In this document: piece after piece, positions 1 to 64,000 of the stretch
Layout of the letters: each line of letters begins with the position of its first letter
Position numbering within the stretch: the stretch's first letter is position 1
DNA from: an uncultured Alphaproteobacteria bacterium
GTDB taxonomy: Bacteria > Pseudomonadota > Alphaproteobacteria > Rs-D84
Reading direction: 5' to 3'
Length of the DNA: 64,000 nt
Assembly: GCA_944393245.1 (NCBI GenBank)
Contig: CALXZM010000001.1
Location: 124,001-188,000 of the forward strand
Program-made: the position numbers and the translations under genes
Notes under the pieces: model-generated
The model's database searches: none
What the model was told of the DNA's origin: nothing
What the model saw: only the letters and a program-made list of their open reading frames with translations

Positions 1-709
1 CGCCGCTGGACAAAAGGCCGCCGCACGCGCGTGCGATATTGTTATGCCATTCCTGCGTGATGCATCAGATGTGCGGTTTGCATTTGTTACCGGCGGTAAA
101 GACCCTGATGAAGTATTAAAAACTGGTGGGGCGGTTGCAATGCAAAAAATAATTGATAATGCAACTGGGCTTGCGGACTTTTTATGGAACATTGCAAATG
201 CCGGATTTAATGTATCCACACCAGGTGGACGCACACAGGCAGAAAAGTTTATAAGGCAAAAAACAGATAAAATAACTGATACGTCACTGCGTAATGAATA
301 CGAACAAGAATACAAACAACGTATATTCAATCAATGGCATAAATGGAAAAAACAATCACAAAATATCCCCAGGATAGAAATGCCTGGCGTTGATGAAATT
401 ACAAAAAATACAGTTATTTTTATTGTAAACAAATATCCTGAAATAGCGGAAAGATATGGTGATTTTTTGGCAACACTAAAAATTGATTTTGACGCCAATG
501 CGCCTGAAATCAGCATGGACATGAAATCCGCAGAAAAATATATCGTGTCATTAAAACTGCAAAAATATATGGCACGATTGCAATCTGAAAAAAAAGATTT
601 AACTGCACAATTACTGGGTGGGGCAGATGTGGGTGAACAAATTGCCGTGGTTGATGCAAAAATATCTGATGTACACCAGAAACTAGATACATTGATTTCA
701 ATGGAATGA
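1..709 (+). CDS. dnaG: DNA primase DnaG, C-terminal part (5' end outside window)
   Basis: DnaG makes the RNA primers for replication. The reading frame is already open at base 2 and continues upstream, so only about the last 235 residues are present. The stretch GKDPDEVL and the preceding alanine-rich DIVMPFL segment match the end of the TOPRIM core. The remaining roughly 190 residues are the lysine- and glutamine-rich C-terminal helical domain that contacts DnaB helicase. The TGA stop overlaps the ATG of the next gene, so the two are probably translationally coupled. The coding strand is A-rich, unlike the G/T-rich plus-strand genes after position 4300. Confidence 0.93.
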   Translation, partial: AAGQKAAARACDIVMPFLRDASDVRFAFVTGGKDPDEVLKTGGAVAMQKIIDNATGLADFLWNIANAGFNVSTPGGRTQAEKFIRQKTDKITDTSLRNEYEQEYKQRIFNQWHKWKKQSQNIPRIEMPGVDEITKNTVIFIVNKYPEIAERYGDFLATLKIDFDANAPEISMDMKSAEKYIVSLKLQKYMARLQSEKKDLTAQLLGGADVGEQIAVVDAKISDVHQKLDTLISME

Positions 710-1050
710 ATAAAAAATATTTTTATCTTTTTCGTGATATGTATACTGGCAAAACAACCGTTTATTTTTTTCCAATGAACATGGAACCAGTTGGAATATT
801 GTATGCAATAAAATCATTAAGCAGAATACAAACTGGGTTAAAAAAGTTTCAGGTTGGTGTATGCGAATATACAGTAAATGCAAAAAATACTGTATGGTAT
901 CCAGCCATTTATACCGTTTGTGAAAACATATGTGATGATAAATATATTACCCCAAACGAAATCGCGTTAAATAATAATTTTATACCAATAAAAAATCCGG
1001 GTTTTTTACCGGCAATTATATCACAAAATTATATTCAAACAGGCCGGTAA
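706..1050 (+). CDS. Hypothetical protein, coupled to dnaG
   Basis: A 114-residue protein that I do not recognise. Its ATG overlaps the dnaG stop (ATGA), which supports co-translation. It is rich in aromatic residues (Tyr, Phe, Trp), has no signal peptide or transmembrane helix, and contains scattered cysteines around residues 53 and 67-72. It ends directly at a strong terminator hairpin. No function is inferred. Confidence 0.6.
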   Translation: MNKKYFYLFRDMYTGKTTVYFFPMNMEPVGILYAIKSLSRIQTGLKKFQVGVCEYTVNAKNTVWYPAIYTVCENICDDKYITPNEIALNNNFIPIKNPGFLPAIISQNYIQTGR

Positions 1051-1067
1051 ATGCCGGCCTGTTTTGC
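1040..1067 (+). terminator. Rho-independent terminator after dnaG operon
   Basis: An 8-bp GC-rich stem (CAGGCCGG/CCGGCCTG, 1040-1047 with 1054-1061) is followed by GTTTT. It lies between the convergent dnaG-side gene and ychF. Confidence 0.8.
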
Positions 1068-1071
1068 ATAA

Positions 1072-2151
1072 TTAATTATTGAACAAGAAATGGCAAATAT
1101 CACCGTCCTGCATAACATATTCTTTGCCAACCAGTCGCATTTTACCGGCCTCTTTAACAGCGACTTCACCACCGTATGTAATAAAATCGTTCGGTGAAAT
1201 TATTTCCGCACGAATAAATCCACGTTCAAAATCAGTGTGGATTTTGCCTGCGGCCTGGGGCGCGGTCATGCCGGTGGTTATTGTCCAGGCATGTGCCTCT
1301 TTGGGACCAACAGTATAAAAAGTTTGCAATCCCAATGTTTTGTACCCAGTACGAATAACCTGGTCCAGACCAGATTCACGCAATCCTAAATCGTCCAGAA
1401 ACATTTTACGTTCAGCAGGGTCGACAATCTGGGCGATTTCCATTTCTATCTTTGACGAAATAATTAATACAGGGGCCTTGTCACCGTATTTTTCACGAAC
1501 CATATCTGAAAACTTATTACCAGTGGCGGCGGATTCTTCATCAACATTACATACGTAAATAACAGGTTTTGCCGTTAATAAATTAAACGGAACCGCATCA
1601 ACCCCAGCATCACGCGCAGCAACACCACGCGCCAAACCATCACGTATTACATTTGCATCCGATAATAATTTTATTGCGTTTTTATCCAGACCATGCGCCT
1701 TTTTTTCCAGGTTTTTCATCTGCTTTTCAATGCTTTCCATATCGGCCAGCATCAATTCTGTTTCAATCGTTTCAATATCAGCCAACGGATCTATACGCCC
1801 ATTTACATGCACTATGTCATCGTTTTCAAAACATCTGACAACATGTATTATCGCGTCTGTTGACAAAATATTGCCCAGGAATTTGTTTCCCAAACCTTCG
1901 CCCGCAGACGCGCCCTTGACCAATCCGGCTATATCAACAATTTCCAATTGTGTTGGAATTATCTTTTGCGATTTTGCAACATCAGCCAATTTTAACAACG
2001 TTTCATCAGGCACAACAACACGGCCAGTGTTTGGTTCAATGGTACAGAATGGATAATTCTGGGCATCGGCGGCGGCACTTTGTGTTAATGCATTAAATAA
2101 TGTAGATTTACCAACGTTTGGCAATCCAACAATTCCACAATTGAATCCCAT
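1072..2151 (-). CDS. ychF: Redox-regulated ATPase / Obg-like GTPase YchF
   Basis: YchF (OLA1 family) is a universally conserved P-loop NTPase that binds ribosomes and prefers ATP. The protein is 359 residues, the usual length. It has the G1 loop GLPNVGKST at residues 9-17, a switch region with DIAGLVKGAS, a central coiled coil and a C-terminal TGS domain ending GDICHFLFNN. I chose the ATG at 2151 (MGFNCGIVG) because AAGGA lies just upstream and family members start there; the frame is open further upstream. It is convergent with the dnaG cluster and divergent from the SufD-like gene. Confidence 0.95.
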   Translation of the reverse strand: MGFNCGIVGLPNVGKSTLFNALTQSAAADAQNYPFCTIEPNTGRVVVPDETLLKLADVAKSQKIIPTQLEIVDIAGLVKGASAGEGLGNKFLGNILSTDAIIHVVRCFENDDIVHVNGRIDPLADIETIETELMLADMESIEKQMKNLEKKAHGLDKNAIKLLSDANVIRDGLARGVAARDAGVDAVPFNLLTAKPVIYVCNVDEESAATGNKFSDMVREKYGDKAPVLIISSKIEMEIAQIVDPAERKMFLDDLGLRESGLDQVIRTGYKTLGLQTFYTVGPKEAHAWTITTGMTAPQAAGKIHTDFERGFIRAEIISPNDFITYGGEVAVKEAGKMRLVGKEYVMQDGDICHFLFNN

Positions 2152-2167
2152 GCTTGTTTCCTTTATA

Positions 2168-2860
2168 ATGCATAATAATATGTCATACATGTGGAACGAA
2201 TTCAATATAAAAACCTTTGATGCGGAAACTGTTGTTTACCGCAATGGGGTGTTTTGCCCGGAATTATCAACCATTGTCGGAACGGATTTTCATACAAAGT
2301 ATCACAGACCCGTTCATATAATATATGTTGGTGAAATAGCCGGTGAACACCGGTTGGATGTTAATATTTTCGTCGAAAATCAACCGGTATTTTTAACGGT
2401 TAAAATAAAAAATAAAAAGCCGGCCTTTTTGAACATTTTTATCAAAAATGCCGGGAAAAATTCTGAATTCCGCGGACATGTTATGTTGGAAAATACAGAT
2501 AATTTAAAATTCAATTGTATTGCAGAACATATTGTGTCAAACACAACCGTTTTGGTAAAAACTAAATTGCTGGCCGGGCGAAACAGTATTTCTAAAATAT
2601 CCGGTGTCGCAATCATAGATAAAAATTGCGTCGATACAGTATCAAATATCAGTTTTGCCGCCATGGCTGAAAAAACAGCACGTATCGAATTTTCACCCGC
2701 ACAAAAAATATCTGCCGTGCCAATCGCTGCGGATCACAGTGCATCTATTTATCAACCAACCGCACCACAGATAGAATACCTGCGCGGTGCTGGCTTGTCC
2801 GGTGCCCAGGTTAATGACACATTATGTGAAGCATTCATGAACGATTTTGACCTGTTTTAA
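2168..2860 (+). CDS. Short SufD-like Fe-S cluster scaffold protein
   Basis: About 230 residues. The C-terminal segment ADHSASI followed about ten residues later by IEYLRGAGL corresponds to the conserved end of the SufB/SufD core (H-x-A-T-x-G then L-x-YL-RSRG). The middle is beta-strand-rich, as in the SufBD helical-sheet core. SufB and SufD form the SufBC2D scaffold that builds Fe-S clusters. This one is about half the usual SufD length because the N-terminal domain is missing, and no sufBCS genes are nearby. The start is uncertain: ATGs at 2141, 2168, 2180 and 2189 are in frame and none has a clear ribosome-binding site. Homology is inferred from motifs only. Confidence 0.6.
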   Translation: MHNNMSYMWNEFNIKTFDAETVVYRNGVFCPELSTIVGTDFHTKYHRPVHIIYVGEIAGEHRLDVNIFVENQPVFLTVKIKNKKPAFLNIFIKNAGKNSEFRGHVMLENTDNLKFNCIAEHIVSNTTVLVKTKLLAGRNSISKISGVAIIDKNCVDTVSNISFAAMAEKTARIEFSPAQKISAVPIAADHSASIYQPTAPQIEYLRGAGLSGAQVNDTLCEAFMNDFDLF

Positions 2861-3783
2861 TCGCGTTCCTGGACTTTTGCCGGAATCATATCGGCAATCA
2901 CCAAAGATTTTGTAGCGTTTTTTAATTTATCTGTGCGATGTTTATTTAACATTTTTTCAACGCGCGCGTTAAATTTGGTAATTCTGTCGCGATAATATGC
3001 AATCCAACGACGCGCAAAACGCGCAGGTGTTTCACCCTGTCGTGCCGGGATATACGATATTGTTTTCATACATTTTTGCCAATCGTCGGGTGTTGCTGTT
3101 TTTTCTATTTCGTCCAGATAAGTACTGACTATATCAATCAACTGTTTACCGCGGCTGTCCCGGATATTGCCGCCAGCGGCCAAAAATGTTTTAATCCCGG
3201 CAAGTTGGGCGTATGCCTCGTCTTCTACCAGGGCATAACCAACCCAGCGCATTTTTTCATAAATATTATCCGCACCGCCGGTCGGCGTTGTTTTGTCGTA
3301 CGAATTATAACGTTGGAATATGGTATATTTTTTATTTGATTTTTTGCGTTTTACAAAATTCAAAAATGAAAAATCAAATTTATAATGTCCTGCGGCCAAT
3401 TCCATGGATTTACGGTATGCATGCGTCAATTCGTGTGTCACCAATTCCGCCATCATTGGTCTGTCCAGATATGTTTTATCACCATCGACCCGAACCGGCA
3501 TATTTACATTTAATTCCAGTTTGATTTTTCCATTTTTTAATGAATTGCCGTTGTGAAAGGTGGCGTCCGCAAAACTTTGTGCGCCACCATCGTCATATTC
3601 CTGGGGGGATAATCTGTAAAAGCAAAACGCTATGCGTGACGCGTCGTCGCGGGCAAAACCAGATCCCAATATCGCAGCATCACTGGACGGTAACATATAT
3701 ATCGTTTCGTATTTTTGCGATTTTTCAGAATTATATTTGTTTATGTATTTATCGATAACGGACAGTATTTCTGCGGTTTTCAT
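2857..3783 (-). CDS. Putative zinc metallopeptidase (HELTH motif)
   Basis: A 308-residue cytoplasmic-looking protein. VTHELTHAYRK, about residue 130, is a textbook HExxH zinc site, and EDEAYAQ about 65 residues later could supply the third (glutamate) ligand of a gluzincin. Substrate and family are unknown. I chose the ATG at 3783 (MKTAEIL); an upstream ATG at 3816 would add eleven mostly aromatic residues that fall in a terminator. The stop overlaps the stop of the SufD-like gene by a few bases. The C-terminus is rich in Arg and Lys. Confidence 0.65.
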   Translation of the reverse strand: MKTAEILSVIDKYINKYNSEKSQKYETIYMLPSSDAAILGSGFARDDASRIAFCFYRLSPQEYDDGGAQSFADATFHNGNSLKNGKIKLELNVNMPVRVDGDKTYLDRPMMAELVTHELTHAYRKSMELAAGHYKFDFSFLNFVKRKKSNKKYTIFQRYNSYDKTTPTGGADNIYEKMRWVGYALVEDEAYAQLAGIKTFLAAGGNIRDSRGKQLIDIVSTYLDEIEKTATPDDWQKCMKTISYIPARQGETPARFARRWIAYYRDRITKFNARVEKMLNKHRTDKLKNATKSLVIADMIPAKVQERD

Positions 3784-3794
3784 GAAAAATTCCC

Positions 3795-3828
3795 AATAAA
3801 AAAAGAAAAACCCCATGTTCAGGGGTTA
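3795..3828 (-). terminator. Terminator of rpmJ
   Basis: The stem AACCCC/GGGGTT (3809-3827) is followed on the minus strand by TTTTTCTTTTTTT. It separates rpmJ from the downstream peptidase gene. Confidence 0.8.
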
Positions 3829-3839
3829 TTCATATATAA

Positions 3840-3974
3840 TTATTTTCTTTTAAAGCCCTGTTTCGCTTTTAACTTTGGATTATCAGGGTCAATTAAAATA
3901 ACCTGTTTACCACGGCGAATTTGTTTTACATTGCCACGTTTTTTCCAGGCCTTTAATGAACTTAAAAACTTCAT
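3840..3974 (-). CDS. rpmJ: 50S ribosomal protein L36
   Basis: A 44-residue basic protein beginning MKFLSSLKAWKKRG and ending KLKAKQGFKRK. This follows the pattern of bacterial L36 without the zinc-binding cysteines (MKV-SSLKS-KKRH ... FKARQG). It is preceded by AAAGGA eight bases before the ATG and followed by a terminator, so it is a monocistronic unit. L36 is part of the large ribosomal subunit. It lies directly beside the candidate origin region. Confidence 0.9.
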   Translation of the reverse strand: MKFLSSLKAWKKRGNVKQIRRGKQVILIDPDNPKLKAKQGFKRK

Positions 3975-4019
3975 GTCTAAATCCTTTGTTGTGTGGCTAT
4001 TATAAACGGTTTTTGTGAA

Positions 4020-4290
4020 AAATCAAATAATATATTAATTATTTGTTGTTATAGTAGGGCCTGTTTATTATGTTGAAAACGTTTTTAAACTTTTTATTAA
4101 CAAGTTTTCAACAATTTTTTCCTGGTTTTTCGCGGTGTTTATGGTTTGTGTTGAAAATTTTATATAAATAATAAACGGTTGAAAAAGTATATGGTTTTCA
4201 ACAGTTTTAACAATTTTTAACAAATGCTTTTTATGCTTGTTGAAAACTGTTGAAATTGTTATAATTCAAGCATAGGCAGGGGGGGATAAT
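4020..4290. other. Candidate chromosomal replication origin (DnaA-box-like cluster)
   Basis: A non-coding, very AT-rich stretch between rpmJ (minus) and virB3 (plus). The 9-mer TTTTCAACA / TGTTGAAAA occurs exactly five times (4071-4079, 4105-4113, 4149-4157, 4195-4203, 4238-4246) and twice with one change (4177-4185, 4248-4256), in both orientations. It differs by one base from the relaxed DnaA box TTWTNCACA. Minus-strand genes left of this point are C-rich on the plus strand, while those to the right are balanced. Plus-strand genes change from A-rich to G/T-rich, as expected at an origin. The alternative is a multi-site regulatory region. Confidence 0.5.
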
Positions 4291-4296
4291 CCATAC

Positions 4297-4593
4297 ATGC
4301 GGCAACAAGTACTGAAAGCATTGGCAAATCCGGCGCGCATATTTTATGTGCCGTATACGTTGGCCGTGATAAATTTTGCAGTGCAATTTATTGTTTTTAT
4401 TGTGATTTTTGTAATCGGGCTGGTTATGTACGGTGCTGATTCATGGGTTAACCCGCTGTATTTTTTGATATCAGTGATAGTGGTTCATTTGATTTTGGCT
4501 GTTTATTCAAAGCGTGATCCACAATTAGGGCAAATAATATCGGCAAAATTACAGTTGTTGAAAAAAAAGATACCAGGCAGGTTGGCGGCTTAA
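4297..4593 (+). CDS. virB3: Type IV secretion protein VirB3
   Basis: A 98-residue inner-membrane component of a VirB/D4-type type IV secretion system. It has the family layout: a short cytoplasmic N-terminus with ANPARIFYVPYT, two closely spaced hydrophobic helices (about residues 22-45 and 52-68), and a KRDP motif (about 71-74) after the second helix. The ATG is preceded by GGGGGGA. The gene lies five bases before virB4, the usual order. The other virB genes (6, 8-11, D4) are not in this window. Confidence 0.88.
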   Translation: MRQQVLKALANPARIFYVPYTLAVINFAVQFIVFIVIFVIGLVMYGADSWVNPLYFLISVIVVHLILAVYSKRDPQLGQIISAKLQLLKKKIPGRLAA

Positions 4594-4598
4594 AAAAA

Positions 4599-7013
4599 AT
4601 GAATGGATTTTTTGAACATTTTGCAGGTGGGGAATTTCCATTAACGGCGACAATAATGGTTATGGTCGTTGTATTTTTGGTTATTGTTTTAATGATGTAT
4701 ATTCCTGCATTGACACGCAGAATATTTCCACGTTTCGGATATGCGCGTTATTCCCAATATTTGCCGTTTAAAACGGTTTATAACGATGATTCTATGACGC
4801 TGACCGATGGGTCAATTATTCGTGTGTATCGCGTTTCCGGGGTGCAAACCAGTATGCAGGATGATGATGCACGCGCAAAGTTTTTGGATTTACGTTCACA
4901 ATTATTTAATCAAATTCGTGACCCAAATGTTGTTTTGCGTTTTTATACTGTGCGTGATGCAGTTGGTGAAAATACTAATTATGAATTTGACCAACCTGTG
5001 TTGCAAAAAATTTATGATAAATGGCGGGCCCAGGGATTACGCATATTTACAAATAATTATTATATAGTTTTATCTGTTGGTGGGGCGGGCGCACACGATA
5101 AATTAAATCAATATGGAAATTATATTGAATCCATTCTGGCGGCGTACAAGCCACGGGTTTTACGCAATGAAAGTACTGATAATATGGCCAGGTTTTTGGG
5201 CAGAATTTTGTCCCCTGTGACAAAGCCGGCACCGGCCGTATGTGATCAAAGCATAGGTGATGTTACAACCGTTGATGATGTTGATTTTATGAATAATGGG
5301 TTGATACGATATGTGGGCAAGGGACGTCAGTCTTTTGCTGCGGCAATTTCGTTTAAAACATCGCCTGATTATTTGGATGAAGATTTCTTTAATGCAGTTT
5401 ATACAATTCAAACGGAAATGATTTGTATGAACGCGTTTCGCATAATGGGAAATGCGGATATAGAGGCCACAATGCGTCAACGGCGTTCCACAGCAGATGA
5501 AAAAAATGAAACTGCCACGGAACAAATTTCCCAGGCTGAATCTGCGATGGATGAAAATATTTCTGGAAATCAAAATTTAGTAAATTATTATCCGCTGTTT
5601 TTAATTTTTGCCGCAACAACAGAAGATTTGGAAAAATATATCGATGAATTTAATAAAATTGCGGCATCTTTTGGTGTGTCACCAATTGTGGAATCTTTTG
5701 CGGCAAAAGTTTCATGGTTTGCACAAATTCCTGGATTTGATGTTTTCCCGCGCAGTTTTAAAATGTTATCACGTACCGCCGCGGTCAGTATCCCAATGTC
5801 CAGTACACCGCGCGGTGTGGCAAATTGCGATTGGGGTCCGGGGCCATTGGTTATATTCCCAACCGCACAGGGAACACCGTATCAATTCCAATTCCATGTT
5901 TCCGACAAACCGGCCGCAGTGGCACATACTTTGACAATTGGACCAACAGGTGGTGGTAAAACAACGTTGTTCAGTTTCCTGATTGCACAATCGTTGCGGC
6001 ATAAAAAGTTAAAGGCGTTTTTCTTTGACCGAAACAAGGGGGCGGAAATATTTACCCTGGCCGTTGGTGGCAAATACGTCACCATGATTGGCAAGGATAA
6101 AAACAAAGTCGAAGATTCTTTCCAGACACATTTAAATCCGCTGAAAATGCCAGATACGGCCGCAAATCGTGCGTTTTTACGGCGATGGTTTGCAATGATT
6201 ACCGGGCAATCTGATACAACATCTGCTGATGAAATTGCGCGTGCTGTTTCTGTTAATTTTGATTATTTAAGTGAAAATGACAGATTGTTGAAAAATTTAT
6301 GGGAATCTTGCTTTTCGTCGGCTGGAAATATGCGGCCGGCACTGAAAAAATGGATCGATCCATTGCAATATGGGGACATATTTAATGAAGATGCGGATAC
6401 TTTGGATTTAGATGCACGATTAACCACATTTGATTTTACAGATATTTTGTCCGATGAAACATTGGCACCGGCGGTTATATCATATATTTTGCATCGTATA
6501 AATACGGTTACTGTGTCGGGTGGAAATCCATCGCTGATTATGATTGATGAAACTGCACCAATGTTGGAAAATAAAATGTTCCGTGATAATTTTATCACTG
6601 GCCTGCAAGAGGGACGTAAAAACCGCCAGGCATATATGGTGGCGTTCCAACGCGCAAATGTTTTGGATAAATTGGGTATTGGTGATGTTGTTCGTGGCCA
6701 GGCACAAACTGTTCTGTTTTTCCGCAATCCGGCCGCAGATGCGTCTGATTATCAATACTGGAATTTGAATCCGTTGGAAATGGCATTTATTCAGGGCAAG
6801 GCGTATCCAAATCTGAAACGGGCGGTGTTGTTGTCACGGCCTGTGACGGGTGAATCTGTTATTTTAAATACTGAATTGGGTGGGTTGGGTAATTTATTAC
6901 GTTTGTTTGAATCGGGGCGTTCATCTGTGTTGTTGGCCGAAGAATTATATGCCAAATATGGAAATAATTTTGTGGCCGAATATTTGAAAAAGCAGGGCGG
7001 CGGTAATTTATAA
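4599..7013 (+). CDS. virB4: Type IV secretion ATPase VirB4
   Basis: VirB4 is the large cytoplasmic ATPase that energises type IV secretion and substrate or pilus-subunit movement. The protein is 804 residues, normal for the family. It has an N-terminal hydrophobic helix (about 15-38), the CagE/TrbE/VirB N-domain, Walker A GPTGGGKTT (about 448-456), Walker B LIMIDE (about 645-650) and the conserved QEGRKNRQ segment downstream. It forms an operon with virB3 and the next gene, which starts four bases after its stop. Confidence 0.95.
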   Translation: MNGFFEHFAGGEFPLTATIMVMVVVFLVIVLMMYIPALTRRIFPRFGYARYSQYLPFKTVYNDDSMTLTDGSIIRVYRVSGVQTSMQDDDARAKFLDLRSQLFNQIRDPNVVLRFYTVRDAVGENTNYEFDQPVLQKIYDKWRAQGLRIFTNNYYIVLSVGGAGAHDKLNQYGNYIESILAAYKPRVLRNESTDNMARFLGRILSPVTKPAPAVCDQSIGDVTTVDDVDFMNNGLIRYVGKGRQSFAAAISFKTSPDYLDEDFFNAVYTIQTEMICMNAFRIMGNADIEATMRQRRSTADEKNETATEQISQAESAMDENISGNQNLVNYYPLFLIFAATTEDLEKYIDEFNKIAASFGVSPIVESFAAKVSWFAQIPGFDVFPRSFKMLSRTAAVSIPMSSTPRGVANCDWGPGPLVIFPTAQGTPYQFQFHVSDKPAAVAHTLTIGPTGGGKTTLFSFLIAQSLRHKKLKAFFFDRNKGAEIFTLAVGGKYVTMIGKDKNKVEDSFQTHLNPLKMPDTAANRAFLRRWFAMITGQSDTTSADEIARAVSVNFDYLSENDRLLKNLWESCFSSAGNMRPALKKWIDPLQYGDIFNEDADTLDLDARLTTFDFTDILSDETLAPAVISYILHRINTVTVSGGNPSLIMIDETAPMLENKMFRDNFITGLQEGRKNRQAYMVAFQRANVLDKLGIGDVVRGQAQTVLFFRNPAADASDYQYWNLNPLEMAFIQGKAYPNLKRAVLLSRPVTGESVILNTELGGLGNLLRLFESGRSSVLLAEELYAKYGNNFVAEYLKKQGGGNL

Positions 7014-7016
7014 AAT

Positions 7017-7637
7017 ATGAAATTTATTGGGCTGTTGTGTTTGTTTTTGGGGATTGTTCCTGTGTGCGCAAATGCGTATGATGATTGTTTGCCGTATAAG
7101 TTAACCCCACGCGTTACATTGGATGTACCTGTTTGGTCAAAACAGGTTGTACAACCGTTGCGACATATGGATTTGTTGCATGGAAATGTTGTTGCAACAA
7201 TGGTTGATAATTATGATATTGCAGCAGATATAACAAATATAGAAGATGGATATTGTGTCGCGTTGAAATCAGTTGATGCGGTTGTTGGGTACAGTGATTT
7301 TTTGGTTCAAATTGATATTCGACATCGCCCAGATACATGTTCTTATAACGCTATCTTATCGCACGAAGACCAACATATACGCGCGTATCTGTCGGTAATG
7401 GACGATTTCAAGAAAGAATTAATTGATTCTGTATATCTGGCGGCGGATTCTATACCACCAATTTTTGTTCGAAATGCGGCAGATATTGACGCGGCAATAA
7501 CTGAATTAAATGCTGAATTACAGGCGCACCCTGATTTAATTTTGGTTAAACAGAAAATCAAGGCCGCCGAAGAAATTCGTAACAAGCGTGTCGACCAACA
7601 CGATACCGGTGAAACACTGCGCAAGTGTTTTGAATAA
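7017..7637 (+). CDS. Secreted protein with HExxH motif, in virB3-virB4 operon
   Basis: 206 residues with a clear signal peptide (cleavage after about residue 20, CANA). LSHEDQHIRAY (about residues 115-125) fits the HExxH zinc-protease pattern and resembles DUF922-type putative zinc peptidases. The mature part is helical and charged at the C-terminus. It starts four bases after virB4 and ends at a terminator, so it is co-transcribed with the secretion genes. A periplasmic hydrolase or assembly factor for the secretion channel is a plausible inference. Catalytic activity is unproven. Confidence 0.6.
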   Translation: MKFIGLLCLFLGIVPVCANAYDDCLPYKLTPRVTLDVPVWSKQVVQPLRHMDLLHGNVVATMVDNYDIAADITNIEDGYCVALKSVDAVVGYSDFLVQIDIRHRPDTCSYNAILSHEDQHIRAYLSVMDDFKKELIDSVYLAADSIPPIFVRNAADIDAAITELNAELQAHPDLILVKQKIKAAEEIRNKRVDQHDTGETLRKCFE

Positions 7638-7664
7638 AAAACGCCCAAACGGGCGTTTTTTTAT
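7638..7664. terminator. Bidirectional terminator
   Basis: The stem AACGCCC/GGGCGTT around 7640-7657 is flanked by A and T runs. It serves the virB operon (plus) and the converging lipoprotein gene (minus). Confidence 0.85.
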
Positions 7665-7993
7665 TGACGTGTGTATGTCATTGTCATATCGCCGTTACGT
7701 AATACCAGGGTATCATCAGTCAATTTTTCAATGGTATATGTTTCAGTAAATTCTATGGTTTGACCGTTGCCAATACTGCGTCCTGTCATTATTAATTCAT
7801 TGCCGTCCGTACGCCAGGTATCGTATTGCAGTGTCGCCATATTCACCGATGTTGCAACCCCATTCGCCCCCAGGGTAAATCCCTGGATCATGTTTGGAAT
7901 ATTTGGAACAGGTTGGGTCCATGTGCCAGATATGTCTGTTTGACCACACGCCACCAAAAACAGCGCGCATAATGCTGATAAAATTTTTTTCAT
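7661..7993 (-). CDS. Small lipocalin-like lipoprotein
   Basis: 110 residues with a lipoprotein signal peptide and lipobox LVAC (Cys16). The mature part begins DISGTWTQ and alternates short hydrophobic strands. The pattern GTW ... ITMTGR ... ETYTIEKLTDDTLVLR is typical of bacterial lipocalin-like lipoproteins that fold as a single beta barrel. It probably sits in the periplasm or outer membrane. The ligand is unknown. It is monocistronic, with a terminator at its end. Confidence 0.65.
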   Translation of the reverse strand: MKKILSALCALFLVACGQTDISGTWTQPVPNIPNMIQGFTLGANGVATSVNMATLQYDTWRTDGNELIMTGRSIGNGQTIEFTETYTIEKLTDDTLVLRNGDMTMTYTRQ

Positions 7994-8075
7994 AATAAAA
8001 ACTCCTTTGATGTGTTTTTAATTATATCAATAAATACTTGTCAGGTAAAAGGTAATTTCATAAAATTCCCATACT

Positions 8076-9692
8076 ATGCGTGGCGAAAATATTACTCTTT
8101 CATTTGGGACAAATATTATATATGACAATGCGGAATTTAATATTCCAGCGCGTGCCAAATGTGGAATTGTTGGCGTCAATGGCGCGGGTAAAACAACACT
8201 GTTCAAAGTAATACTGGGGCAAATAAAACTGGATGCTGGGTTTATTGATGCGGGTGGTGAAAATATAGGATATCTGCCGCAACAGGTGGAAATAGAAAAC
8301 CCCGATGTAACGGTTTGGGACTTTGTTGCTGGGGCGCGGCCGATTGCGGCGTTGGAATCCGAATTAAATGATTTATATGTTGCGCTGGCACAAAATCCAG
8401 ATGATGAAAGTATACAAAATAAAATAGACGCCGTACAAAAACGCCTGGATTATTATGATGTTTATAATGCCGAAGCCGCATTACTGGAAATCATTGAAAA
8501 TATGCAATTGACAGATTTTATTGATTTGCCAGTTGCAAAATTATCAGGTGGACAAAAGTCAAAGGTTGCGTTTGCACGACTGCTGTATTCGGTGGCGGAT
8601 TTGTTATTACTGGATGAACCAACAAATCATTTGGATGCGGCCAGCCGTGATTTTGTATGCGACTATTTGCGTCAGTACAAGGGCGGTGTTTTAATAATCA
8701 GTCACGATACAGAATTTTTGAATAAAATTGTGAACAAGATTTTATTTGTGGACAAGGTTACCCATAAAATAATCGTATTTGACGGTAACTATGACGATTA
8801 TAAAACCAAGGCCGCACAAATCCGTGCCCGTCGTGCAGCCCAAATTGCGGATGAAGAACGTCGGATAAAATACTTGTCTGATTTTGTGGCGCGCGCAAAT
8901 GCGGCCAGTCCGACAAACCACAGTATAAAAAAGGCCGGTCACACCCGGGCCGCACAGTTGCAAAAAATATTGGCGCATCGTACACAACGCGATGTGGAAT
9001 ACAGGCGGGTTAAAATGGATTTATCGCCACTGCGTGATGGGGCGCGTTTTCCGATTATGGTGGATAATCTGTGGTTCAGATATCCTGGGAAAAAGTTGTT
9101 GTACCGCAATCTGTCGTTTCATATAACCGGCGGTGAAAGGTTTTTAATTGTTGGTGAAAATGGTGCGGGTAAATCAACACTGTTGAAATTGATAATGGGG
9201 GTGTTGGTACCTGAACGTGGAACAATAGATATAAATCCAAAAACAGATATTGCATATTACGCCCAGGAACAAGAGCAATTAGATGTTAATAAAACAGTGT
9301 TGGAAAATGTGGCAATGCCTGAATATACGGATTTGCAGTTGCGGGCGGCGTTGGCAAATTTTCTGTTTTTCGATATGGATGTGTTTAAGCGTGTCGGGGT
9401 TTTGTCGCCCGGTGAACGCGCGCGCGTGGTGTTGTGCAAACTATTGTTGCGACGACCAAATATGCTGATATTGGACGAACCGACAAATCATTTGGACCCG
9501 GAAACTCAGATGATAATAGGTGATAATTTTCGGGACTTTCCAGGCACTATCATAGTGGTCAGCCATAATCCAGAATTTGTGGAACAAATCGGCATAACAC
9601 GTATGCTGGTTTTGCCCGCCGGCAGAATAGAAGATTACGACCACGAAAAGTTGGAATACTATTATTCGGTAAACAGCGGTGATGATAAATAA
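8076..9692 (+). CDS. ABC-F family ATPase (ribosome-associated type)
   Basis: 538 residues with two complete ABC cassettes and no transmembrane segment, the hallmark of ABC-F translation factors such as Uup and EttA. Cassette 1 has Walker A GVNGAGKTT (33-41), signature LSGGQ (about 155) and LLLDEPTNHLD (about 175). A charged linker follows (about 240-300). Cassette 2 has GENGAGKST (about 360), an altered signature LSPGE (about 445) and LILDEPTNHLD (about 463). Which ABC-F subfamily it belongs to cannot be settled by eye. There is no clear ribosome-binding site before the ATG. Confidence 0.88.
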   Translation: MRGENITLSFGTNIIYDNAEFNIPARAKCGIVGVNGAGKTTLFKVILGQIKLDAGFIDAGGENIGYLPQQVEIENPDVTVWDFVAGARPIAALESELNDLYVALAQNPDDESIQNKIDAVQKRLDYYDVYNAEAALLEIIENMQLTDFIDLPVAKLSGGQKSKVAFARLLYSVADLLLLDEPTNHLDAASRDFVCDYLRQYKGGVLIISHDTEFLNKIVNKILFVDKVTHKIIVFDGNYDDYKTKAAQIRARRAAQIADEERRIKYLSDFVARANAASPTNHSIKKAGHTRAAQLQKILAHRTQRDVEYRRVKMDLSPLRDGARFPIMVDNLWFRYPGKKLLYRNLSFHITGGERFLIVGENGAGKSTLLKLIMGVLVPERGTIDINPKTDIAYYAQEQEQLDVNKTVLENVAMPEYTDLQLRAALANFLFFDMDVFKRVGVLSPGERARVVLCKLLLRRPNMLILDEPTNHLDPETQMIIGDNFRDFPGTIIVVSHNPEFVEQIGITRMLVLPAGRIEDYDHEKLEYYYSVNSGDDK

Positions 9693-10166
9693 TTTTCAAC
9701 CAGTAATTGAATTTTTATAATTATCCTTGTTTTTATATTGCGGGATTTTTGTGTATTGTTCAATTATAAAGAGAATTTAGTATTTATTTTGTAACGCCGT
9801 GCGATAATATCGATATTTGAATACGGTTGTGATAATTAAATAGAATATTTATAAATATTCAATTATAACGGGAAAATGTGTTTGGTTTTGTTAGTTGGTT
9901 GTCTTTTAATTGTTTTTTATCTATTTTGTTTCTTATATGTTGTAAATATTGATAGTAATAACTTGTGTTTAAGTAAAAGTTGAATTTTTATAATTATTCT
10001 TGTTTTTTATAAAACGGGATTTTTATATATTATTCAATTATAACAAGAATTTGATGTTTGTTTTATAATACTATGCTGTAATATTGATGTTTTAATATTA
10101 TTGCAGAAGTAAAGTAGAATAGTTATAAATAATCAACTATAACAAGAAAATGCATTTGGTTTTATA
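9693..10166. repeat. AT-rich non-coding region with a degenerate direct repeat
   Basis: About 470 bp without a gene, visibly poorer in G and C than the genes around it. A unit of about 185 bp at 9707-9890 recurs at 9980-10164, offset 273 bp, with scattered differences. Each copy starts TTGAATTTTTATAATTAT and ends with TTTGGTTTT. Inside, the motif CAATTATAAC(A/G)(A/G)GAA appears near 9760, 9859, 10036 and, as CAACTATAACAAGAA, near 10133. It marks the left border of the accessory island and may be an old attachment or regulatory array. Confidence 0.6.
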
Positions 10167-10349
10167 GTGATTAAATCGAATGTGTTTGTGTTTTATATAG
10201 CTGTGACTAATGTCAGTATGAACACAATCGGCAAATCATTGGGGCATAAATCAACCAGCACAACAATGGTCTATGCCCGCATGTCCGCTGACCCCGTCCG
10301 TGAATCTATGCAAAAAGCCACGGATAAGATGTTGGAGTTGAGTAAATAA
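10167..10349 (+). pseudogene. Tyrosine-recombinase (phage integrase) C-terminal remnant
   Basis: Only the last 50 or so residues of a tyrosine recombinase remain. IGKSLGHKSTSTTMVYAR carries the conserved LGH (catalytic His region) and the T-x-x-YA tyrosine nucleophile context, followed by a helical tail ending MLELSK. The upstream two thirds (Arg box, Lys) are missing, and the sequence before residue 15 does not look integrase-like. It is a decayed mobilisation gene at the left edge of the 10-14 kb island. Confidence 0.75.
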
Positions 10350-10425
10350 TATAAACAAGACTTTTATCTAGACAATATAGTTAAATATTATTATTCTAAA
10401 AATATTTATACAAGAAGGATTTAAA

Positions 10426-11454
10426 ATGGAAGATATAGATTTGATAACAAAAGAAATAGAAAATGATGAAGAGGATTTATATCTTCAGTATGATATAACA
10501 AGTTATCCTGCTTTTTATCCTTTGGAAACGATTTCAAAATACTATGATGTAAATAATGGTGTTTTTATTGTCCCTGATTTTCAACGCAAAGCTGTGTGGG
10601 ATGAGAAAAGGCAGTCATTGTTAATTGAATCCTTTTTAATTGGACTTCCTGTTCCTCCAATATTTCTTTTTACAGAGAATGGTAGTCAATTTAAGATAGT
10701 TGATGGGTTGCAACGAATTCATACTGTTAATGCATTTTTAAATAATGAGTTAAAATTAAAAGGATTGAATTCTAAGAGTCCATATAATAATAAATTATTT
10801 GCAGAATTAGATAAAGAAACACAAAATCGTTTAAACAATGTTGTTTTACCAGCAACAATCATTCGGCAATCACAGCCAAATGATGATAGCAGTATTTATA
10901 AAATATTTGAAAGATTAAATACCGGTGGAGAAAAGTTAAATAATATGGAAGTTCGTCGGTGTATTGCTTATGGTACATTTTTGAAGTTATTGGAAGATGT
11001 AAATAAAACATCGGCATGGAAGCAAATATTAGCTCCGTCAGAAGTGGCATCTAAACGTTTTTTGGATTTAGAGTTATTGTTAAGATGTTTCGCTCTTTAT
11101 GATGAAAAATACACATCTCCCATGAAGTCATATTTAAATACTTATATGGAGCGTAACAAGAATATAGATAAATCAAATATTGCAAGTTTGTTTGTTAGGG
11201 CTTGCGATAGAATTGTTGCGGAAATTGGAGATAAACCTTTCCATGTAGCTACTAATAGAGCAAATTATTCAATATTAGATTCTGTCGTGGTAAATTTAAT
11301 GAAAAATATAAATATGACGAATTTGTTGGACAAATATAACCGATTAAGGGAAGATAAAGATATACAAGAAAGATTATTTTCCGGGCAGGGAACTATGTCA
11401 ACAAAAGCTGTAAATGAAAGACTAGAATATGTACGGAACTTATTTGCAGATTAA
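10426..11454 (+). CDS. DUF262 family protein (GmrS-like / ParB-fold NTPase-nuclease)
   Basis: 342 residues. The DUF262 signature is clear: VPDFQRKAVWDE (49-60), LPVPPIFLF (74-82) and VDGLQRIHTVNAFL (92-105), the DGQQR-type motif of a ParB/sulfiredoxin fold. In GmrSD-type type IV restriction this domain hydrolyses nucleotide and controls cleavage. Here the C-terminal HNH nuclease domain of full GmrSD is absent. AGA/AGG arginine codons and low GC differ from neighbouring core genes, suggesting transfer. The ribosome-binding site AGAAGGA precedes the ATG. It pairs with the HEPN gene 10 bp downstream. Confidence 0.82.
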   Translation: MEDIDLITKEIENDEEDLYLQYDITSYPAFYPLETISKYYDVNNGVFIVPDFQRKAVWDEKRQSLLIESFLIGLPVPPIFLFTENGSQFKIVDGLQRIHTVNAFLNNELKLKGLNSKSPYNNKLFAELDKETQNRLNNVVLPATIIRQSQPNDDSSIYKIFERLNTGGEKLNNMEVRRCIAYGTFLKLLEDVNKTSAWKQILAPSEVASKRFLDLELLLRCFALYDEKYTSPMKSYLNTYMERNKNIDKSNIASLFVRACDRIVAEIGDKPFHVATNRANYSILDSVVVNLMKNINMTNLLDKYNRLREDKDIQERLFSGQGTMSTKAVNERLEYVRNLFAD

Positions 11455-11464
11455 GAATTTATAA

Positions 11465-11911
11465 ATGTTAAAAGAGTCTGAAAAATTATTTCAAGATATT
11501 AATAATATAATTGTTGCAATCAATGATGTTCCTGTTGATTTGTCTTTAATTAAGGCTGCATGTACAGAATGTATAATAATAAAATTATTCGCGGAGTTTG
11601 AAAAAACTTTAAAAAAAGAAATCATATATAAATATTTAGCAAATGATAGAAAAAAGGCACTTGATTTACTTAATGCTGACTCACATAAAATGCCTAAATC
11701 TTTAAAAGAATTTATAGATAAAATAACTAAAGATAACATAGGAGATATTGAATGTATGCAAAAAATGCGAAATTTAGATATCGTTAGAAATAATAGTGTA
11801 GCACATACGTCAGCTTTGTGCCAGAGTATTGCTTGGGAAGAATTACCTTCATATATAGAAAAAGCTAATATTTTTTTAGATCAAGTAAAGCAATATTTAG
11901 AAGGTAATTAA
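11465..11911 (+). CDS. HEPN-domain protein (putative RNase partner of DUF262 protein)
   Basis: 148 residues, all helical. The stretch IVRNNSVAH (R108 to H114) is the R-x(4-6)-H catalytic motif of HEPN ribonucleases, and the overall layout resembles the RiboL-PSP/MAE_28990 HEPN group. It lies 10 bp after the DUF262 gene in the same operon, with the same AT-rich codon usage. By analogy with other HEPN pairs it could be the toxic or effector RNase, with the DUF262 protein acting as sensor or regulator. That role is inference. Confidence 0.7.
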   Translation: MLKESEKLFQDINNIIVAINDVPVDLSLIKAACTECIIIKLFAEFEKTLKKEIIYKYLANDRKKALDLLNADSHKMPKSLKEFIDKITKDNIGDIECMQKMRNLDIVRNNSVAHTSALCQSIAWEELPSYIEKANIFLDQVKQYLEGN

Positions 11912-11918
11912 TAAATAT

Positions 11919-13088
11919 TTAACCTTTATTTTCGGTTTCAAAGTCTTCGTATGTGCCGAGTTTTTTGAAATTGATGTTATAGCTACCGTCAGTATTTTTT
12001 GATATTTCTATGCTATCAATACCCTTGCGGATGAGTGTATTATAAGTCAATAATTGTCCCTCGGGTAAGCGCAGGACTTGGCGCAATAACCATTTGCCTA
12101 AATCTTTATTGGGGTTGCTCATAAGGGCTTTGCCACCGTCTTGACATACCTTAGCGGACAAGACAGTTTTGGCACTATCTGGCAAAATCAAATTAAATGG
12201 TATATCTCTGCCTGGAAAGAAGCGAGGATATACTTTATGTATCCATGCGGGAATTGGAATATATATTTCATCTGGGTCGCGTGTACGTCCCAGCGCATTC
12301 CATTGATTAAGGCCGCTTCTTTCCGGTACGCTCTTTATGCCACCGCGAGCCGAATATAACGGTAATACAACCCTTCCAACAATATTTGTGGTCGGGGCAA
12401 TCGTTTCTGTTAGTTTTGTGGCGGGTATTTCTTCATACAACAGGTCGTATAAAACCGTATATGGGTCTTCGTATATGGGGACTTCAAAGTCTGCTAATGT
12501 ATCAACATTAAATTTCTTGAATAGCGTTGATTTAGCGATATTAAAGCAGTATTCGTTATGGCGGTCGTTAAAATAGATTGTGTTATCTGTGTGTTTTTTG
12601 ATTCCGTTTATGTTTGGGATATCTATTAAATCCATACCGGTTTCATATATAATAAACCTTTTGTCTGTACGAACAACGCAATGATAAAGCAATTTTTCTA
12701 ATTCAACACCTGTTATATCCACTGTTGTCTTAATGCGTTGGTTGCGCAGGTCTGCAATCGTATTGATAAGTTTCCGAATGTCCGTTTGTTCTGCATTAGC
12801 AAATAAACTACGCTGACGATTAAATTCGGCTATTTTTTCAATGCAACTGCCGTTTTTATACAGGAATGTCTTTAATCCAATACCATAATCACCCTTTGAT
12901 GCGTCTATTGATATATCGCTACGTGCTAAATTTGTTGCTTTAAATGCCCTGCAAAAGATGTTTTCGGCCATTCTGTAATACAGGTATGGAATATCGCTGT
13001 CGCTTGATAATCTGGATAAAGAGCCAACAATTCGCAGTAATTGCTTATATTCGTTTTGTAAAGAAGGGATTTGAGAGTCGTAGAACAA
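11919..13088 (-). CDS. Putative type II restriction endonuclease with C-terminal B3-like domain
   Basis: 389 residues, coupled to the methyltransferase: TTG start directly after the methylase stop, with AGAAGG nine bases upstream. Residues about 40-95 (YRMAENIF ... SDISIDA ... GIGLKTF) look like the core of a restriction nuclease, probably PD-(D/E)XK-like. Residues about 245-370 (VPERSGLNQWNALGR, IPIPAWIHK, MSNPNKDLGKWLLR) resemble the B3-type DNA-recognition domain of NgoFVII/BfiI-like enzymes. I see no HKD (phospholipase-D) motif. The recognition site is unknown. Neither domain is certain from motifs alone, but the linkage is strong evidence for restriction. Confidence 0.65.
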   Translation of the reverse strand: MFYDSQIPSLQNEYKQLLRIVGSLSRLSSDSDIPYLYYRMAENIFCRAFKATNLARSDISIDASKGDYGIGLKTFLYKNGSCIEKIAEFNRQRSLFANAEQTDIRKLINTIADLRNQRIKTTVDITGVELEKLLYHCVVRTDKRFIIYETGMDLIDIPNINGIKKHTDNTIYFNDRHNEYCFNIAKSTLFKKFNVDTLADFEVPIYEDPYTVLYDLLYEEIPATKLTETIAPTTNIVGRVVLPLYSARGGIKSVPERSGLNQWNALGRTRDPDEIYIPIPAWIHKVYPRFFPGRDIPFNLILPDSAKTVLSAKVCQDGGKALMSNPNKDLGKWLLRQVLRLPEGQLLTYNTLIRKGIDSIEISKNTDGSYNINFKKLGTYEDFETENKG

Positions 13089-14042
13089 TTATGACACCTT
13101 CTTTATAGCCTTCATTATTTCTTTTGCAACAGTCTCTATAACAGGTACAGATACAGAATTACCAAACTGTTTGTATAAGGCCGAATTTGCTATGTCCGGA
13201 AATTTATAAGTTTCTGGGAATCCTTGAAATCTGGCGCATTCACGTGGGGTTAGTTTGCGTACTCCTTTGGAATCCAAGACCAATGGAACATTATGTCCGC
13301 CCATTCCCATATTTGCGGTTAATGTCGGGCATACGTTATTTTTATTCTCGCGTAAATAAACTCTTCGCCACTGATAAACAGTGCAACGATTAGTCATTTC
13401 TTTCTTTAAAATAGAATAAAATGGGGTTTTGTTGTCATAATAATATTTTTCATCTGTGCTATCATCCAATAAATCGCAGATTGCTTTGTGCTTGGTTGTC
13501 TTTTTGGGAAATTCAAATGCTTCATATACCGCCTTGTTTTTAAAGGCAATGATATAAATACGTTCTCTATTTTGTGGAACGTCAGAATATTCACAAGTGT
13601 TTAATACTTTATGTTTTACATAATATCCACGTTTTTCCAATTCGTGCAGAATGACTTTGAATGTATTGCCATTATCATGACGTTCAAGGTTCTTAACGTT
13701 TTCCAAAAATAGGTATTTTGGATGAATAGAATCAACAAAGCGCATAATATCAAAAAATAAAGTACCACGAGTATCACCAAAACCTTTGCGATAGCCTGCT
13801 ATGCTGAACGCCTGACATGGGAATCCGGCGGCCAACATATCAACTTTGGGTAAATTATCTGGGTTTAATTTCTGAATTTCACATTTATATAATTTGTGCT
13901 TGAAATTGGTAGAGTATGTTTTACAGGCATTTGCATCCATTTCATTGGCCCATAAAATTTTAAATCCTGCACGTTTTAGCCCCAATGCAATACCGCCAAT
14001 ACCTGCAAATAAGTCAGCAACAGTGATTGTAGCATGTTGCAT
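13089..14042 (-). CDS. DNA (cytosine-5-)-methyltransferase
   Basis: 317 residues. It methylates C5 of cytosine to protect host DNA from the adjacent restriction enzyme. Motif I DLFAGIGG is at 10-17, motif IV GFPCQAFS has the catalytic Cys at about 76, motif VI ENV is at 114-116, motif VIII has QNRERIYII, and the C-terminal motifs IX/X are RECARFQGFP and QFGNSVSVPV. The target-recognition region between VIII and IX is short, as in Dcm-like type II enzymes. I chose the ATG at 14042 (MQHATITV); the frame is open further upstream into the terminator. The target sequence cannot be read from the protein. Confidence 0.93.
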   Translation of the reverse strand: MQHATITVADLFAGIGGIALGLKRAGFKILWANEMDANACKTYSTNFKHKLYKCEIQKLNPDNLPKVDMLAAGFPCQAFSIAGYRKGFGDTRGTLFFDIMRFVDSIHPKYLFLENVKNLERHDNGNTFKVILHELEKRGYYVKHKVLNTCEYSDVPQNRERIYIIAFKNKAVYEAFEFPKKTTKHKAICDLLDDSTDEKYYYDNKTPFYSILKKEMTNRCTVYQWRRVYLRENKNNVCPTLTANMGMGGHNVPLVLDSKGVRKLTPRECARFQGFPETYKFPDIANSALYKQFGNSVSVPVIETVAKEIMKAIKKVS

Positions 14043-14063
14043 ATTACGCCCCCTTTTTTTTGC

Positions 14064-14093
14064 GCAAAAAAAACCGCTCAACAGAGAGCGGTC
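14064..14093 (-). terminator. Terminator of the structured RNA upstream of the methylase
   Basis: On the minus strand ACCGCTC/GAGCGGT (14073-14092) is followed by TTTTTTTT. It lies about 25 bp before the methyltransferase ATG, so read-through would be needed for methylase transcription from the promoter at 14290. Confidence 0.8.
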
Positions 14094-14140
14094 GGGTGGC
14101 TTCAAGCATCAAGTAAATGCCCCGCGTTTTTGGTTTTACC

Positions 14141-14227
14141 CTATTTTATGACAACGGACACCCGACCATAGTTGGCCAGGCATAACGATGCGATTGCATC
14201 ATCACAAAAATGGATCACGATGCGCAT
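14141..14227 (-). CDS. Possible 28-residue leader peptide in the structured RNA
   Basis: The minus strand has ATG at 14227 and TAG at 14141-14143, reading MRIVIHFCDDAIASLCLANY and eight more residues. The frame stays open for about 18 further codons upstream, to TAATAA near the promoter. There is no convincing ribosome-binding site. It may be a remnant of a larger gene or a regulatory peptide, or chance. Confidence 0.25.
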   Translation of the reverse strand: MRIVIHFCDDAIASLCLANYGRVSVVIK

Positions 14228-14326
14228 CGCACCGTACTTGATGGGCTTGAAGGGCCCGAACCAGCGTCCCCACTGATTCAGTTTTTATTATATCATTTGT
14301 AAATGATTAAAAAAGCACTTTTTTAA

Positions 14327-14360
14327 TAAAAAACACCCCATGCTGGGGTGTTTTATTTTT
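14327..14360. terminator. Bidirectional terminator
   Basis: The stem AACACCCC/GGGGTGTT around 14336-14352 is flanked by A and T runs. It separates the island from the tRNA-fMet repeat array. Confidence 0.8.
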
Positions 14361-14364
14361 AACT

Positions 14365-14711
14365 TGGTTGCGGGGTGTGGATTTACTTCGTCACCTGAAA
14401 ATTTTTGCCAGGGGCAAACCAGCGTACTGCCGTCCGCCTAATTTCTGCGGTTGAACCACATTTCTTCTGTGGTTCAAATCCAACACAACACACGTAAAAT
14501 AAAAAACATACCACAAAGGGTATGTTCTTTATTTTAACTGGTTGCGGAGTGTGGATTTACTTCGTCACCTGGAAACCTTTGCTGGTGCAAACCGGCGTAC
14601 TGCCGTCCGCCTGGTTTCTGCGGTTGAACCACATTTCTTCTGTGGTTCAAATCCAACACAACACACGTAAAATAAAAAACATACCACAAAGGGTATGTTC
14701 TTTATTTTAAC
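14365..14711 (-). repeat. Two tandem ~173-bp units duplicating the tRNA-fMet 3' end
   Basis: The tRNA-fMet 3' end with CCA (plus-strand TGGTTGCGGAGTGTGGATTT) occurs at 14712 in the real gene, and again at 14539 and, with one change, at 14365: spacings of 173 and 174 bp. Each unit also holds, in minus-strand order, a terminator hairpin built on AACATACC/GGTATGTT, an inverted T-arm copy (GGATTTGAACCACAG), a hairpin of GAACCACA/TGTGGTTC, and an ACGCCGGTTTGC segment. The first unit lacks part of the similarity and has its own terminator at 14336. This looks like serial integration or duplication at a tRNA attachment site. Confidence 0.8.
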
Positions 14712-14788
<77 letters not shown>

Positions 14789-14802
14789 ATAAACAGCCTT
14801 TT

Positions 14803-14830
14803 ATTATATACGCTTTTTATGCAATGTCAA
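14803..14830 (-). promoter_or_regulatory. Promoter of tRNA-fMet
   Basis: On the minus strand: TTGACA, 16-bp spacer, TATAAT. The -10 ends about 14 bases before the tRNA 5' end. Confidence 0.85.
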
Positions 14831-14875
14831 TATAAATCATGTTTTTATGTCGGGGGGACTATATTCCTTAGTGTC

Positions 14876-14904
14876 TTGAATTATGATTTTTTTACTGCTA
14901 GAAT
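14876..14904 (+). promoter_or_regulatory. Promoter of the acyltransferase-lpxK-lpxC operon
   Basis: TTGAAT at 14876-14881, 17-bp spacer, TAGAAT at 14899-14904, about 28 bases before the ATG at 14933. Confidence 0.6.
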
Positions 14905-14932
14905 CCTGGGGAGTTAGTAAAGAGTTATTATT

Positions 14933-15727
14933 ATGTATCAAAAATTTAGAAAATTATGGAAGGCTTTTTGGGAGCCTGTTTTGGGACTGTCTTTCTTTCA
15001 ATGGATTGTTGCGGGACTGATGGCGTTGGCAATTTGGTTTGTGTATTTTACATGCAGAAAACGGGTTACAAATTGGGAAACGTTTAAAAAATATCGTAAA
15101 AAACCGGCTATCTTTATCTTTTGGCATGGGCGCAGTATGATGTTGTCGCCAATCGTATGTTTGGGCGGAATGCGGGCATATGCCGTTGCTTCACGACACA
15201 AGGATGGACGTATGATGGCTAAATTACAGCGTTTGTTTGGTCTGAAATCTATTTATGGCAGTACGTCAGAGGGCGGAATATCCGTTCTGCGCCAGGGTGT
15301 ACGTATTTTGCGTCAGGGGGATTATTCGATGTGCATGTCCCCAGACGGGCCGGGTGGTCCATCGTTACGTGTTCAAGATGGGGCGTTATATTTTGCTAAA
15401 ATGACGGGGGCACCAATTATTCCAGTATGTTATTCTGCATCGCATGCGTGGTTTCAAAATCGGTGGGACAGGTATTTGGTCGCATTGCCTTTTTCTTTGA
15501 TAACATGTAAGGTTGGGGAACCTGTATTTATAGATTCCAAGATTTCGGCGGACGAATTTGAAGCGGTACGCAAAAAAATAGAAAATATAATGGTGCGTCA
15601 GGTTCGGGAAATGGATGGGGAATTTGATTTGTTTAAAGTTGAACAGGATTTAACATCTGTTGAATTTAAAAATAAATTGCGTGCTGAACGAGAGGCTAAA
15701 AAAGCCAACAAGCGGGCACGAAAATAG
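14933..15727 (+). CDS. DUF374 / lysophospholipid acyltransferase-family protein
   Basis: 264 residues with an N-terminal hydrophobic anchor (about 22-42). The DUF374 pattern is visible: FIFWHGRSMML (HG catalytic region, about 62-72), the GSTSEGGISVLRQ loop (about 102-114) and SPDGPGGPSLRVQDG (about 136-150). Such proteins resemble LpxL/M-type acyltransferases and lie beside lipid A genes in alphaproteobacteria. Here it immediately precedes lpxK, so a role in lipid A or inner-membrane acyl transfer is likely. The exact substrate is unknown. Confidence 0.82.
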   Translation: MYQKFRKLWKAFWEPVLGLSFFQWIVAGLMALAIWFVYFTCRKRVTNWETFKKYRKKPAIFIFWHGRSMMLSPIVCLGGMRAYAVASRHKDGRMMAKLQRLFGLKSIYGSTSEGGISVLRQGVRILRQGDYSMCMSPDGPGGPSLRVQDGALYFAKMTGAPIIPVCYSASHAWFQNRWDRYLVALPFSLITCKVGEPVFIDSKISADEFEAVRKKIENIMVRQVREMDGEFDLFKVEQDLTSVEFKNKLRAEREAKKANKRARK

Positions 15728-15735
15728 GATTGAAT

Positions 15736-16650
15736 ATGAAAACACCGTGGTGGTTTTTACATAAAACACCACTGGCATTTATATTGGTGCCGGTGTCGTG
15801 GATTTATTATTTGTTTAGTAAAATTGTTTTTGTATTTCGGAAAATTGGTGCGTACAAATCGCGGCGCAAAATAATTTGCGTTGGTAATATAATGGCTGGG
15901 GGGGTTGGAAAAACACCTGTTGTGCGCGAAATCGCAGAATTTTTGGATGCGCCGGTTGTTATGCGTGGGTATAAAAAAAGCGCAAAAACTGGAAACATTG
16001 GGGATGAAGCGGCCATGTTGGCACGTGACGGTTTGCGTGTTCATGTTGGCGACAGAAAAAGCAACATTGTTTTATTAAATCGTCAATCTGATGATGATAC
16101 ACCAATTGTTATGGATGACGGATACCAAAACCCACGAATTAAAAAAGATATTTCTGTATTGGTTTTTGACCAGGCATTAGGTTATGGAAATGGTTTTTTA
16201 TTGCCTGCGGGGCCGTTGCGGGAACCGCGGCGGGCGGTGCGACGGGCGGATGCAATTATTGTTATTAAAAGTGACCATCCGCGTAAGCGTTTTGTTTTGC
16301 CTGATGGTATTCCTGTGTTTTATGCCACAAATAAAACCATATCGCCATATGATGAAGATGAAAAATTATTTGTGTTTGCGGGTATTGGATATCCCAAAAA
16401 GTTTTTTCGTTCATTGGACAATGTTGTTGGACACAGGGCCTTTGCGGACCATTATCAATATACCGATGAAGATTTAAAAAAATTACAAAATGCGGCACAA
16501 AAACGCGGTGCAAAGTTAATTACAACTGAAAAAGATTGGATGCGGTTACCGCCTGAATTGCGTGATGAAATAAAATATGCGCGTTTGGATACGGTAATAG
16601 ATGATGATTTTTGGAAATGGTTGGGGGAAAAGGTTAAATGTCAACATTAA
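15736..16650 (+). CDS. lpxK: Tetraacyldisaccharide 4'-kinase LpxK
   Basis: LpxK phosphorylates the 4' position of tetraacyldisaccharide-1-phosphate to give lipid IVA at the inner membrane. 304 residues. An N-terminal membrane helix (about 13-32) is followed by the P-loop GGVGKTPV (55-62), the VMDDGYQNP segment and a late TTEKDWMRLP motif, all typical. I prefer the ATG at 15736 with AGGA just upstream over the in-frame TTG at 15730. The 3' end overlaps lpxC by 13 bp. Confidence 0.95.
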   Translation: MKTPWWFLHKTPLAFILVPVSWIYYLFSKIVFVFRKIGAYKSRRKIICVGNIMAGGVGKTPVVREIAEFLDAPVVMRGYKKSAKTGNIGDEAAMLARDGLRVHVGDRKSNIVLLNRQSDDDTPIVMDDGYQNPRIKKDISVLVFDQALGYGNGFLLPAGPLREPRRAVRRADAIIVIKSDHPRKRFVLPDGIPVFYATNKTISPYDEDEKLFVFAGIGYPKKFFRSLDNVVGHRAFADHYQYTDEDLKKLQNAAQKRGAKLITTEKDWMRLPPELRDEIKYARLDTVIDDDFWKWLGEKVKCQH

Positions 16651-17573
16651 AAAAAATTGTAAAATTATCAGGGCGGGGGATTCATTCTGGGTTACCAGTG
16701 AATATCATTGTGCGACCGTCAAAGAAGCCTGGAATATTTTTTAAGCGTATTGATATTGAAAACAGTGCGGCGATTGCTGCTGCATACGATAATGTTGGTG
16801 AAACCAAGATGCGCAATACCACAATTGGTGATGTAAATGGTGCGCATGTTCAGACGATTGAACATTTAATGGCTGCGTTATTTATGGCCGGCATAGACAG
16901 TGCGATAATTGAAATTGATGGGGCGGAAACACCGATTTTGGATGGCAGTGCCGCTGAATTTTATTCTGCCCTTGTTAATGCCGGGGTCGATGGTGTAATT
17001 TCTAAGAAAATTATTGTGCGTCGGCCGGTGATTGCGCGTGCCGCAGAACTGCGCCGTGGAATGAATATTTTTGTGCGATTAAAATGGTGGCTGATAAACA
17101 CTTTGGCCGGCCGCAAAAGTAATGGGTTTGTAAAATTAGAACCAAATGATGGGCGGGCATTGGAAATCAAGGCTACATTGATTTATCCTGAAAAGATAAT
17201 AGGTAATCAAACGTATACTTATGCTTTTGATGGAACAAAAAAGTCAATTGATGATTTTGTAAAAAATATTGCACGCGCACGAACATTCGGAAAATATTCC
17301 GAATGGGAATACCTGAAAGCGCACGGAATGGGGCGGGGTGCAGATGAAACAAATGTGATTGCGTTGAATAACCGCGGGGATGGGACACTGAATAAAACAA
17401 TTTGGCCCGATGAATTTGTGCGACACAAAATCATTGATGTGATTGGGGATATGTATACGTCTGGCGGAATTGTGATTGGAAAATTGGAATCGTTTAAGGG
17501 CAGTCATGCTTTAAATAATCTGGTGCTGAAAAAGTTGTTCAGTGATGCGTCAAATTATGATATAATTGAATAA
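16638..17573 (+). CDS. lpxC: UDP-3-O-acyl-N-acetylglucosamine deacetylase LpxC
   Basis: LpxC carries out the committed, zinc-dependent deacetylation of lipid A synthesis. 311 residues. Zinc ligand His is in TIEHLMAAL (His76), the HKIIDVIGD motif with the second His and Asp is near residue 257, and the catalytic GSHALNN motif is near 285. GRGIHSG (12-18) and PILDGSAAEF are also conserved. It is encoded with lpxK, and the overlap suggests translational coupling. The order acyltransferase-lpxK-lpxC is compact and unusual. Confidence 0.95.
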   Translation: MSTLKKIVKLSGRGIHSGLPVNIIVRPSKKPGIFFKRIDIENSAAIAAAYDNVGETKMRNTTIGDVNGAHVQTIEHLMAALFMAGIDSAIIEIDGAETPILDGSAAEFYSALVNAGVDGVISKKIIVRRPVIARAAELRRGMNIFVRLKWWLINTLAGRKSNGFVKLEPNDGRALEIKATLIYPEKIIGNQTYTYAFDGTKKSIDDFVKNIARARTFGKYSEWEYLKAHGMGRGADETNVIALNNRGDGTLNKTIWPDEFVRHKIIDVIGDMYTSGGIVIGKLESFKGSHALNNLVLKKLFSDASNYDIIE

Positions 17574-17599
17574 AACAATTCATAATTATGGTGGTTGAA

Positions 17600-18040
17600 A
17601 TGAAAAGGAAACTGTTTATTTCCGCAATGTTGTTGGCACTGGCGGCATGTGGTGGAATGATAAAAAATGAAAATGGCAGTCAATATATAACTCAGTTGGA
17701 TGCCGAACCAATTGGTTGTACATTTTTATACAAAATTGAATCAGAGGTATCGGTATACGATGCAGATGATGCACGCGTGTATTTGGAAAACAGAATTGCT
17801 GACCAGGCACGACCGGGTAACGCATATTGGATTACCAGCCAACGCACACGTCCAAATGAATGGGTAATATTTGGGCCGGAACGTGCATTTGTGTTGGTGG
17901 CAAATGTTTATGATTGTCCGCATCCTAATAATGTTCGCACGGCCAAGGATGGTGGCAGCAGCATAACTGCAACCCCAGTATTGGTGGAACATCAGTTAAA
18001 CTGTAATGGTTCCATGTATGGCGGTGTTGGTGGTTGTTAA
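17600..18040 (+). CDS. Small lipoprotein, unknown function
   Basis: 146 residues from the ATG at 17600 (MKRKLFIS). Lipobox LAAC sits at about residue 17. The mature protein has four further cysteines (CTFLYK, VYDCPHP, LNCNG, GGC at the very end), suggesting disulfides in the periplasm. The region around CTFLYKIESEV with ARPGNAYWIT slightly resembles DUF4156-type lipoproteins. It follows lpxC closely and ends at a terminator. Confidence 0.6.
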   Translation: MKRKLFISAMLLALAACGGMIKNENGSQYITQLDAEPIGCTFLYKIESEVSVYDADDARVYLENRIADQARPGNAYWITSQRTRPNEWVIFGPERAFVLVANVYDCPHPNNVRTAKDGGSSITATPVLVEHQLNCNGSMYGGVGGC

Positions 18041-18057
18041 TGGCATTGTTGTGTTTT

Positions 18058-18090
18058 AATTAACCGCCGTGTTTATCGCGGCGGTTTTTG
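18058..18090 (+). terminator. Terminator of the lpx operon
   Basis: AACCGCCG pairs with CGGCGGTT (about 18063-18085), followed by TTTTTGTTG. Confidence 0.8.
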
Positions 18091-18157
18091 TTGTTATTCT
18101 GTGTTTGCCAAAGACGGTTTTTTTATGTTATAATTACTAAAACAGCAGAGAGAGAAA

Positions 18158-19420
18158 TTGCCTGGGCAAGTTATAACCGTTGATAGGAAAAAATACGCCG
18201 TTGGTTTGTTTTGGCAACCAACGGGTGCCGGGTATGTACCACGCACGTATGCGCGTACATTGGCACGCAGTGTTGATAAAAAATTAAACCTGTATACAGA
18301 ATACAGGGCAATGGTTGGTTTGGGGTCAAAACGTTTCGGACATCGCAGTGGAATGGAATCTGCGGCTGCTGCTGTGACTGATGCGCTGGGGGAATTTACG
18401 TCTTTTTTGGCTGTGTTCGCCGTGGACAAGTTGTTTTATCTGGTTGCGGTCAGAAATGACGTTATTCTGGAAGACAAGTTATTTGATAAAGAAGAAGACG
18501 CGCGTGCCGAATATTTTAAGTTATCAAAAATACCAGATTGGGGGGCGTTGTTTGCGCCAGGCGCATGGGGAATGCCGCGCGCGGTTGAACGTAATTTGGG
18601 GGATTTAATACGGCGTGGACCGCGGGCTGTATTACGGCAAATCAGTCGTGTGCGTGCAACGTTAATATCGGTTGCTTTATTGGTTGGGTTTGCGATATTG
18701 ATGTTGTGGGTGTTTCGTGAACCGTTAACGCGCATGTTTGCGCCAACACCCGAAATATCACAGGTTAGTCCGGAAATAGTTGCTGAATATGAACGTCAAA
18801 TAGAAGAAAAAAATAAAGAGTTAGATCAACAATTTGAAATTCAGCGCGCCCCACAGCCAGAACCAATTGTTTTGCCGTATGAATATTTACCCGATCCCGT
18901 GGCCCGGGCAGAGGTATGTTATCAGGCAATCGCTTTTTTGATGCAGCCAATAACTGGGTGGAATCAGGTGTCGGCTGAATGTGGTGAAACGCATGCCAGT
19001 GTGGTATTTAATCGTGATTTTGGGACGTTAAATGGTTTTTATTCCATTGCAACGGAATTAATGCCGGGGTCGTTTGTGCAACAGGAATCTGATAATTCGT
19101 TGTATGTTCGGGCAACGTTGCCAAGTGTACAAATACAGGCTTCGTTGGATGAACGTGACGTGGAAACTGTTGCGCGGGCTGTTATGACGGCGTTTCAAGA
19201 TGCAAATATGTTTGCAGATGTGCAAATGGTAACGGATACACTGACAAATGGGGTGGATACTGTTAACCTGGATATAGTAGAGGTTGCCGCAGAATCAAAA
19301 TTAACCCCAATGCAATTTATGAAAATTTTTGACGATTTCGGCGGGGTGTATATGACACGTTGCGCGTGGGATGCGTCGACACGTAACTGGAACTATGAGG
19401 TGATTATCTATGCCAAGTAA
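18158..19420 (+). CDS. pilO: Type IVb pilus protein PilO (PilO2-like)
   Basis: 420 residues. It resembles R64/thin-pilus PilO: an N-terminal cytoplasmic domain with KKYAVGLFW, one membrane helix (about 167-185, LISVALLVGFAILML), then a periplasmic domain with coiled-coil (about 205-225). PilO links the inner-membrane platform to the secretin. The start is a TTG preceded by GAGAGA; no upstream ATG fits. It is the first of the pilOPQR operon and overlaps pilP by 11 bp. Confidence 0.7.
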   Translation: MPGQVITVDRKKYAVGLFWQPTGAGYVPRTYARTLARSVDKKLNLYTEYRAMVGLGSKRFGHRSGMESAAAAVTDALGEFTSFLAVFAVDKLFYLVAVRNDVILEDKLFDKEEDARAEYFKLSKIPDWGALFAPGAWGMPRAVERNLGDLIRRGPRAVLRQISRVRATLISVALLVGFAILMLWVFREPLTRMFAPTPEISQVSPEIVAEYERQIEEKNKELDQQFEIQRAPQPEPIVLPYEYLPDPVARAEVCYQAIAFLMQPITGWNQVSAECGETHASVVFNRDFGTLNGFYSIATELMPGSFVQQESDNSLYVRATLPSVQIQASLDERDVETVARAVMTAFQDANMFADVQMVTDTLTNGVDTVNLDIVEVAAESKLTPMQFMKIFDDFGGVYMTRCAWDASTRNWNYEVIIYAK

Positions 19421-20126
19421 AAAATATTGTTTAAAAATGTTTTTGTTCGCCATTATGGTATTTGTGCCAATGTATGCAAATGCTGTGGCGGTCGATGCAA
19501 CCGATACTGTTGATGATATGGATGTCGCCACTGAAATGGAGGCCGTATCCGCAGACGCTGTGGCGGCATATGACGCATCTGGTTCGCTGTTTCAGCAAAT
19601 TACTGATTTGGAACAAGAAAAGGTTTTAATGGAACTGGAAAAAGAACGGGCGCAATTGAATTTGGAACTGGACAGGTTGGCCGCAGAAAAAATCAAGTTG
19701 CATATGGAAATTGATGAACTGTCCGGACGGGCAGAACAGCAACAGCAAGAATTGGCAAATGCACAGGCCAGATTAGAAGCCGAAGCCGCAAAATTAGAAC
19801 GTGAAAAAGAAGAGTTAGAGGCCCAAACCGAAGAATTAATTGCAAAGCGTGCGTATGCAACAACATCAACGGCAACTGTTACATCTGATAATGCGACAAA
19901 CCAACAGGCGGTTAATTTTAACAGTCAATACAGATTGCTGAATGTTATTGGGGCTGGTGCGCAATTACAGGCAACAATTGAAAATTTGCAGACTGGTCAA
20001 AACAGAATAATCAGCGTCGGCAGGGTGGTCGATGGATATACTGTACAATCAATATCGTTGGATGAAGGGGTGGTATTCACAAACGGTTCGGATACACAGA
20101 CGTTAAATATTACAAAATCCAAATAA
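19410..20126 (+). CDS. pilP: Type IVb pilus biogenesis protein PilP-like
   Basis: 238 residues. A signal peptide (first 25 residues, YANA) is followed by a long charged coiled coil (about 60-150, repeated LEKE/LEAE heptads) and a C-terminal small beta domain (about 170-235) containing ISVGRVVDGYTVQSISLD, the PilP/GspC-like fold. It is probably periplasmic, bridging PilO and the secretin. Its position between pilO and the pilQ ATPase is the R64 order, which supports the name more than sequence does. Confidence 0.68.
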   Translation: MPSKKYCLKMFLFAIMVFVPMYANAVAVDATDTVDDMDVATEMEAVSADAVAAYDASGSLFQQITDLEQEKVLMELEKERAQLNLELDRLAAEKIKLHMEIDELSGRAEQQQQELANAQARLEAEAAKLEREKEELEAQTEELIAKRAYATTSTATVTSDNATNQQAVNFNSQYRLLNVIGAGAQLQATIENLQTGQNRIISVGRVVDGYTVQSISLDEGVVFTNGSDTQTLNITKSK

Positions 20127-20136
20127 GGCGCATGTC

Positions 20137-21774
20137 ATGAATGAAACGGAAAACAATATCCTGAATAATGTTCCGGTCGCTGAAAAGCCGTCTGTGCCGG
20201 CGGGGTTGGAAAATGCCGATAACAAGGATATTGTAGATTATCTGTTTTCAAACGGAAATCGGTTGCTGACTGCAACAGGGGCAGAACAAGAACTGCCCAA
20301 GGATGCCCAGGGACTGATTGCTTATTTTTCCGGTGGTGAAATAATTATTTCACGTACGCATCGATATGACGGGCGTGTGTTGGCGTTCTTGGATTTATTG
20401 AAAAAACGTGCGCGGCCCATGCGTATACCGTTTTATTCTGATTTGGGGTTGGTATCCAGTATTTACAAGGCGTATGAAAATCGGTTGGGTGGTATTACAC
20501 GTTCACGCCAGGATTATGACAACCAAATGCAAAAGGACTTCGTCGATATAATCGCCAAGGCCGCCGCACAAAAGGTTTCTGATATTCACATAGAGGTTGC
20601 AGACCAAACAACAATATATTTTCGTATCGACGGCAGTATGCAGCCTGTGTTGGAATATAATTCAGGTTGGGGTGAATCTTTTGTTCGTGCCGCGTTTGCA
20701 TCGTCTGATATGTCAAATGCAAATTATGCCCAGAATGAATACCAATACGCGCAAAAGGATGGGCGCACGCCACTGCGTGGAACCAAGGATTTATATCTGC
20801 CACGCGGGATATTAAGTATTCGTATGCAGTTTAATCCGGTCGCATTCGGCAGTCGGTATGTCGTTATGCGATTGTTATACGATAACCCGTCTGAGGGGAT
20901 AAAAACAGAACAGGAATTTGGTGAATATGAACAAAAATTATTAATGCGTTTGCGTTCTTTCCCAACAGGATTGGTTATTGTTGCCGGCCCCACCAGTTCC
21001 GGTAAATCAACAACGTTGGTGCGTAATATGTCACTGATGTTAAAGGAACATCATTATGAAATAAACCTGATTACGGTGGAAGATCCGGTTGAACAAAAAA
21101 TATTTGGCGCGCACCAGATGCCCGTTGTTAATGCAACAAATGAAGATTTGCGTGACGAAAAGTATACCGAGGCTTTGGCCGCGGCATTGCGCAGTGACCC
21201 TGATACACTGATGGTGGGGGAAATTCGTACTTTGGCGGCGGCACAGTTAACTGTGCGTGGTGCGTTATCGGGGCATAATGTTTGGACAACGTTGCATGCT
21301 AATTCTGCGATGTCTGCATTAACGCGTTTATTAGATTTAGGGATAGAGGCATTTAAATTAAAAGAAGAAACCCTGATGCGTGGACTGATATCCATGCGAT
21401 TGTTTAAAAAATTATGTCCACATTGTCGTGAAAGATTGGCTGAACATCCCGAAGCACCAGAATACGGACGTGTTATGGATGCGTTTGGTGAATTAGGACT
21501 GCGCCAGGTATATATCCGTGGTGCTGGATGTGAAGAGTGCAAGGGTACAGGTACGTTGGGACGTATAAAGGCCGGTGAAATAATCATCACTAACAGTGAA
21601 TTTTTGCGTATGGCTTTGTCTGGTAATACAGATGGTGCGTATAAGTATTGGTTAGAAGAAATGGATGGTCGCACGTTAAAAGAGGCCGCAACCGCATTAA
21701 TGTTACAGGGTATAATTGGCGTGGATGAATTGGAACGATGGGTTGGGTTGCTGGACAGACCGGGGGTGTATTAA
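20137..21774 (+). CDS. pilQ: Type IVb pilus assembly ATPase PilQ (GspE/PilB family)
   Basis: 545 residues. Secretion ATPase that powers pilus extension. It has an N-terminal domain, then KVSDIHIEV (about 148-156), Walker A AGPTSSGKSTT (about 285-295), an Asp box with ITVEDPVE (about 314), Walker B TLMVGEIR (about 353-360) and His box LHANSA (about 385). The four-cysteine metal motif CPHCRE ... CEECKG (about 428-470) is present. It matches R64 PilQ, not the secretin of the same name in other pili. Confidence 0.88.
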   Translation: MNETENNILNNVPVAEKPSVPAGLENADNKDIVDYLFSNGNRLLTATGAEQELPKDAQGLIAYFSGGEIIISRTHRYDGRVLAFLDLLKKRARPMRIPFYSDLGLVSSIYKAYENRLGGITRSRQDYDNQMQKDFVDIIAKAAAQKVSDIHIEVADQTTIYFRIDGSMQPVLEYNSGWGESFVRAAFASSDMSNANYAQNEYQYAQKDGRTPLRGTKDLYLPRGILSIRMQFNPVAFGSRYVVMRLLYDNPSEGIKTEQEFGEYEQKLLMRLRSFPTGLVIVAGPTSSGKSTTLVRNMSLMLKEHHYEINLITVEDPVEQKIFGAHQMPVVNATNEDLRDEKYTEALAAALRSDPDTLMVGEIRTLAAAQLTVRGALSGHNVWTTLHANSAMSALTRLLDLGIEAFKLKEETLMRGLISMRLFKKLCPHCRERLAEHPEAPEYGRVMDAFGELGLRQVYIRGAGCEECKGTGTLGRIKAGEIIITNSEFLRMALSGNTDGAYKYWLEEMDGRTLKEAATALMLQGIIGVDELERWVGLLDRPGVY

Positions 21775-21775
21775 T

Positions 21776-22849
21776 ATGACAACCAAAATGGATTTATGGT
21801 ATGCACGTCTGGTATTTCGGTTGGACACTGACAAGCGTATGGCCACCGCGCGCAAGTTGGCGTCGCTGTTGCGTAATGATTTTACGTTGATGGATGCGCT
21901 GGGGCGGTTGGAATCCATTGAATCGCACGGTGGAAAAAAGCCAAATGAACCGTTTGCAATTGTTATGCGTGAATGGCAAAAAAACCTGGAACGGGGAATG
22001 AGTTTTTCTGATGCGACGCGTGGTTGGGTGCCACCAGAAGAAACATTGCTGGTTACATCTGGAAATTTGTCTGATTTGGTTGTGGCGTTGGAAAATGTCA
22101 GTCGGGTTGTTGATGGAACAACACGTATAAAGCGCGCAATGACCAGCGCAATTGCGTATCCGCTGTTTTTGCTGTTACTGACATTCGGTATAATTATGAT
22201 GGTCGGAATTTATTTGGTGCCGCCATTGGCTGAAATTGCAGGTGACAATGTTGTTTGGCGCGGAATGGCGTCGTCGTTGATATGGCTGTCTGAATTTTCA
22301 ATTAAATATTGGTATTGGGTTTTGGGCGGTTTTGCCGCAATTGTCGCAATTATATGGATAAGTTTACCAAACTGGACGGGCAGGTTACGAACAACTTTTG
22401 ATAATTTGCCACCGTGGAATGTTTATAAAATTCAGATGTCTGTTGGTTGGTTGATGAGTTTGTCTGCAATGGTTGCTGCGGGTATTACAATTCCAGACGC
22501 AATGCGAATGTTGGCGGATAATTCAAATAAATATTTACGCAGTATATTAGAAGACGCGCTGCATTATATCGCAAATGGTGCGAATTTGGGTAATGCATTG
22601 AATAACACGGGGCGTAATTTCCCAAACCAGGAAATTATTGGGGATTTGGCAATATATGCCGATATGAATGGTTTTGATTCAAATTTGGCACGGGTTGCAA
22701 ATGATTATTTAGAAGAATCTGTGCGTAAAATGGAATCTGTATCAAACATGATGAACAGTTTGGGAATATTGTTGGTATCTGCCATTATTGCATGGGTTGT
22801 TTTGGGTACTTTTCAAATGCAGGACCAGATTACATCAGCACTGACGTGA
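21776..22849 (+). CDS. pilR: Type IVb pilus inner-membrane platform protein PilR (GspF family)
   Basis: 357 residues from the ATG at 21776. It has two GspF-type domains with three to four membrane helices (about 130-155, 180-200, 335-355). Motifs ATARKLASLLRNDF near the start and GMSFSDATRGWVPPEE (about 77-92) match the cytoplasmic four-helix T2SSF domain, which recurs after residue 215 (MSAMVAAGITIPDAMRML). It anchors the ATPase and assembles pilin. It is the last gene of the operon; no prepilin gene (pilS) follows. Confidence 0.85.
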   Translation: MTTKMDLWYARLVFRLDTDKRMATARKLASLLRNDFTLMDALGRLESIESHGGKKPNEPFAIVMREWQKNLERGMSFSDATRGWVPPEETLLVTSGNLSDLVVALENVSRVVDGTTRIKRAMTSAIAYPLFLLLLTFGIIMMVGIYLVPPLAEIAGDNVVWRGMASSLIWLSEFSIKYWYWVLGGFAAIVAIIWISLPNWTGRLRTTFDNLPPWNVYKIQMSVGWLMSLSAMVAAGITIPDAMRMLADNSNKYLRSILEDALHYIANGANLGNALNNTGRNFPNQEIIGDLAIYADMNGFDSNLARVANDYLEESVRKMESVSNMMNSLGILLVSAIIAWVVLGTFQMQDQITSALT

Positions 22850-22885
22850 TATGGTTGTTCGTTGCTAGTTATTCGATAGTCGATA

Positions 22886-22914
22886 AAAAATCCCCAACAG
22901 GGGATTTTTTTCGG
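22886..22914 (+). terminator. Terminator of pilOPQR
   Basis: AATCCCC/GGGGATT (about 22889-22906) followed by TTTTTTT. Confidence 0.85.
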
Positions 22915-22942
22915 GTCACAAGTTACCAGTAATGGGTAACTG

Positions 22943-23512
22943 CTATACCATAAATGGCAGGTTTTCCAGTGTGCCTTCTGCCACACGAACATTTACGTCC
23001 AGCATCATAAATATTGTGTCGGGTGTGTGTGACATGTTCGAATTAAACATTTCTGTTGATAACAAGTGACTGGTATTTACCGACAGGCGGGTTATTAAAT
23101 GGTCGTCGTCCAATAATGTATAAATAGGGCCAATATCACGTGGCGTGTTTTCGCCTATTTCATGTTCGTTTTGCGGACAACGCAGGCCGTCCAGTATTGT
23201 TTTTACCCGGTTGTCAATATCGCTGTGTGGCAGACCGACAATTTCCGGGTGCATCATTTGAATGTCTATTTCCGCCAATAATTTCAGATTTGGCGTGATT
23301 ATTGGGTTCCAATCGATACCACCCACGTGCCTGGTTGTAATCGGACTTTTGGTGGCCGTTGGAATCATGTATTTCTTCATGTTATCCCACGGTTGATGTT
23401 CCAACAGTTTTTTTAATTGTGGGTGAAACTGCATACGTATATCAGAAATATGCTGGGAACGTTTTTTAGGATTAATTAATATTTCGCCAAAATATAATAA
23501 TTTAAATCGCAT
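22943..23512 (-). CDS. RusA-like endodeoxyribonuclease / Holliday junction resolvase family
   Basis: 189 residues. The motif HSDIDNRVKTILDGLR (about 97-112) matches the RusA D-x-D-N metal-binding motif, and TLLDDDHLITRLS (about 132-144) matches the second acidic motif (DDSQI). RusA nucleases cut branched DNA and are common in prophages. This protein carries an extended N-terminal segment compared with phage RusA (about 120 aa). It lies two bases after a small unknown gene, with which it forms an operon. Assignment is by motif. Confidence 0.65.
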   Translation of the reverse strand: MRFKLLYFGEILINPKKRSQHISDIRMQFHPQLKKLLEHQPWDNMKKYMIPTATKSPITTRHVGGIDWNPIITPNLKLLAEIDIQMMHPEIVGLPHSDIDNRVKTILDGLRCPQNEHEIGENTPRDIGPIYTLLDDDHLITRLSVNTSHLLSTEMFNSNMSHTPDTIFMMLDVNVRVAEGTLENLPFMV

Positions 23513-23513
23513 A

Positions 23514-26294
<2,781 letters not shown>

Positions 26295-26308
26295 CAATGG
26301 GGGGATAA

Positions 26309-26617
26309 ATGGCTGAAAACGAAAACAATTTCTTTGTTGATGAATATGGTGAAATTCATCGTAACAGTGAACCACAGCGTTTGGAAAATGATGCGCTGTG
26401 GCGTGAATATCAGCAATTGGAATACGAAATCTTTTCACACCATGATAACAGTCCAGAAAAATTGGCGCGGTTTCAGGAACTGGAAAAACAACTGGGGATA
26501 ACAGAGAAAAAAAAGAATGCTTTTTTAAATGCGAAAAATAAACTGCGTGCCAATGCGCAACAAACCATGTCCGTAACGCAAATTTTATCCGCAGCGCAAC
26601 AGAAAAAAAACGAATAA
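26309..26617 (+). CDS. Hypothetical charged helical protein
   Basis: 102 residues, unrecognised. It is very acidic at the N-terminus and Lys/Gln-rich at the C-terminus, and is predicted helical, possibly coiled coil (about 35-80). A GGGGGA ribosome-binding site precedes the ATG. It sits in a tight run gyrB, this gene, HhH glycosylase, ung, with zero spacing to the next gene. Confidence 0.55.
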   Translation: MAENENNFFVDEYGEIHRNSEPQRLENDALWREYQQLEYEIFSHHDNSPEKLARFQELEKQLGITEKKKNAFLNAKNKLRANAQQTMSVTQILSAAQQKKNE

Positions 26618-27286
26618 ATGTTTACGGCGGATTGGTTTTTGGGGTTGGATAAACAATTGCGTGAAATGGGGCTGGATTCCGATGCGCAATCGTTTGATGA
26701 AATAAAAGAAAACCTGGCGCACAGAAAAATTCTGGCCCCGGATGCGTTTGCGGAAAATTGCGTATATGTAATTTTGGCGGGTGGTTTTTCACAAAAAACA
26801 GCCAAGAAAATTCACGCACAAATTATGGAATATATTCATAACAACGGTGCGGATTTTGACGGTCTGTTTGCGATGTTTCATAATAAAAACAAAATAAATG
26901 CGATTTGTAAAATATGGAATGGGCGTGATGAATTTTGCCGTAAATATTATGAACTGGACAATACTGATGCGCGAATAAAATATTTGTCAAAACTGCCACA
27001 TATCGGACGGATAACCGCAAATCATTTGGCACGTAACCTGGGCGAAGATGTTGTTAAATATGACATTTGGATTCAGCGTTTGGGGGTGCTGTATGCACAA
27101 AATCCAGCATTGGCGCAAAAAATAGACAACGGTAATTTATGTGATGAAATAAAATGTGCGTGTGATGATATGTTTGCGGACCTGTGCAATCAGACCGGAT
27201 TACCACGCGGGTATATTGATGTTGTTTTGTGGAAAAGTTCGCAAACCGGATTGATAGGGGAATTAAAAAATGAATGTAAAGATTGA
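26618..27286 (+). CDS. Helix-hairpin-helix DNA glycosylase-like protein
   Basis: 222 residues. [17 protein letters not shown] (about 128-144) is a helix-hairpin-helix and [11 protein letters not shown] (about 148-158) supplies the aspartate typical of HhH-GPD base-excision glycosylases. [12 protein letters not shown] (about 54-65) is the matching upstream helix. The four-cysteine FeS motif of MutY/Nth is not seen. It overlaps ung by 17 bp, so the two repair genes are coupled. The base it removes is unknown; an alkyl-base or AlkD/Tag-like role is possible. Confidence 0.7.
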
Positions 27287-27932
27287 ACAATCATGGAAAG
27301 ATGCGTTGGCCCCTGAATTTGATAAAGACTATTTTATCAAATTGACGGATTTTGTTCGTGGCGAATACATGGCTGGGCACGCGGTTTATCCAGCGCCAGC
27401 CAATATTTTTAACGCGTTTAATTTATGTCCATTGGAAAATGTAAAGGTTGTAATTATTGGCCAGGACCCATATCACGAACCAGGCCAGGCGCACGGTTTG
27501 TGTTTTTCTGTTTTGCCGCCAACACCGATACCGCCGTCATTGGTAAATATTTACAAGGAAATACAAAATGACCTGGGGCGGCCATCAAAAACACATGGTG
27601 ATTTGACCAGTTGGGCCGAACAGGGGGTGTTATTATTAAATTCAACATTGACCGTTGCGGCGCATCGTGCGGCGTCGCACGTTGGACGCGGGTGGGAACA
27701 ATTTACTGATGCGGTAATACGCGTGGTTTCATCGCGGCCAAATATAGTGTACTTGCTGTGGGGCAGTTATGCCCAGCGCAAGGCTGAATTTGTTGATGCA
27801 CAAAATAATCTGATATTGAAAAGTGTGCATCCGTCCCCACTGTCTGCATCACGTGGATTTTTTGGCAATCACCACTTTTCGCGCGCAAATGAATATTTAA
27901 TTGCACATGGTAAAACGCCAATTGAATGGTAG
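27270..27932 (+). CDS. ung: Uracil-DNA glycosylase, family 1
   Basis: 220 residues, normal length. It excises uracil from DNA. The water-activating loop [18 protein letters not shown] (about 64-81), the [18 protein letters not shown] region (about 109-126) and the leucine-loop motif [13 protein letters not shown] (about 187-199) are intact. It is the last gene of the gyrB-downstream cluster. Confidence 0.96.
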
Positions 27933-27951
27933 GATTATTATTCGTAATTAA

Positions 27952-28512
27952 TTAAAAGTTATAAGTAAACCCGGCACCATAAAATGCATAAGAATAATTT
28001 TCTGTGGCTGTATTCGCGTTTGAAAAATGTTGTATAAATAATTCAATGCCCCATTTGTCATTTATTCTGTATCCGCCAATCAGTTTAAATTGGAATAACA
28101 ATTTTGCCCCCAGACGTTCGTTTTGTTGTGCCTGCAGACCAACACCAACACTGGTTGCAAAATACCAATTGTCACCATGCGCCAGGGCAATGTCTTCGGA
28201 TAAAAATATCATCGGGATTGTGTACTGGTCCCAGTCCCAACCATATTTGCTGCCAAACCCCAGCGTCTGGCCAATGTTTATCGATTGGCGCGCGGGAATT
28301 TTGAAAAATGTCGTTGGCTGTGAATATTGTATGTGCAACATATAAAATGGCACCAGTTGTGTTGGTGGTGGAATTAAAAAGCCACTGTTCACACCCTGGC
28401 CCAGGTGAAAAGCAATCTGATTTTCGTGTTCGCCCATAAATGGGTTTGTGTCGGCAAACGCCGCAGGTGCCGCGAAAATCAATGCACATAAAGAAACCGC
28501 GATTTTTTTCAT
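27952..28512 (-). CDS. pagL: Lipid A 3-O-deacylase, PagL-like (acyloxyacyl hydrolase family)
   Basis: 186 residues with a signal peptide (cleavage after about 20, AFA). The C-terminal segment FIQHFSNANTATENYSYAF then GAGFTYNF fits PagL, where the H-x-S-N-A motif holds the catalytic His and Ser and the protein ends in Phe like other outer-membrane barrels. It would trim the 3-O acyl chain of lipid A in the outer membrane. It is monocistronic and convergent with ung. Confidence 0.75.
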   Translation of the reverse strand: MKKIAVSLCALIFAAPAAFADTNPFMGEHENQIAFHLGQGVNSGFLIPPPTQLVPFYMLHIQYSQPTTFFKIPARQSINIGQTLGFGSKYGWDWDQYTIPMIFLSEDIALAHGDNWYFATSVGVGLQAQQNERLGAKLLFQFKLIGGYRINDKWGIELFIQHFSNANTATENYSYAFYGAGFTYNF

Positions 28513-28621
28513 ACGCGCAATATATACGATATATAAAATCTTTGCAACAAGAATTTATTAAAAATTATAATAATTTTATATATGAATAAATTCTTTTATA
28601 TAAATATTGGGATTGTTTTTC

Positions 28622-28649
28622 TTGCATTTGATAAATTCTTTGATATAAT
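28622..28649 (+). promoter_or_regulatory. Promoter of tRNA-Met
   Basis: TTGCAT, 16-bp spacer, TATAAT, ending about 10 bases before the tRNA. Confidence 0.65.
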
Positions 28650-28659
28650 GCGGGGCATT

Positions 28660-28736
28660 GGCGGGATAGCTCAGCTGGTTAGAGCAGTGGAATCATAATC
28701 CACGTGTCGGGGGTTCAAGTCCCTCTCCCGCTACCA
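28660..28736 (+). tRNA. tRNA-Met (CAT), elongator type
   Basis: 77 nt with encoded CCA and anticodon loop ATCATAA. The acceptor is GGCGGGA/TCCCGCT, with standard D- and T-arms (GGTTCAAGTCC). It resembles alphaproteobacterial elongator tRNA-Met. tRNA-Ile2, which also has a CAT anticodon before lysidine modification, cannot be fully excluded. Confidence 0.88.
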
Positions 28737-28737
28737 A

Positions 28738-28772
28738 AATAAAACGCCCCGAATGGGGCGGTTTTATTTTGG
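28738..28772 (+). terminator. Terminator of tRNA-Met
   Basis: AACGCCCC/GGGGCGG(TT), followed by a T-rich run. Confidence 0.8.
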
Positions 28773-28918
28773 TAATTGTGTATGTGGACTTGAACCCACG
28801 AGAAAAAAAGGGGGGGCAAACAAGCAAATAGGCGTGTGGAAACACGCCGGTTGCGTCCGCAAATTTGCGCTGTTACGCCAAGGCGTCAGCCGATGGCGAA
28901 TTCCCTCTCACGCTGCCA
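28773..28918 (+). repeat. Element ending in a degenerate copy of the tRNA-Met 3' end
   Basis: The segment TCCCTCTCACGCTGCCA ending at 28918 matches the tRNA-Met 3' end TCCCTCTCCCGCTACCA at 15 of 17 positions, 182 bp downstream of the gene. Between them lie an inverted T-arm (GTGGACTTGAACCCAC), the hairpin GGCGTGT/ACACGCC and an ACGCCGGTTGCG segment. This is the same order of parts as in the tRNA-fMet units at 14.4-14.7 kb. No gene is present. Confidence 0.55.
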
Positions 28919-28979
28919 AGATTTAGGCCGGCTTATGCCGGTTTTTCAATTCCAGTATGGTGTACGGTTGTTAATGTAT

Positions 28980-29648
28980 TTAAAATTCGTTGCCAATGCG
29001 GTCGTAACGCTTGTGTATGCAGCCAATAGTGGTTTTGTGCACCCCGGCCGTTATGTCATAATATACATGGCGACCGTCGCGACGGGATTTTACAAAGTCG
29101 TCATCCTGTAACTTTTTCAAATATTGTGAAACCTTTATCTGGGGAATGTGGGTACCGTCAACTATGTCTGATACGCACGATTCACCGCGATATGTCAGGT
29201 ATTCTAATATTCGCATTTTATCATAATTTGCAAACAGTTTTATTCTGTTCGCCGCCATTGTTGTATAATCAGTTGGCAAGATTTCTTTATGTCCGGTGCG
29301 TAAAAACTTTAATTGGTCGGTCATATGCCCAAATAATTTACGCAGGCATTCAAATATACTGGCCGGGTATTCGCGACATATTTCATAGTAAATAAATATT
29401 CCGCGCCTGTGCGTCTGAACCAAATGTGCGTCGCGCATTTTGCGCAATGATTGTGATATTATCATTTGTTCCGCACCAACCCCGCGCGCAATCGCCGATA
29501 CGGACGACATGCCATTCACGTCCAGAAATTCCAATATGCGCAATCGTAATGGGTGGGCGATATATGTTAATCCGTGCACCGCACGCGCCATTACGTCATC
29601 TGGTAACAGGGTTTTTATCCTTACATCAGGCAGAACGTTTGTATTCAT
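28980..29648 (-). CDS. Regulator with two ArsR-type winged-helix domains
   Basis: 222 residues forming two copies of an ArsR-like winged helix. Domain 1 (about 25-95) has HPLRLRILEFL and a recognition helix IISQSLRKMRDAHLV. Domain 2 (about 130-205) has YDKMRILEYL and VSQYLKKLQDDDFV, each followed by a wing with RR-G-hydrophobic-YY. Single-domain ArsR proteins dimerise; this tandem form could bind as a monomer. It is divergent from the CPICT membrane-protein operon, which it probably controls. No clear metal-binding cysteine cluster is visible. Confidence 0.72.
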   Translation of the reverse strand: MNTNVLPDVRIKTLLPDDVMARAVHGLTYIAHPLRLRILEFLDVNGMSSVSAIARGVGAEQMIISQSLRKMRDAHLVQTHRRGIFIYYEICREYPASIFECLRKLFGHMTDQLKFLRTGHKEILPTDYTTMAANRIKLFANYDKMRILEYLTYRGESCVSDIVDGTHIPQIKVSQYLKKLQDDDFVKSRRDGRHVYYDITAGVHKTTIGCIHKRYDRIGNEF

Positions 29649-29689
29649 ATCATTAATATAACATTATTTTTTTATAACGTAAATAAATT

Positions 29690-29765
29690 ATTTGACTTTT
29701 TGATATGTATTATAAATAATATATATAAATTTTAATATGTATTAAAACTTATATAGAGAAGGATA
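29690..29765 (+). promoter_or_regulatory. Promoter/operator region of the CPICT operon
   Basis: TTGACT near 29693 and an AT-rich -10 about 17 bp on, within a run of imperfect palindromes (TAATATATATAAATTTTAAT, then ATATGTATTA repeats). AGAAGGA precedes the ATG at 29768. It is a plausible binding site for the divergent tandem-HTH regulator. Confidence 0.4.
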
Positions 29766-29767
29766 AA

Positions 29768-30277
29768 ATGAAATCTGTGTTTGGTAAAATTTGTACGGTG
29801 GGGCTGTGTATGTTGCCGGCGGCGGCGGTTGCAAATCCGGCATGTCCGATTTGTACTATTGCGATTGGTGCCGGTGTTGGTGTTGCGCAAAAACTGGGGG
29901 TGCCGGTCGCGATTGTGGGGTTATGGGCCGGGGCGTTGCTGACGCTGTTGGGATATTGGTTGGTTAAATTTTTTGACAAGCGTGGGTGGAAATTCTGGGG
30001 GCGCAATGCGTTGCTGATTGGGTTGTCTGTTGCGATGATTGCGTTTGCGTATGTTGGCGATATTGATTACAGCCCGCAATGGTTTATGGGTTTTATATAC
30101 ATCGACCCGATTTTATTCGGCACGTTGGTTGGTATGATTTTATTCATATTGGTTGAAAAACTGTATGAATGGATGAAGGCAAAAAACGGTGGGCATGCAC
30201 ATTTTCCGTTTGAACGCGTGGTATTACCAGTGGTTGCGTTGGCGTTGGTCAGTTGGCTGATGTATGTAACCATGTAA
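29768..30277 (+). CDS. Membrane protein with CPICT motif, unknown function
   Basis: 169 residues: an N-terminal signal-like helix, then PACPICTIAIGAGVG (about 24-38) with a CxxC pair, and about four further membrane helices (45-65, 77-97, 110-130, 150-168). A histidine-containing loop GGHAHFPF lies before the last helix. From memory, short CPxCT-type membrane proteins like this occur in many candidate-phylum genomes. The family has no assigned role that I know. It is followed 17 bp later by a soluble partner gene. Confidence 0.6.
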   Translation: MKSVFGKICTVGLCMLPAAAVANPACPICTIAIGAGVGVAQKLGVPVAIVGLWAGALLTLLGYWLVKFFDKRGWKFWGRNALLIGLSVAMIAFAYVGDIDYSPQWFMGFIYIDPILFGTLVGMILFILVEKLYEWMKAKNGGHAHFPFERVVLPVVALALVSWLMYVTM

Positions 30278-30294
30278 AACAACAGGGGGCAAGT

Positions 30295-30882
30295 ATGGAA
30301 AAAATTAAAAATGTAAAAGAATTTGTTGAAAAATTAGATGCGGCAAAGAAAGTTAATCCAAAAGATTTATCGTCTGACCAGGATTTAACCATTGGTATAA
30401 TGAACCTGATTTCTATTGAAGAACATTTGATGTTTTCAGGGGCCAAAACGGGCAAGCATCAGTTTTATGACCTGATTGATGAAGTGCGCGAACAGCGCAA
30501 GCAAATGATGCAGAAAATCATCCCGTCTTACGAGGGCGAGGTCTGGTGCATATCAAAGCATTTGTTGGCTGCGTCTATGCGTCTGTTCGAAGTTGGTACC
30601 AAGGCATTGGCCGCAGGGGATAAAGACGGTGCGTATGATTTGTTTGACCGGTCATATGGATTGTATTGCATATTCTGGGGGCTGAATATGGGTATGATAA
30701 ATGGTGGAATGGATGTTAAGTGGGTTAAAACACAGCCTGCATCCACAATGCAATCACAAACGACCGTAAAAAAAAACGATAATCCGAATGATGAAGTAAT
30801 CGAATTATCGCAACAATCCAGTGGCAAAATGTCACGTCTGAAAAATTGGGTTAAAAATGCAGTTAATTGCTGTATAGAATAA
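30295..30882 (+). CDS. Soluble helical partner of the CPICT membrane protein
   Basis: 195 residues from the ATG at 30295 (MEKIKNV), with AGGGGG upstream. It is predicted all-helical. Conserved-looking segments are SSDQDLTIGIMNLISIEEHL (about 26-45), GEVWCISKHLLAASMRLFEVG (about 80-100) and LYCIFWGLNMG (about 122-132). The C-terminus is a basic tail ending NCCIE. I do not know its function; the pair appears to be a transferred module under the divergent ArsR-like regulator. Confidence 0.58.
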   Translation: MEKIKNVKEFVEKLDAAKKVNPKDLSSDQDLTIGIMNLISIEEHLMFSGAKTGKHQFYDLIDEVREQRKQMMQKIIPSYEGEVWCISKHLLAASMRLFEVGTKALAAGDKDGAYDLFDRSYGLYCIFWGLNMGMINGGMDVKWVKTQPASTMQSQTTVKKNDNPNDEVIELSQQSSGKMSRLKNWVKNAVNCCIE

Positions 30883-30899
30883 ATTCGTTTGTTTGTTGA

Positions 30900-30932
30900 A
30901 CAACGCCCCGTGAAAATAACGGGGTGTTTTTT
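30900..30932 (+). terminator. Terminator after the CPICT operon
   Basis: AACGCCCCG/CGGGGTGTT around 30902-30927, followed by a T run. Confidence 0.8.
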
Positions 30933-30936
30933 ATCC

Positions 30937-30964
30937 TTGATTTTTATTGCAATGCCTTTATAAT
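30937..30964 (+). promoter_or_regulatory. Promoter of tRNA-Thr (and probably aspS)
   Basis: TTGATT, 16-bp spacer, TATAAT at 30959-30964, 13 bases before the tRNA. No second promoter is evident before the aspS leader. Confidence 0.7.
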
Positions 30965-30977
30965 TGGCGGGACAGAT

Positions 30978-31051
30978 GCCCTAATAGTCTAGTGGTAAAA
31001 CACGTCCTTGGTAAGGACGAGTCGCAAGTCCGATTCTTGCTTAGGGCACCA
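30978..31051 (+). tRNA. tRNA-Thr (GGT)
   Basis: 74 nt with encoded CCA. The anticodon loop TTGGTAA gives GGT; the acceptor is GCCCTAA/TTAGGGC. The T-loop reads TCCGATT, with C where U55 (pseudouridine) is usual, an oddity. It lies directly before the aspS T-box leader. Confidence 0.88.
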
Positions 31052-31193
31052 GGATTTTTTGGGACGCGTATGATGATGTGACTGACAACCACGGAGTATG
31101 CAAACCAAAGCAAAAGTGACAAATCGGGGTGGCACCGCGCAATTTGAAAATTGCGCCCCTGAAATTAAAATGTGGGTGCCGTTTTCCTTTTTA
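31052..31193 (+). promoter_or_regulatory. T-box leader (Asp-type) controlling aspS
   Basis: GGGGTGGCACCGCG at 31126-31139 is the canonical T-box. GGGG pairs with CCCC (31156-31159), the 7-nt bulge TGGCACC is in place, and GCGCAATTT/AAATTGCGC forms the upper helix. A competing terminator, GCGCCC (31153-31158) with GGGTGC (31174-31179) then GTTTTCCTTTTT, uses the same 3' strand. The bulge TGGC would pair with tRNA ending GCCA, and tRNA-Asp has G73. Only about 74 nt lie between tRNA-Thr and the T-box, so stem I is short; GAC triplets occur at 31079-31086. Uncharged tRNA-Asp should raise aspS expression. Confidence 0.8.
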
Positions 31194-31224
31194 TAAATGG
31201 CGCCCAAAACAAAAGGGACCAAAT

Positions 31225-32994
31225 ATGTTATCTTTGAAATCAAAATACAGAACCCACACCTGTGGTGAATTAAATAAATCAAATGTTGGTGAAACGGTTA
31301 CTTTGTCTGGGTGGGTGCATCGCAAACGTGACCATGGGGCATTGTTGTTTGTTGATCTGCGTGATAATTACGGTATTACGCAATGTGTGTTTGATGGTGG
31401 TAATGCAGAAATGGAACGTGTGCGCCCAGAATCTGTGATTCAGGTGACTGGTACGGTTGTTGCACGTGACGCGGCCGCAGTGAATGATAAAATACCAACC
31501 GGGGAAATTGAAATTCAGGTGACCGATTGGCATGTTCTGACAAATGCAGATGTTTTACCATTCCAGGTTTTTGGTGATGATGATTCTGTTGCAGAAGATT
31601 TACGTTTAAAATATCGTTATATTGATTTGCGTCGTGAATCGTTACATAACAATATTTTAATGCGTAATCGCATGATTAAATTTATTCGTGACCGTATGTG
31701 GGAAATGGGATTTTCTGAATTTCAAACCCCGATTTTAACCGCATCCAGTCCAGAAGGTGCACGTGATTTTATTGTGCCGTCGCGTAATCATCATGGGTGT
31801 TTTTATGCGTTGCCCCAGGCACCACAGCAATTTAAACAATTGCTGCAAATTTCTGGATTTGACAGATATTTTCAAATTGCGCCTTGTTTCCGTGATGAAG
31901 ATTTGCGCGCAGACAGATTATTGGAATTTTATCAATTGGATTTGGAAATGTCGTTCGTCGATTTGCCAGATATTCAGGCGGTTGGTAACGAATTAATGCC
32001 ACAAATTATACGCGAATTTGTGCCCGATGCAAAAATATGCCCCGATATTCCGCATATTCCATTTGATGATGCAATGTTGAAATACGGCACGGACAAGCCT
32101 GATTTGCGCAATCCGATTATAATTCGTGATGTAACGGAAATATTCCGCGGGTCTGATTTTGGTATTTTTGCAAATGCAATTGAAAATGGCGCGGTTGTGC
32201 GTGCAATACCTGCACCAAACAGTGCGGACAAACCGCGTTCCTGGTTTGATAAACTGGGGGATTATGCGGTAAAAGAACTGGGGCTGGGCGGATTGGCGTA
32301 TATCGTGTTTGCCGATGAAGCCAAGGGGCCAGTTGCCAAAAAACTGGATGCGGAACGCATAGAAAAACTGCATGAAATTGCGGGCGATAATGCGTCGTTG
32401 TTCTTTGTTTGTGATACGTCGGATAATGCGGCCAAGGCGGCTGGAAAACTGCGTACCAAATTGGGTGAAGATTTGGGCCTGATTGATGAAAAAGAATTCC
32501 GTTTGTGTTGGATAGAAGAATTCCCGTTCTTTGAAGTTGATGCGGAATCCCCAACAGGAATTGCGTTTACACACAATCCTTTTTCATATCCGATGGCAAC
32601 GTTGGATGATTTAAAAACAAAAGACCCGTTGTCTATCAAGGCTGCGCAATTTGACATGGTATTAAATGGTGCGGAAATTTGCAGTGGCGGTTTACGTAAC
32701 TTTAATCCTGAAATCATGTTACGTTGTTTTGAAATCACCGGGTATGACGATGAAACCGTCAAAAGAAAATTCGGTGGAATGTATACCGCGTTCCAGTATG
32801 GTGCGCCACCGCACGGTGGGTGTGCGTTTGGTTTGGACAGATTGGTACAGATTATGTTAAATGAACCAAATCTGCGTTCGGTGGTTGCGTTCCCGACAAA
32901 TCAACGTGGCCAAGATTTAATGATGGGGGCCCCGGGTGAGGTTACTGAAACACAACTGCGTGAAACCCACATTCAAATCCGTAAAAAAGGATAA
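31225..32994 (+). CDS. aspS: Aspartyl-tRNA synthetase
   Basis: 589 residues, the bacterial type. An OB-fold anticodon domain at the N-terminus (LSGWVHRKRDHG, about 24-35) is followed by class II motif 2 (FRDEDLRADR, about 221-230), the GAD insertion domain (about 290-420) and motif 3 (GLDRLVQIML, about 538-547). It attaches Asp to tRNA-Asp, and possibly tRNA-Asn if it is non-discriminating. The ATG at 31225 follows AAAAGGGA; the frame is open further upstream but through the T-box leader. Confidence 0.96.
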   Translation: MLSLKSKYRTHTCGELNKSNVGETVTLSGWVHRKRDHGALLFVDLRDNYGITQCVFDGGNAEMERVRPESVIQVTGTVVARDAAAVNDKIPTGEIEIQVTDWHVLTNADVLPFQVFGDDDSVAEDLRLKYRYIDLRRESLHNNILMRNRMIKFIRDRMWEMGFSEFQTPILTASSPEGARDFIVPSRNHHGCFYALPQAPQQFKQLLQISGFDRYFQIAPCFRDEDLRADRLLEFYQLDLEMSFVDLPDIQAVGNELMPQIIREFVPDAKICPDIPHIPFDDAMLKYGTDKPDLRNPIIIRDVTEIFRGSDFGIFANAIENGAVVRAIPAPNSADKPRSWFDKLGDYAVKELGLGGLAYIVFADEAKGPVAKKLDAERIEKLHEIAGDNASLFFVCDTSDNAAKAAGKLRTKLGEDLGLIDEKEFRLCWIEEFPFFEVDAESPTGIAFTHNPFSYPMATLDDLKTKDPLSIKAAQFDMVLNGAEICSGGLRNFNPEIMLRCFEITGYDDETVKRKFGGMYTAFQYGAPPHGGCAFGLDRLVQIMLNEPNLRSVVAFPTNQRGQDLMMGAPGEVTETQLRETHIQIRKKG

Positions 32995-33011
32995 TTTTTG
33001 GTTGCCTGGGG

Positions 33012-33048
33012 TACAGACAGGTCGGATTTTCCGGCCTGTTTTTTTTGT
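33012..33048 (+). terminator. Terminator of aspS
   Basis: ACAGGTCGG/CCGGCCTGT around 33018-33040, followed by TTTTTTTT. Confidence 0.8.
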
Positions 33049-33112
33049 GAATTCAAACCTGTCACATTACGACGTCAAAGGCATTATAATTATTTAATAA
33101 CGGGGGCGTGTT

Positions 33113-33475
33113 GTGATAAATCAGGATATAGATAAATTGGCCGTTGCATTGGGATTAAGCGCATATCAAAAAAATGTATTGAAATCGAATCCTGGGGCGT
33201 ATAAGTTGTCCGGTCTGGTAAAGCGGGGCGGGGCATTGTATGCGCCACGAATTGCATCATCGCATGTGTTGCTTAATTTTATATATCGTTTGCTGTATGG
33301 GCGCAGTGCTGATTTAATTGGGTATGATAAAATGCTGGTTCGCAATACGCGTGGAATTGAATTCAGAAACGGCGGGTTTTACAGTGCACCAATCGGACGT
33401 TTTCGGTATTATGCTGATGATTGTGGTAACATTATTACCCGCAGTACTTTTATGCGGGAAACAGCGCGCAAGTAA
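33113..33475 (+). CDS. Hypothetical basic protein
   Basis: 120 residues, GTG start preceded by GGGGG. Not recognised. The N-terminal half is helical (AVALGLSAYQKNVL), the C-terminal half beta-like with many aromatic residues (FRNGGFYSAPIGRFRYY). There is no signal peptide. It is convergent with asmA and separate from aspS by a terminator. Confidence 0.5.
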   Translation: MINQDIDKLAVALGLSAYQKNVLKSNPGAYKLSGLVKRGGALYAPRIASSHVLLNFIYRLLYGRSADLIGYDKMLVRNTRGIEFRNGGFYSAPIGRFRYYADDCGNIITRSTFMRETARK

Positions 33476-33483
33476 GCAATTTG

Positions 33484-35958
33484 TTAAAACTTATTATGTG
33501 TGCGAACAAAATCGCGCATGTATGTTGCGTCAAAATTCATCATGATGTCTGATAATGAATAGTCGCGTGAACCATCTGGATTTATTGTTAAATATATGGG
33601 TTGTGGGGTTGGTGATGTGCCACGCAATGTTATGTCAAATGATGCGGACATTGCACCGTTCGATATTTCCAGATTGCCGATTGCATCAGTATGACGCAGG
33701 CGTAAATCAATTGGTTCGGTTGTTACAAAATCACCATTATTATACTTGCCGATAACGCGCATGGTTTTTATTGCTGATTCACCACCATCCAATGCATATG
33801 ACAATGCGTATTCTGCATTAAATGTGTTTATTTGATTTGCTGATGCAAATAAATCATCCATCCCCAGGCCAATCAGGTATCCACCGGTAAATGTTAAATC
33901 CATGTCGCCATGCATATTATATTCCAGGTCGTGTGCAATGTTACCAAATGTACGCATATTGATTTCGGCTGTAATTGTTGTGTCGCGAACATTCAATGGC
34001 ATTTGCCGCCCCAGCAATGTACCGTTTATTAAAAATTTATTTAATTGTGCGAATATTTTATATCTGTTGCCATCACGCGATAGGGTCGCCAACAGATTGC
34101 CACGATTTTTGTCTGTTATGGAAAATGTTTGCGTGCTTGGTTTGGACGAATAAACAAAATTCATGTACGCATTACCATTATAAATTATTACATCCGCAGA
34201 CAGTGATATGTTTACAGGTAATATGAATGGAATCGTTATTGGGGATGTGGTCAGGAATGATAATTCTTCGTAATTGTCCAGATATGATTGGCTGATAAAT
34301 GAATCCAGATTTAAAACGTCGGTGTGCAATGTAATGTTTTTGCCACTGATACGGCCATCAAATACATGATCAGCGATTTTTATTTCCATATTTGATACGG
34401 TGTCGCCGTTGTATTTGCCAGATACAGTATATTCCAAATTTTTGAATGCCTGCATGTCAATGCCTGGAAACCAGTCTTTGGCATTTTTGCCGGAAATATA
34501 AAACCAGTTTGTGGTCAGTGTTAATTCCCATCTGTGCGAATCCGGTACAAAGCGCATTGTGTTACCGTCCCATGTGAAATTACCAATTGCAGATTTCATG
34601 AATTCAGGAATGTTTTGTATGTTTGGGTCCAACCATTGCAATGTGCGTCCACGGGCAAAACGATATGTGGGGGTTACCGTGTCGCCATTTATTTCGTATA
34701 CGCCAGATATATCAGAAAATTCAAAATCTATACGTCCACGTGGTGCGAATGTTTTCAGGTCTGATAATAATTCGGCCCTGTTTGGCATTTTGGATTCAGA
34801 ACGCACCACTAAATCATATTGTGTGGGATTACGACGAAATATCCCGGTATAATCGCCATATGAAAAACGATTACATTGCCATGTGTCGGGGGTGCCAGAA
34901 AACATGCATGCTGCGGGTGTTCCCTTGTACGGCATGGTTATCATTAAATCATGTGCGCCAAATGCATCAATTGTGCCACCAGTTATTGCAATATCGTCGG
35001 CAATAATAGAATCCAATTGTAATGCGTCACGTGTACCTGTTGCGCGAACTGTTAAGTGTTTAAATGTTTTTTGGCCAAATTTTAAATTGCCTGTAAAATC
35101 CAAATCAAATTTTGTTCGGTAAAATATTCGTGATGGTTTTGTCAAAAATGTTAAATCATATGTTATGTCGTGACCACGTAATTCAACATCTTTGTCACCG
35201 TTGGGCTTTATAGTTATGTTGCCGCTGATTTTATCCATTTCTATGTTTTTAAATGCCCATCCGCGGCCACCGTCCCAATCAAACAGCATGGTCAGTTTTA
35301 CAGTTTTATCAATGCGGGGTTCTGAAAAACCAAACCAGCGGTTTATGTTATTTGTTTCCATTGAAATGCGACCGCGCACCGAACCGTCGGCAAATAACTG
35401 GCCAGATATTTCCAGTTTATCGTTTTGATTACGGATATAAAATTCTTCGCCCTGGAAATCGATGTCATATTTATGATTTGTTGTACGCACAACACCAATC
35501 AGGCGACCATTGTTCAATGTGGCATCGATAATTTCAAATTCACGGTTTTTGAAATTTACGTTTGTGTTGTGTATTTCAACAGGTATATTAAAACCCTGGG
35601 GCATCAGGTTACTGATGGAAAAGTTTCCGTCATATACGGTGACATCGCCCGATAATTTTGCATTTTCTAAATCGAACATATCCATCAGCGGTACAGAAAA
35701 CATCATTGCACCAATCGTTCCATGCGCAACAGATACGTTATGGGCAACAATTGTGGCACGTCCCAACAGGCTAAAATTTATATCGCCATTAATTGTGGCA
35801 TTAACACCTGTTTGTTCGGCAATGGTTTGTTCTATTTTAGGTTTCAGATTGTTTAATGTTATCATCGGCGGAATCAGTGCAATTGCCATTATCAACAGGC
35901 CGATAATTGTTATTATCGTCCAAAAAATACGCCGTTTATATCTGGGTTTCAGTGCCAT
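33484..35958 (-). CDS. asmA: AsmA-family protein (envelope lipid homeostasis)
   Basis: 824 residues. A cytoplasmic basic start (KPRYKRRIFW) leads into one membrane helix (about 12-31) and a very long periplasmic beta-rich body. The N-terminal AsmA domain shows NLKPKIEQTIAEQTGVNATINGDI (about 36-60) and LGRATIVAHNVSV. AsmA-like proteins are bridge-type proteins implicated in phospholipid or outer-membrane homeostasis. The C-terminal half also follows the AsmA_2 pattern. It is monocistronic and divergent from uvrB. Confidence 0.82.
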   Translation of the reverse strand: MALKPRYKRRIFWTIITIIGLLIMAIALIPPMITLNNLKPKIEQTIAEQTGVNATINGDINFSLLGRATIVAHNVSVAHGTIGAMMFSVPLMDMFDLENAKLSGDVTVYDGNFSISNLMPQGFNIPVEIHNTNVNFKNREFEIIDATLNNGRLIGVVRTTNHKYDIDFQGEEFYIRNQNDKLEISGQLFADGSVRGRISMETNNINRWFGFSEPRIDKTVKLTMLFDWDGGRGWAFKNIEMDKISGNITIKPNGDKDVELRGHDITYDLTFLTKPSRIFYRTKFDLDFTGNLKFGQKTFKHLTVRATGTRDALQLDSIIADDIAITGGTIDAFGAHDLMITMPYKGTPAACMFSGTPDTWQCNRFSYGDYTGIFRRNPTQYDLVVRSESKMPNRAELLSDLKTFAPRGRIDFEFSDISGVYEINGDTVTPTYRFARGRTLQWLDPNIQNIPEFMKSAIGNFTWDGNTMRFVPDSHRWELTLTTNWFYISGKNAKDWFPGIDMQAFKNLEYTVSGKYNGDTVSNMEIKIADHVFDGRISGKNITLHTDVLNLDSFISQSYLDNYEELSFLTTSPITIPFILPVNISLSADVIIYNGNAYMNFVYSSKPSTQTFSITDKNRGNLLATLSRDGNRYKIFAQLNKFLINGTLLGRQMPLNVRDTTITAEINMRTFGNIAHDLEYNMHGDMDLTFTGGYLIGLGMDDLFASANQINTFNAEYALSYALDGGESAIKTMRVIGKYNNGDFVTTEPIDLRLRHTDAIGNLEISNGAMSASFDITLRGTSPTPQPIYLTINPDGSRDYSLSDIMMNFDATYMRDFVRTHNKF

Positions 35959-36005
35959 TCCTCTAATCCCTTGTATTTTGATTATAATGAATTATATTAG
36001 GTTTT

Positions 36006-37994
36006 GTGAATAAAAAAATATTTGATCTTCAAAGTGATTATAAACCCATGGGTGACCAACCCCAGGCGATATCAGAATTAGTCGCAGGTATTCGTGATGG
36101 ACGACGCAGCCAGGTATTGTTGGGGGTGACAGGTTCAGGTAAAACATTTACCATGGCGAATGTTATCGCAGAATTGGGGCGTCCGGCAATGATTATGGCA
36201 CCAAATAAAATTTTGGCTGCACAATTGTATACGGAAATGAAATCTTTCTTTCCAAACAATCATGTTGAATATTTTGTTTCTTATTATGATTATTATCAGC
36301 CAGAGGCATATATGCCAACAACTGATACGTATATAGACAAAGATGCGTCTATAAATGAACAATTGGATCGCATGCGTCACAGTGCCACGCGCGCAATGCT
36401 GGAAGAACGCGATGTTGTTGTCGTTTCGTCTGTGTCGTCTATTTATGGTATGGGGTCACCAGAACAATATTCCGGGATGAAGGTGGTTTTACATCTGGGG
36501 GACCATGTTGGTATAAACGATGTAATTCATTCTTTGGTTGATATTCAGTACAAGCGTAATGATACCGCGTTTGAACGTGGAAATTTCCGTGTGCGTGGTG
36601 ATACACTGGATTTATTCCCGTCGCATTCCCAGGACAGGGGATGGAAAATATCTTTCTGGGGTGATGAAATAGAAGAAATATGGGAATTTGATACGTTGAC
36701 TGGGGCCAAGTTACATAAACTGGATCGAATTGCGATATATCCGAATACGCACTATGCGACGCCCATGCCATCAATATTACAGGCGATTGGTCAAATTCGT
36801 GCTGATTTAGATGAACGGTTGAAATTTTTTCACGACAATATGAAATATCTGGAAGAACAGCGTTTGCGTGAACGGGTGAATTTTGATATTGAAATGATGG
36901 AATCAACCGGCACATGTCGTGGTATTGAAAATTATTCGCGGTATTTATCTGGGCGTGCGCCAGGGCAACCACCACCGACGTTATTTGAATATTTACCAAA
37001 AGATGCCGTTTTATTTATTGATGAAAGTCATGTAACGGTGCCACAAATTTCGGCAATGTCACGTGGGGACAGGGCGCGCAAGGAAACTTTGTCACAATAT
37101 GGGTTTCGTTTGCCGGCGTGTATTGATAATCGGCCGTTGACATTCGAAGAATGGGATGCGTTGCGTCCGCAAACTATATTTGTTTCGGCAACACCCGCGG
37201 AATGGGAATTAAATCAATCGGGCGGAATTGTTTCAGAACAGGTTATCAGACCAACTGGTTTGTTGGATCCAGTGTGTGAAGTACGCCCAACGACGCATCA
37301 GGTTGATGATTTGTTGGACGAAGTTAAACAGGTTCATGGGCGTGTTTTGGTTACCACTTTGACTAAAAAAATGGCTGAACAATTAACCGACTATTTTGTT
37401 GAAAACGGGGTGCGGGCAAAATATTTGCACAGTGATATTGAAACGCTGGAACGTATTGAATTGTTACGTGATTTACGTTTGGGTAAATTTGACGTATTGG
37501 TCGGAATTAATTTATTACGCGAAGGATTGGATGTTCCTGAATGCGAATTGGTTGCGATTATGGACGCTGATAAAGAGGGATTTTTGCGTTCGACGCGGTC
37601 GTTGATTCAGACAATTGGACGTGCGGCCCGTAATGCAAATGGCCGGGTGATATTGTATGCAGATACTGTGACAGATTCAATGCGTGCGGCGTTGGATGAA
37701 ACGGCGCGCCGTCGTGAAAAGCAGATGGCGTACAATCGCGAACATAATATTACGCCAAAAACTGTTACCAAGGCCGTCTTTGCCGAGGTCGGTGATAAAA
37801 ACGAAAAGACGGATAAAAAGCGCAGATTTGTTTATACGTCTGATGGTGTTATGGATGCGGAAACATTGCGCAAGGAAATTAAAAAATTAAACAAGCAAAT
37901 GCGTGAAGCAGCCGAAAACCTAGAATTTGAACATGCGGCTGAATTACGTGACGCAATTCATAAAATGGAAGATGATTTGTTATTGTTGGAGTAA
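36006..37994 (+). CDS. uvrB: Excinuclease ABC subunit B
   Basis: 662 residues. Damage-recognition helicase of nucleotide excision repair. Walker [13 protein letters not shown] (about 37-48), the beta-hairpin [16 protein letters not shown] (about 91-106), helicase motif FIDESH (about 335), QTIGRAARN (about 537-545) and a C-terminal UVR domain ([12 protein letters not shown] and [13 protein letters not shown]) that binds UvrC. The start codon is GTG (36006). It is the first gene of a tight cluster with the next two genes. Confidence 0.96.
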
Positions 37995-37997
37995 GAC

Positions 37998-38243
37998 ATG
38001 AATATAAATCGTGATGAAATTTTAAGTGTAAATGGATTATATATATCGCAATTATATAAAAATTGGTATGCCGCGGAATGTTTGGTTTTGCGTGGCGGAC
38101 ATGTTTTCAGAATTCGATATCCGTATAAACAACCTGGTTGCGCAATGGAGATGGTTTCTTTCTTAAAAGGAAAAAGGCCTGATTTTCCAAAACCAGATTA
38201 TCAAATTCAGATACATATTATGAATAATGGACGTAACAGATGA
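37998..38243 (+). CDS. Hypothetical small protein between uvrB and tsaE
   Basis: 81 residues, unrecognised. It starts three bases after the uvrB stop and overlaps tsaE by four bases (ATGA). NGLYISQLYKNWYAAECL and an aromatic-rich middle are notable; no export signal. Tight packing supports a real gene. Confidence 0.5.
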   Translation: MNINRDEILSVNGLYISQLYKNWYAAECLVLRGGHVFRIRYPYKQPGCAMEMVSFLKGKRPDFPKPDYQIQIHIMNNGRNR

Positions 38244-38638
38244 AAAAGTATGAATTAAAAAATATTGACGAAACGCGTGCGTGGGCACGTGAATTTGCAA
38301 AAACGCTGTGTGCGCCAGTTTGTGTTGCGTTGCATGGTGATTTGGGAATGGGAAAATCTGAAATTGCGCGCACAATAATTCAGACTTTGCGTGGGGCTGA
38401 TACCGTTGTCCCCAGTCCAACATTTACCATTGTTCAGAATTATGACGGGATTTCTCATTTTGATTTATACAGAATAGAAGATAAATCAGAACTGACGGAA
38501 ATAGGATTACCATATTCTGTGCAAAATGATATAACACTGATTGAATGGCCTGATATTGCCGCGGATATATTGCCCGATAATACAATACATATTTATATAT
38601 CTGGTGATGGTGATGGCCGGGTAATAGAGGTTATGTAA
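38240..38638 (+). CDS. tsaE: tRNA threonylcarbamoyladenosine biosynthesis ATPase TsaE
   Basis: 132 residues, normal length. TsaE is the ATPase that supports TsaBD in making t6A37 of ANN-decoding tRNAs. Walker A LHGDLGMGKSEIAR (about 33-46), the conserved SPTFTIVQNY (about 61-70) and HFDLYRI (about 74-80), and IEWPD (about 103) are all present. Overlap with the preceding gene suggests coupling. Confidence 0.93.
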   Translation: MKKYELKNIDETRAWAREFAKTLCAPVCVALHGDLGMGKSEIARTIIQTLRGADTVVPSPTFTIVQNYDGISHFDLYRIEDKSELTEIGLPYSVQNDITLIEWPDIAADILPDNTIHIYISGDGDGRVIEVM

Positions 38639-38657
38639 AAATAAGATAATGTGCCTG

Positions 38658-38690
38658 TTGCAATTTTGTGTAAATTAGTTAAAATATAAT
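38658..38690 (+). promoter_or_regulatory. Promoter of the orphan ncRNA
   Basis: TTGCAA at 38658, 16-bp spacer, TAAAAT at 38680; TATAAT at 38685-38690 overlaps and is an alternative -10. The same TTGCAA -35 is seen at the leader RNAs of 58.1 and 62.7 kb. Confidence 0.4.
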
Positions 38691-38691
38691 T

Positions 38692-38831
38692 TGTGATTGC
38701 AGTTGTGATCACAAATGCAGACTTTGCATCGCAAGGGCTTTAAAAGGCCCCGAATCCACATCCCTATGGACTGATTCGTCAATCCATTACGCATAGTTTG
38801 CACCCCCATGGAAACATGGGGATTTTTTTTA
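38692..38831 (+). ncRNA. Orphan structured small RNA with terminator
   Basis: About 135 nt after a promoter-like sequence, ending in CCCCATG/CATGGGG (38804-38821) and eight T's. Inside: TGCAGACT (from about 38717) can close with AGTTTGCA (about 38795-38802); TTGC/GCAA, GGGC/GCCC and ATGGA-C-TGA/TCA-A-TCCAT with a TTCG tetraloop form nested hairpins. No plus-strand gene follows (the next gene converges), so this is a free RNA, not a leader. It does not match 6S, SRP, tmRNA or RNase P RNA as I know them. Confidence 0.55.
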
Positions 38832-40604
38832 TGATTTTTGTTTTAACAGGCTTTGTACGGCCAATGGAAAATCACTGCTGTGGGCCAGGTATGAACCGCT
38901 GACCAGTAAATCTGCCCCGGCTGCCCAACATTTTTGCGCGGTTTCTGCATTTATTCCGCCGTCAACAGATATTAAATATTTTAACCCATATTTTTTACGC
39001 GTTGCCGCCAATATTGATATTTTATGCAGGCATTCTGTATCAAATGGTTGGCCCGCCGCGCCAGGGGAAACCGCCATAATCATAACTTCATCTATTTCAC
39101 GTAAAATCGGTTTTAGAATTTCAACAGATGAATCAGGGTTTAATGCAACGCCTGCACGACGCCCGGCACCACGTATTATTCGCAGTGCGGCACGTACACC
39201 AGATGTGTTTGTTGAAACTATAATTGTGTTCGCGCCGGCACGAATTGCGTCCGCAGCCCAGACGTCCGGGCTTTCCGTCATCAGGTGTACATGCAAATGC
39301 GCCGTTGTGTGACCACGTATATATTTTAATTCAGGAATTCCGCCACGTATATTTTCAACATACAGGCCATCCATTATATCAACATGAATCATTGATATGC
39401 CACCAGACCGGAACATTGAATACGTAGATGCACTTTTCATGTCAAAGCACAGTGTGCTGGGCAGAATTGGAATGAACTGATTTTGTTGCTTTTTATGTGG
39501 TCTGAATGAAATGGTTAATTTATCATAAATGTTTTTTATGCGTTCACGTCGCGCATCCCATGCACGGCGGTGGGAATCTTCGGCGTGCCAGATGTATGCG
39601 GATAATGCCTGGACTGATGCGGTGCGGGTGTTGTTTGTCACGGGAATCCCGAAAACGTTTTCCATAAAATCTGAAATTCCGTTCATTTCTGAACCACCGC
39701 CGGAAATCAGTATTCTGTTTGGCATTTTGTGTTTAAATGGTGCGGAACATGCGTCCTTGATTTTTGCAAATAAATCAATCATGTTTGGCAATATTATTCC
39801 ATTTACATCCGAACGTGAAAAATCGTATGCTGTGTCCGCAGGGGTAAATCTGTCCATGTCGTTGGGCATTAAACTGGCCACATTACGCTTTATGCGTTCT
39901 GCATCGTCAAAATTTATGTTTAATTTTTCAGATATGTCGCGGGTTATGTCCGTGCCACCAAATGGAATTTTTTGAAAAAATATTGGGCCGTTGTCCAACC
40001 ATATTGAAACAGTTGTAAATTGGGCACCAAAATCAATGTACATGTCCGCACTTTTTTTGTCATGTGATGTGGCGTTTTGCAAAAAATGTGGGTCATAGAA
40101 AGAGTATGGTTGAATATACGCAGCATGCAATGTGGATATTATTTCGTCCATTGCATCACCTGAATAAAATATTGCACCAAAAATTGCCGTCAGACCAAAA
40201 TCTGTATATCCAATTGGTGAATACAGTTTCGGAATGTTTGGTGTTTCATAACGCAATGGGATTATATGCATTGGATAATATCCGTCTGGTGGCGTTATTT
40301 GTGAAATCATTGCGCCTATGTCCGATTGCGTTATTTTATGTTCGCTGCGCCAGTTTTTTGTTTTTGGGCTGATTTTAAATGATGCGGGACCAAAATTGCC
40401 GGTTACGTATGCGTTGTCAAAATGGTCGCCCAGTTGACGTTCTAGTTCATTTATTACCTGTTTCAGGGCGTATACAGTATCAAAACTGTCCATTGAATAC
40501 ATTGCGGATTTTACCAAACGCGCATTGCGAACACGGTGGGCTATGCCGCGTACACCGCTGGTACCAATGTCCAAGCATAAAAAAGATGAATCAGATAAGT
40601 TCAT
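38829..40604 (-). CDS. ftsA-rpe: FtsA-ribulose-phosphate 3-epimerase fusion protein
   Basis: 591 residues in one uninterrupted frame. Residues 1 to about 350 are an actin-fold FtsA: phosphate-1 DIGTSG (12-17), IDFGAQFTTVSIW (about 189), PFGGTDITRDI and adenosine motif ISGGGSEMNG (about 297). A basic amphipathic linker (about 348-372) resembles the FtsA membrane-targeting helix. Residues about 374-591 are a complete Rpe TIM barrel with the metal and catalytic residues: IHVDIMDG (about 404-411), HVHLM (437-441), SPGAAGQPF and VDGGI (about 547). FtsA tethers FtsZ to the membrane; Rpe interconverts ribulose- and xylulose-5-phosphate. It directly follows ftsQ. Confidence 0.9.
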   Translation of the reverse strand: MNLSDSSFLCLDIGTSGVRGIAHRVRNARLVKSAMYSMDSFDTVYALKQVINELERQLGDHFDNAYVTGNFGPASFKISPKTKNWRSEHKITQSDIGAMISQITPPDGYYPMHIIPLRYETPNIPKLYSPIGYTDFGLTAIFGAIFYSGDAMDEIISTLHAAYIQPYSFYDPHFLQNATSHDKKSADMYIDFGAQFTTVSIWLDNGPIFFQKIPFGGTDITRDISEKLNINFDDAERIKRNVASLMPNDMDRFTPADTAYDFSRSDVNGIILPNMIDLFAKIKDACSAPFKHKMPNRILISGGGSEMNGISDFMENVFGIPVTNNTRTASVQALSAYIWHAEDSHRRAWDARRERIKNIYDKLTISFRPHKKQQNQFIPILPSTLCFDMKSASTYSMFRSGGISMIHVDIMDGLYVENIRGGIPELKYIRGHTTAHLHVHLMTESPDVWAADAIRAGANTIIVSTNTSGVRAALRIIRGAGRRAGVALNPDSSVEILKPILREIDEVMIMAVSPGAAGQPFDTECLHKISILAATRKKYGLKYLISVDGGINAETAQKCWAAGADLLVSGSYLAHSSDFPLAVQSLLKQKS

Positions 40605-40606
40605 TT

Positions 40607-41287
40607 TTATTTTACCAATATACGCGCACTGTCACGCATATCTATGATATCCAGGTCTTTGGATAAAATGTTATGATTTTTATCCAAAACCATCAGGCTG
40701 GCAATTGCTGCATCTGGATTTTGTTCGGGTAACATTATGGTTATGCCGTCAATCGTATGCAGATTCCAACGTCTGTTTTCTATGAATTCCAGATAATCTA
40801 TGTCCGATACCATGTTTTGCGCGGTGGTTGTTATTCCAGATATATCATTCGGAACAGGGCCACGAAATACAACTGTGTTCGGGGTGCGGGTATCAGATGG
40901 TTTGTTTACTATTGTTCCATCGGCCGATAATGGAAAATACTGGTTCCCGTCAGTCCATTGGGCAACAGCCTGATGTAATTGAACATGAATTGCCAGATTC
41001 CCATTGGCCAGGCGTCGTGTCGCGGCGTTTTTTATGCCAGGGGTTGCCGCAATGCGGGCGTTTATCGCGTTTAATGTTTCACCAAATGCGCGTGTGCCGG
41101 GGGCAACCGCCGCCGCCGTGACAACGGGGGTTAAATCCTTGTTCGGGATGTCGGCCGTAATGGACATTGTTCGTACGTATGACAATGTGCCGTGGCCAGT
41201 ACATATCATCACGATGCGGGTCGCAAAGTAAATGGCCAACAATATTGCCACAATAAAATACAGCCAAAACCATATTGAACGTTTCAT
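40607..41287 (-). CDS. ftsQ: Cell division protein FtsQ
   Basis: 226 residues. One N-terminal membrane helix (about 6-24) and a periplasmic part. A POTRA-like start (about 40-65) is followed by GIKNAATRRLANGNLAIHVQLHQAVAQW (about 84-111), where other FtsQ proteins have the R-x-P-x-A-x-W segment, then FPLSADGTIV. FtsQ recruits FtsBL to the divisome. The stop lies two bases before the ftsA-rpe start, preserving the ancestral ftsQ-ftsA order, although mur genes and ftsZ are not adjacent. Confidence 0.8.
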   Translation of the reverse strand: MKRSIWFWLYFIVAILLAIYFATRIVMICTGHGTLSYVRTMSITADIPNKDLTPVVTAAAVAPGTRAFGETLNAINARIAATPGIKNAATRRLANGNLAIHVQLHQAVAQWTDGNQYFPLSADGTIVNKPSDTRTPNTVVFRGPVPNDISGITTTAQNMVSDIDYLEFIENRRWNLHTIDGITIMLPEQNPDAAIASLMVLDKNHNILSKDLDIIDMRDSARILVK

Positions 41288-41337
41288 GCGTTAAATTATA
41301 TCACAAATTGCAAATAATGAAAAGTGCGGTAAATATT

Positions 41338-41718
41338 TTAATTTGCACGCAACAAATATCCACGTCTGAACATACATTTACGATATGAACCAACTGATTT
41401 TGATGTGGTGTTGCGTGGTACAGACAATAATGCGCGTTGACCCACGTCACGATATTCGTTTGATTGGAATGTAACCCATAAACCGTCCCAATCCGGCATA
41501 ATGCCACTTTGGTTTGGTGCCAACAGTTTTGAAATGCGCGAACGTGGCATGTATGATGGTTTTGTTATGCCCAGGCATGCCTTGTGATCACGGACAAATT
41601 GTTCCATTGTGACAGATTCATTTTCCCAATTTAAAATCGTTGCGTCATCTATGCTGCCACGATTGGCAGATGCGCATGCTGATAAAACAAGGGCAAAAAC
41701 AATGTATTTAATTCTCAT
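41338..41718 (-). CDS. Small lipoprotein, unknown function
   Basis: 126 residues from MRIKYIVF (ATG at 41718). Lipobox LSAC gives a lipidated Cys at about residue 15. The mature part has NWENESVTMEQFVRDHKACLG, then a basic C-terminal stretch with KCMFRRGYLLR. Two further cysteines could form a disulfide. It lies just upstream of ftsQ on the same strand and may be transcribed with it. Confidence 0.55.
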   Translation of the reverse strand: MRIKYIVFALVLSACASANRGSIDDATILNWENESVTMEQFVRDHKACLGITKPSYMPRSRISKLLAPNQSGIMPDWDGLWVTFQSNEYRDVGQRALLSVPRNTTSKSVGSYRKCMFRRGYLLRAN

Positions 41719-41795
41719 ATTTTGCATTATAATTTAATTGCGTTGGGGGGGCAATAGTTTTTATAATACAATAAAAGGGAATATAGGAAACGCAC

Positions 41796-42122
41796 ATGGC
41801 AATAACAGTTCAAAACTTTATAAAACTGGCAAATTTATATAATCAGATGATTATGGTGATGTCTGCCATTTGTGTGCAAAAGGGCGGTATCGCCATGGAA
41901 AATTATGTGGGGCGGTTTTTTCTGGCGGATGTGTTGGAATATGTTTATGAATATGGGCGGCGGTTGATGGAAAAAAATAAAAGTGCTGTGCCCGCTGATG
42001 TTGCCGCAGTTATAAAAAGATTTGGGGAACAATATGAACGGGTCAAGGATTTAACCACACCAACGCAAAAGCCATTGTATGAAATGACACTGGAAGAATT
42101 TGAACGCGTTATGAATATTTAA
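41796..42122 (+). CDS. Hypothetical helical protein
   Basis: 108 residues, all-helical, cytoplasmic, unrecognised. ENYVGRFFLADVLEYVYEYGRRL (about 36-58) is a likely amphipathic helix. It precedes the pilN-like secretin gene by 27 bp and may be its operon partner. Confidence 0.5.
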   Translation: MAITVQNFIKLANLYNQMIMVMSAICVQKGGIAMENYVGRFFLADVLEYVYEYGRRLMEKNKSAVPADVAAVIKRFGEQYERVKDLTTPTQKPLYEMTLEEFERVMNI

Positions 42123-42149
42123 CGTACTGGCCAAGGATAAGGGGAAAAT

Positions 42150-43496
42150 ATGAATAAATACAGACAATTGTGCGGATTTTTAGTTTTGGTCGTTGTTGCC
42201 GGTATGGTTGCAGGGTGCGCACAACGAAAACAGGAAGATGTGCCGCAATTTGATACTGTGAACGTTGTGGAAAATTTTGTTATTGATGAAAATTCTGTTC
42301 CGATATTTCCGAAAAAGGCGGCGTTAACAACTGATACCGCACAGCGTTTTTCAATTGAATTGCCAAAACGATGCACTGTTAATTGGGATAATCAAACCGT
42401 TGTTTCCGTCGTCCCAGAAGAACCAATTGAAATGGTGCGGTTGGGGGTGGGGGACCCATTGCCTGATTTACAGGTTACTGATTATGAATTCAGCAGATTA
42501 ACTGTAAAAGAAACGTTGGATAAATTACTAGAAGGGGTTGATATTTCTGTCATAGAAGATGGTGAATTAAATCAAACTGTGTCTGGGACCATTTCAGCCG
42601 GTAATTTGGCGGACAGTGTTGAATTAATTTCAAAAATGGGCCAGGCATATTATTCGTATGATGCGGTGAATGCTGAAATTCATTTGGATAATCGTGCCAA
42701 ATGGATGATTAAAATGCCTAAAAATGAAAGCATTATAATGGCGTTGTTGGACGCAATGCATGGCGCAGATGTGCGTAATTTATTGGTTAACTGGCAGGAT
42801 AAAACCCTGGTATTCGAAGGGAATTATCAAACTGAACGCGAAGTTGCAAAAATGATTGCTGATATTGCGTCTAAAAAATACATGATTGCGTGGGATATAG
42901 ATGTTTATCGTGTGTATCCGCGTACTGATAATCCCATAATATGGATGAATTTATTGCCAGCGTTTGGGGACAATAATATAAAAATGTCTATACCGGGGGT
43001 TGTTGGACGTGCGTTGGTGGTTAGTCCCGAGATAAATACCAAGACTTTACAGGAATTTTTATCCCAACAATCAAATGTTGTTTTAATTTCACAGGGTACT
43101 TTTGTTATTCCAAATGGTTGGCAATCGCGCTTTGACATTGGACAGTGCAGCAAAGAAGACAGATTGGAAACTGATTTAGTTATAGGGGCAACGGGTACAT
43201 ATGGTGATTATGGTGGAAAAAATAAAATTGATGCAAAAATAGTTCTGCGTACCAGCAATGGCGAATTGTCGTCGTTTAATATTCCGTCAGATGTTGGGGA
43301 TAATTATGTAATTATTGGTATTCCAACGCATTCTTTTGTTACAACGCCGGAAACGCTGATAAGTCCGTTTGCAGAACTGGTTGTGTTTATGTCGCCACGG
43401 ATAATATCAATTGTTGAAGCGGACAAACTGCCGGCTGGGGCCGATATGCCGTTGGTTGGCGATGCGCTGCGGGACTTTTTGGGTGCGGATATATAG
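42150..43496 (+). CDS. pilN: Type IVb pilus secretin PilN-like lipoprotein
   Basis: 448 residues. Lipoprotein signal with lipobox VAGC (about residue 23). An N-terminal N0/N1-type region (RLTVKETLDKLLEGVDISV, about 113-131) is followed by a second repeat and a secretin-like C-terminus (VIPNGWQSRFDIG, then SFNIPSDVGDNYVIIGIPTH and a late VVFMSPRII). R64 PilN is an outer-membrane lipoprotein secretin of about 560 residues, so this one is shorter. It lies away from the pilOPQR operon and directly before lolC, 11 bp apart. Secretin homology is moderate. Confidence 0.68.
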   Translation: MNKYRQLCGFLVLVVVAGMVAGCAQRKQEDVPQFDTVNVVENFVIDENSVPIFPKKAALTTDTAQRFSIELPKRCTVNWDNQTVVSVVPEEPIEMVRLGVGDPLPDLQVTDYEFSRLTVKETLDKLLEGVDISVIEDGELNQTVSGTISAGNLADSVELISKMGQAYYSYDAVNAEIHLDNRAKWMIKMPKNESIIMALLDAMHGADVRNLLVNWQDKTLVFEGNYQTEREVAKMIADIASKKYMIAWDIDVYRVYPRTDNPIIWMNLLPAFGDNNIKMSIPGVVGRALVVSPEINTKTLQEFLSQQSNVVLISQGTFVIPNGWQSRFDIGQCSKEDRLETDLVIGATGTYGDYGGKNKIDAKIVLRTSNGELSSFNIPSDVGDNYVIIGIPTHSFVTTPETLISPFAELVVFMSPRIISIVEADKLPAGADMPLVGDALRDFLGADI

Positions 43497-43506
43497 GGGT
43501 TGATGA

Positions 43507-44760
43507 ATGTTTTCAAGATTAGAAAGAAAAATTGCATTCAGGTATTTAGCAGCCAAACGGCGGGGATTTGGTTCCGTTGTTTCATGGGTGTCTTTGATTG
43601 GTATAACGTTGGGTGTGGCGACGCTGATTGTTGTTATGTCTGTTATGGGGGGATTTCATGATACGCTGTTGTCGCGTATCGTTGGAATGAATGGGCATGT
43701 CGTTGTTTATCACCAGGATGGCGCAATAAAGGATTATGATTTCTTGATCGATAAAATGCGTCAGAACAAGATTGTGGCCGCCAATGCAAATGGAATTGTA
43801 CCAATTGCCGAAGGCCAGGTTATGGCCACTGCAAACGGAAATAATACCGGGGCGATGATACGTGGTATCAGAATGTCTGATTTGGCGGCCAAGGCCGCAA
43901 ATGGCACCAGGATTTATGGCAAACCATTGGATAAAATTCAGGATGGGGAATTGGTTGCTGGGGCGTCATTGACACGCGCGTTGTCGGTTGGCATGGGGGA
44001 CCAGATTTCGTTGGTTTCTGCGAATAATGCAACACCGACACCGTTTGGGTCTATGCCACGGATTATGTCGTATCCAGTTATGTCATCTTTCTTTATGGGA
44101 ATGTATGAATATGATTCAGGATATATTTTTATGCCATTGGAAACCGCACAAAAATATTTGAATATTCCAGATGCTGTGACGCACATAGATTTATTTCTGC
44201 GTGACCCAGAAGACACCGCCCAGGTGCGTGACGCGTTGGCCCGATTGTTGCCTGATGGGTTTGTTGTGCGCGATTGGCGCGATTTAAATCGGGGATTTGT
44301 CGGGGCGTTACAGGTTGAATCAAATGTTATGTTTTTAATATTAATGCTGATAATAATTGTTGCGGCGTTTAATATTGTGTCCAGTTTGGTTATGTTGGTC
44401 AAAGACAAGTCCAAGGATATTGCCGTGCTGCGTACGTTTGGCGTTTCACGCCGGTCAATGATGAAAATATTTATTCTGTCTGGGACCAGTTTGGGGGTAT
44501 TGGGTGCTTTGTTCGGTACGATACTGGGGGTGGTTATTGCGATTTATATCGAACCAATACGCCAGTTTGTTCAATGGGCAACAGGACGTGATTTGTTTCC
44601 GGCTGAATTATATTATTTGTCCGAATTGCCGTCAAAGTTAGTTGTGGGTGATGTTGTTGGAATTGCATTGATTGCGGTATTGTTGGCGTTTTTGGCGACA
44701 CTGTATCCCGCATGGAAAGCGGCCAGTACCGACCCAGTAGAGGTTCTGCGAAATGAATAA
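43507..44760 (+). CDS. lolC: Lipoprotein-releasing ABC transporter permease LolC/LolE
   Basis: 417 residues with the MacB/LolC layout: helix 1 (about 23-46), a large periplasmic domain, then three helices (about 275-300, 325-350, 378-400). IAFRYLAAKRRGFGSVVSWVSLIGI (about 9-33) and a C-terminal AxxPxxxLRxE-like end (ASTDPVEVLRNE) are typical. It extracts lipoproteins from the inner membrane for transfer to LolA. A single LolC/E gene implies a homodimer, as in other alphaproteobacteria (LolF-like). Confidence 0.93.
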   Translation: MFSRLERKIAFRYLAAKRRGFGSVVSWVSLIGITLGVATLIVVMSVMGGFHDTLLSRIVGMNGHVVVYHQDGAIKDYDFLIDKMRQNKIVAANANGIVPIAEGQVMATANGNNTGAMIRGIRMSDLAAKAANGTRIYGKPLDKIQDGELVAGASLTRALSVGMGDQISLVSANNATPTPFGSMPRIMSYPVMSSFFMGMYEYDSGYIFMPLETAQKYLNIPDAVTHIDLFLRDPEDTAQVRDALARLLPDGFVVRDWRDLNRGFVGALQVESNVMFLILMLIIIVAAFNIVSSLVMLVKDKSKDIAVLRTFGVSRRSMMKIFILSGTSLGVLGALFGTILGVVIAIYIEPIRQFVQWATGRDLFPAELYYLSELPSKLVVGDVVGIALIAVLLAFLATLYPAWKAASTDPVEVLRNE

Positions 44761-44772
44761 AGGGCGATAAAA

Positions 44773-45483
44773 ATGGCGAATATATTAAATTCTTTGTCCA
44801 AGGTTTCACGTGGCGATGTCGTCCTGTCGGTGCGCGATATAAAAAAAACGTTTATGGAGGGCGGACAACCACTGCATATTTTGCGCGGGGGTGGTTTCGA
44901 TTTGCGCAGGGGTGAAATTGTTGCGCTGGTTGGTCCATCGGGCAGTGGTAAATCAACACTGTTACAATGTGTCGGATTGTTGGACAGGCCAACGTCCGGC
45001 AGTATATTGCTGGCCGGGGTGCCTGTTCAGAAAATGGATGACGAAATGCGCACCATGATGCGGCGTCAAAAGATAGGCTTTGTTTATCAGCGTCATAATT
45101 TATTGGCTGATTTTACTGCGTTGGAAAATGTTGTTTTGCCAATGTTGGCAAATGGATTGGATGAACGCAGTGCAAATGCGCGTGCCATGAAATTGCTGCG
45201 TGCCGCCAGTGTCGCACATCGTGCGGGGCATTTGCCGGGGGAAATGTCAGGGGGGGAACAACAACGCGCAGCCGTTGCACGTGCGTTGGCAAATAATCCT
45301 GAAATTTTATTGGCAGATGAACCCACGGGCAGTTTGGATCCTGCGCATGCGGCATCTGTGTTTGATTTATTATTGGATTTGGTGCGAAAACAAAAAATGG
45401 CCATGTTGTTTGTAACGCATGATATGAATTTGGCCGCACGTGCCGACAGAACAATAACTATTACAAATGGTATAGTGGAATAA
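44773..45483 (+). CDS. lolD: Lipoprotein-releasing ABC transporter ATPase LolD
   Basis: 236 residues. Walker A VGPSGSGKSTLL (about 54-65), Q-loop FVYQRHNLL (about 98-106), signature MSGGEQQRAAVARAL (about 157-171), Walker B ILLADEPTGSLD (about 177-188) and H-loop VTHD. ATP hydrolysis drives LolC/E. Twelve bases after lolC, same operon; many lipoproteins in this window are its likely clients. Confidence 0.95.
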   Translation: MANILNSLSKVSRGDVVLSVRDIKKTFMEGGQPLHILRGGGFDLRRGEIVALVGPSGSGKSTLLQCVGLLDRPTSGSILLAGVPVQKMDDEMRTMMRRQKIGFVYQRHNLLADFTALENVVLPMLANGLDERSANARAMKLLRAASVAHRAGHLPGEMSGGEQQRAAVARALANNPEILLADEPTGSLDPAHAASVFDLLLDLVRKQKMAMLFVTHDMNLAARADRTITITNGIVE

Positions 45484-45527
45484 TTTTTAAAAAAATATTA
45501 TAATGCAAATAAATGTAGGGGGAATGA

Positions 45528-46250
45528 ATGAAAAAATCAGTTGCAAAAAAAACGACGGGCAATTCTGGCAAGAATGCAAAACAGGAAAAAGTATGTTCCG
45601 TGAATTGTTGCAGTTTGGGGCATAAAATATGGGGCGCGGTTGCGCTGGCTGGATTATTTGCGTGTGGTTTAATGATTGGACTGGGGTATAATGGTAATAA
45701 AAATGATGCGGAAAAATTAACAGCCCAGGAATGTGATGCGATTGCAAATGAAATTGTAAATATTACGTCATCTGGGGCGACGCGTGATAATGTTGATGTG
45801 CTTAATAATCTGAATACCGCTTATTCAAATGGGTGTGCGGGGCGTCTGGTTATTGTTGAAACGCAACCTGTGTCGGTTCAAACAAAACAACCAGAAATAA
45901 TGTCTACTTGTTCACGTATTGAACAGTTATTAAAGCAAAGACTGTATCCAGAAGACAGCACCAATTATACCAATCATCTTACTAATGCTGATACATATGG
46001 CACTTTGGCGGAACGTGGATGTACGGAAAATTCTGATATGTATAAAACATTGGCGTTGCGTGAATTGGAAATTGCCGCCGCGTTAAAACCAACGGAAGAT
46101 ATGCAAACATGGGATGCTGAAATTGTCATAGATACTTATAAAAAACTGGATATGCAACAGGAAGCGCGTGAATTTTTGAACAAAATTGAACAACTGATTG
46201 ATCCGGCAACGGATTTTATCCTAAAAATGGAACAGGTAATAAATGAATAA
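45528..46250 (+). CDS. Unknown membrane-anchored protein, family A (copy 1)
   Basis: 240 residues. A basic Lys-rich start with a CSVNCC cluster (about 23-28) is followed by one membrane helix (about 35-55), so the C-terminus is probably periplasmic. Residues about 127-240 (CSRIEQLLKQRL ... TYGTLAERGC ... ELEIAAALKPT) match the C-terminal half of the gene at 47175, so the two are paralogues. It heads a four-gene operon and overlaps the next gene by eight bases. I do not recognise the family. Confidence 0.6.
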   Translation: MKKSVAKKTTGNSGKNAKQEKVCSVNCCSLGHKIWGAVALAGLFACGLMIGLGYNGNKNDAEKLTAQECDAIANEIVNITSSGATRDNVDVLNNLNTAYSNGCAGRLVIVETQPVSVQTKQPEIMSTCSRIEQLLKQRLYPEDSTNYTNHLTNADTYGTLAERGCTENSDMYKTLALRELEIAAALKPTEDMQTWDAEIVIDTYKKLDMQQEAREFLNKIEQLIDPATDFILKMEQVINE

Positions 46251-46914
46251 AATATTAAAAAATGTATTTTTGTCATTTGCCATATGTGTATGTGGGGTGG
46301 GGGGCGCAGTCGCGGCCACAGCAGACAGAACAACTGATTGTACGGCCGTTCAGGCGCGCATAAATGAATTAAGCGCAATAGATACCCCAACAGATACACA
46401 AAGTGCGGAATTGGCACAGTTACAGGCGCAATATCGGGCTGACTGTTCACGTTCAGCGGCCGGGCGGCGCAGCATAGCAACCAGTCGGGTGTCTGCTGTG
46501 ACTGTCGCACCAAAACCAGTAACAACAGATACGCCGGTTGTTGAAACTGTGGTGGTAACAACACGTACAATGTTGGATGAATATTTGACTGAACGTAAAA
46601 AATTATGTGACGATTTAAAATCTGATATTGATACTTTGGTTGCAAATGGTGCGTCTGATGCGGAAATTGAACCGCTGCAAAATCAATATGATGCGGATTG
46701 CGATGAAATAGATAAATCAAAATCTGTGGAAATAGATACTGAAACCGCCGCCAGAAATGTCGCGTCCGGTTTGTGCGAGGATGGCAGTAAACCCAATCAG
46801 TTTGGTTGTTGCGACGGCGAAACATTTACAGATATGGGGAATTTGGTGTTCGCATGTTGTCCTGATGATGGGGGAACGTGTTATCCGCCCATAAATAATG
46901 GAAATGCAATATGA
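46243..46914 (+). CDS. Secreted protein with C-terminal Cys-rich CCPDDGG domain
   Basis: 223 residues with a signal peptide (about 1-25, AVAA), a helical or coiled middle with two D-C-x-x-V-Q/K-K-L-C-like helices (about 32-70 and 105-150), and a C-terminal cysteine-rich module (about 180-220): LCEDGSKPNQFGCC, TDMG, FACCPDDGGTCYPPI. The same module makes up the next protein. Cysteine pairs suggest a small disulfide-bonded domain outside the cytoplasm. Function unknown. Confidence 0.6.
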   Translation: MNKILKNVFLSFAICVCGVGGAVAATADRTTDCTAVQARINELSAIDTPTDTQSAELAQLQAQYRADCSRSAAGRRSIATSRVSAVTVAPKPVTTDTPVVETVVVTTRTMLDEYLTERKKLCDDLKSDIDTLVANGASDAEIEPLQNQYDADCDEIDKSKSVEIDTETAARNVASGLCEDGSKPNQFGCCDGETFTDMGNLVFACCPDDGGTCYPPINNGNAI

Positions 46915-47159
46915 AAATAAATTTAAAAATAGTTGCGTTGTGTGTGGTGTGTTTCCTGGTCGGTGGGGGCGTTGGGTACGGTTTGTCCGTGTTTGCAAAT
47001 TATGTTGCAAACAATGATGCGGGTGAAATTATGTGTCCTGATAATGCGGCACCGGATGAAAATGGATGTTGTCCGGGTGAAATATACACAGATATGGGGG
47101 ACCAGGGGTTTAATTGCTGTCCCGATGATGGCGGCGATTGTTTCCCACCAATAAGATAA
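46911..47159 (+). CDS. Small membrane-anchored Cys-rich CCPDDGG protein
   Basis: 82 residues: a signal-anchor helix (about 5-30) then the module MCPDNAAPDENGCCPGE, YTDMGDQGFNCCPDDGGDCFPPI. It is nearly the same pattern as the end of the preceding protein: seven cysteines spaced C-x(11)-CC-x(n)-CC-x(6)-C. It overlaps the upstream gene by four bases. A stand-alone version of the domain supports it being an independent folding unit. Confidence 0.6.
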   Translation: MKINLKIVALCVVCFLVGGGVGYGLSVFANYVANNDAGEIMCPDNAAPDENGCCPGEIYTDMGDQGFNCCPDDGGDCFPPIR

Positions 47160-47174
47160 AACAAGGGGAGTAAA

Positions 47175-48008
47175 ATGAGAGAGAAAAAAACATCAACAGA
47201 AAATAACAAAAAAACGCATCGTCGTCGTGTATGGTGGTGGTTGTTTTTGGTAATAATCGTTATTGCAGGTGCGGCAACGTGGGTGCTGTATGATGGCGGA
47301 ATTATTGGAAATCGTGCGGTTCCGTATGGCGGTGGATTTGTGCCATCGACTGAATCAGTTCAGGCAAATGATGAAAATGTCGTAACATCAGATGCGGATG
47401 AAACAGAAATGCGTCCTGCGTGCGCCGTTGTCGAAGATTTATTGTTGCAATGGGTTGTTGATGATAATTCGCATGATTGGATGCGTCAGACAGACAGTGC
47501 ACGCATATACGACATATTGGCACAACGCGGATGTCCTGAAAATGCGCAGTATTTTGCCGATATGGCCGCGCGCAAGCAGGCGATTGCAGACGGACTGGCG
47601 GCAGTGTCTGAACCCAATAATAATGCGATGACATCATTAGAATACTTATATTCTGATCAGAAAATATGTCAAACCATAGAAGACCGGGTTATGCAGAATA
47701 TCAACACCAACGCATATCGTTATGATGAATTTTTGGATAATGCAAATACATATGCGGTTTTATACGAATATGGATGCCGTTCGAACAAGGCCGCATATAT
47801 GCGCGCTGCGGTACGTGAATTGGGCGTCGCAGTTGCGTTGATGCCGACGGATAAAATGGACCGTGATGAAATTATTACGGTTGTTGAAATCTGTAAAAGT
47901 TTGGGCGTGGCCGAAGCCGCACATTTAATGTTGCAACGGTTAAAGGCCCGCGGGTATGATATGGAATTCCTGTTGGAAATGGAAGATATCATACACGGTA
48001 TCAGATAA
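47175..48008 (+). CDS. Unknown membrane-anchored protein, family A (copy 2, duplicated domain)
   Basis: 277 residues: Lys/Arg-rich start, membrane helix (about 20-40), linker, then two copies of the family A helical domain. Copy 1 (about 80-140) has CAVVEDLLLQW and YDILAQRGC; copy 2 (about 165-277) has CQTIEDRVMQ, YAVLYEYGC and RELGVAVALMPTD, parallel to the gene at 45528. Each domain has a Cys-x-x-(I/V)-E start and a GC end, possibly bonded. Last gene of the operon. Confidence 0.6.
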   Translation: MREKKTSTENNKKTHRRRVWWWLFLVIIVIAGAATWVLYDGGIIGNRAVPYGGGFVPSTESVQANDENVVTSDADETEMRPACAVVEDLLLQWVVDDNSHDWMRQTDSARIYDILAQRGCPENAQYFADMAARKQAIADGLAAVSEPNNNAMTSLEYLYSDQKICQTIEDRVMQNINTNAYRYDEFLDNANTYAVLYEYGCRSNKAAYMRAAVRELGVAVALMPTDKMDRDEIITVVEICKSLGVAEAAHLMLQRLKARGYDMEFLLEMEDIIHGIR

Positions 48009-48036
48009 CGTGGAACAGTTGCCCTGTGAAAAATAC

Positions 48037-48064
48037 TTGCGTTTGGCTAAAAATAGTATATAAT
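48037..48064 (+). promoter_or_regulatory. Promoter of tRNA-Gly
   Basis: TTGCGT, 16-bp spacer, TATAAT at 48059-48064, 20 bases before the tRNA. Confidence 0.75.
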
Positions 48065-48084
48065 CACAGGGCTTTGAATTTGTT

Positions 48085-48159
48085 GCGGGCATAGTACAAA
48101 GGCTAGTATGCAAGCCTTCCAAGCTTGAAATGCGGGTTCGATTCCCGCTGCCCGCACCA
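48085..48159 (+). tRNA. tRNA-Gly (TCC)
   Basis: 75 nt with encoded CCA. Acceptor GCGGGCA/TGCCCGC, anticodon stem CAAGC/GCTTG with loop CTTCCAA, T-arm GCGGGTTCGATTCCCGC. All arms pair well. Confidence 0.95.
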
Positions 48160-48273
48160 GAAACGGGATAGGGTGCCGATAAGTTGGGTAACCTTGCGAT
48201 GCAAACATCAACTCGTTGCTAATAACGCAACTCGTTGTGTTTTTATACGCGCGGTTTCCCGCTGCCCGCACCA
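48160..48273 (+). repeat. Segment ending in an exact copy of the tRNA-Gly 3' end
   Basis: TTCCCGCTGCCCGCACCA (48256-48273) repeats the last 18 bases of tRNA-Gly exactly, 114 bp downstream, preceded by GCGG as in the T-arm. The intervening DNA has CAACTCGTTG repeated (48208 and 48230 region). It is the third tRNA in this window followed by a copy of its own 3' end. Confidence 0.7.
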
Positions 48274-48275
48274 AG

Positions 48276-48345
48276 GATTTTCACCGCAGCGCAGCAAGGG
48301 CTGAAAATCCATTGCCCACCGAAGCCGTTGGCGTAGGCGGGCGGA
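48276..48345. repeat. Double-hairpin palindromic element between tRNA-Gly and tRNA-Tyr
   Basis: GGATTTTCA pairs with TGAAAATCC across 18 bases (about 48276-48311), followed by GCCCACC ... GGCGGGC (about 48314-48342). Two back-to-back stem-loops of this kind resemble a REP-like dispersed repeat. No other copy is seen in this window. Confidence 0.45.
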
Positions 48346-48355
48346 ACACGAGATT

Positions 48356-48442
48356 GGGCGTGCGCCGGAGTTGGAGAGCCGGGGCAGACTGTAAATCTGT
48401 TGGCTTAAGCCTGAGGTGGTTCGAATCCACCCACTCCCACCA
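48356..48442 (+). tRNA. tRNA-Tyr (GTA)
   Basis: About 87 nt, class II with a long variable arm, anticodon loop TGTAAAT, T-arm GGTGGTTCGAATCCACC and encoded CCA. The best 5' end is GGGCGTG, pairing with CACTCCC apart from one C-U mismatch; position 8 is then C instead of U, which is odd. The gene start is uncertain by a base or two. Confidence 0.85.
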
Positions 48443-48445
48443 GAA

Positions 48446-48482
48446 TAAAAAACACCCGTCGTCAGGCGGGGGTTTTATTTTA
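48446..48482. terminator. Terminator after tRNA-Tyr
   Basis: AACACCCGTC/GGCGGGGGTT followed by TTATTTTAT; it can also serve the converging hxlR-type gene. Confidence 0.7.
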
Positions 48483-48493
48483 TATGTTATATT

Positions 48494-48829
48494 CTATAAA
48501 CGTTTTTTCTGGTATTCGGTGCCCCATTTTTCCATTGCCCGTAATATTGGGCGCATTGATTGACCCAGTTCGGACAGTGAATATTCAACGTGCGGTGGAA
48601 CCGCTGGAAACACCGTTCTGATTATCAGGCCGTCCGATTCCATCGCGCGCAGGTTATCGACCAATACCTTTTGACTAATAATTCCGATGCTTTTTTGCAG
48701 TTCGTTAAATCGCCACGGGCGTGTCAGCAAATTGCGCATAATCATCAATTTCCATTTGTTGCCAATCAGCGACACCGTCAGGGCAACAGGGCATTGCGCG
48801 GATATAATTTCCCTAGATTTGTGTTTCAT
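48494..48829 (-). CDS. HxlR-family transcriptional regulator
   Basis: 111 residues. Winged-helix HxlR pattern: CPVALTVSLIGNKWKLMIMRNLL (about 13-35) with the family cysteine near the start, RFNELQKSIGIISQKVLVDNLRAMESDGLI (recognition helix and wing), and PPHVEYSLSELGQ. HxlR proteins often sense reactive electrophiles or oxidants through that cysteine. Divergent from the cupin gene, its probable target. Confidence 0.88.
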   Translation of the reverse strand: MKHKSREIISAQCPVALTVSLIGNKWKLMIMRNLLTRPWRFNELQKSIGIISQKVLVDNLRAMESDGLIIRTVFPAVPPHVEYSLSELGQSMRPILRAMEKWGTEYQKKRL

Positions 48830-48835
48830 ACTGCA

Positions 48836-48960
48836 AATTATACAGTAACATACAAAAATGACAATTAAAAAATTTTTTGGCGTCTATGTGCCGAAAATCC
48901 GGCAAAAGTTACCAATGTGTATGTATGCTTACATTTTTGTGCGTACTTTACAGAATGTTT
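48836..48960. promoter_or_regulatory. Intergenic operator region between hxlR-type and cupin genes
   Basis: Several GTA-N3-TAC-type sites lie here: GTAACATAC near 48845, GTATGTATGCTTAC near 48920 and GTACTTTAC near 48944. HxlR proteins bind GTAC-rich palindromes, so these are candidate operators. Binding is inferred. Confidence 0.4.
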
Positions 48961-49007
48961 TTTTAGCCATATATTTTAAGCACGGTTTTTAACAAAAGGG
49001 GAAACAA

Positions 49008-49385
49008 ATGTCTAAATACACTAAATCTGATTTTGGTTCTATGTCTGAAATTGCAAAGCGTGAAAACGGCAAGGCGTTTTTGCACGATGCGCTGAATCTG
49101 ACCAGTTGTGAAGTGTCGATAAACGTGGTGCCAGTCGGTTTTAAGGTTCCGTTTAATCATTTGCATCATCAAAACGAAGAAGTTTATATAATCTTGTCTG
49201 GCGCGGGTATTATAACCGTTGACGGCGAACAAATCCCGGTTGTCGCGGGCAGTGCGGTTCGTGTTGCAACCGGCGCAGCGCGTACGATTGAAAATACAGG
49301 TAACGGCGAAATGCAATTTATTTGTATCCAGGCGCGTGAAAATTCGCTGACACAATTTGGGTTTGCCGATGCCGCAATGTGTTAA
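49008..49385 (+). CDS. Cupin-domain protein
   Basis: 125 residues, single small beta-barrel cupin. Motif 1 NHLHHQNEEVYIILSGAG (about 46-63) holds the G(X)5HXH(X)3-4E-type metal ligands; motif 2 follows (about 75-105, VVAGSAVRVATGAARTIEN). Reaction unknown; small cupins often protect against or convert reactive metabolites. Controlled, most likely, by the divergent HxlR regulator. Confidence 0.85.
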   Translation: MSKYTKSDFGSMSEIAKRENGKAFLHDALNLTSCEVSINVVPVGFKVPFNHLHHQNEEVYIILSGAGIITVDGEQIPVVAGSAVRVATGAARTIENTGNGEMQFICIQARENSLTQFGFADAAMC

Positions 49386-49416
49386 AAAAATGTCCCATTA
49401 TCGGGACATTTTTATT
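49385..49416. terminator. Bidirectional terminator, cupin / SpoU methylase
   Basis: AAAATGTCCC/GGGACATTTT around 49387-49410 flanked by A and T runs. Confidence 0.8.
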
Positions 49417-50026
49417 TCTTTATTGGCGGATTTGTTTTTCGTGCACCTTTGTGCGTTTCCTGATATTGGCGCCGTTGTTTTGTTATTTCATATAAAACAA
49501 TCCCAGTTGACGTGGCCAGATTCAGGCTTTCAACAATTCCATACATTTCTATTTGAACACACGCCGCACTGTGCGATACAGCGGTATCGCTGATGCCGCG
49601 GGCTTCGTTGCCAAACCATACAGCCAATTTTTTCTGGGTAAAATCGCCGTCTTGTAACAAAATGTTTGTTTTTCCCTTGATATGGGGTGATGTGACGATT
49701 GATACAAAACCATTCTTTTCCAGATGATTTATGCATTCTTCTGTTGTTTTGAATTTTTTTATAAATGTCCATTTTACAGCAGATGCGGAAATATCTAATA
49801 ATTTCTTTTTATTACGCATTGTTTCCCAGTTGTCTGGTAGTACATTAAATCGGTCAACAATGTATAATTTTTCAACCCCCAGTACGTTTATATTGCGTAT
49901 TACCGTGCCAATGTTTTCGATGTTACGGGGTGCTTCTAACACTGCAATCAGATTTTTACAGCGACCAGTTTTCGCATAATCTGCTTTTTTACGCAAAGAT
50001 GTTTTCGTCGGGTCGGGGGCTTTCAT
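49412..50026 (-). CDS. SpoU/TrmH-family RNA 2'-O-methyltransferase
   Basis: 204 residues. SPOUT knot motifs: NIGTVIRN (about 38-45, motif 1), WFGNEARGIS (about 137-146, motif 2) and IEMYGIVESLNLATSTGIVLYE (motif 3, about 158-179). It methylates a tRNA or rRNA ribose using SAM; which site cannot be told. The basic C-terminus (KGARKTNPPIKK) fits RNA binding. It lies three bases after lpoA on the same strand. Confidence 0.9.
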   Translation of the reverse strand: MKAPDPTKTSLRKKADYAKTGRCKNLIAVLEAPRNIENIGTVIRNINVLGVEKLYIVDRFNVLPDNWETMRNKKKLLDISASAVKWTFIKKFKTTEECINHLEKNGFVSIVTSPHIKGKTNILLQDGDFTQKKLAVWFGNEARGISDTAVSHSAACVQIEMYGIVESLNLATSTGIVLYEITKQRRQYQETHKGARKTNPPIKK

Positions 50027-50029
50027 AGT

Positions 50030-51658
50030 TTATTCCTCTATTTCCACACTGTCTATATATGTGCGGTTAACTGATTCCAATGTAATGGGTTGAAAATCTG
50101 GGGATATGATTACAGAATCCCTGTCATCTTCGGGCAGAATAGTGATTGTTTCAACCAATTGGGGGGCGGTGGGTGACACGTGTGTTATATGGGTACCATA
50201 TGTGTCGGATTCGTATTTATCGCGCAGACGGGCGGGAATATTTATATAATCATCTGGATTTATGCCGGGGGTTTCCAGTTCCATGGCGTCTGCTGGTTTT
50301 ATTTTACGTTGTTCCAAATTATAAATTGGGGTCAGAAAATTTTCTGCGGCAGGGTGCACAATTTGTGTCGTGCCGTCGCCGGCCAGTTGCACTATTTGTA
50401 ATGCACGTTCGTTTTCACCGGTTGGTTCCAGACGATATAATCCTTCGACGCCGGCATAACCACTGGGGTCCAACAGGTATGCCGCATCGGATTTTGGTGA
50501 ATATATCATACCCATTGCCATATTTGCCGCGTCATATCCGAATCCGGCCAGGCGTCCTGGTTGGGTTCCTGAAATACGTTCGTACAAGTTAGAAAATGAT
50601 TGTGATGCGTCCGGTAATACTGCATATTTAGCACCAGACATTGTGAAATCGTTTATTATATCTGAACCTTCCCATAATGCGGTGCCATAAAAAGAGGCTT
50701 CGCGTGCGCCAACGCCATAGTATCGCAAAAATGATGCCATGCTTTCCGTGTCGTCACCATTGCCCAGGAATAATATCGCGTTATATGGTAATTTACCCAA
50801 TGTTTCTGTTTTGGATAAACGTTCCAATTGAATGTTTAACGATGATTTTTCCAATGCTGTTAAGCGTTCCTGGGTTAGAATGTCGGATAAAACAGCACGT
50901 GCGCGGTTGTTTGCAGCGGTGCGCGCATTATTCATTGATGCGGCAATGGCCGTATCTTTTATGGAATTTGTATCGTTTTCTGTATAGAAAAATATTCCGG
51001 CCAGTGGCAAATTATACATTTCTGCTGATGCCACCGCAGTACCAGCCATTAAGTGGCCCGATTGTGTATCTGGGGCAATGATAATAAATCCCTGGACACC
51101 ATCTGATGACATTTCTTTGACAATTGCCTCGGTACTGTTGGTGGGCATTAATGCCAATGTCATAACGCCGTTGCCCAATGATTGGGCATCAGATGTAAAT
51201 GATAATACAGGCAGACTGTCTGGTTTTGCATCACGTAATGCGCGGGCGTCTGACGCAAATACAGGGCCAACAACAACCGCGGGGTTGGTGGTGATGACTT
51301 CATTTATTGTTGCAGATAAATTTTCAGCCGTGTCATAAAAGGCAACTGATAAATTTTGTGGTGCGTTTTGCAGGACTGCGGCCTCTATGGATGTGCGAAT
51401 TGCACGGCCCGTTGGGGCCGCATCACCCGTTAATGGCAACATTACAGCCATTCTGTGCACTGGGGCACCCAATAAATTATCCGATGGGGTGCCGGGTTGC
51501 ATGTCGGGCGACCCGTACTGCATTTGTACGGGGGTTCCCGTTTCCAATGTGCCGTATTCACCAAACCAATCTGTTTTTGGGGTGGTGTCGTGGGCACAAC
51601 CTGCAATTGTCAGTAATGCGATGATTCCTATGATTTGATTCATTTTGTTCATATACAT
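50030..51658 (-). CDS. lpoA: Penicillin-binding-protein activator LpoA-like lipoprotein
   Basis: About 542 residues from MYMNKMNQI. Lipobox IAGC lies near residue 21. The body (about 70-420) is a periplasmic-binding-protein fold: MAVMLPLTGDAAPTGRAI, PAVVVGPVFASDARAL, GYDAANMAMGMIY. It matches the LppC/LpoA domain that activates PBP1A. The divergent pairing with rsmI is the same as yraM/yraL of E. coli, which supports the call. The tandem N-terminal TPR of E. coli LpoA is missing. Confidence 0.85.
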   Translation of the reverse strand: MYMNKMNQIIGIIALLTIAGCAHDTTPKTDWFGEYGTLETGTPVQMQYGSPDMQPGTPSDNLLGAPVHRMAVMLPLTGDAAPTGRAIRTSIEAAVLQNAPQNLSVAFYDTAENLSATINEVITTNPAVVVGPVFASDARALRDAKPDSLPVLSFTSDAQSLGNGVMTLALMPTNSTEAIVKEMSSDGVQGFIIIAPDTQSGHLMAGTAVASAEMYNLPLAGIFFYTENDTNSIKDTAIAASMNNARTAANNRARAVLSDILTQERLTALEKSSLNIQLERLSKTETLGKLPYNAILFLGNGDDTESMASFLRYYGVGAREASFYGTALWEGSDIINDFTMSGAKYAVLPDASQSFSNLYERISGTQPGRLAGFGYDAANMAMGMIYSPKSDAAYLLDPSGYAGVEGLYRLEPTGENERALQIVQLAGDGTTQIVHPAAENFLTPIYNLEQRKIKPADAMELETPGINPDDYINIPARLRDKYESDTYGTHITHVSPTAPQLVETITILPEDDRDSVIISPDFQPITLESVNRTYIDSVEIEE

Positions 51659-51706
51659 TGAAAATTCCATTTATTTTTGTATTATTTTACTATAAAAGGA
51701 TTTGTA

Positions 51707-52507
51707 ATGCAATCTGGGCTTTATATTGTTGGTACACCTATTGGGAATTTATCAGATATGTCGCCACGCGCAATTGAAACATTGAAAAATGTTGATTTGA
51801 TTGCCGCAGAAGATACGCGGGTTTTTGCTAAATTAGCAACACATTTTGATATAAAAACGCCACGTGTTGCCTGTCACGAGCATAATGAACGTGATGTTGT
51901 ACCGGAATTGATTGAAAAACTGCAAAGTGGAATGACAATTGCGGCGGTGTCTGATGCGGGTATGCCGGGGATAAGTGACCCAGGGTTTCGATTGGTGCGC
52001 GCGGCGCGTGCGGCGGGTGTGCCGGTATACGTTGTGCCGGGGCCGGTGGCGGCGATTTCTGCGCTGGTGTTGTCGGGATTCCCAACAGACAGATTTACTT
52101 TTTGTGGTTTTTTTGATGAAAAAAAGTTGCGTGATGATAATAAAATTCGGCATACGATTATTTATTATGAAAGTCCAAATCGAATTATGTCAACAATTGC
52201 AGCAATGGCGCGTGTTATGCCAGAACGGCAAATTGCCATTGTGCGTGAAATTACTAAAATTCATGAACAGGCCATTATCGGATATCCCGCGGATTTAATG
52301 CGTATAGACGCGCCACGTGGTGAAATAGTCGTTGTTGTTGCGCCGGCCCCGGAACATAAAATGTCTGATTCTGAAATAACAGAAATTGTCAATGATATAT
52401 CTGCGGTGTCTACTAAAACAGCGGCGGCGGATTTGGCACGGCGCACTGGAATATCAAAGAAAGAGGCATACAGGCGCATGTTGGACAAGGGGGAAATGGA
52501 TGATTAA
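51707..52507 (+). CDS. rsmI: 16S rRNA (cytidine1402-2'-O)-methyltransferase RsmI
   Basis: 266 residues. Tetrapyrrole-methylase fold: LYIVGTPIGNLSDMSPRAIE (about 5-24), AEDTR (about 35), SDAGMPGISDPG (about 84-95), VVPGPVAAISALVLSG (about 109-124), FYESP and RQIAIVREITKIHE. The ATG at 51707 follows AAAAGGA. Its stop overlaps the start of engB by eight bases. Confidence 0.95.
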   Translation: MQSGLYIVGTPIGNLSDMSPRAIETLKNVDLIAAEDTRVFAKLATHFDIKTPRVACHEHNERDVVPELIEKLQSGMTIAAVSDAGMPGISDPGFRLVRAARAAGVPVYVVPGPVAAISALVLSGFPTDRFTFCGFFDEKKLRDDNKIRHTIIYYESPNRIMSTIAAMARVMPERQIAIVREITKIHEQAIIGYPADLMRIDAPRGEIVVVVAPAPEHKMSDSEITEIVNDISAVSTKTAAADLARRTGISKKEAYRRMLDKGEMDD

Positions 52508-53054
52508 ATTTGTTGGTGCATTTGATACGGTTGAATCATTGCCAAAAACACAGTTCCCTGAATATGCATTTGTTGGGCGCAGTAATGTTGGCAAGTCATC
52601 TTTGATAAATGCAATTGTTGGGGAAAATGTGGCGCGCACGTCAAATACGCCGGGACGGACGCAAACGTTGAATTTATTTAATATTGACGACAGGTTGATG
52701 TTGGTGGATTTGCCGGGGTATGGATATGCACGTGTGGCACGCGCGGATGCATTGCGCTGGTTACACAGGTTGGAACAGTATCTGATTTCACGGCGGCAAT
52801 TACGCAGATTATTTATTTTGATAGATTCGCGTATCGGGGCGCGGGCGTCTGATTTAGATTTAATGGATTTTTGTGATGTTAATGGTATTGCGTATCAAAT
52901 CGTTTATACTAAAAAGGACAAGCGTATACGCGAAAAATCACAAACAACATTAAATCATGAAAATCATCCTGCGATGGTTGCTGATATTTTGGAAACATCG
53001 GCGGAAAAGAAAGCGGGAATTGAACCAATAAGGGATATAATTGGGATTAAATAA
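52500..53054 (+). CDS. engB: Ribosome biogenesis GTP-binding protein EngB (YsxC)
   Basis: 184 residues. G1 VGRSNVGKSSLI (about 23-34), switch region NTPGRTQTLN (about 50-59), G3 DLPGYGYA (about 72-79), G4 YTKKDK (about 140), consistent with EngB, needed for 50S assembly. The ATG at 52500 lies inside the end of rsmI. It overlaps addB by 14 bp. Confidence 0.94.
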   Translation: MIKFVGAFDTVESLPKTQFPEYAFVGRSNVGKSSLINAIVGENVARTSNTPGRTQTLNLFNIDDRLMLVDLPGYGYARVARADALRWLHRLEQYLISRRQLRRLFILIDSRIGARASDLDLMDFCDVNGIAYQIVYTKKDKRIREKSQTTLNHENHPAMVADILETSAEKKAGIEPIRDIIGIK

Positions 53055-55554
53055 AAATATTTTTTATGCAACTAATCCTGCGCGTATGGCGGATGCATTG
53101 GCATACGTGATGGATGGGGCTGGGGTTGATTTATCAGATATGTTGATTTTTTTGCCCAGCAGACGCGCCGTGCGTGGGGTTGAAAAATATTTAACCAAAC
53201 GCGCCGGTCATGCAATAATTTTGCCACGTTTGGTCGCACTGGGCGAAGCCGCCGATGAAATCGATTTTGACGATACAGATACTGTGGATGCAATATCAAA
53301 TACCATGCGTGTTGTTGTGGCGGCTAAATTATTGGCTGCGGATGCGAATATTGGAAATATTACAACGGCGTTGCCGGTGGCGCATGATTTACTGCGTATG
53401 CAGGATTATATGGAAAACGAAGGGGTGGATGCAACGGCCATTGATTGGACCAGTATGGTTGATGCACGATATGCTGCGCATTTTCAGCGCAAGGCTGAAA
53501 TATTAAATATATTGGGCAGTGTACAGCAACAAATTTCTGATAACAGGCCAACAACTGTTCAGGTGCGTAATGCAGATATTCGCGCGTGGGTACAATTATT
53601 GGATAAATACAAATTGGTTATTGTGTGTGCATCCACGGCCAGTGTGCCGGCCACGGCTGATTTAATGGTTGAAATTGCAAATATACCGCATGGGCGGATT
53701 ATTTTGTCTGGACATATTGCCGGTGACGTGAATGATTTTGAATTGAATACCAATCCATATAATGCGGAATATAAATTCTTAAAACGTGTTGGGGCAAGTC
53801 CTGATGATTTGATACCCATAGATGTTGGACACAGTGCAATTGATTTTTTTAATCATGCGTTTGGTAATAATCCAACACGGCCAGTTAATGGTGCGGATGT
53901 GCGTCATTGCCATTTAATCGTGTGTGACCGCGAAAGTGAAGAGGCCGCCGCCGTTGCTGAAATTGCTGCGCGTGCGGTTGCCGATAACAAAACAGTTTTG
54001 GTAATAACGCCAGACGCGGCCGGAAATCAACGTATTGCGACGGCGTTTGCAGAACGTGGATTGAATGCAGATTTTTCTGGGGGAATGCCGGGTAATATGG
54101 TACCTGTGGGGCGGGCGATATTAAATTTGTTTGATTCATGGATTGAACGTGGCGATGATTCTGTGTTTAATCGTGTGTATGGTGAATGTGGTTTTAATTT
54201 AATGGATACGATTGTCAAATTGGTTGATGATTGTGAAATAAATTTTACCCCTGAATTTGATGTTGATGATGCGGCGTCTGTACAGATTTGGCGTGCTGTA
54301 TCTGATTTATCAGATTGTTTGAAATCCGTGAATATAAAATTGTCAATGCAGGATGCACGTGCGTTTTTGGCGGATGCGATTGGTGGGGTGTCTGTGCGTG
54401 GGGTTATGAATGATGCGGCGGATATCATCGTTTTGGGAACAATTGAATCGCGTATGCAGACGGCAGATGTTGTCATATTGACTGGATTGAATGACGGGAT
54501 GTTCCCAGCGCGCGGTTATGAAAATGCGTGGTTGCCACGGGCGGTGGCTGAACAGGTTGGTATTCCGTCACCCGACAGAAAGGTTTCATTACAATCATTG
54601 GATTTTATGAATTTATCATGTGGAACGGATGTTTATTGGGTGCGCAGTGCTGTTTCTGGTGGGGTTAAAACAACGGAATCGCGATTCTTGTCACGTGTGG
54701 CGGTGCGGGGTGGACAATATGATACTGATGTGGCCAACGACATATTGGGCGCGGTGCGTGCGCGTGATAATGTACCGCCGCGTCCATTGGATTATTCCGC
54801 ACCAACGCCACCGGTCGATTGGGGGGATATTCATGTCACGGATTTAGAATATGTAATTCATAATCCATATGCGTTCTATGTGCGTCATATACTGCGTTTG
54901 CGGGTTATTGATGATTATTGGGAAATGCCTGATGTTCGTGATTTTGGAAATTTAGTGCATGGTGTTATGGAAACAGCATCTGATTTTACACCAAACACTT
55001 TGGTGCGGATGATGGATGCGGCGGCGGTAAATAAGTTAGGGACGGACAGTGTATTGTTTCATTTTTGGCACAAACGATTTGTGGAAATTGCCCCAGTAAT
55101 CGCAAATGTTATGACGGATTTGGCTGATTCAGTGGCTGAAATTAATGGTAAAATGGTAATTGATGGTTATACCATTCGTGCACGTGCAGATCGTGTGTGG
55201 GACGGTGGGGTTTTGGATGTAAAAACCGGGGCTGCCCCGTCGGGCAGTTCATTTAACAATGGTTGTATGCCACAATTACCATTAGAAGCGTATATGCTGC
55301 AAAATGGCGGTTTCCCAATACATACAACCGTTAAATCAAAAACACCTGTGATGATGTTTCTGCAATTGAAAAACAATGATGCGCGTGTGATTCCATACAC
55401 GGCCCCAGAAACCCAGCAATTAATGAATGCCGCCGTTGCCAAGGCCAAAGAGATGATTGATATATATTTAGTTGGACGCGCGCCATACGAATACAAACAA
55501 ACGCAAGAGCCAAAGTATCACGCATATGATGATTTGGCCCGTGTTGACGATTGA
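53041..55554 (+). CDS. addB: Double-strand-break repair protein AddB (alphaproteobacterial type)
   Basis: 837 residues. AddB partners AddA in the RecBCD-like helicase-nuclease. The N-terminus (DMLIFLPSRRAVRGVEKYL, about 32-50) is the degenerate helicase region. A UvrD-like middle includes VILTGLNDGMFPARG (about 478-492). The C-terminal PD-(D/E)XK nuclease has LEYVIHNPYAFYVRHILRL (about 603-621), VHGVMETASDF and LDVKTGAAPSGSS (about 724-736, D and K catalytic). TTG start at 53041. addA is not in the window. Confidence 0.85.
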   Translation: MGLNKNIFYATNPARMADALAYVMDGAGVDLSDMLIFLPSRRAVRGVEKYLTKRAGHAIILPRLVALGEAADEIDFDDTDTVDAISNTMRVVVAAKLLAADANIGNITTALPVAHDLLRMQDYMENEGVDATAIDWTSMVDARYAAHFQRKAEILNILGSVQQQISDNRPTTVQVRNADIRAWVQLLDKYKLVIVCASTASVPATADLMVEIANIPHGRIILSGHIAGDVNDFELNTNPYNAEYKFLKRVGASPDDLIPIDVGHSAIDFFNHAFGNNPTRPVNGADVRHCHLIVCDRESEEAAAVAEIAARAVADNKTVLVITPDAAGNQRIATAFAERGLNADFSGGMPGNMVPVGRAILNLFDSWIERGDDSVFNRVYGECGFNLMDTIVKLVDDCEINFTPEFDVDDAASVQIWRAVSDLSDCLKSVNIKLSMQDARAFLADAIGGVSVRGVMNDAADIIVLGTIESRMQTADVVILTGLNDGMFPARGYENAWLPRAVAEQVGIPSPDRKVSLQSLDFMNLSCGTDVYWVRSAVSGGVKTTESRFLSRVAVRGGQYDTDVANDILGAVRARDNVPPRPLDYSAPTPPVDWGDIHVTDLEYVIHNPYAFYVRHILRLRVIDDYWEMPDVRDFGNLVHGVMETASDFTPNTLVRMMDAAAVNKLGTDSVLFHFWHKRFVEIAPVIANVMTDLADSVAEINGKMVIDGYTIRARADRVWDGGVLDVKTGAAPSGSSFNNGCMPQLPLEAYMLQNGGFPIHTTVKSKTPVMMFLQLKNNDARVIPYTAPETQQLMNAAVAKAKEMIDIYLVGRAPYEYKQTQEPKYHAYDDLARVDD

Positions 55555-55602
55555 TGTTATACAGCATTTTATGCAATATTTATAATTGAATCAAGCCGTT
55601 TT

Positions 55603-56373
55603 TTAATCCAGTTTTAACATTAAACCGCAATGGTCGGTTGGCTTTTCCGCCAGGCGCGGGTTCATATCTATTTCACAGTATTTTATATTTTGCATTGCCG
55701 CCGGATTGGCCAGAAAGTAATCCAGACGCAGTCCCTGGCGATTTCCGACGGTATCACGTCCGCGGTATCCGTACCATGTATATCCAACTTCATCGGGGTG
55801 CATGGTGCGCCATACATCCGTCCAGCCCGCCGCAATCCACGATTGCATAATTTCACGTGCGGCCGGGGCGGCGATTGCAATGCCAACATAGTTGGCCGGT
55901 TTCCACACGTCCGCGTCAGTCAGTGCAACGTTAAAGTCCCCACCGATAATAACCTGTTCTGGGGAATTTATGTATTGGGCGATATAATTGGTAAATGCGC
56001 GCATCCAGTCCAATTTATATGGGAATTTTGGTGAATCAACCGTGTCACCATTGGGCATATACACGTTTATTATGCGTACGCGTCCGTCAATGACGCATTC
56101 AATAAAACGGGCGTTCGTGTCCGCATACGTCGGCATGCCGTATGTTACATCTTCGATTGAAAATTTAGAAAACACCGCGACGCCATTCCAGGATTTTTGG
56201 CCGTATACCTTGATATTATATCCATATTCATCAAACAGGTTGTGCGGAAAATTCGCGGTTTCAACCTTTAATTCCTGGACCAGAATGACGTCGTATTCGC
56301 CCGCGCGCAGAATGTCAATAAAACTTTCCGCGTGGGCACGTATTGAATTGATGTTCAGTGTTAATATTTTCAT
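55603..56373 (-). CDS. xthA: Exodeoxyribonuclease III (AP endonuclease)
   Basis: 256 residues. MKILTLNINSIRA at the start, LVQELKVETANFP (catalytic Glu, about 34), NVYMPNGD (about 103), IGGDFNVALTDADVW (Asp/Asn, about 149-163), LRLDYFLAN and a final DHCGLML (His/Asp pair). It cleaves DNA at abasic sites, completing base excision begun by Ung and the HhH glycosylase. The ATG at 56373 is chosen over an upstream one lacking similarity. Confidence 0.95.
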   Translation of the reverse strand: MKILTLNINSIRAHAESFIDILRAGEYDVILVQELKVETANFPHNLFDEYGYNIKVYGQKSWNGVAVFSKFSIEDVTYGMPTYADTNARFIECVIDGRVRIINVYMPNGDTVDSPKFPYKLDWMRAFTNYIAQYINSPEQVIIGGDFNVALTDADVWKPANYVGIAIAAPAAREIMQSWIAAGWTDVWRTMHPDEVGYTWYGYRGRDTVGNRQGLRLDYFLANPAAMQNIKYCEIDMNPRLAEKPTDHCGLMLKLD

Positions 56374-56442
56374 AATTGCAATCTTTTCCTTGGTTGCTAT
56401 AATAAAGATTGTCCAATATAAAAACAACAAGGAATTTTTGTT

Positions 56443-58023
56443 ATGAATATGTATCAATTACTGGAACGTACCGCGGCCAAATGGCCAGATAATATATTCC
56501 TGGTTCGTGAAAACGTTACGTTCACAGAATTTATTGAATTGGTGCGCGCACGTGCGACATCGTTGCATGCCGCCGGTGTTAAAAAGGGTGATATTGTCGG
56601 TGTTTTGGCCCATAATATCCCTGAATTCCCAATTACGCTGTTCGCAATTTGGTATCTGGGTGGGACGGCATTATTGTTGGATACTAATTTGACGCCATTT
56701 GAATATGACAATATGACGGAAACCACCGATTGTCATATCGTATGTGCGGAACCGTCGTTTTTTTATAAAACCAAGAAATTTAAATTTTATGATATTACAC
56801 AAAAAGATGGCAAGATTGATGCCCGTCTGAAACCGGCAACGGTGGATGCATTGGATGTGGCAACAATGTCGTTTACATCTGGGTCAACCGGCACGCCAAA
56901 GGTTGTACCACTGACACATTTTAACCTGATTGAATGTTCTAATTCACTGGAAGATATGCATCAGTGGATTAAGCCTGGATTTATTATGTATGGATTTTTG
57001 CCAATGTACCATATATTCGGGTTTGCGGTGGAATTGTTGGCAACGCTGCACTATGGTGCGGGCGTTTTATTACAGCCCAGCATAAATCCAAAGGAAATAA
57101 TGGCGGATTTCAAAGAATATCGCCCGCATGTTATTCCAGCCGTACCCAGATTATGGGAAGTTCTGCGTAACCGTATCATCGAAAATATCAAGGCACAGCA
57201 TAAATGGTGGTTGGCGTCGTTTGTGCTGAAATATGGCAAGGTGTTGCAGAAAATAGGACTGGGCGGTTTGGTGAAAAAGGTCCAGGAACCCGTTCTGGCC
57301 GTGTTTGGCGGTCGGGCACGTCTGTTGATTGCGGGCGGTGCGGCCACCAAGCCAGAGGTTGAAACATTCTATGAACGCTTAGGATTGACGTTTATTCAGG
57401 GATATGGTTTGACTGAAACCGTGGGACCAATTTGTATTTCCAAACCGACAAAAAAACGTTTCCCGTTTGCCTTTGGCGGCCCAACCACAAACAACGAATG
57501 CGAAATTCGTGATAAAAACGAGGATGGCGTTGGTGTTCTGTGGGTGCGTGGCCACCAGGTGTTCGGTGGATATTTGAACAATCCCAGTGTAAATGAAGAA
57601 GTTTTCGACGAACGCGGATTCTTTAACACTGGCGATATGGTGACGATGGATAAAAACGGCGAATTGCACTTTGCCGGCCGTAAAAAGCAGGTCATTGTTC
57701 TGGATTCGGGTAAAAACGTTTATCCTGATGAATTAGAGGGCATGTTCATCGAAATTCCAGGTGTTAAAAACGTCGCCGTGTTTGAGCACAAGGTTAAAAA
57801 CAAAACCGTCACATATGGTGTGTTCAGTGTTGAACCAGATATGACGCTGGATAAATTGGCGGCGGCCATCGCCCAGGCGAATAAAAAGGTTGCATCATAC
57901 AAATGGGTGACGCACTTTGCAATGACAACGGACGATTTGCCCACAACCAGCACGCAAAAGGTTAAACACCATGTCGTGCGTCAAAATCTGATAGACGGCA
58001 AATATCCAATACGCAAGGAATAA
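56443..58023 (+). CDS. Long-chain acyl-CoA synthetase / AMP-dependent ligase
   Basis: 526 residues. ANL superfamily: A3 motif TSGSTGTPKVVPL (about 146-158), FLPMYHIFGF (about 184-193), GYGLTETVGP (about 320-329), TGDMV (about 395) and the hinge GRKKQVIVLDSGKNVYPDELE (about 409-429) with catalytic Lys near the C-terminus (STQKVKHH). Activates fatty acids to acyl-CoA through acyl-AMP. AAGGA precedes the ATG. FadD-like, though acyl-ACP synthetase is possible. Confidence 0.88.
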   Translation: MNMYQLLERTAAKWPDNIFLVRENVTFTEFIELVRARATSLHAAGVKKGDIVGVLAHNIPEFPITLFAIWYLGGTALLLDTNLTPFEYDNMTETTDCHIVCAEPSFFYKTKKFKFYDITQKDGKIDARLKPATVDALDVATMSFTSGSTGTPKVVPLTHFNLIECSNSLEDMHQWIKPGFIMYGFLPMYHIFGFAVELLATLHYGAGVLLQPSINPKEIMADFKEYRPHVIPAVPRLWEVLRNRIIENIKAQHKWWLASFVLKYGKVLQKIGLGGLVKKVQEPVLAVFGGRARLLIAGGAATKPEVETFYERLGLTFIQGYGLTETVGPICISKPTKKRFPFAFGGPTTNNECEIRDKNEDGVGVLWVRGHQVFGGYLNNPSVNEEVFDERGFFNTGDMVTMDKNGELHFAGRKKQVIVLDSGKNVYPDELEGMFIEIPGVKNVAVFEHKVKNKTVTYGVFSVEPDMTLDKLAAAIAQANKKVASYKWVTHFAMTTDDLPTTSTQKVKHHVVRQNLIDGKYPIRKE

Positions 58024-58051
58024 AAATCCCGCCAATCGGCGGGTTTTTTTT
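58024..58051 (+). terminator. Terminator of the acyl-CoA synthetase gene
   Basis: AATCCCGCC/GGCGGGTT around 58025-58044, then TTTTTTT. Confidence 0.85.
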
Positions 58052-58111
58052 AGAGAACAGAGTACAGAGTACAGAGAACAGAGTACAGAGAACAGAGTAC
58101 AGAGAACAGAG
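58052..58111. repeat. Heptanucleotide tandem repeat (AGAGWAC)8
   Basis: Eight consecutive 7-mers AGAG(A/T)AC from 58052 to 58107, in the order A,T,T,A,T,A,T,A, then AGAGG. It lies immediately upstream of the promoter of the first leader-RNA copy. No coding frame crosses it. Confidence 0.9.
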
Positions 58112-58124
58112 GGGGAATAATTGG

Positions 58125-58154
58125 TTGCAAAGTATTATTTGGGTGTGTTATAAT
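58125..58154 (+). promoter_or_regulatory. Promoter of leader RNA copy 1
   Basis: TTGCAA, 18-bp spacer, TATAAT at 58149-58154, followed by TATTGGGCA. Copy 2 has the same arrangement with a 17-bp spacer. Confidence 0.7.
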
Positions 58155-58158
58155 TATT

Positions 58159-58312
58159 GGGCACTGGTTGATTACCAGGGTGGGGCGTAGTGGCCTCTTA
58201 AAGAAAATGCTCCAACATAGGTTGGAGGGCTGTGAATATCCAATAAACAGCGCTATTATCTTTAATAGCCACTAACCTCCAACCGCCTTTAATCACGGCG
58301 GTGTTTTTGTTT
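58159..58312 (+). ncRNA. Structured leader RNA, copy 1, upstream of HTH gene
   Basis: About 150 nt from GGGCA to a terminator. Helices: CTGG/CCAG with loop TTGATTA (58164-58178); TAGTGGC/GCCACTA (58188-58194 with 58268-58274); CTCCAAC/GTTGGAG (58210-58227); CTATT/AATAG (58253-58268); terminator CCGCC/GGCGG then TTTTT (58283-58308). GGTTGGAGG (58220-58228) can also pair with CCTCCAACC (58276-58284), so alternative folds exist. Every helix recurs in copy 2 at 62.6 kb, with compensatory changes. The HTH gene starts 22 bases after the T run. Confidence 0.75.
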
Positions 58313-58334
58313 AACAAAAAATGGGGGAATAAAG

Positions 58335-58586
58335 ATGTCAAAAATGAAACGATTGGAAAAAATGTTTAACAATACCGCAGATTTTCCGCCGGGATTTTTT
58401 CTGCACGCGGCGCGGTTGTGTACGGGGCTGTCGCGGGGATTGCTGGCGGGAAAAATGGGAATTTCTGTTGGTACGTTGACGGCATATGAACGTGGATCGG
58501 CGAAAATTCCACCACGGGTAATGTTACAGATTTTCCTGTTCGGGTTGGATTTTTATCGTCGTGCTTCATCGATTGATACGGAATAA
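58335..58586 (+). CDS. Small helix-turn-helix (XRE-like) protein
   Basis: 83 residues. LSRGLLAGKMGISVGTLTAYERGSAKIPPRVMLQI (about 36-70) is an XRE/Cro-type helix-turn-helix with the Y-E-R-G turn. A GGGGGA ribosome-binding site precedes the ATG. It sits directly behind the structured leader RNA, as does a second small HTH gene at 62.3 kb, although the two proteins share little sequence. Confidence 0.65.
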   Translation: MSKMKRLEKMFNNTADFPPGFFLHAARLCTGLSRGLLAGKMGISVGTLTAYERGSAKIPPRVMLQIFLFGLDFYRRASSIDTE

Positions 58587-58618
58587 AATCACGGCCGGGA
58601 AAACCGGCCGTGATTAAT
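58586..58618. terminator. Terminator between HTH gene and mnmE
   Basis: ATCACGGCCGG/CCGGCCGTGAT (58588-58614), an 11-bp perfect stem, AT-rich on both sides. Confidence 0.8.
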
Positions 58619-58695
58619 TTTATAAAGTTAAAGTATTTTTTCAACTTGTGAAAAATTTGTGTAAATTTATACTGTTATTTTGGTTGTTTAACAAA

Positions 58696-60006
58696 TTACT
58701 TGCCCAGGCACAGTTGTGAAAACGTTGCGTCCAGAACGTCGTTCGCGGTAATTGTGCCCAATATTTTTCCAATCGCGTCCGCCGCCCGACGGGTGTGTTC
58801 GGAAAATATATCGTAATTATTTTCTGGTGCATCGATTGCAGATTTTAATTCGCTGGCGGCGTCCGATAATAATCCGTGTGTGCGCGCATTGACCGCAACG
58901 CCGTTTTGTGCCGTCGTCGCAATGGCTGAAATTTTTTCGCGTATTGCATTTGTCAGTTCTGAAACACCGTCGCCATTTTTTGCTGATACATATATTATAT
59001 TGTCGGCGCGGGGGCCATTGGTTAAATCCGATTTGTTTACAACACAGATTGTATTTTTGTCCGCGTGGGGCAATGTGTGTGGTGCATCGTCCGGGGTGCG
59101 CACATTTATTATTATGTCCGCGCCGTCTATTTCAGATTGCGTGCGTTCGATACCTATTTTTTCAATGGTATCATTTGTTTCGCGCAGTCCCGCCGTATCG
59201 GATAAATTCACCATATATCCGCCTATGTCCAATGTTGCCGACACAACGTCGCGCGTTGTGCCGGGTATGTCGGATACTATTGCACGGTTTGCCCCCAATA
59301 TTGCGTTAAACAGTGATGATTTGCCGACGTTTGTTTTCCCCGTCAGCACAACGTTAAATCCGCCGCGGATTGCGCGTACCGCCGCATAGCGCGCCAGCGC
59401 GTCGGTAATTTCATCGTATAATTTTTTTGTTTTTGTTCGAATTGTATCGCCGATGTTTGCGGGCAATTCGTCATCCGCATAATCCAAAATTGCCGCGGCA
59501 TATGCGGAAATTTCAATCATTTGTCCGCGCCAGTTGTTATATATTTCACTGTCGCCGCCCATCATTGATTGCAGTGCGCTGCGCCGCTGGGCGTCGGTTT
59601 GCGCGTCTAACAGTGCCGCCAGTCCGTCCACATCCGCCAGATCCATTTTATTATTATAAAACGCGCGGCGTGAAAATTCGCCAGCGTCGGCCATACGTGC
59701 GCCCACATTACGCAAATATTCAAATATCTTTTCCACCACCGCTGGTGCACCGTGGGAATATATTTCAATAACGTCGGTTCCAGTAAAGGATTGGGGTGCC
59801 ACAAAGTAGGTTGCAACAATTTGGTCTATAATACCGCCGTCGTTATCGCGCATGTTTGCAAAATATGCATGTCGTGCGTCCGCGGATTTACGGTTTGTTA
59901 TGCGTAAAAATAAATCGCGTAAATCGTCGCCCGATACACGTATGACGGCCACACCCGATTTTCCATGTCCCGACGACAGCGCAAAAATAGTTTCGTTATT
60001 ATTCAT
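58696..60006 (-). CDS. mnmE: tRNA modification GTPase MnmE
   Basis: 436 residues. With MnmG it makes the 5-carboxymethylaminomethyl modification of U34. N-terminal folate-binding domain (AVIRVSGDDLRDL), helical domain, and G domain with G1 GKTNVGKSS (about 222-230), G2/G3 GTTRDVV and DTAGLRET, G4 NKSD. The C-terminus CLGK corresponds to the conserved C-(I/L)-G-K with the catalytic cysteine. It starts two bases after ruvA's stop. Confidence 0.95.
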   Translation of the reverse strand: MNNNETIFALSSGHGKSGVAVIRVSGDDLRDLFLRITNRKSADARHAYFANMRDNDGGIIDQIVATYFVAPQSFTGTDVIEIYSHGAPAVVEKIFEYLRNVGARMADAGEFSRRAFYNNKMDLADVDGLAALLDAQTDAQRRSALQSMMGGDSEIYNNWRGQMIEISAYAAAILDYADDELPANIGDTIRTKTKKLYDEITDALARYAAVRAIRGGFNVVLTGKTNVGKSSLFNAILGANRAIVSDIPGTTRDVVSATLDIGGYMVNLSDTAGLRETNDTIEKIGIERTQSEIDGADIIINVRTPDDAPHTLPHADKNTICVVNKSDLTNGPRADNIIYVSAKNGDGVSELTNAIREKISAIATTAQNGVAVNARTHGLLSDAASELKSAIDAPENNYDIFSEHTRRAADAIGKILGTITANDVLDATFSQLCLGK

Positions 60007-60008
60007 AA

Positions 60009-60587
60009 TTACTTATTCCCACTGATTTCCTTTAATGCCATTGGTACCAGTTTTGACACGTCCGCATTCGGGTTTTCGGATACCAGTTTTTGTGCCATAT
60101 CCACAATATCCAGCCGTCTGTACCCCAATGATTCCAGTGCAGCCAGCAAATCTGGCAATGCACCAGACGCGCCACCAACATCGCCCAGGTTTAATGTTGC
60201 GCCGCCAATTTTTGATTTTAATTCGACGATGATTTTTTCTGCGACCTTTTTCCCGACGCCTGGTGCGGCCGTGATTGTTTTTGCGTCGCCCGTTGCAATC
60301 GCCGTCATCAGTGTATCCGTGCTTATCGCGCCCATTATCGCCATTGCCAGTTTCGGTCCAACCCCCGACACGGCCGTTAATTGGTTAAACAGATTTTGCG
60401 CCGCAATCGTTGAAAAGCCAAACAGGCGGATTGAATCTTCGCGGACAACCGTTTCTATCCACAGGGCAACCGTTGATTTCGGTGTCAGATATTCGGGGGT
60501 AAAAACCTTGTACCCCACGCCGCCCGTCATCAGTATGATAAATCCGTCGCCGATATAATCAACTATGCCTTGCAATTTTCCAATCAT
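60009..60587 (-). CDS. ruvA: Holliday junction DNA helicase subunit RuvA
   Basis: 192 residues. N-terminal OB domain (MIGKLQGIVDYIGDGFIIL), tandem HhH motifs with FNQLTAVSGVGPKLAMAIMG (about 65-84) and ITAAPGVGKKVAEKIIVEL (about 105-123), and a C-terminal RuvB-binding domain (LESLGYRRLDI). It binds Holliday junctions. ruvB is absent here; ruvC lies nearby on the other strand. Confidence 0.95.
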   Translation of the reverse strand: MIGKLQGIVDYIGDGFIILMTGGVGYKVFTPEYLTPKSTVALWIETVVREDSIRLFGFSTIAAQNLFNQLTAVSGVGPKLAMAIMGAISTDTLMTAIATGDAKTITAAPGVGKKVAEKIIVELKSKIGGATLNLGDVGGASGALPDLLAALESLGYRRLDIVDMAQKLVSENPNADVSKLVPMALKEISGNK

Positions 60588-60637
60588 TTGTTATCCTTTT
60601 GTCGTAATTTTAATCAATTAAAAGTAAAAGGTCAAAT

Positions 60638-61354
60638 ATGAGTGGACACAGCAAATGGCACAATATTCAGCACAAAAAGGGTGCGGTTGATGCGGCGCGC
60701 AGTGGGTTGTTTACTAAACTGGCGCGTGAAATAACAATGGCGGCAAAGTTGGGCGATAAAAATCCGGATAATAATCCGCGGTTGCGATTGGCGATATTAA
60801 ATGCGCGTAAAAATTCTATGCCGAACGATAATATAAAGCGCGCAATTGACAAGGCGTCTGGCGCAAACACTGAAAACTATGTTGCCGTCCGGTACGAGGG
60901 ATACGGTCCCGGCGCCGTCCCCGTTATTGTAGAGGCATTGACCGACAATCCACGTCGCACCGTGCCAGAGGTTCGTAATATATTCGCCAAAAATGGTGGC
61001 AATATGGGTGAAGAGGGCAGTGTTGTATTTATGTTCACGCGCGCGGGCCAGATTTTCTATCCGGCGTCCATTGGCAAAAGCGAAGATGAAATGATGGAAA
61101 TCATAATGGATGCAAATGCCGATAATCTGGAATCTGATGAAAACGGATTTATCATCACAACCAAGCCAGACGATTTTATGACCGTGCAAAAGGTATTGGC
61201 CGATAAACTGGGCGAACCAGAAAAGGCGGAATTGACCTGGATACCGAATATGCCGATGGATTTGGATGACGAAGCGTATGCCAAATTGGAAAAATTGGTT
61301 GATGCGTTGGACGACAATGACGACGTGCAAAAGGTTTTCACCGCCGCGGCATAA
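60638..61354 (+). CDS. yebC: YebC/PmpR family protein
   Basis: 238 residues. MSGHSKWHNIQHKKGAVDAAR (start) and MPNDNIKRAIDKASG (about 53-67) are signatures. YebC proteins act as transcriptional regulators or, as recently shown for some members, as ribosome-associated factors for proline stretches. Divergent from ruvA and upstream of ruvC, the common yebC-ruvC neighbourhood. Confidence 0.95.
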   Translation: MSGHSKWHNIQHKKGAVDAARSGLFTKLAREITMAAKLGDKNPDNNPRLRLAILNARKNSMPNDNIKRAIDKASGANTENYVAVRYEGYGPGAVPVIVEALTDNPRRTVPEVRNIFAKNGGNMGEEGSVVFMFTRAGQIFYPASIGKSEDEMMEIIMDANADNLESDENGFIITTKPDDFMTVQKVLADKLGEPEKAELTWIPNMPMDLDDEAYAKLEKLVDALDDNDDVQKVFTAAA

Positions 61355-61373
61355 GCCTGAGCATAGCACAGAC

Positions 61374-61406
61374 AATGTCCGCGCCATTGGCGCGGATTTT
61401 TTGTAA
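61374..61406 (+). terminator. Terminator of yebC
   Basis: TCCGCGCC/GGCGCGGA around 61378-61396 followed by TTTTTTG. Confidence 0.85.
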
Positions 61407-61456
61407 TTTTTATTATAATATGTTATTATACATATATATATTATACGGGAATAAAA

Positions 61457-61933
61457 ATGCGGATTTTGGGAATTGACCCGGGACTGTTGCATACCGGGTG
61501 GGCGGTAATTGATGTAAACGGGGCGGCATATCATTATGTTGCCAGTGGGGTTATTTTGCCAAAAACATCGGGGGAATTATCAGCACGGTTGGCGACAATA
61601 TTTCGCGGGGTGGATAAACTGTGTGATGATTTTGCGCCCGACGTGTGCAGTATTGAAATAACGTTCGTAAATCAAAATCCCAAAACAACGCTTGTTTTGG
61701 GGCACGCACGCGCGGCTGCAATTGTTGCGGTGGCAAACCGTGATATTCCGATTTTTGAATATGAACCAAATAAAATAAAAAAAGCACTGACGTCCGCGGG
61801 GCATGCCGGTAAAGAGCAAATTTACAAAATGGTACGAATGTTATTGCCGGCGGCACAACCAAAATCGCCCGATGAAAGTGATGCAATTGCAATCGCGCTG
61901 ACGCATGCGAATATGAGCAGATTCACGTTTTAA
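61457..61933 (+). CDS. ruvC: Holliday junction endonuclease RuvC
   Basis: 158 residues. RNase H-fold resolvase. LGIDPGLLHTGWAVID (catalytic Asp7), SIEITFVNQNPKTTLVLGHARAAAIVA (Glu about 67), KKALTSAGHAGKEQIYKMV and DESDAIAIALTH (Asp pair about 138-141). All four acidic residues are present. Confidence 0.95.
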   Translation: MRILGIDPGLLHTGWAVIDVNGAAYHYVASGVILPKTSGELSARLATIFRGVDKLCDDFAPDVCSIEITFVNQNPKTTLVLGHARAAAIVAVANRDIPIFEYEPNKIKKALTSAGHAGKEQIYKMVRMLLPAAQPKSPDESDAIAIALTHANMSRFTF

Positions 61934-61982
61934 TATTTGTATTGCTGTGGTATAATTATATATACAGCCAAGGATGAAGAAT

Positions 61983-62261
61983 ATGAAAAAGAAATTTCAA
62001 GAAAAGAATGATATAAAATTATTATCTAAACAGCGGGTGTTGTTTCGCGCGTTTGTTGTGAATACTGTTTTGGTTTTGTTAATTTGGGCGTTGACGTTTA
62101 TTCCGTCATTGATGTATTTTGGGGTTTTGATTACAGGCGTTTCGGCACCAATGTTTTATGTGTATGCGGTGGGAACGTTGGCATTGTGGGGATTGGCGGG
62201 GGTTATATTTTTCCTGGTGCCGGGTATCGCAATATGGTGGGAAAGAAAGATGATGAAATAA
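61983..62261 (+). CDS. Small membrane protein, two transmembrane helices
   Basis: 92 residues from the ATG at 61983, eight bases after AAGGA; an ATG at 61974 overlaps that site. Basic N-terminus, then hydrophobic helices about 20-45 and 52-82, ending WWERKMMK. Unrecognised. Confidence 0.5.
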   Translation: MKKKFQEKNDIKLLSKQRVLFRAFVVNTVLVLLIWALTFIPSLMYFGVLITGVSAPMFYVYAVGTLALWGLAGVIFFLVPGIAIWWERKMMK

Positions 62262-62290
62262 AAAACGCCCGTCGGGGCGTTTTTTATTTG
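62260..62290. terminator. Bidirectional terminator
   Basis: AACGCCC/GGGGCGTT around 62264-62282 between A and T runs, separating convergent genes. Confidence 0.8.
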
Positions 62291-62300
62291 TTGCAAAAAA

Positions 62301-62546
62301 TCAGTCGCGTCCATCAAATGCTGGGTTTTTCCTGTATGGAATTGAACGCGCCGCCAGCATTGACCAACCGTTATAAAACAATCGTTCAATAACAAAATCT
62401 GGAATTAATTCTTTGCCGGTTTCATATTTGTGCAGTTTTTCTTTTGTTATGCGCAGCATTTTTGCAGCATCGGTTCGTTTTAATCGCGCGGTTGCGCGGG
62501 CACTGCGCATCAGTCGGCCAAAATACAGGTTGTCAACCAGTATCAT
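62301..62546 (-). CDS. Small helix-turn-helix protein behind leader RNA copy 2
   Basis: 81 residues. LMRSARATARLKRTDAAKMLRITKEKLHKYETGKELIPDFVIERL (about 12-56) is an XRE-type helix-turn-helix with a K-Y-E-T-G turn. AAAGGGGGA precedes the ATG. It shares only fold-level similarity with the protein at 58335, but both are led by the same structured RNA. Confidence 0.65.
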   Translation of the reverse strand: MILVDNLYFGRLMRSARATARLKRTDAAKMLRITKEKLHKYETGKELIPDFVIERLFYNGWSMLAARSIPYRKNPAFDGRD

Positions 62547-62569
62547 ATTTTCCCCCTTTGTTTTTTATT

Positions 62570-62724
62570 AAACAAAAACACCGCCGTGATGAAGGGCGGT
62601 TGGAGGTTAAGAACTATCCAAGAATAGTGTGCTTATTCAATATATTCGCAACCCTCCAACCCGCAGTTGGAGAAAAAAACTTGGAGAGGTTCTTACACCC
62701 CGCATCGGTAATCAACCGATGCCC
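62570..62724 (-). ncRNA. Structured leader RNA, copy 2, upstream of HTH gene
   Basis: Minus-strand RNA starting GGGCATCGG at 62724. Helices parallel copy 1: ATCGG/CCGAT with the same TTGATTA loop core (62704-62720); TAAGAAC/GTTCTTA (62689-62695 with 62608-62614); CTCCAAC/GTTGGAG (62654-62672); CTATT/ATAG; terminator with CCGCC/GGCGG then TTTTTG. GGTTGGAGG (62653-62661) can re-pair with CCTCCAACC (62598-62606). Promoter TTGCAA-N17-TATAAT precedes it (about 62730-62758). Confidence 0.75.
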
Positions 62725-62785
62725 AATAATTATACATATACAAATAAGAATTTGCAACCGATTGTTGCAACGTGGGCAATGGTAA

Positions 62786-63115
62786 CTATTTTCGAAAACT
62801 GATTTTCGCAACAGCGTCGCGACCGAAATATTTGTTTATCTTGGCCGTTATTTCATTTGTCATATATGATAACTGTAATGTAAATGCCGGATTTGCCGGG
62901 CGCAGTGTTATATTAAAACGTCCGTCGCGCATTTTCTTTATTGCGGCCAATTTCGCAACGGATGATATTTCCGGACCCATTATTTTATCCCAACGTTTGG
63001 CTAAATCTGCATCTGATGCGCGTACCCCAAATATTTGCAATAATTCGCCCATCGCACTGGCGATTGTTTGTGGGCGGGCACTGCGTTTATCAAGCTTACT
63101 TTGTTGGTTTGACAT
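62786..63115 (-). CDS. dciA: DciA-type helicase loader (DUF721)
   Basis: 109 residues. The DUF721 pattern is present: MGELLQIFGV (about 22-31), LAKRWDKIMGPEISSVAKLAAIKK (about 38-61), GRFNITLRPANPAFTLQLSYMTNEI (about 65-89). DciA assists DnaB loading in bacteria lacking DnaC/DnaI. Overlaps the end of mltA by 20 bp, so they are co-transcribed. Confidence 0.85.
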   Translation of the reverse strand: MSNQQSKLDKRSARPQTIASAMGELLQIFGVRASDADLAKRWDKIMGPEISSVAKLAAIKKMRDGRFNITLRPANPAFTLQLSYMTNEITAKINKYFGRDAVAKISFRK

Positions 63116-64000
63116 AACTGTATTCTTTGGGCATTAAAATGAACATTTGTCCCTGGGCATGTTGGCCGTGGGCAAACTGATATGCTTCGTCGCCCTTGCC
63201 AAAGAATATGTCCGCACGAATCCAACCGCGAATCGCGCTGCCCGTGTCCTGGGCAATCATCAGGCGGCTGAAACGACGGCCGTCCGACAGGTTTGTATCA
63301 ATATACACCGGCATGCCCAATGTATAAATGTCGTCGTCCATTGCGATTGAACGTATCTTGGACAATGGGGTGCCCAGTTTTCCAATTACGTCCGGTGGTA
63401 CGGATTCATAAAAGTATACATAGCGGGGGTTGTTGTAAATAACCTGTTTGGCCAATGTCGGATTTTTCTTTAAATATGTCCATACTGCGTCGGCCGAATA
63501 TCCGCCGTCGGGGCGTATGCCACGGGCGCGCAGTTGTTCACCAATTGATTTGAACGGCAAATCATTGACGGCCGCAAAATTCAGTTTGACCATTGTGCCG
63601 TCGTCCAATTGTAACATACCGCTGCCCTGAATCTGAATATTTTGCACATCAACGATATTTGCCCAATACAGGGGACGGCCAATTTGCTGTTCAACGATTT
63701 GTTTTTTGGGGACGCCCTTGTAATTGCGGCCGTCGGTTGGCACGCCCATCAGCGGTTCCGTGCATGTGGCGGTTTTGGTGCGGCATGCCGGTATTATCGG
63801 TGAATAATATCCAGTGTACAGGCCACGTGATGTTCCGTCGTTGTTAAATACCTGGTACGGTTGAAAGTTTGATTCAAACCATGCGCGTACCGTTGCAACG
63901 TCCGCCGATGCCGACGGCAACATACGACATTTTTCTGCGAATAATTCACGGTCTGGGATTACGCGGCCCGTGTATTGTATACGTGCGCGGCACGAATTGC
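63096..64000 (-). CDS. mltA: Membrane-bound lytic transglycosylase A, 3' part (start outside window)
   Basis: The frame is open to the window edge; about 301 residues are seen. MltA domain: GLYTGYYSPIIPAC (about 59-72 of the visible part), the conserved GMLQLDDG and ANIVDVQNIQIQGSG regions, PDGGYSADAVWTYLKKNP, NPRYVYF; then the 3D domain with AQDTGSAIRGWIRADIFFGKGDEAYQFAHG including the catalytic-type aspartates. It cleaves peptidoglycan glycan strands, forming anhydro-muropeptides, probably as a lipoprotein although the signal peptide is not in view. Confidence 0.92.
   Translation of the reverse strand, partial: NSCRARIQYTGRVIPDRELFAEKCRMLPSASADVATVRAWFESNFQPYQVFNNDGTSRGLYTGYYSPIIPACRTKTATCTEPLMGVPTDGRNYKGVPKKQIVEQQIGRPLYWANIVDVQNIQIQGSGMLQLDDGTMVKLNFAAVNDLPFKSIGEQLRARGIRPDGGYSADAVWTYLKKNPTLAKQVIYNNPRYVYFYESVPPDVIGKLGTPLSKIRSIAMDDDIYTLGMPVYIDTNLSDGRRFSRLMIAQDTGSAIRGWIRADIFFGKGDEAYQFAHGQHAQGQMFILMPKEYSYVKPTK

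Follow-up and report, generated by a model that had tools for sequence, protein, structure and literature searches.

A diverged FtsA homologue joined to ribulose-phosphate 3-epimerase in a family of gut Alphaproteobacteria in which no FtsZ was found

FtsZ builds the division ring in almost every other bacterium, and FtsA is usually described as the membrane anchor of FtsZ. Division without FtsZ has been described for Chlamydia and the Planctomycetes, which keep their peptidoglycan (PG) synthases and MreB but have generally lost ftsA along with ftsZ (PMC12283558, PMC10591338). In the FtsZ-less PVC groups, the loss of ftsA is the rule, with few exceptions (PMC12283558), and in the obligate intracellular bacteria that have been surveyed, ftsZ and ftsA are either both present or both absent (PMC10591338). 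The bacterial family considered here shares the absence of FtsZ and the retention of PG synthases and MreB with these groups, yet it keeps FtsA.

The lineage itself has been described by Begmatov et al. 2025, who placed Enterousia in the order Rs-D84 and portrayed its members as reduced, partner-dependent and probably rod-shaped, with RodA, MreB and MrdA and, in Enterousia/Rs-D84, a non-oxidative pentose-phosphate pathway lacking transaldolase (PMC12306168). The genomes analyzed here belong to the same lineage and agree with that description in their reduced size, their MreB, RodA and MrdA, and their non-oxidative pentose-phosphate pathway. The published account is silent on the loss of FtsZ, on a fusion of FtsA with ribulose-phosphate 3-epimerase (Rpe), and on the loss of Mur ligases (PMC12306168). 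A search for an FtsA-Rpe fusion, or for a family-wide occurrence of FtsA without FtsZ, found no paper in the library consulted. What appears to be new is a whole family that possesses FtsA but no FtsZ, and in which the FtsA homologue is joined to an ordinary Rpe.

The fusion gene was encountered in a 64,000-nucleotide stretch of DNA (the window) from an uncultured member of the order. It reads from position 40604 to position 38829, with 591 codons plus a stop codon and no internal stop. An earlier note on this DNA had its coordinates, length and single frame correct, the minus strand being absent from that account. Only two bases separate the ftsQ stop codon from the ATG of the fusion, and this direct precedence of ftsQ (PF03799) bears out the claim that the FtsA half keeps its ancestral place. 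The gene, its parts and its immediate surroundings are as follows.

40607..41287, minus strand: ftsQ (PF03799, 38.9 bits, cut-off 21), directly upstream of the fusion
38829..40604, minus strand: fusion gene ftsA-rpe, a single open frame of 591 aa
39582..40604, minus strand: FtsA half, residues 1-341; an actin fold that includes the IC subdomain specific to FtsA (PF14450; Z 32.5 to 7q6f)
39471..39581, minus strand: basic linker, residues 342-378; a helix end (343-365), then a basic, low-confidence stretch
38832..39470, minus strand: Rpe half, residues 379-591; a complete (beta/alpha)8 barrel (PF00834 and NF004076 above cut-off; match to 2fli)
38804..38821, no strand: stem-loop just downstream of the fusion stop, with a T run on the plus strand

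The stem-loop is terminator-like for plus-strand transcripts and is a minor feature; such sites are no commoner in this region than in shuffled sequence. Elsewhere in the window (43507-45483), a permease of the FtsX/MacB type is followed by an ABC ATPase, an ordinary pair resembling LolC/LolD.

Pfam recognizes FtsA (PF14450) at residues 189-324 with 63.7 bits (cut-off 31.8) and Ribul_P_3_epim (PF00834) at residues 392-573 with 149 bits (cut-off 21.1), while sequence profiles match the protein to FtsA (3e-20), PilM (1e-10), MreB (5e-9) and Rpe (7e-53). An AlphaFold2 model built from 61 sequences has a mean pLDDT of 92.6, with the low-confidence part at the joint (about residues 366-378), and a pTM of 0.62, which gives no fixed arrangement of the domains. 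The covalent union of FtsA and Rpe proposed in the earlier note is therefore real, both halves being matched by Pfam and by solved structures.

Its distribution was followed in 201 genomes of the order Rs-D84, representing 23 genera, with 183 genomes in the window’s family and 18 outside of it. The same fusion, which the earlier note had suggested seeking in related genomes, was matched by profile in 175 of the 183 family genomes (Candidatus Enterousia and relatives) and in all 13 of the family’s genera; most of the eight remaining genomes are incomplete. One family genome that is 95% complete (G101) has no fusion match at all, reflecting either an assembly gap or a real loss. No fusion was seen in the other families of the order within this sample; in a class-wide draw of 385 genomes, the matches listed outside the family cover the Rpe part only. 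Candidatus Enterousia species and many gut MAGs are among the named records that carry the fusion.

The gene forms one frame of about 580-604 aa in 23 of 23 aligned genus sequences and in 79 of 80 named records, the sole exception being interrupted by a contig end, and one frame of 550-600 aa in those of the more diverged genera that were examined. Apparently split or truncated fusions in four genomes (G178, G102, G147 and G161) were rejected as contig ends, and G183 and G184, each matched in two pieces, proved to have single frames of 555-569 aa. A supposed second fusion in G037, with rpe inside an 874-aa frame, was dismissed as a chance open frame; its Arg/His-rich N-terminus has no family match and is unlike the neighboring gene of its relatives.

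Nearly all of the named fusion records are metagenome assemblies, and one might thus imagine that an assembly or binning artefact had fused two genes. The same junction, however, recurs across 13 genera, in genomes that come from numerous studies and hosts, and dN lies well under dS on either side of it. Relative to L110, dN and dS are 0.073 and 1.09 for the FtsA half and 0.062 and 1.44 for the Rpe half, indicative of purifying selection on both, while the corresponding values for the linker (0.37 and 2.8) display a less marked contrast than in either half. The probability of such an artefact is vanishingly small, and the independent assemblies of 13 genera exclude the frameshift or assembly error near the junction against which the earlier note had cautioned. 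The fusion is a fixed trait of the family rather than an idiosyncrasy, and it is probably derived from a neighboring ftsA/rpe pair.

The absence of FtsZ from this family of tiny-genome gut bacteria is the larger surprise, and it was missed in the earlier note. The tubulin/FtsZ domain (PF00091) was detected in none of the 183 family genomes, as opposed to 17 of the 18 genomes from the rest of the order, and a family genome consisting of a single contig and 99% complete (G043) likewise had no FtsZ match. A diverged FtsZ overlooked by Pfam was considered and rejected: an HMM made specifically for the order from 15 of its FtsZs scored E. coli FtsZ at 2.5e-123 but, in a sensitive-mode search of the reading frames of the window genome (rebuilt, 926 kb), found nothing better than an E value of 0.57. 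Since FtsZ is lacking from all 183 genomes, canonical FtsZ-tethering by the FtsA half is impossible, and the tethering assumed in the earlier note gives way to a context of FtsZ-less division. The only genome of the order outside the family without FtsZ is G027, the single genome of family f5. It possesses an extremely diverged, unfused FtsA beside ftsQ (L053, G027:C23:1-9000), and FtsZ, Mur ligases, rpe and UvrB were all without a match in it; an independent or earlier loss of FtsZ is possible there.

The FtsA half nonetheless resembles described FtsAs (PF14450/TIGR01174; 7q6f of V. maritimus, 4a2a of T. maritima and 7q6d of E. coli). Residues 6-341 of the model align with 7q6f at Z 32.5 (335 aligned residues, 3.0 A); the corresponding Z is 25.4 with PilM and about 21 with MreB. 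Shared features include the actin fold with its IC subdomain, the place after ftsQ and, in large part, the nucleotide-pocket residues; the FtsA part may also share a basic, amphipathic-type segment at its end. The fused protein differs in residing in a cell without FtsZ, in its shortened regions, in the loss of the phosphate-2 signature, in a score of 77.4 bits against the NCBIfam FtsA equivalog TIGR01174 (below the cut-off of 175.85), and in having its putative membrane segment internal and an enzyme appended. The nucleotide-binding motifs are given below.

40545..40580, minus strand: phosphate-1 loop, residues 9-20 (LCLDIGTSGVRG); D12 in 105/109 and G14 in 109/109 aligned relatives
40008..40040, minus strand: phosphate-2 loop, residues 189-199 (YIDFGAQFTTV); D-x-G-x-x-x-T, with the Gly-rich signature lost
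39687..39707, minus strand: adenosine motif, residues 300-306 (ISGGGSE); G302 in 109/109, G303 in 104/109 and G304 in 100/109

Relative to E. coli FtsA, the interval from phosphate-1 to phosphate-2 is 17 residues shorter, and that from phosphate-2 to the adenosine motif 15 residues shorter. The latter region includes subdomain IIB, the binding place of the FtsZ tail in T. maritima FtsA (structure 4a2a). The phosphate motifs and GGG adenosine motif had been called intact; this holds for phosphate-1 and for the adenosine GGG, but in phosphate-2 the GGGT of DxGGGT is gone, only D191, G193 and T197 being kept. GGGT has likewise been relaxed in most FtsAs of the FtsZ-bearing sister families, and its loss alone is therefore no mark of lost function. 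The FtsA half is a diverged FtsA homologue, a Z-less variant. In genus g19 (L216, L217, L218 and L220), the phosphate-1 loop looks degraded, and in three of these four the residues ahead of Rpe (e.g., FWRRFIRKIVLSLTNKK) form a more hydrophobic, more helix-like stretch, as a membrane helix would; nucleotide use by FtsA may have been lost first in this genus.

The Rpe half is the more conventional partner. Residues 377-590 of the model align with 2fli, the Rpe of S. pyogenes, with Z 32.5, 214 aligned residues, 1.5 A and 37% identity, and the half shares with Rpe (PF00834/TIGR01163) the same complete barrel and all metal and catalytic residues. It differs in being covalently joined to FtsA, in probably being membrane-bound, and in scoring 157.6 bits against TIGR01163, below the cut-off of 212.6. 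Its active-site residues are as follows.

39378..39386, minus strand: metal/catalytic residues H407 and D409; 105/106 relatives covering the site
39285..39287, minus strand: metal ligand H440; 105/106 relatives covering the site
38961..38963, minus strand: metal ligand/acid-base D548; 104/104 relatives covering the site

The structural match and the near-invariance of these four residues in more than 100 relatives support the earlier description of a complete barrel with its His/Asp metal motifs. The same note had advised looking for a separate rpe and a second ftsA; neither was found in the window genome, where the fused copy is the only rpe. Given its near-invariant catalytic residues and its status as that genome’s only rpe, the Rpe half is probably active as an epimerase, as judged from sequence. 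Transketolase and RpiB are present in the window genome, while transaldolase, RpiA and Zwf were looked for there and not found. At least seven Enterousia genomes (G137, G140, G145, G169, G115, G171 and G127) possess a second, free-standing epimerase of about 217-229 aa (L243-L249), distinct from the fused one and perhaps of other sugar specificity. In these genomes, the fused copy still keeps every catalytic residue.

It could be argued that the main function of the Rpe half is to multimerise, clustering FtsA and replacing FtsZ as a bundling scaffold, considering that the fusion and the loss of FtsZ are distributed alike inside the family and that the closest solved Rpe entries contain several chains (2fli 12, 1tqj 6, 7b1w 12), although chains per crystal entry are no measure of oligomer state. 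The f5 genome, however, also lacks FtsZ while its FtsA is unfused, which means that FtsZ loss does not need the fusion, and a scaffold role alone would not require the catalytic residues to be kept. We regard this role as very doubtful. It is also quite improbable that the fusion replaces the Z-ring, with Rpe oligomers multimerising FtsA filaments at the membrane into a ring or patch; were this true, the division machine would contain actin but no FtsZ and would include a pentose-phosphate enzyme as a structural component.

Between the two halves, the AlphaFold2 model places a helix at residues 343-365, with pLDDT below 50 at residues 370-375. This helix and the basic stretch lie where the earlier note had expected the FtsA membrane-helix region, namely inside the protein. 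The last 22 residues ahead of Rpe carry a mean net charge of +7.7 (80 relatives), and the amphipathicity is only weakly significant: in the family profile, the best window of 14 residues has a hydrophobic moment with p=0.03, uncorrected for several windows. The linker is weakly conserved, with 46-54% identity between close relatives, and sister FtsAs of the order terminate in canonical amphipathic helices (e.g., KVKKWIDDNF). A relic of the FtsA membrane-targeting helix is the probable identity of the linker, and, from its composition, the fusion is likely to bind the membrane via the linker helix and basic stretch.

A flexible, basic and poorly conserved linker is also a possible protease site, and the polypeptide might be cut, or translation re-initiated, in the cell to yield separate FtsA and Rpe, leaving the fusion without consequence. 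No recognition motif is visible in the linker, however, and a start codon (ATG, GTG or TTG) occurs within 25 codons before Rpe in just 30 of 79 scored relatives, at differing positions, with none in frame in the window’s own linker. Separation of the halves is accordingly viewed as highly unlikely.

The origin of the fusion can be read from gene order in the sister families. In f2, f3 and f6, a separate rpe lies immediately behind ftsA; the two genes share one base in f3 and in one f6 genome, and overlap by four bases in the other f6 genome. In f4, an ABC-transporter gene is located between them (L047 2789-4558 and other f4 loci). In genomes with neighboring ftsA and rpe, ftsZ is situated elsewhere. 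Because the separate genes are direct neighbors in three sister families, the parsimonious, and probable, route to the fusion is that the family’s ancestor lost the stop codon of ftsA. In the Rpe gene tree, which has long branches, the fused halves form one group without a clear nearest sister, and descent from the local rpe therefore rests on gene order. The f5 genome, on a long branch, is left unplaced by the FtsA and RodA trees; with fusion and FtsZ loss both fixed in the family, FtsZ may have been lost before or after the genes were joined.

Metabolic enzymes are known to tune division elsewhere, as exemplified by KidO and GdhZ of Caulobacter, UgtP of Bacillus and OpgH of E. coli. With these precedents, and with the intact fusion retained in 13 genera, one may ask if the protein is a metabolic sensor, in which substrate binding or the oligomer state of Rpe alters FtsA activity, thereby linking flux through the pentose-phosphate pathway to division. 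Ancestral genes that were adjacent, touching or overlapping nevertheless explain the fusion without selection for coupling; the low-confidence, basic and poorly conserved linker does not suggest an allosteric joint, nor does the pTM value speak for fixed domains. A sensor of this kind seems distinctly unlikely. Coupling of carbon flux to division, which the earlier note had raised, is possible, and nothing found favors it over passive fusion of adjacent genes.

The window’s family is an FtsZ-less divider that has kept its PG synthases. The window genome retains FtsQ, FtsW, RodA, FtsI, PBP2, FtsK, MreB and MreC, together with a class A PBP (identified from its sequence) and an FtsN-like SPOR protein with one membrane helix (C7 1830-2645). 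The FtsW/RodA family was found in all 24 genus genomes searched, mostly in two copies. MinC and MinE were not found in the window genome, and its sole MinD-like match is a ParA-type ATPase. The picture is different for the cytoplasmic PG-precursor enzymes: all of those tested, namely MurA, MurB, MurC-F, Ddl, Alr and MurI, were not found in the window genome (G000), and the Mur-ligase family PF08245 is absent from 24 of 24 genus genomes. Yet FtsW, RodA, FtsI, PBP2 and the class A PBP are kept, along with three further proteins of the window genome:

C1 21139-22227: MraY
C1 18850-19896: MurG
C5 81236-82696: MurJ

UDP-MurNAc-pentapeptide may be taken up from a partner, or unrelated precursor enzymes may be used.

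The FtsA half could be doing something other than division, which is conceivable in light of its lost phosphate-2 signature, shortened regions, sub-cut-off TIGR01174 score and, in four relatives, replaced D12. By analogy with what has been proposed for Chlamydia, MreB, also present, could carry division instead; the FtsA half would then be a membrane anchor for Rpe or a structural relic, with MreB and the elongasome dividing the cell. Such a role agrees with the loss of FtsZ, the presence of MreB, RodA and PBP2, the faster evolution of the FtsA half (76% identity to L111, compared to 90% for the Rpe half), and the degraded nucleotide motifs of some relatives. Against it stand the strong purifying selection on the FtsA half (dN/dS about 0.07-0.14), the near-invariance of the nucleotide-site residues D12, G14, D191, G193 and G302, and the retention of FtsQ, FtsW, FtsI, FtsK and the FtsN-like protein, the usual partners of FtsA; furthermore, a mere anchor has no need of a full actin fold. 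On balance, a non-division role for the FtsA half appears unlikely.

With somewhat better than even confidence, we favor a bifunctional protein that combines a working Rpe with a membrane-attached FtsA organizing a Z-less divisome. This protein would have become fixed in the family’s common ancestor after the ftsA stop codon was lost before a touching or overlapping rpe, the fusion being retained since both halves still worked. The fusion, its conservation, the absence of FtsZ, the gene content, the folds and the catalytic residues are established computationally, whereas epimerase activity, attachment to the membrane and a scaffold role of FtsA in FtsZ-free division are inferred from them. 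The C-terminal half would be the cell’s working ribulose-5-phosphate 3-epimerase, serving the non-oxidative pentose-phosphate pathway with transketolase and RpiB. The diverged, membrane-attached FtsA half would act as an actin-like organizer of FtsQ, FtsK, FtsW, FtsI and the FtsN-like protein without FtsZ, while the basic amphipathic stretch would keep the joint at the membrane and let Rpe hang into the cytoplasm. In published work on the FtsAs of E. coli and V. maritimus, the protein assembled with the FtsN tail into curved double filaments on lipid that prefer the curvature, and take the orientation, of MreB (PMC7613929), making an FtsZ-free FtsA scaffold physically plausible.

This gut alphaproteobacterial family thus constitutes a natural experiment on whether the actin FtsA can organize septation alone. 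The FtsA-Rpe fusion is, moreover, compact and amenable to expression and direct testing, including of whether its enzyme part matters for division.
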